DNA from: Candidatus Thorarchaeota archaeon
Lineage (GTDB): Archaea > Asgardarchaeota > Thorarchaeia > Thorarchaeales > Thorarchaeaceae
DNA length: 8,497 bases
Reading direction: 5' to 3'
NCBI GenBank assembly: GCA_004524595.1
Contig: SDOA01000149.1
Location: 1-8,497 of the forward strand
The first letter of the stretch is position 1; every line of letters starts with the position of its first letter. The notes below the pieces were generated by a model. It had not been told where the DNA came from and searched no databases. It saw only the letters and a program-made list of their open reading frames with translations. Positions 1-8,497 of the stretch are shown piece after piece. A program made the position numbers and the translations under genes.

Positions 1-60
1 CTGAATGCCTTTCTCATCACCCTAGAAATGAAACAGACCATCAGTAAGAGGGTGGGATCT
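1..60 (+). repeat. Possible degraded copy 0 of the intergenic peptide repeat
   Basis: Read from base 3, the frame gives E-C-L-S-H, which resembles the E-F/Y/C-L-P-Y stretch of the repeat peptide. It is followed by a gaaacagac stretch and by gagggtgggatct, which matches 12 of 13 bases of the post-ORF part of copy 7. It ends next to the stop codon of the minus-strand zinc-finger gene, the same placement as copies 1, 2 and 5 beside minus-strand genes. The alignment needs an insertion and the left part is cut by the window edge, so this is a tentative call. Confidence 0.3.
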
Positions 61-61
61 A

Positions 62-424
62 CTAGCTATGGTAGTTGAGATAATGGCGTCTAGCACACGC
101 ATCCGAACAGAACACTTTCGTGCATCGATTGCATCCGACTTTATAGCCACCCAGAGAACTGCCACACTCGGCACAGACTCCTCGTTTAATACTACGGCTT
201 ATTTCCTCTTTTCTATACTCATCAGACCCTCTTGCAAGAAGAAGAAGTCCTATGAGAACTGGAATCCCTGCTAATATGTAATACAGGGGGACTCCTGGCA
301 TCACCTGAATACGCCAGAATTCCTCTATTGGAATATATCCCAGGGCAATAACTGACAAGAAAGGCATGAAAAAGATTAAAACACCAATAATAACCAGAAG
401 AATACCATTGCATTGTTTGTCCAT
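62..424 (-). CDS. Small two-TM protein with C-terminal HIT/MYND-like zinc finger
   Basis: The 120-aa protein has two hydrophobic segments (about residues 7-28 and 46-64), a short charged linker (66-82) and a cysteine-rich C-terminus. Putative zinc ligands are C84, C87, C98, C101, C106, C110, H114 and H119, spaced C-x2-C-x10-C-x2-C-x4-C-x3-C-x3-H-x4-H. This is the cross-braced, two-zinc spacing of HIT- and MYND-type treble-clef fingers, which in eukaryotes mediate protein contacts. The positively charged stretch after TM2 (R65, R71, K72) suggests the finger faces the cytoplasm. The ATG start is supported by a GGAGTG-like Shine-Dalgarno site (complement of 431-437) about 6 nt upstream. The gene stands alone on the minus strand. 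The function is unknown. A membrane-tethered adaptor is inference; AN1-like or generic zinc-ribbon folds are alternatives. Confidence 0.75.
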   Translation of the reverse strand: MDKQCNGILLVIIGVLIFFMPFLSVIALGYIPIEEFWRIQVMPGVPLYYILAGIPVLIGLLLLARGSDEYRKEEISRSIKRGVCAECGSSLGGYKVGCNRCTKVFCSDACARRHYLNYHS

Positions 425-779
425 TCAACACACTCCCTAAAGCGGTAATTAGCATATCTCCACTACTAATTAACCATTGAAATACCAACAAAATGGGTTT
501 GTAACTACCTAAAAAAAACATCGGGTTTCCGCTGTTCGGACTGGAAAAGTGCCGCGTTCATATTTTGTTGGAAAAGATACGGTAAATCATAATATAGCAA
601 CATCATTAACCACGAATCTTATCCCTAATCAGTTAAAATTCTGGAGCGTCCATCTCATGATTCTATCGAGGGAGTGATAATACATTGTACAATATAGCAA
701 CTCCTTTTGTATTAATGATATAGTGACTCTTAATTTCGCAATCCATTTGTGAGCGACTATATTGCTTGAGTAACCTTCC
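425..779. other. A/T-rich intergenic region with no supported gene
   Basis: About 355 bp between the zinc-finger gene start and repeat copy 1. I see no convincing coding frame on either strand. The right edge of the zinc-finger gene leader (425-470) holds its Shine-Dalgarno site. The 11-mer aatatagcaac occurs twice, at 591-601 and 691-701, exactly 100 nt apart, and ctatatt occurs in the opposite sense near 757-763. No tRNA or CRISPR structure was seen. Confidence 0.5.
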
Positions 780-890
780 GTGATTGGAAGGAAAATTTTC
801 TGTTCTGAGTGTCAGCCATATAGGCAAGAGAAACAGATGTAGTTAGTTTTCAAATCGAGAGAGGGTCTTCCTCTCTCCCTCACACTTTTT
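780..890 (+). repeat. Intergenic peptide repeat, copy 1 (divergent)
   Basis: From a GTG at 780 an uninterrupted frame runs to TAG at 840-842 and encodes VIGRKIFCSECQPYRQEKQM. The last eight residues (PYRQEKQM is shared from residue 13) are identical to the other copies, while the middle has diverged (GPEYL becomes CSECQ). The ATG found in other copies is ATT here. After the stop comes the conserved caaatcgagag tract and a perfect hairpin. The copy lies on the plus strand opposite the 3' end of the minus-strand methyltransferase. Confidence 0.75.
857..890 (+). terminator. Hairpin at 3' end of repeat copy 1, probable terminator
   Basis: GAGAGAGG (857-864) pairs perfectly with CCTCTCTC (870-877) around the 5-nt loop gtctt. 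A short T-run follows at 886-890. The methyltransferase stop codon (minus strand, 880-882) lies directly beside the stem, so it may end transcripts arriving from either side. Archaea often terminate on T-tracts without hairpins, so the terminator role is inferred. Confidence 0.5.
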
Positions 891-1425
891 GAACAATGAA
901 CATTCTATAAAGCGAGTTCACCTTTGGATATCTGATGTACTTATCTTCCAATACGATCCAGAAATTAGACTCATTCTCGAATATTGATTCCAGGATAGAT
1001 TCGGTAGTCTTTGACGTACTTACAAGAATACAGAGAACTGCACCAATCCGCATCTCATTCATTATTCGTTGAACAAATCTGATCTCCTTCTCACGTTCAC
1101 GTTTATAGAAATGAAGCATTGAATCAAGCAGGATGTAATCAAAGCTGGAATCAATTGGATATTCATAGATGTCCGCAATGACACCTCTCACGTTGAGATT
1201 GTTCTTCTTCGCCTCCCTTAGCATCTGCTCAATACCAATTTGAGAGATATCAACACCTGTGATTTCATAGCCCAGGCCAGCTAGAGCTAGTGCATCTCGT
1301 CCCTGTCCACATCCTAGGTCCAAGACCTTTCCTCTATCACTGTTTTCAGCAAAGAACTTGACCAAGTCTGGACCTGGATCTCCAAAATGATGTTCCTCTT
1401 CATAGTATTTGTCATACTTTACCAT
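880..1425 (-). CDS. Class I SAM-dependent methyltransferase
   Basis: This 181-aa protein should transfer a methyl group from S-adenosylmethionine; the acceptor cannot be read from the sequence. The Rossmann-fold signature is clear. Motif I, VLDLGCGQGRD, is at residues 34-44 with the SAM-binding glycines. The acidic residue ending strand 2 is D59 in ITGVDIS, an adenine-proximal acid is D85 in GVIADIYEYP, and motif IV-like FDYILLDSMLHF is at 95-106. The order and length fit small single-domain methyltransferases of the Methyltransf_11/25 and TehB-like type. No substrate-recognition domain is attached. The ATG start at 1425 is supported by GGTGAG (complement of 1431-1436) six nucleotides upstream. 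It is a single gene flanked by repeat copies 1 and 2. Methylation of a small molecule or a peptide are both open. Confidence 0.88.
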   Translation of the reverse strand: MVKYDKYYEEEHHFGDPGPDLVKFFAENSDRGKVLDLGCGQGRDALALAGLGYEITGVDISQIGIEQMLREAKKNNLNVRGVIADIYEYPIDSSFDYILLDSMLHFYKREREKEIRFVQRIMNEMRIGAVLCILVSTSKTTESILESIFENESNFWIVLEDKYIRYPKVNSLYRMFIVQKV

Positions 1426-1437
1426 GTAGACTCACCA

Positions 1438-1560
1438 ATGGTGTGTGTGCTTCTATTCATAAAGGTCATGGGTCGCGAGAACGTTGGGCCTTAGTTTTTG
1501 TCGTACAGGCAATAGAAACAGATGTAGTAATGGTTTTCAGATGAGAGAAGCTGATTTTGT
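1438..1560 (+). repeat. Intergenic peptide repeat, copy 2 (inactivated)
   Basis: The ATG at 1468 begins MGRE as in copy 7, but in-frame TAG codons occur at 1492-1494 and 1513-1515 before the usual TAG at 1525-1527. The region still aligns closely in nucleotides (tacaggcaatagaaacagat). An upstream in-frame ATG at 1438 would give a short hydrophobic leader (MVCVLLFIKV) before MGRE. The post-ORF tract is weakly conserved, with only a short AGAA/TTCT pairing. It abuts the 3' end of the minus-strand membrane-protein gene. It reads as a pseudogenised copy. Confidence 0.75.
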
Positions 1561-1570
1561 TCTAGAAGGA

Positions 1571-2434
1571 TTAAGGAGTCATTTGAACTTCTTTCTCATT
1601 CGTATCTGTTTCTTCCGAGAGAAGCTCCGGGGAGTTGAACGTCCCATGTGAGAGAGATAGTATGAACGCGTAGACAGATAGCACTATCAGAGGTATGTGG
1701 AGTATTCCATTCCAGAATAGCAAATCAGGGAACATGATGAAGTTTGTTAGGATATTGTAAAAGCTGATAATAACCCCGACCAGACTGGTCACTCTCAGTG
1801 TAACAATGTTGATGTTGGGATAGAAGATAATGAGGACTGAGAGGTATACAGGGGTCATCATACAGAAGGCTAAGCCTGCCTCGCCAGTCAGAAATAGGAG
1901 AGGATTGAGGTCCAACGCCATTGTTTCTGTATTGATGGGATACCAGAATGCCAGAATGGCTAATGGAATCACCCAAATCGTGGACAGGTCTCGCCGAGGA
2001 GTATCGAGAACATTCTTCTGAGCCACTGCCTCCCAGAACCAGGTCAATGCAACGATGAGGAACATGACCAGATTCACAGTCACTACAGCAAGTCCAAATT
2101 CCTCAGTGAAGGCAATACTCTGTAGAAACGCTACGAGGACATAGAAGACACCGACATAGACACTGAAGTATCGTGAGATCCTTGTTTTTAGGGTGAAGAC
2201 TAAGGCAATCATGAGAATCGCAAGTATCTTGAAGAGAGGAAAGAGAGGAGCCAGGTCATAGACTATTGCTTGGGAGAGCACAGCTCCTATCAACCACCCT
2301 GCCTGTTCAGAACCGACCGGCTCAGCAGTGAGAGGCGGAAGCATCTGGAGTAGCAGCAGTAGAAGAAAGAACCACCATCTACGTGTAACAATCTCAACTC
2401 TAGTTTGAATCCTTTCGATGTTTTCCAGTTTCAT
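1571..2434 (-). CDS. Multipass membrane protein of unknown function
   Basis: The 287-aa protein has about eight or nine hydrophobic segments, roughly at residues 20-37, 46-60, 66-82, 88-108, 113-134, 152-166, 186-204, 210-234 and 238-262. The tail from about 265 is acidic and hydrophilic (ELLSEETDTNEKE), and the N-terminus is basic. I recognise no family motif: no transporter signature, no ATP-binding site and no catalytic cluster. The start ATG has no strong Shine-Dalgarno site. A TATA-like tract on the minus strand (about 2464-2480, aaataaatagtata) lies 30-46 nt upstream, which would give a leader of roughly 15 nt. It is not clearly co-transcribed with the methyltransferase, because repeat copy 2 separates them by about 145 bp. 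The reading frame is intact and its composition is typical of an integral membrane protein, so it is very likely real. Confidence 0.8.
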   Translation of the reverse strand: MKLENIERIQTRVEIVTRRWWFFLLLLLLQMLPPLTAEPVGSEQAGWLIGAVLSQAIVYDLAPLFPLFKILAILMIALVFTLKTRISRYFSVYVGVFYVLVAFLQSIAFTEEFGLAVVTVNLVMFLIVALTWFWEAVAQKNVLDTPRRDLSTIWVIPLAILAFWYPINTETMALDLNPLLFLTGEAGLAFCMMTPVYLSVLIIFYPNINIVTLRVTSLVGVIISFYNILTNFIMFPDLLFWNGILHIPLIVLSVYAFILSLSHGTFNSPELLSEETDTNEKEVQMTP

Positions 2435-2554
2435 CTTGTTTACCAGCTTTCAGGCATTCTTTTAGTATACTATTTATTTGATGAACATAATAGATTGCCT
2501 ACCAACGCAAGATTCCGAAAAGATGATACCTTCACCAAGATTGTTCCTCAAGAG

Positions 2555-2650
2555 AGAGGCTTCGACCTGAATTTCTACCCTACAGGCAAGAGAAGCAGAT
2601 GTAATTATAATTCGAAGAAGGAGGCAGATGCTCCCTTTCTTACTTCTTTA
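2555..2650 (+). repeat. Intergenic peptide repeat, copy 3 (frameshifted)
   Basis: The 3' half, 2569-2604, encodes EFLPYRQEKQM followed by TAA. It differs from copy 4 over these 12 codons at five sites, all third positions. One base is missing near 2564 (ttcgacct instead of ttcggacct), which breaks the frame, and no conserved ATG survives upstream. An imperfect hairpin (GAAGAAGGAG 2614-2623 against CTCCCTTTCTT 2631-2641) and T-rich sequence follow. It lies between the divergent membrane-protein gene and the secreted-protein gene. Confidence 0.75.
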
Positions 2651-2725
2651 TTCCTAGATTTCAAGGTTACTTCCATAGAACATCTCTTTTAAATTAGAAA
2701 TGTGGTATAATTATGTAGAACACTG

Positions 2726-3283
2726 TTGTCATATAGAAAAAGCTGGGCGATCATCATTATCCTCGTTGCGGGTTTAGGTATCGGTGTATGTATGATTGCA
2801 GTTGGGGTCATCCAATTGTTACCGTCCAGCCCCACTCAGGTTCCACCACCTTTGTTCCCACCTGGGGATAATCCAGATATCATCGTTTCAAACAATCTTG
2901 AAATATGGGCTGAAGCAATATATTCCCAAGATTTTATGCCTGCCGTACCAGAGGAAGGACCTCCTTTTGGAACGATAATTTGGGTGAATGTAACAAATAC
3001 TGGAAACACTACTGTGAGTAACTTCGAAGCAGTTAGAACGACCATCTATTTTCATAACAATAGCATGCTGTTGGTCACACTCAAGTTGATTTTCGTTGGA
3101 GATTCAACGCAGATTAATCCAGGTGAGAGTTGTATTCTTGAGTTCACCAATGATAGAAGTAGTATTTTCTCTCCAACAATTGAGGAGGGAACAGTACTGT
3201 ATAGCAGAATCCTTACAAGATGGAGTGATGGTATAGAAGAAATACTAACGACTCCACCTTCTGCTCTATTCTATACATGGTGA
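2726..3283 (+). CDS. Membrane-anchored extracellular beta-sandwich-like protein
   Basis: This is a 185-aa protein. Residues 1-6 are basic (R4, K5), and 7-30 form one hydrophobic segment that acts as an uncleaved signal anchor. A proline-rich linker follows (about 33-50), then a polar domain (51-185) rich in beta-type sequence. The patterns VNVTNTGNTTVSNF (87-100) and INPGESCILEF (130-140) resemble the CARDB/APHP and Ig-like domains of archaeal surface proteins. Sequons at N88, N94 and N111 would allow N-glycosylation outside the cell. The start is TTG; no in-frame ATG precedes it after the TAA at 2708, and the next ATG (codon 23) would cut the anchor in half. TATA-like ttttaaat near 2687-2695 would place transcription start close to the TTG, implying a nearly leaderless mRNA. 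The role is unknown; a cell-surface protein is inferred. Confidence 0.78.
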   Translation: MSYRKSWAIIIILVAGLGIGVCMIAVGVIQLLPSSPTQVPPPLFPPGDNPDIIVSNNLEIWAEAIYSQDFMPAVPEEGPPFGTIIWVNVTNTGNTTVSNFEAVRTTIYFHNNSMLLVTLKLIFVGDSTQINPGESCILEFTNDRSSIFSPTIEEGTVLYSRILTRWSDGIEEILTTPPSALFYTW

Positions 3284-3329
3284 TGAATATTACCAAGTTC
3301 ATTCATACATCTAACTCTATCCTACCATC

Positions 3330-3389
3330 ATGGAAGGAAGCATTTTCGGACCTGAGTTCCTACCTTACAGGCAAGAGAAACAGATGTAG
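3330..3389 (+). CDS. Putative 19-aa peptide mini-gene in repeat copy 4
   Basis: The frame reads MEGSIFGPEFLPYRQEKQM then TAG. From residue 5 on it differs from copy 5 at five bases, all third codon positions and all synonymous. Its first residues (EGS) differ from the GRE of other copies. No Shine-Dalgarno site is evident. It lies 46 nt after the secreted-protein gene and 100 nt before the M3 peptidase start. Translation is unproven; a conserved C-terminal fragment of a longer gene is the alternative. Confidence 0.45.
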   Translation: MEGSIFGPEFLPYRQEKQM

Positions 3390-3405
3390 TTTCAACTTCC
3401 AAATC

Positions 3406-3437
3406 GAGAGGGTGAGTTCTCCTCTCTGTCCCTTTTA
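3406..3437 (+). terminator. Hairpin after repeat copy 4, possible terminator
   Basis: GAGAGG (3406-3411) pairs with CCTCTC (3421-3426) over a 9-nt loop, followed by the T-rich cccttttaaaa. It sits just upstream of, and merges into, the TATA-like box of the next gene. It would separate upstream transcripts from the peptidase promoter. Confidence 0.4.
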
Positions 3438-3442
3438 AAAAA
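3433..3442 (+). promoter_or_regulatory. TATA-like promoter of M3 peptidase 1
   Basis: TTTTAAAAAA is centred about 51 nt before the ATG. With the usual archaeal spacing, transcription would start near 3462-3466, leaving a leader of about 25 nt. The same box at the same distance precedes peptidase 3 (8306-8315), in an otherwise 92% identical leader. Confidence 0.5.
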
Positions 3443-3488
3443 CGTACACTTTTTACTCGGTTAGTACATCCACCTGTGGGTAATTGTT

Positions 3489-5270
3489 ATGGATGAGGAG
3501 CGGACATGGGACCTCTCAATCTTGGTTGAAGACACTTCTATTGAAGGAGTGACGAAAGCGACTGATTTAGCATTATCTGATTGCAAGAGTGCAATAACCA
3601 CCCTGCAGGGAGCACAGAAAGGAATTCAGGCGAAGCAGTTGGTAAAGCATTTCAAACAGGTTGAAAGTATTTTCGAGAGAATAGGTACCATTTCGGTATA
3701 TTCCTATTGTAAGCATGTGTCAGACACAAATGCTGAAGGCAGTCAGGTCTTAGGGTCACTATTCTACAGACTGACAAATGAAGGAGATGGGCAATATCGG
3801 TTATTCGAACAAATTCTTGGAAACATAGTAAAAGAGAACCATGAGATTTTAGAATCACCGGAGTTAGTAGACTACCGACACCGGCTTTACAAAAGCTGTC
3901 AGAAACTCCCATATTCACTAACACAGGTTGAGGAGGAGCTTATTGCAGAAAAGGATTCAAACGGTGTTTCAGCATTTGAACAACTTCAAAGTAGCTGGGT
4001 AGCTTCTCAATTGCTAGATGTTGATATTGAGGGAGAGAAAAAGCAGATCACAATGAACCAAGCTTTCTCGCTCTTATTGTCGGAGAATAGAGAAACCAGA
4101 GAGCAGGTTTCCAAAACATACTTTGGTTCATTTGCTAGAGATAAGTTGCTTCATACCACCGCACTGCGTACAATCTGTATGAATCACGTCCATATGACGA
4201 AGCGGCGAAATTGGCCGTCATACATGACTCAGAGTTTGATTGATCAAGATGTCGACGAAGAAACCATTTCTTCTCTTCTGAAGACACTTGAAGATGGAAC
4301 AGGGAGTGTTCAAAAATATGTTCGAATAAAAGCGAAATATTTAGGATACGACCAATTGCTTGGTTATGATCTGAGAGCTCCTTGGTTCTCAAAGACTCCG
4401 TGGAATCAAGATTGGTCAAGTGTGAAGACCACGGTCATCAGTGCATACGATGAGTTTGATGATGAGTTCGGGAAATATGTGAGGGGTCTTTTTACGAACC
4501 GACGTATCGATTCTGAGGATAGACCTGGACGAGCTGGATTGGGTTTTTGCTTCCCATGTTATGAGAAAAAGACGGCATTTGTATTCATCACATACAATGA
4601 CACTCTTAATGATGCGTACATCATTGCTCATGAACTTGGACATGGAATTCATAGTCACTATATAATGAGGCACAATAATTATCTCAATAGTGTCAACTTG
4701 TCAAGTTGTGTAGCTGAAACTGGTTCACTATTTGGTGAGATTCTATTTACAGAGCAGTTATTGAAAGAGTCTGACAATGATGAACTAAGACTGGAAGTGC
4801 TCGCGAGGGTCTTGGATAGATTCTACTCGATGACATTCTATATTGGATGTTGGGCATTCTTTGAACAGAACCTCTACAATGCAATAGAAAATGGAGAGGC
4901 TATTGATGTAGAAAGAGTCTGTGAGATTTGGAGGAATGTCAGACATAAGACATATGGTGATACCATAGAATGGACAGAAAATACAGAATTTGAGTGGGCG
5001 AGAATGGGTAATCTATTCATGTCGAATTATCGATTCTATAACTACAGCTATAGTTTTGCTCAGCTACTCGTATTTGCTCTCTATGAAGATTTCAAAAGAG
5101 GTGCATCTGACTTCAAAGAGAGGTTCAAGCGACTCTTGAGTAGAGGCGCTAGCATGAGTCCCAGAGAACAGATTGCAGAATTAGGTTTTGACATCACAAA
5201 GCCAGACTTTTGGACTCTTGGGATAAAACGAGCTGAACACTTTCTAGAGGACTTACAAAAATTACTCTAA
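3489..5270 (+). CDS. pepF: M3B-type metallo-oligoendopeptidase (PepF-like), copy 1
   Basis: This is a 593-aa zinc endopeptidase of family M3, a usual length for the oligoendopeptidase F branch. These enzymes cut short peptides in the cytoplasm and do not attack folded proteins. The zinc site is HELGH at residues 381-385 (zinc ligands H381 and H385, catalytic E382). The third ligand is E410 in CVAETGSLFGE. The conserved late tyrosine region, YNYSYSFAQLLV, starts at Y517 and probably supplies substrate-binding or transition-state tyrosines. The N-terminal WDLSILVEDTS matches the family's WDLS opening. There is no signal peptide. Over half the residues match peptidase 2 by eye, including TKRRxWPSYMTQSL and GYDLRAPWF. 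It starts at ATG after a TATA-like box; the Shine-Dalgarno match is weak (gtggg). Repeat copy 4 lies upstream and copy 5 begins 7 nt after the stop. The gene symbol is family-level only. Confidence 0.93.
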   Translation: MDEERTWDLSILVEDTSIEGVTKATDLALSDCKSAITTLQGAQKGIQAKQLVKHFKQVESIFERIGTISVYSYCKHVSDTNAEGSQVLGSLFYRLTNEGDGQYRLFEQILGNIVKENHEILESPELVDYRHRLYKSCQKLPYSLTQVEEELIAEKDSNGVSAFEQLQSSWVASQLLDVDIEGEKKQITMNQAFSLLLSENRETREQVSKTYFGSFARDKLLHTTALRTICMNHVHMTKRRNWPSYMTQSLIDQDVDEETISSLLKTLEDGTGSVQKYVRIKAKYLGYDQLLGYDLRAPWFSKTPWNQDWSSVKTTVISAYDEFDDEFGKYVRGLFTNRRIDSEDRPGRAGLGFCFPCYEKKTAFVFITYNDTLNDAYIIAHELGHGIHSHYIMRHNNYLNSVNLSSCVAETGSLFGEILFTEQLLKESDNDELRLEVLARVLDRFYSMTFYIGCWAFFEQNLYNAIENGEAIDVERVCEIWRNVRHKTYGDTIEWTENTEFEWARMGNLFMSNYRFYNYSYSFAQLLVFALYEDFKRGASDFKERFKRLLSRGASMSPREQIAELGFDITKPDFWTLGIKRAEHFLEDLQKLL

Positions 5271-5277
5271 GATCGTC

Positions 5278-5355
5278 ATGGGTCGGGAAATTTTTGGACC
5301 TGAATTCCTGCCTTACAGGCAAGAGAAGCAAATGTTGTTTAGTTATTCAGCTTGA
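5278..5355 (+). CDS. Putative 25-aa peptide mini-gene in repeat copy 5
   Basis: The ATG lies 7 nt after the peptidase 1 stop, so translation could be coupled. It encodes MGREIFGPEFLPYRQEKQM plus LFSYSA, because the usual TAG is TTG here. Over the 19 shared codons it differs from copy 7 at nine bases, eight of them in third positions; the only amino-acid change is F/Y at residue 10. This is the strongest single indication that the repeat is translated. Upstream in-frame codons contain no start before a stop at 5245. Confidence 0.5.
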   Translation: MGREIFGPEFLPYRQEKQMLFSYSA

Positions 5356-5388
5356 GATAGGGTCATCCTCTCTCCACTACTCTTTTTT
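5354..5388 (+). terminator. Hairpin plus T6 run, terminator for peptidase 1 / peptide 5
   Basis: GAGATAGG (5354-5361) pairs with CCTCTCTC (5367-5374) with one mismatch and a 5-nt loop. TTTTTT follows at 5383-5388. The T-run overlaps the last lysine codons of the minus-strand acetyltransferase, whose stop is at 5377-5379. It is well placed to end plus-strand transcripts between convergent genes. Confidence 0.6.
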
Positions 5389-6261
5389 CACCCAAGCAAA
5401 CGTTTGGTGAATGGAATTTGTAGTAAATCCGAGATCTTTGTAGAGATTGAATGCGGGACCACCGTTCACTGAAGACAACGAGATGACCTTCATCTTTGAA
5501 TGGACCTTTGCTGCATCAATAAGAGAATGACTCACAATAGTACGTCCAAATCCCTGACCTCTAAATGATGGAAGAATGGCAACAAGCCCAACTTGTCCAT
5601 GACCATCCTGATCTTTTACCAGACAAGACCCAATCGGATCTTCGTCATGTGTGAGGATACTGAAATGCCAGGCATCGTTCACTCTAGTCAATGTCTTTGA
5701 ACAGGCATCCAGACTCCCCACTTGTTCTTGATACTGCTCTGTGAATGGATGTCCAACGAAACTCTCAAAGAGCATCTTAGCAACCAGTTCCTTCATGTCT
5801 TCACTATACTGGACAATCTGGAAGTCTTCAGGAGGTTCACTTTGAGAGATTAATTCGATATCTGCTCGTTTTATTGACATATCTGCATATTCGACCATTG
5901 AAAATCCAGAGGATGTAAGAAAGGCATGCTTGGAACTTGGTACATTTTTTCCAGAGATACGAATCACAGGGTGGATCTCCTTCAGGTGTTGAAAGATATC
6001 ACTAAATAATTCCCCCCACACTTCGATAGGACAATGAATTGAAGTGATCTCCTTCAGAGGTCGTCGGAATGCCCCAAACCCATAGGTGGCTGTATCACCA
6101 TTAACTCCTGCAAGTAAGATGAGGTTTCCATTTTCTAAGTCTTTCAATAGATTGGTCTTGATTTGATCTAACTCATTTTCATCTTGGGTTACAGTTCTTA
6201 GGGACTCATCAACAAGATGTTCAATGATTGAGAATCCTTCAGAATCAATCTCTTGAATCAT
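5377..6261 (-). CDS. Double-domain GNAT family N-acetyltransferase
   Basis: The 294-aa protein should move an acetyl group from acetyl-CoA to an amine; the acceptor is not evident. The C-terminal GNAT domain (about 146-294) has the acetyl-CoA pyrophosphate-binding motif A at residues 224-239 (VGLVAILPSFRGQGFG, R/Q-x-x-G-x-G form), and N272-LYKDLGF typical of motif B. The N-terminal half (about 1-133) looks like a second, degenerate GNAT fold: it has NGDTATYGFGAF-like core strands and a SSKHAFLTSSGFSMVEY stretch matching the end of a GNAT domain, but no intact R-x-x-G-x-G. Tandem GNATs with one inactive half are known. The ATG start at 6261 has GGTG about 7 nt upstream. The gene is opposite in strand to its neighbours and sits between repeat copies 5 and 6, splitting the peptidase array. 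A peptide or amino-acid substrate is only inferred from context. Confidence 0.88.
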   Translation of the reverse strand: MIQEIDSEGFSIIEHLVDESLRTVTQDENELDQIKTNLLKDLENGNLILLAGVNGDTATYGFGAFRRPLKEITSIHCPIEVWGELFSDIFQHLKEIHPVIRISGKNVPSSKHAFLTSSGFSMVEYADMSIKRADIELISQSEPPEDFQIVQYSEDMKELVAKMLFESFVGHPFTEQYQEQVGSLDACSKTLTRVNDAWHFSILTHDEDPIGSCLVKDQDGHGQVGLVAILPSFRGQGFGRTIVSHSLIDAAKVHSKMKVISLSSVNGGPAFNLYKDLGFTTNSIHQTFAWVKKE

Positions 6262-6271
6262 TCAAAACACC

Positions 6272-6376
6272 ATGAGTCTAGTACGAATACTTCATCAAAA
6301 ACAATTCGTTATGGCTCGTGAGGTCTTCGGACCTGAGTATCTTAACTCAAAACCGTTCAATTTTTTACAAAGATAG
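6272..6376 (+). CDS. Hybrid mini-ORF from truncated repeat copy 6
   Basis: The conserved part MAREVFGPEYL starts at ATG 6311 and is then replaced by an unrelated tail (NSKPFNFLQR, stop at 6374-6376). An in-frame upstream ATG at 6272 gives a 34-aa version. Within the conserved 11 codons only two residues differ from copy 7 (G2A, I5V). The 3' half of the repeat, including its hairpin, is missing, as if replaced by the leader of peptidase 2. It may be a deletion relic rather than a gene. Confidence 0.25.
   Translation: MSLVRILHQKQFVMAREVFGPEYLNSKPFNFLQR
6305..6343 (+). repeat. Intergenic peptide repeat, copy 6 (3' truncated)
   Basis: Only the first part of the repeat is present: ttcgtt, ATG and ten more conserved codons, ending at CTT 6341-6343. 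The remaining codons, the post-ORF tract and the hairpin found in copies 4, 5 and 7 are absent, and the peptidase 2 start follows 58 nt later. Confidence 0.75.
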
Positions 6377-6400
6377 AATCTTGTTCTATGGGTTTTCAAT

Positions 6401-8182
6401 GTGGAAGAGGATAGGAAATGGGATTTATCAAAACTTGTGAAAGATACATCAATTGAAGGACTCACAAAGGAGTCGGATCTATTCTTCACTAAGGTGCAAA
6501 CGAAGATAGATGGATTACGAGAGAATCAGAAGGGAATAGGAGCAAAGCAGCTAGCTAACTACCTCATGGAAATAGAGGATACAGCAGAAGGAATCTACAC
6601 TATTGCTGCTTACTCATATTGCAAGTATGTATCGGACACAACATTGAATGAGAGTCAAGCTCTCATCGCCTTGTTTAGTAAATGCCGGAACAAGGGGAAC
6701 GAGTTACTAGAAGGCACACTCAATCAGATCCTTGGAAATGTTTTACTAGAACAGCCATCAATAATTGAAAGTCCAGAGATAGAAGAGTACAAACACCTTC
6801 TTGAACGTGCGAGCAAGGCACTCCCACACATTCTCTCACCCGTTGAAGAAGATCTAATCACCGAGAAGGATGCGAATGGAATCTCTGCAATGTATGACCT
6901 CTATCAGAGCTGGATTGGGTCACAAATGATTGATGTAGAGATTGATGGTGAGAAGAAATCAATCTCAGCCAATCACGCATTCTCACTGTTGATGGATGAA
7001 AAAAGAGAAACTAGAAAGTCTGTATCAGATGCGTATTTTGGATCTTTTGCAAGAGATAAGCTACTCCATGTCACTGCATTTCGTGCAATCTGTTCAGACC
7101 ATATCAAAATGACCAAACGACGAAAATGGCCTTCATATATGACTCAAAGCCTTAATGCCCAGGATGTAGATAAATCTACAATCGACTCCCTTCTAAAGAC
7201 TATAGAGACTGATTCTGAGAGCTATCAGAAATACATCAAATTGAAGGCTGAGTATTTTGGACAAGAGAGATTGCAAGGTTATGATTTGAGAGCTCCGTGG
7301 TTTCGGAAACCAGTTTGGAATAAAGACTGGTCAGAAGTGAAATCATCAGTATTTCAAGCATATCAGCAGTTTGATGAAGAGATTGGCTCATTCATTGATA
7401 CGCTATTCAGGAATCATCAGGTTGACTCTAAGGACAGGCCTGGGAGAGCAAGTACTGCCTTCGCATTTCCAGTTTTTGCTAAGAAGTCCTCGTTTGTATT
7501 TGTTACATACAATGGCACACTGAATGATGCATACATTCTGGCACATGAACTCGGACATAGTGTTCAAAGTTACTTCGCTGATACAAATCAACGGTTTCTA
7601 AATGCAGACTACTCACAATGCATAGGGGAAACGGGTTCTATCTTTGGTGAACTTCTATTTACTGAACAACTATTGAAGGAATGCAAGAGTGACGAGATGA
7701 GAGTAGAGATATTAGCCAAGGTACTAGACAGATTTTACCAATGGACATTTCATATCGGACTTTATGCGCTCTTCGAGCAGGGAATTTACGAGTTCCTCGA
7801 ATCTGGAGGTTATCTTGATACAGAGAAAGTGTTGGAGATATGGAGAGAGAGAAGGCAAGCTGTTTTTGGGAATACTGTCGATTGGAGTAACAACCTAGAC
7901 TACGATTGGGTAAGGTGGAATCAATTATTCATGCCGAATTTTAGATTCTACAATTACAGCTATAGTTTTGCACAACTCCTAGTCTTTGCACTCTACGATG
8001 ACTACAAAGAAAATCCAACTGATTTCAGCAAACGGTTCAAATTACTACTGAGTAGAGGAAGTAGCATGAGTCCGAAAGATCAGATTGCAGAAATGGGGTA
8101 TGATATTGCAAAACCAGACTTCTGGAAAATAGGAATCAGACGAGCGGTAACTCTGACCGATGAATTGAAGAAATTGTTATGA
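6401..8182 (+). CDS. pepF: M3B-type metallo-oligoendopeptidase (PepF-like), copy 2
   Basis: This 593-aa paralogue of peptidase 1 has the same expected activity on short cytoplasmic peptides. The zinc site is HELGH at 382-386 with E383 as general base, and the third ligand is E410 in CIGETGSIFGE, one residue closer than in copy 1. The tyrosine-rich region YNYSYSFAQLLV again starts at Y517. The opening is MEEDRKWDLSKLVKDTS. The start is GTG; no in-frame ATG lies in the short upstream stretch. A T-rich box (ttttttaca, about 6361-6369) would place transcription start roughly 10 nt before it, so the mRNA is almost leaderless. Its leader is unlike those of peptidases 1 and 3, so regulation may differ. 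All catalytic residues are present in both full copies, so both are probably active. Substrate-contacting regions vary, which suggests divided specificity. The gene symbol is family-level. Confidence 0.92.
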   Translation: MEEDRKWDLSKLVKDTSIEGLTKESDLFFTKVQTKIDGLRENQKGIGAKQLANYLMEIEDTAEGIYTIAAYSYCKYVSDTTLNESQALIALFSKCRNKGNELLEGTLNQILGNVLLEQPSIIESPEIEEYKHLLERASKALPHILSPVEEDLITEKDANGISAMYDLYQSWIGSQMIDVEIDGEKKSISANHAFSLLMDEKRETRKSVSDAYFGSFARDKLLHVTAFRAICSDHIKMTKRRKWPSYMTQSLNAQDVDKSTIDSLLKTIETDSESYQKYIKLKAEYFGQERLQGYDLRAPWFRKPVWNKDWSEVKSSVFQAYQQFDEEIGSFIDTLFRNHQVDSKDRPGRASTAFAFPVFAKKSSFVFVTYNGTLNDAYILAHELGHSVQSYFADTNQRFLNADYSQCIGETGSIFGELLFTEQLLKECKSDEMRVEILAKVLDRFYQWTFHIGLYALFEQGIYEFLESGGYLDTEKVLEIWRERRQAVFGNTVDWSNNLDYDWVRWNQLFMPNFRFYNYSYSFAQLLVFALYDDYKENPTDFSKRFKLLLSRGSSMSPKDQIAEMGYDIAKPDFWKIGIRRAVTLTDELKKLL

Positions 8183-8262
8183 TTTTGAAGTTGTTCTTCG
8201 TCATGGGTCGCGAAATCTTCGGACCTGAGTATCTTCCGTACAGGCAAGAGAAGCAGATGTAG
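8179..8262 (+). CDS. Putative 27-aa (or 19-aa) peptide mini-gene in repeat copy 7
   Basis: The 19-residue core MGREIFGPEYLPYRQEKQM starts at ATG 8203 and ends at TAG 8260-8262. An in-frame ATG at 8179 overlaps the TGA stop of peptidase 2 (ATGA) and would add MILKLFFV, a short hydrophobic leader, with translation coupled to the peptidase. Other copies do not conserve this extension, so the ATG at 8203 may be the real start. The ORF is intact and nearly synonymous with copies 4 and 5. Confidence 0.5.
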   Translation: MILKLFFVMGREIFGPEYLPYRQEKQM

Positions 8263-8315
8263 TTTCAACTTCCAAATCGAGAGGGTGGGTTCTCCGCTCT
8301 TTCACTTTTAAAAAA
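8196..8315 (+). repeat. Intergenic peptide repeat, copy 7
   Basis: A full-length copy between peptidases 2 and 3, with the conserved post-ORF tract. The hairpin GAGAGG (8279-8284) / CCGCTC (8294-8299) has one mismatch and is weaker than in copy 4. The sequence continues at 92% identity with the copy 4 region into the next peptidase gene. Confidence 0.85.
8306..8315 (+). promoter_or_regulatory. TATA-like promoter of M3 peptidase 3
   Basis: TTTTAAAAAA lies at the same distance from the ATG as the box of peptidase 1, in a conserved 99-bp leader. Predicted transcription start is about 8335-8339. Confidence 0.5.
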
Positions 8316-8361
8316 CCTACACTTTTTACTCGGTTAATACATCCACTTGTGGGTCATTGTT

Positions 8362-8497
8362 ATGGATGAGGAGCGGACATGGGACCTCTCGGTCTTGGTT
8401 GAAGACACCTCTATCGAGGGAATGAAACGAGCTGCTGATTCAAGAATCTCAGTACTCAAGGATGCTGTAGAAGATCTGAGAAGCGTAGCAAGTGAAC
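8362..8497 (+). CDS. pepF: M3B-type oligoendopeptidase, copy 3 (5' end only)
   Basis: This gene is cut by the window end after 45 codons (MDEERTWDLSVLVEDTSIEG, then MKRAADSRISVLKDAVEDL). The first 20 residues are the same as in peptidase 1 except I11V, and carry the WDLS family opening. After residue 20, identity to peptidase 1 drops to about 6 of 25. The catalytic region lies outside the window, so the family is inferred from the shared N-terminus, the identical leader and its place in the array. The real gene could still be a pseudogene or a fusion. Confidence 0.75.
   Translation, partial: MDEERTWDLSVLVEDTSIEGMKRAADSRISVLKDAVEDLRSVASE

Follow-up and report, generated by a model that had tools for sequence, protein, structure and literature searches.

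Introduction

Integron attC sites carry the motif RYYYAAC at one end and GTTRRRY at the other, and cis-mobilizable elements (CIMEs) consist of att-flanked cargo that has no recombinase of its own and accretes in tandem at one gene end. Asgard archaea possess many genes of mixed origin, the acquisition of which is debated. They are described as enriched in integrons, and arrays without a nearby integrase (CALINs) are described as common (Ghaly et al. 2022, PMC9668308); the terms 'thorarch' and 'acyl-CoA' do not occur in the main text of that article. Tandem integrations at the 3' ends of protein genes are likewise known for archaeal elements (PMC6563490). In the literature searched, a body from which subscription journals and preprints were largely absent and which was judged by titles, abstract openings and selected passages, no description was found of cassette arrays derived from an acyl-CoA dehydrogenase gene (acd). 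Here we analyze a contig of 8,497 nucleotides from a Thorarchaeota archaeon (the window) and propose, with a probability of roughly 0.74, that a repeat representing the tail of acd serves as a recombination site through which unrelated genes are strung into integron-like cassette arrays in the Thorarchaeota.

Results and Discussion

Repeat copies and proposed cassette genes in the window

A profile model, in which the repeat is numbered from m1 to m112, identifies seven full or partial copies in the window, every one of them on the + strand, and the genes lying among these sites are found on both strands. The model was seeded with copies carrying an exact core and widened once, and it therefore favours copies with that core. 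The features are as follows.

779..888, + strand: site 1, full length (VIGRKIFCSECQPYRQEKQM and stop), left half worn, hairpin GAGAGAGG; profile match
880..1425, - strand: methyltransferase cassette gene (Methyltransf_25 and related Pfam families)
1465..1552, + strand: site 2, decayed, with stops in frame
1571..2434, - strand: cassette gene without Pfam match; homologues on array contigs of genomes G030 (93% at the amino acid level) and G034 (71%)
2550..2649, + strand: site 3, PEFLPYRQEKQM and stop, left end diverged
2726..3283, + strand: cassette gene without Pfam match; homologues on array contigs of G035 (64% at the amino acid level) and G011 (59%)
3327..3436, + strand: site 4, IMEGSIFGPEFLPYRQEKQM and stop
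3489..5270, + strand: M3 family oligoendopeptidase cassette gene; its G037 homologue sits directly before a site
5274..5385, + strand: site 5, VMGREIFGPEFLPYRQEKQM without stop, continuing as MLFSYSA and stop
5377..6261, - strand: GNAT acetyltransferase cassette gene; its G013 homologue (44% at the amino acid level) is the first gene after acd
6307..6342, + strand: site 6, left half only (m1-36)
6401..8182, + strand: second M3 oligoendopeptidase cassette gene
8199..8309, + strand: site 7, intact and full (VMGREIFGPEYLPYRQEKQM and stop), core at 8239-8259
8362..8497, + strand: start only of a third M3 peptidase cassette, known by its DNA identity to the first M3 gene

Three of the seven copies are thus worn or cut, namely those at 1465 (stops), 2550 (diverged left end) and 6307 (left half only). 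The G030 copy of the cassette that follows site 2 is 94% identical to the window from position 1536 onward, a position equivalent to about m41 of the G030 site. Within the window, 8215-8465 repeats 3342-3592 directly with 85% identity. Three paralogous M3 oligoendopeptidase cassettes lie close together (3489-5270, 6401-8182 and 8362-8497), the first two segments being about 66% identical to each other. Searches of the window against Rfam, for tRNAs and for plasmids returned no match.

The repeat as the tail of acd

The repeat of about 112 bp duplicates the end of acd on the 3' side, comprising its last 20 or so codons, the stop and a 3' hairpin, and the peptide that it would encode is the C-terminus of the acd product. 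In the profile, m2-61 correspond to the frame VMAREIFGPEYLPYRQEKQM, m62-64 to the stop and approximately m80-103 to the hairpin, after which T-runs follow. In G012 and G006 an ORF, of 412 and 414 residues respectively, terminates within the array's first repeat, and Pfam identifies the two ORFs as acyl-CoA dehydrogenases, with C-terminal ends KIVMGREIFGPEYLPYRQEKQK and KIVMGREIFGPECLPYRQEKQM, respectively. Of the 47 genomes of the family, 23 contain an acd gene (E<=1e-100), and all 20 acd ends recovered match the repeat model; among the array copies listed, homology to acd begins abruptly at about ATCGTCATGG. The hairpin belongs to the gene's own 3' end: measured against mononucleotide shuffles, 19 acd ends have a mean folding z-score of -3.06 (74% below -2) and 70 array copies one of -1.99 (46% below -2), and the stem sequences of acd vary from lineage to lineage. 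Flanking direct repeats that reproduce the 3' end of the host gene, a feature of elements integrated at gene 3' ends, are present.

Arrays at acd and elsewhere

Downstream sequence of 1.5 kb or more is available for 15 acd loci, and by hand tally ten of them carry further copies. The next site lies within 3.6 kb of acd at nine loci (G001, G003, G006, G010, G011, G012, G013, G027 and G030), the nearest one in G006 and G013 being a weak partial match with stronger ones farther on, and at 13.6 kb in G037; at G015, G017, G018, G021 and G044 no second site occurs within 8-18 kb. The array survey covered 61 stretches with 216 site matches (214 after dropping repeats from overlapping stretches). Neighbouring sites are co-oriented in 154 of 155 pairs (115 of 116 when weak matches are excluded), and the ORFs of at least 80 aa between them are found in sense (79) and antisense (123). 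The gap between sites has a median of 1,369 bp (115 gaps), with segments reaching 13.6 kb, and the cargo is diverse, 133 array proteins matching 160 Pfam families, each of them represented by two proteins at most. Inspection by eye reveals no clear increase of decay with distance from acd. Closely related acd loci cease to be similar beyond the end of the gene, the pair G012/G013 already some 60 bases before m1, whereas the array-free pair G043/G044 is alike for about 180 bases from m1.

Several peculiarities of these loci may be recorded separately. An ORF of 3,068 residues fills one 9-kb inter-site segment of G012 (L061:7438-16644) and, supposing that it is a cassette, would be an exceptionally large one. 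In G027 (L115:1850-2647), a homologue of the gene found just upstream of acd in G012, G037, G036 and others lies directly after the far end of the array, indicating that the G027 locus has been rearranged. A conserved gene block is flanked by sites in several genomes (L066:7859-11938, L068:4544-9610, L132:2064-7134 and L146:2194-7327). Inspection of its protein sequences by eye identifies a sugar-metabolism cluster, which led us to discard the 5-kb block common to several array contigs as a carrier element. The block represents a second chromosomal gathering place of sites.

Recurrence of segments and location of their boundaries

Whole inter-site segments recur between genomes. A comparison of 148 segments gave 13 pairs in which the similarity covers 96% or more of the shorter member, with identities of 76-99% (for instance 94% for G012/G013, 93% for G003/G001 and 84% for G006/G009); an inverted pair is listed in addition, and a 375-bp segment is present twice in G012, once in G013 and also inside a longer segment of G004. 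Homology profiles were drawn for 11 pairs. About six of them show strong homology up to the cassette end and through the left half of the downstream site, followed by a fall in the right half of that site; about six show it strong in the right half of the upstream site and not in the left flank of the latter. About five profiles are muddled, several through truncated sites. The clearest pairs hence have their boundaries within sites and place the exchange in or near the core TACAGGCAAGAGAARCAGATG. The ends of incomplete copies tend to lie near the core, left-only half-sites ending at m34-44 in 15 of 29 cases (P 0.006 against an even spread) and right-only half-sites starting at m36-52 in 18 of 23 (P 0.012 against an even spread).

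Five indels of whole segments were examined. The best case is a block of 6.8 kb that G012 has and G013 lacks, a single site being left in the latter. This site looks clearly hybrid: its left half and core are 98% and 95% like the first site of the G012 block, and its right half and flank are nearer to the last one (73 and 78 versus 53 and 46). A weaker hybrid is seen at one G009 site, where the G006 sequence is longer by 4.4 kb, with flanks of 86 and 87% and site halves of 70 versus 62 and 76 versus 59. The other three indels display no clear hybrid site.

Several other left-only copies end at m61-62, which is caused by a separate insert of about 93 bp. This second repeat, with a 17-bp palindrome (GTATAGTTGAACTATAC), lies inside the core of some sites and is present in 10 of 47 genomes. 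It was noted at L002:1183-1275 (- strand), where it stands between two copies of GAGAARCAGATG, and in L154, L155, L156, L157, L163 and L164; it occurs without a recognised site in L162, L166 and L169. Possible identities are a small insertion element and a second module for recombination.

Distribution and search for a recombinase

The exact 21-base core pattern occurs at 25 loci in approximately 85,000 species genomes, and 24 of these belong to the Thorarchaeota; the remaining one, in Marinilactibacillus, looks like a chance match. The repeat is present in all 13 Thorarchaeota genomes behind the core loci (DNA search, E<=10, the best listed matches being far stronger), and in 26 of the 47 genomes of the family (E<=1e-3, the sole G044 match being its acd). 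Across the phylum, 27 of 227 genomes carry it (E<=1e-6), and 26 of the 27 coincide with the family-level set. Viral contigs yielded no match to the exact core pattern. Sites occur also away from acd, and in genomes in which no acd was found. An example of the latter is G019, a genome with a 3.16-Mb contig: it has five sites but yields neither an acd at E<=1e-100 nor any of the four recombinase-related families considered below, and its array may be a relic.

Among the 47 genomes, PF00589 (Phage_integrase) is found in 18, PF00239 (Resolvase) in 14, PF01548 in six and PF16795 in none, and none of these candidates tracks the arrays. By hand tally of assemblies that may be incomplete, both PF00589 and PF00239 are missing from 13 of the 26 genomes with sites. 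On the acd-array contigs examined no PF00589 match is listed except on G012:C51, where it lies some 20 kb from the sites and no acd was found. Conversely, no site is present within 15 loci around such matches, no PF00589 match falls inside the arrays of the nine genomes searched, and no recombinase figures among the first 25 of the 160 Pfam families of the 133 array proteins.

Proposed mechanism and its alternatives

Under the model favoured here, in which site-specific recombination is the simplest mechanism, a cassette would consist of one or a few unrelated genes between a right half-site in front (YRQEKQM-stop, 3' UTR, hairpin and T-run) and a left half-site behind (codons IVMAREIFGPEYLP). 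Recombination of two sites, with exchange inside the core, would lead to the gain or loss of whole cassettes, the entry point being the site at acd or one within the array. Insertion at acd would leave the gene intact, the incoming right half providing its last seven codons, the stop and the terminator-like hairpin, and repeated insertion would generate arrays of sites in a single direction with genes on either strand between them. We infer that a site-specific recombinase acts on these sites, that cassettes circulate as circles and that acd is the primary entry point; the way in which cassettes first came by their acd-derived left arms would likewise have to be inferred.

Several observations speak against this model, and the evidence for it comes from fragmented metagenome assemblies. 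Left arms are nearer to the host's own acd than to those of other genomes (n=49, with a mean rank fraction of 0.27), a likeness that site-specific exchange leaves unexplained and that is hardly present in right arms (0.46). In G001, G006, G011, G037 and, slightly, G030, right arms show a greater distance to the acd of their own genome than to other acds, and the acd tails of G001, G011, G037 and G030 differ from the sites of their arrays, with the first three weighing against the model. To these must be added the lack of a linked recombinase, the absence of PF00589 and PF00239 from half of the site-bearing genomes, the three indels of five without a clear hybrid, the muddled profiles of about five cassette pairs of 11, the five acd loci without a second site in 8-18 kb and the sites located away from acd or in genomes, such as G019, in which no acd was found.

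The main rival is homologous recombination, which would need no dedicated enzyme and would shuffle the segments lying between scattered acd-tail copies. It would produce precise indels and hybrid sites of identical appearance, its exchanges would also fall in the region of exchange observed, which is the best conserved part of the site, and it would accord with the absence of the tested recombinase families from half of the site-bearing genomes. Nevertheless, 51 adjacent pairs of full-length sites average only 68% identity, with a longest identical run of 14 bases in the median (range 5-36), half-sites joined near the core to unrelated DNA are not expected from such a process, and the first origin of the copies is left unexplained, so that we regard it as distinctly unlikely. 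Far less probable is a MITE-like repeat, small, transposable and non-autonomous, that contains the acd tail by chance. The copies are indeed multiple, intergenic and often truncated, and the isolated sites of G039 would suit such an element, but MITEs insert in either orientation and the part that recurs here is the DNA between the copies; the co-orientation of 154 of 155 adjacent pairs and the position of the cassette boundaries, inside the copies in the clearest pairs, led us to reject it.

Codon-position drift in the repeat

The sequence-only reading of the window had taken the synonymous drift of the copies as the mark of an unannotated family of translated micro-peptides. Our recounts agree with its figures: the frames at 5278 and 8203 differ at nine of 57 bases, eight of them third positions (binomial P for at least eight of nine, 0.00097, against the 0.001 estimated by hand), and all five differences are third-position both between the frames at 3330 and 5278 over codons 5-19 and between the copies at 2540 and 3330 over the last 12 codons plus stop. 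Across all 19 codons, however, the frames at 3330 and 5278 differ at 12 bases, of which four, in codons 2-4, are not third positions, meaning that the range chosen was a favourable one. The frame at 5278, furthermore, lacks a stop behind QM and continues as MGREIFGPEFLPYRQEKQMLFSYSA to a later one.

Across genomes the third-position bias holds and is much stronger than in the window. Over the first 13 codons of 71 gapless array copies, the mean pairwise difference is 0.195, 0.189 and 0.537 at codon positions 1, 2 and 3 (p = 5e-5 by permutation, the lowest value attainable with 20,000 shuffles), and the same measure on acd itself gives 0.170, 0.117 and 0.625; the right-hand codons (m41-61) are third-biased as well, but affected by the seed pattern. 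Changes at eight two-fold third positions are mostly synonymous (transitions to transversions 96:10), those at six four-fold third positions run 37:100, and the Glu/Asp column m31, counted apart, stands at 13:19, with Asp for Glu common. A recombinase merely blind to third positions is ruled out by this contrast between two-fold sites, Glu/Asp column excluded, and four-fold ones. All 22 third-position variants common to at least six left arms are also present in acd, which, together with the code-aware changes, implies that the variation arose in a translated gene. The divergence under protein-coding selection perceived in the window is consequently upheld, and it fits descent from acd tails, of which we take the array copies to be snapshots; what falls away is the micro-peptide family, the peptide being the C-terminus of acd.

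The copies in the arrays are decaying. Only 62 of the 106 that span the frame keep it from start to stop; the other 44 are broken by loss of the terminal stop (17), indels (17) or internal stops (10), and many further copies are half-sites. The putative start codon ends in G in 60 of the 71 gapless copies, and the acd column varies likewise (14 of 20), while the Val codon preceding it is kept, as part of the acd frame. Changes since orthologous cassettes split amount to 9:13:20 over the three codon positions, a small sum made by hand over six pairs of at least 84% identity that are not all independent, and to 29:35:75 when all pairs are counted. The closest third of copy pairs is third-biased (13:13:52), a figure that alone would also fit constraint in place, and the neutrality of rare variants is hard to read because common variants nearly fill the third-position slots. 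Even though the drift is code-aware and its bias may linger weakly in the few changes after cassette divergence, an intergenic micro-peptide family under selection on its peptide is barely credible in the face of the broken frames, the unremarkable start codon, the half-sites and the identity of the peptide with the end of acd, and translation might at most be conceivable for a few intact copies. Coding-type drift in an intergenic repeat can thus be inherited from a gene tail, which constitutes a trap for small-protein searches.

Comparison with known systems

The acd arrays resemble integrons and CALINs in that diverse genes are split by a single type of site in a single orientation, and they resemble integrons in that cassettes recur at different places (PMC9668308). 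Of the traits of integrons, co-oriented recombination sites between cassettes are found in 154 of 155 pairs. For another trait, the gain or loss of a whole cassette that leaves one hybrid site, one clear and one weaker case were seen among five, the other three showing no clear hybrid. Unlike integrons, the site derives from the tail of acd, and the attC motif pair is absent from all 71 gapless array sites searched together with their flanks (mean of 0.6 after shuffling); both strands carry genes, the segments are of greater length (1.4 kb in the median, 13.6 kb at most), an integrase linked to the arrays was not seen and the head of the array is a metabolic gene rather than intI-attI. On the tests made, therefore, the acd arrays work like an integron or CALIN and yet are members of neither, having no attC motif pair and no linked integrase. 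That they are an integron equivalent of separate origin, driven by a recombinase outside the tested tyrosine and serine families and rebuilding a host metabolic gene at each insertion, we put forward tentatively, as a rather unlikely reading.

The integrative elements of archaea, for example those of the Thaumarchaeota, are alike in targeting the 3' end of a protein gene and restoring its frame, but they carry an integrase or casposase of their own (PMC6563490), whereas the units of acd arrays are single genes or small groups, none of them seen with an integrase and many in tandem. In having cargo flanked by sites, without its own recombinase and in tandem at one gene end, acd arrays are CIME-like; their units are far more numerous and smaller than CIMEs, and a parent element was not identified. 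If the model is correct, the stacking of single genes behind one host gene of the Thorarchaeota would be a concrete and testable route of gene gain, and acd arrays would represent a second way of building an integron-like array.
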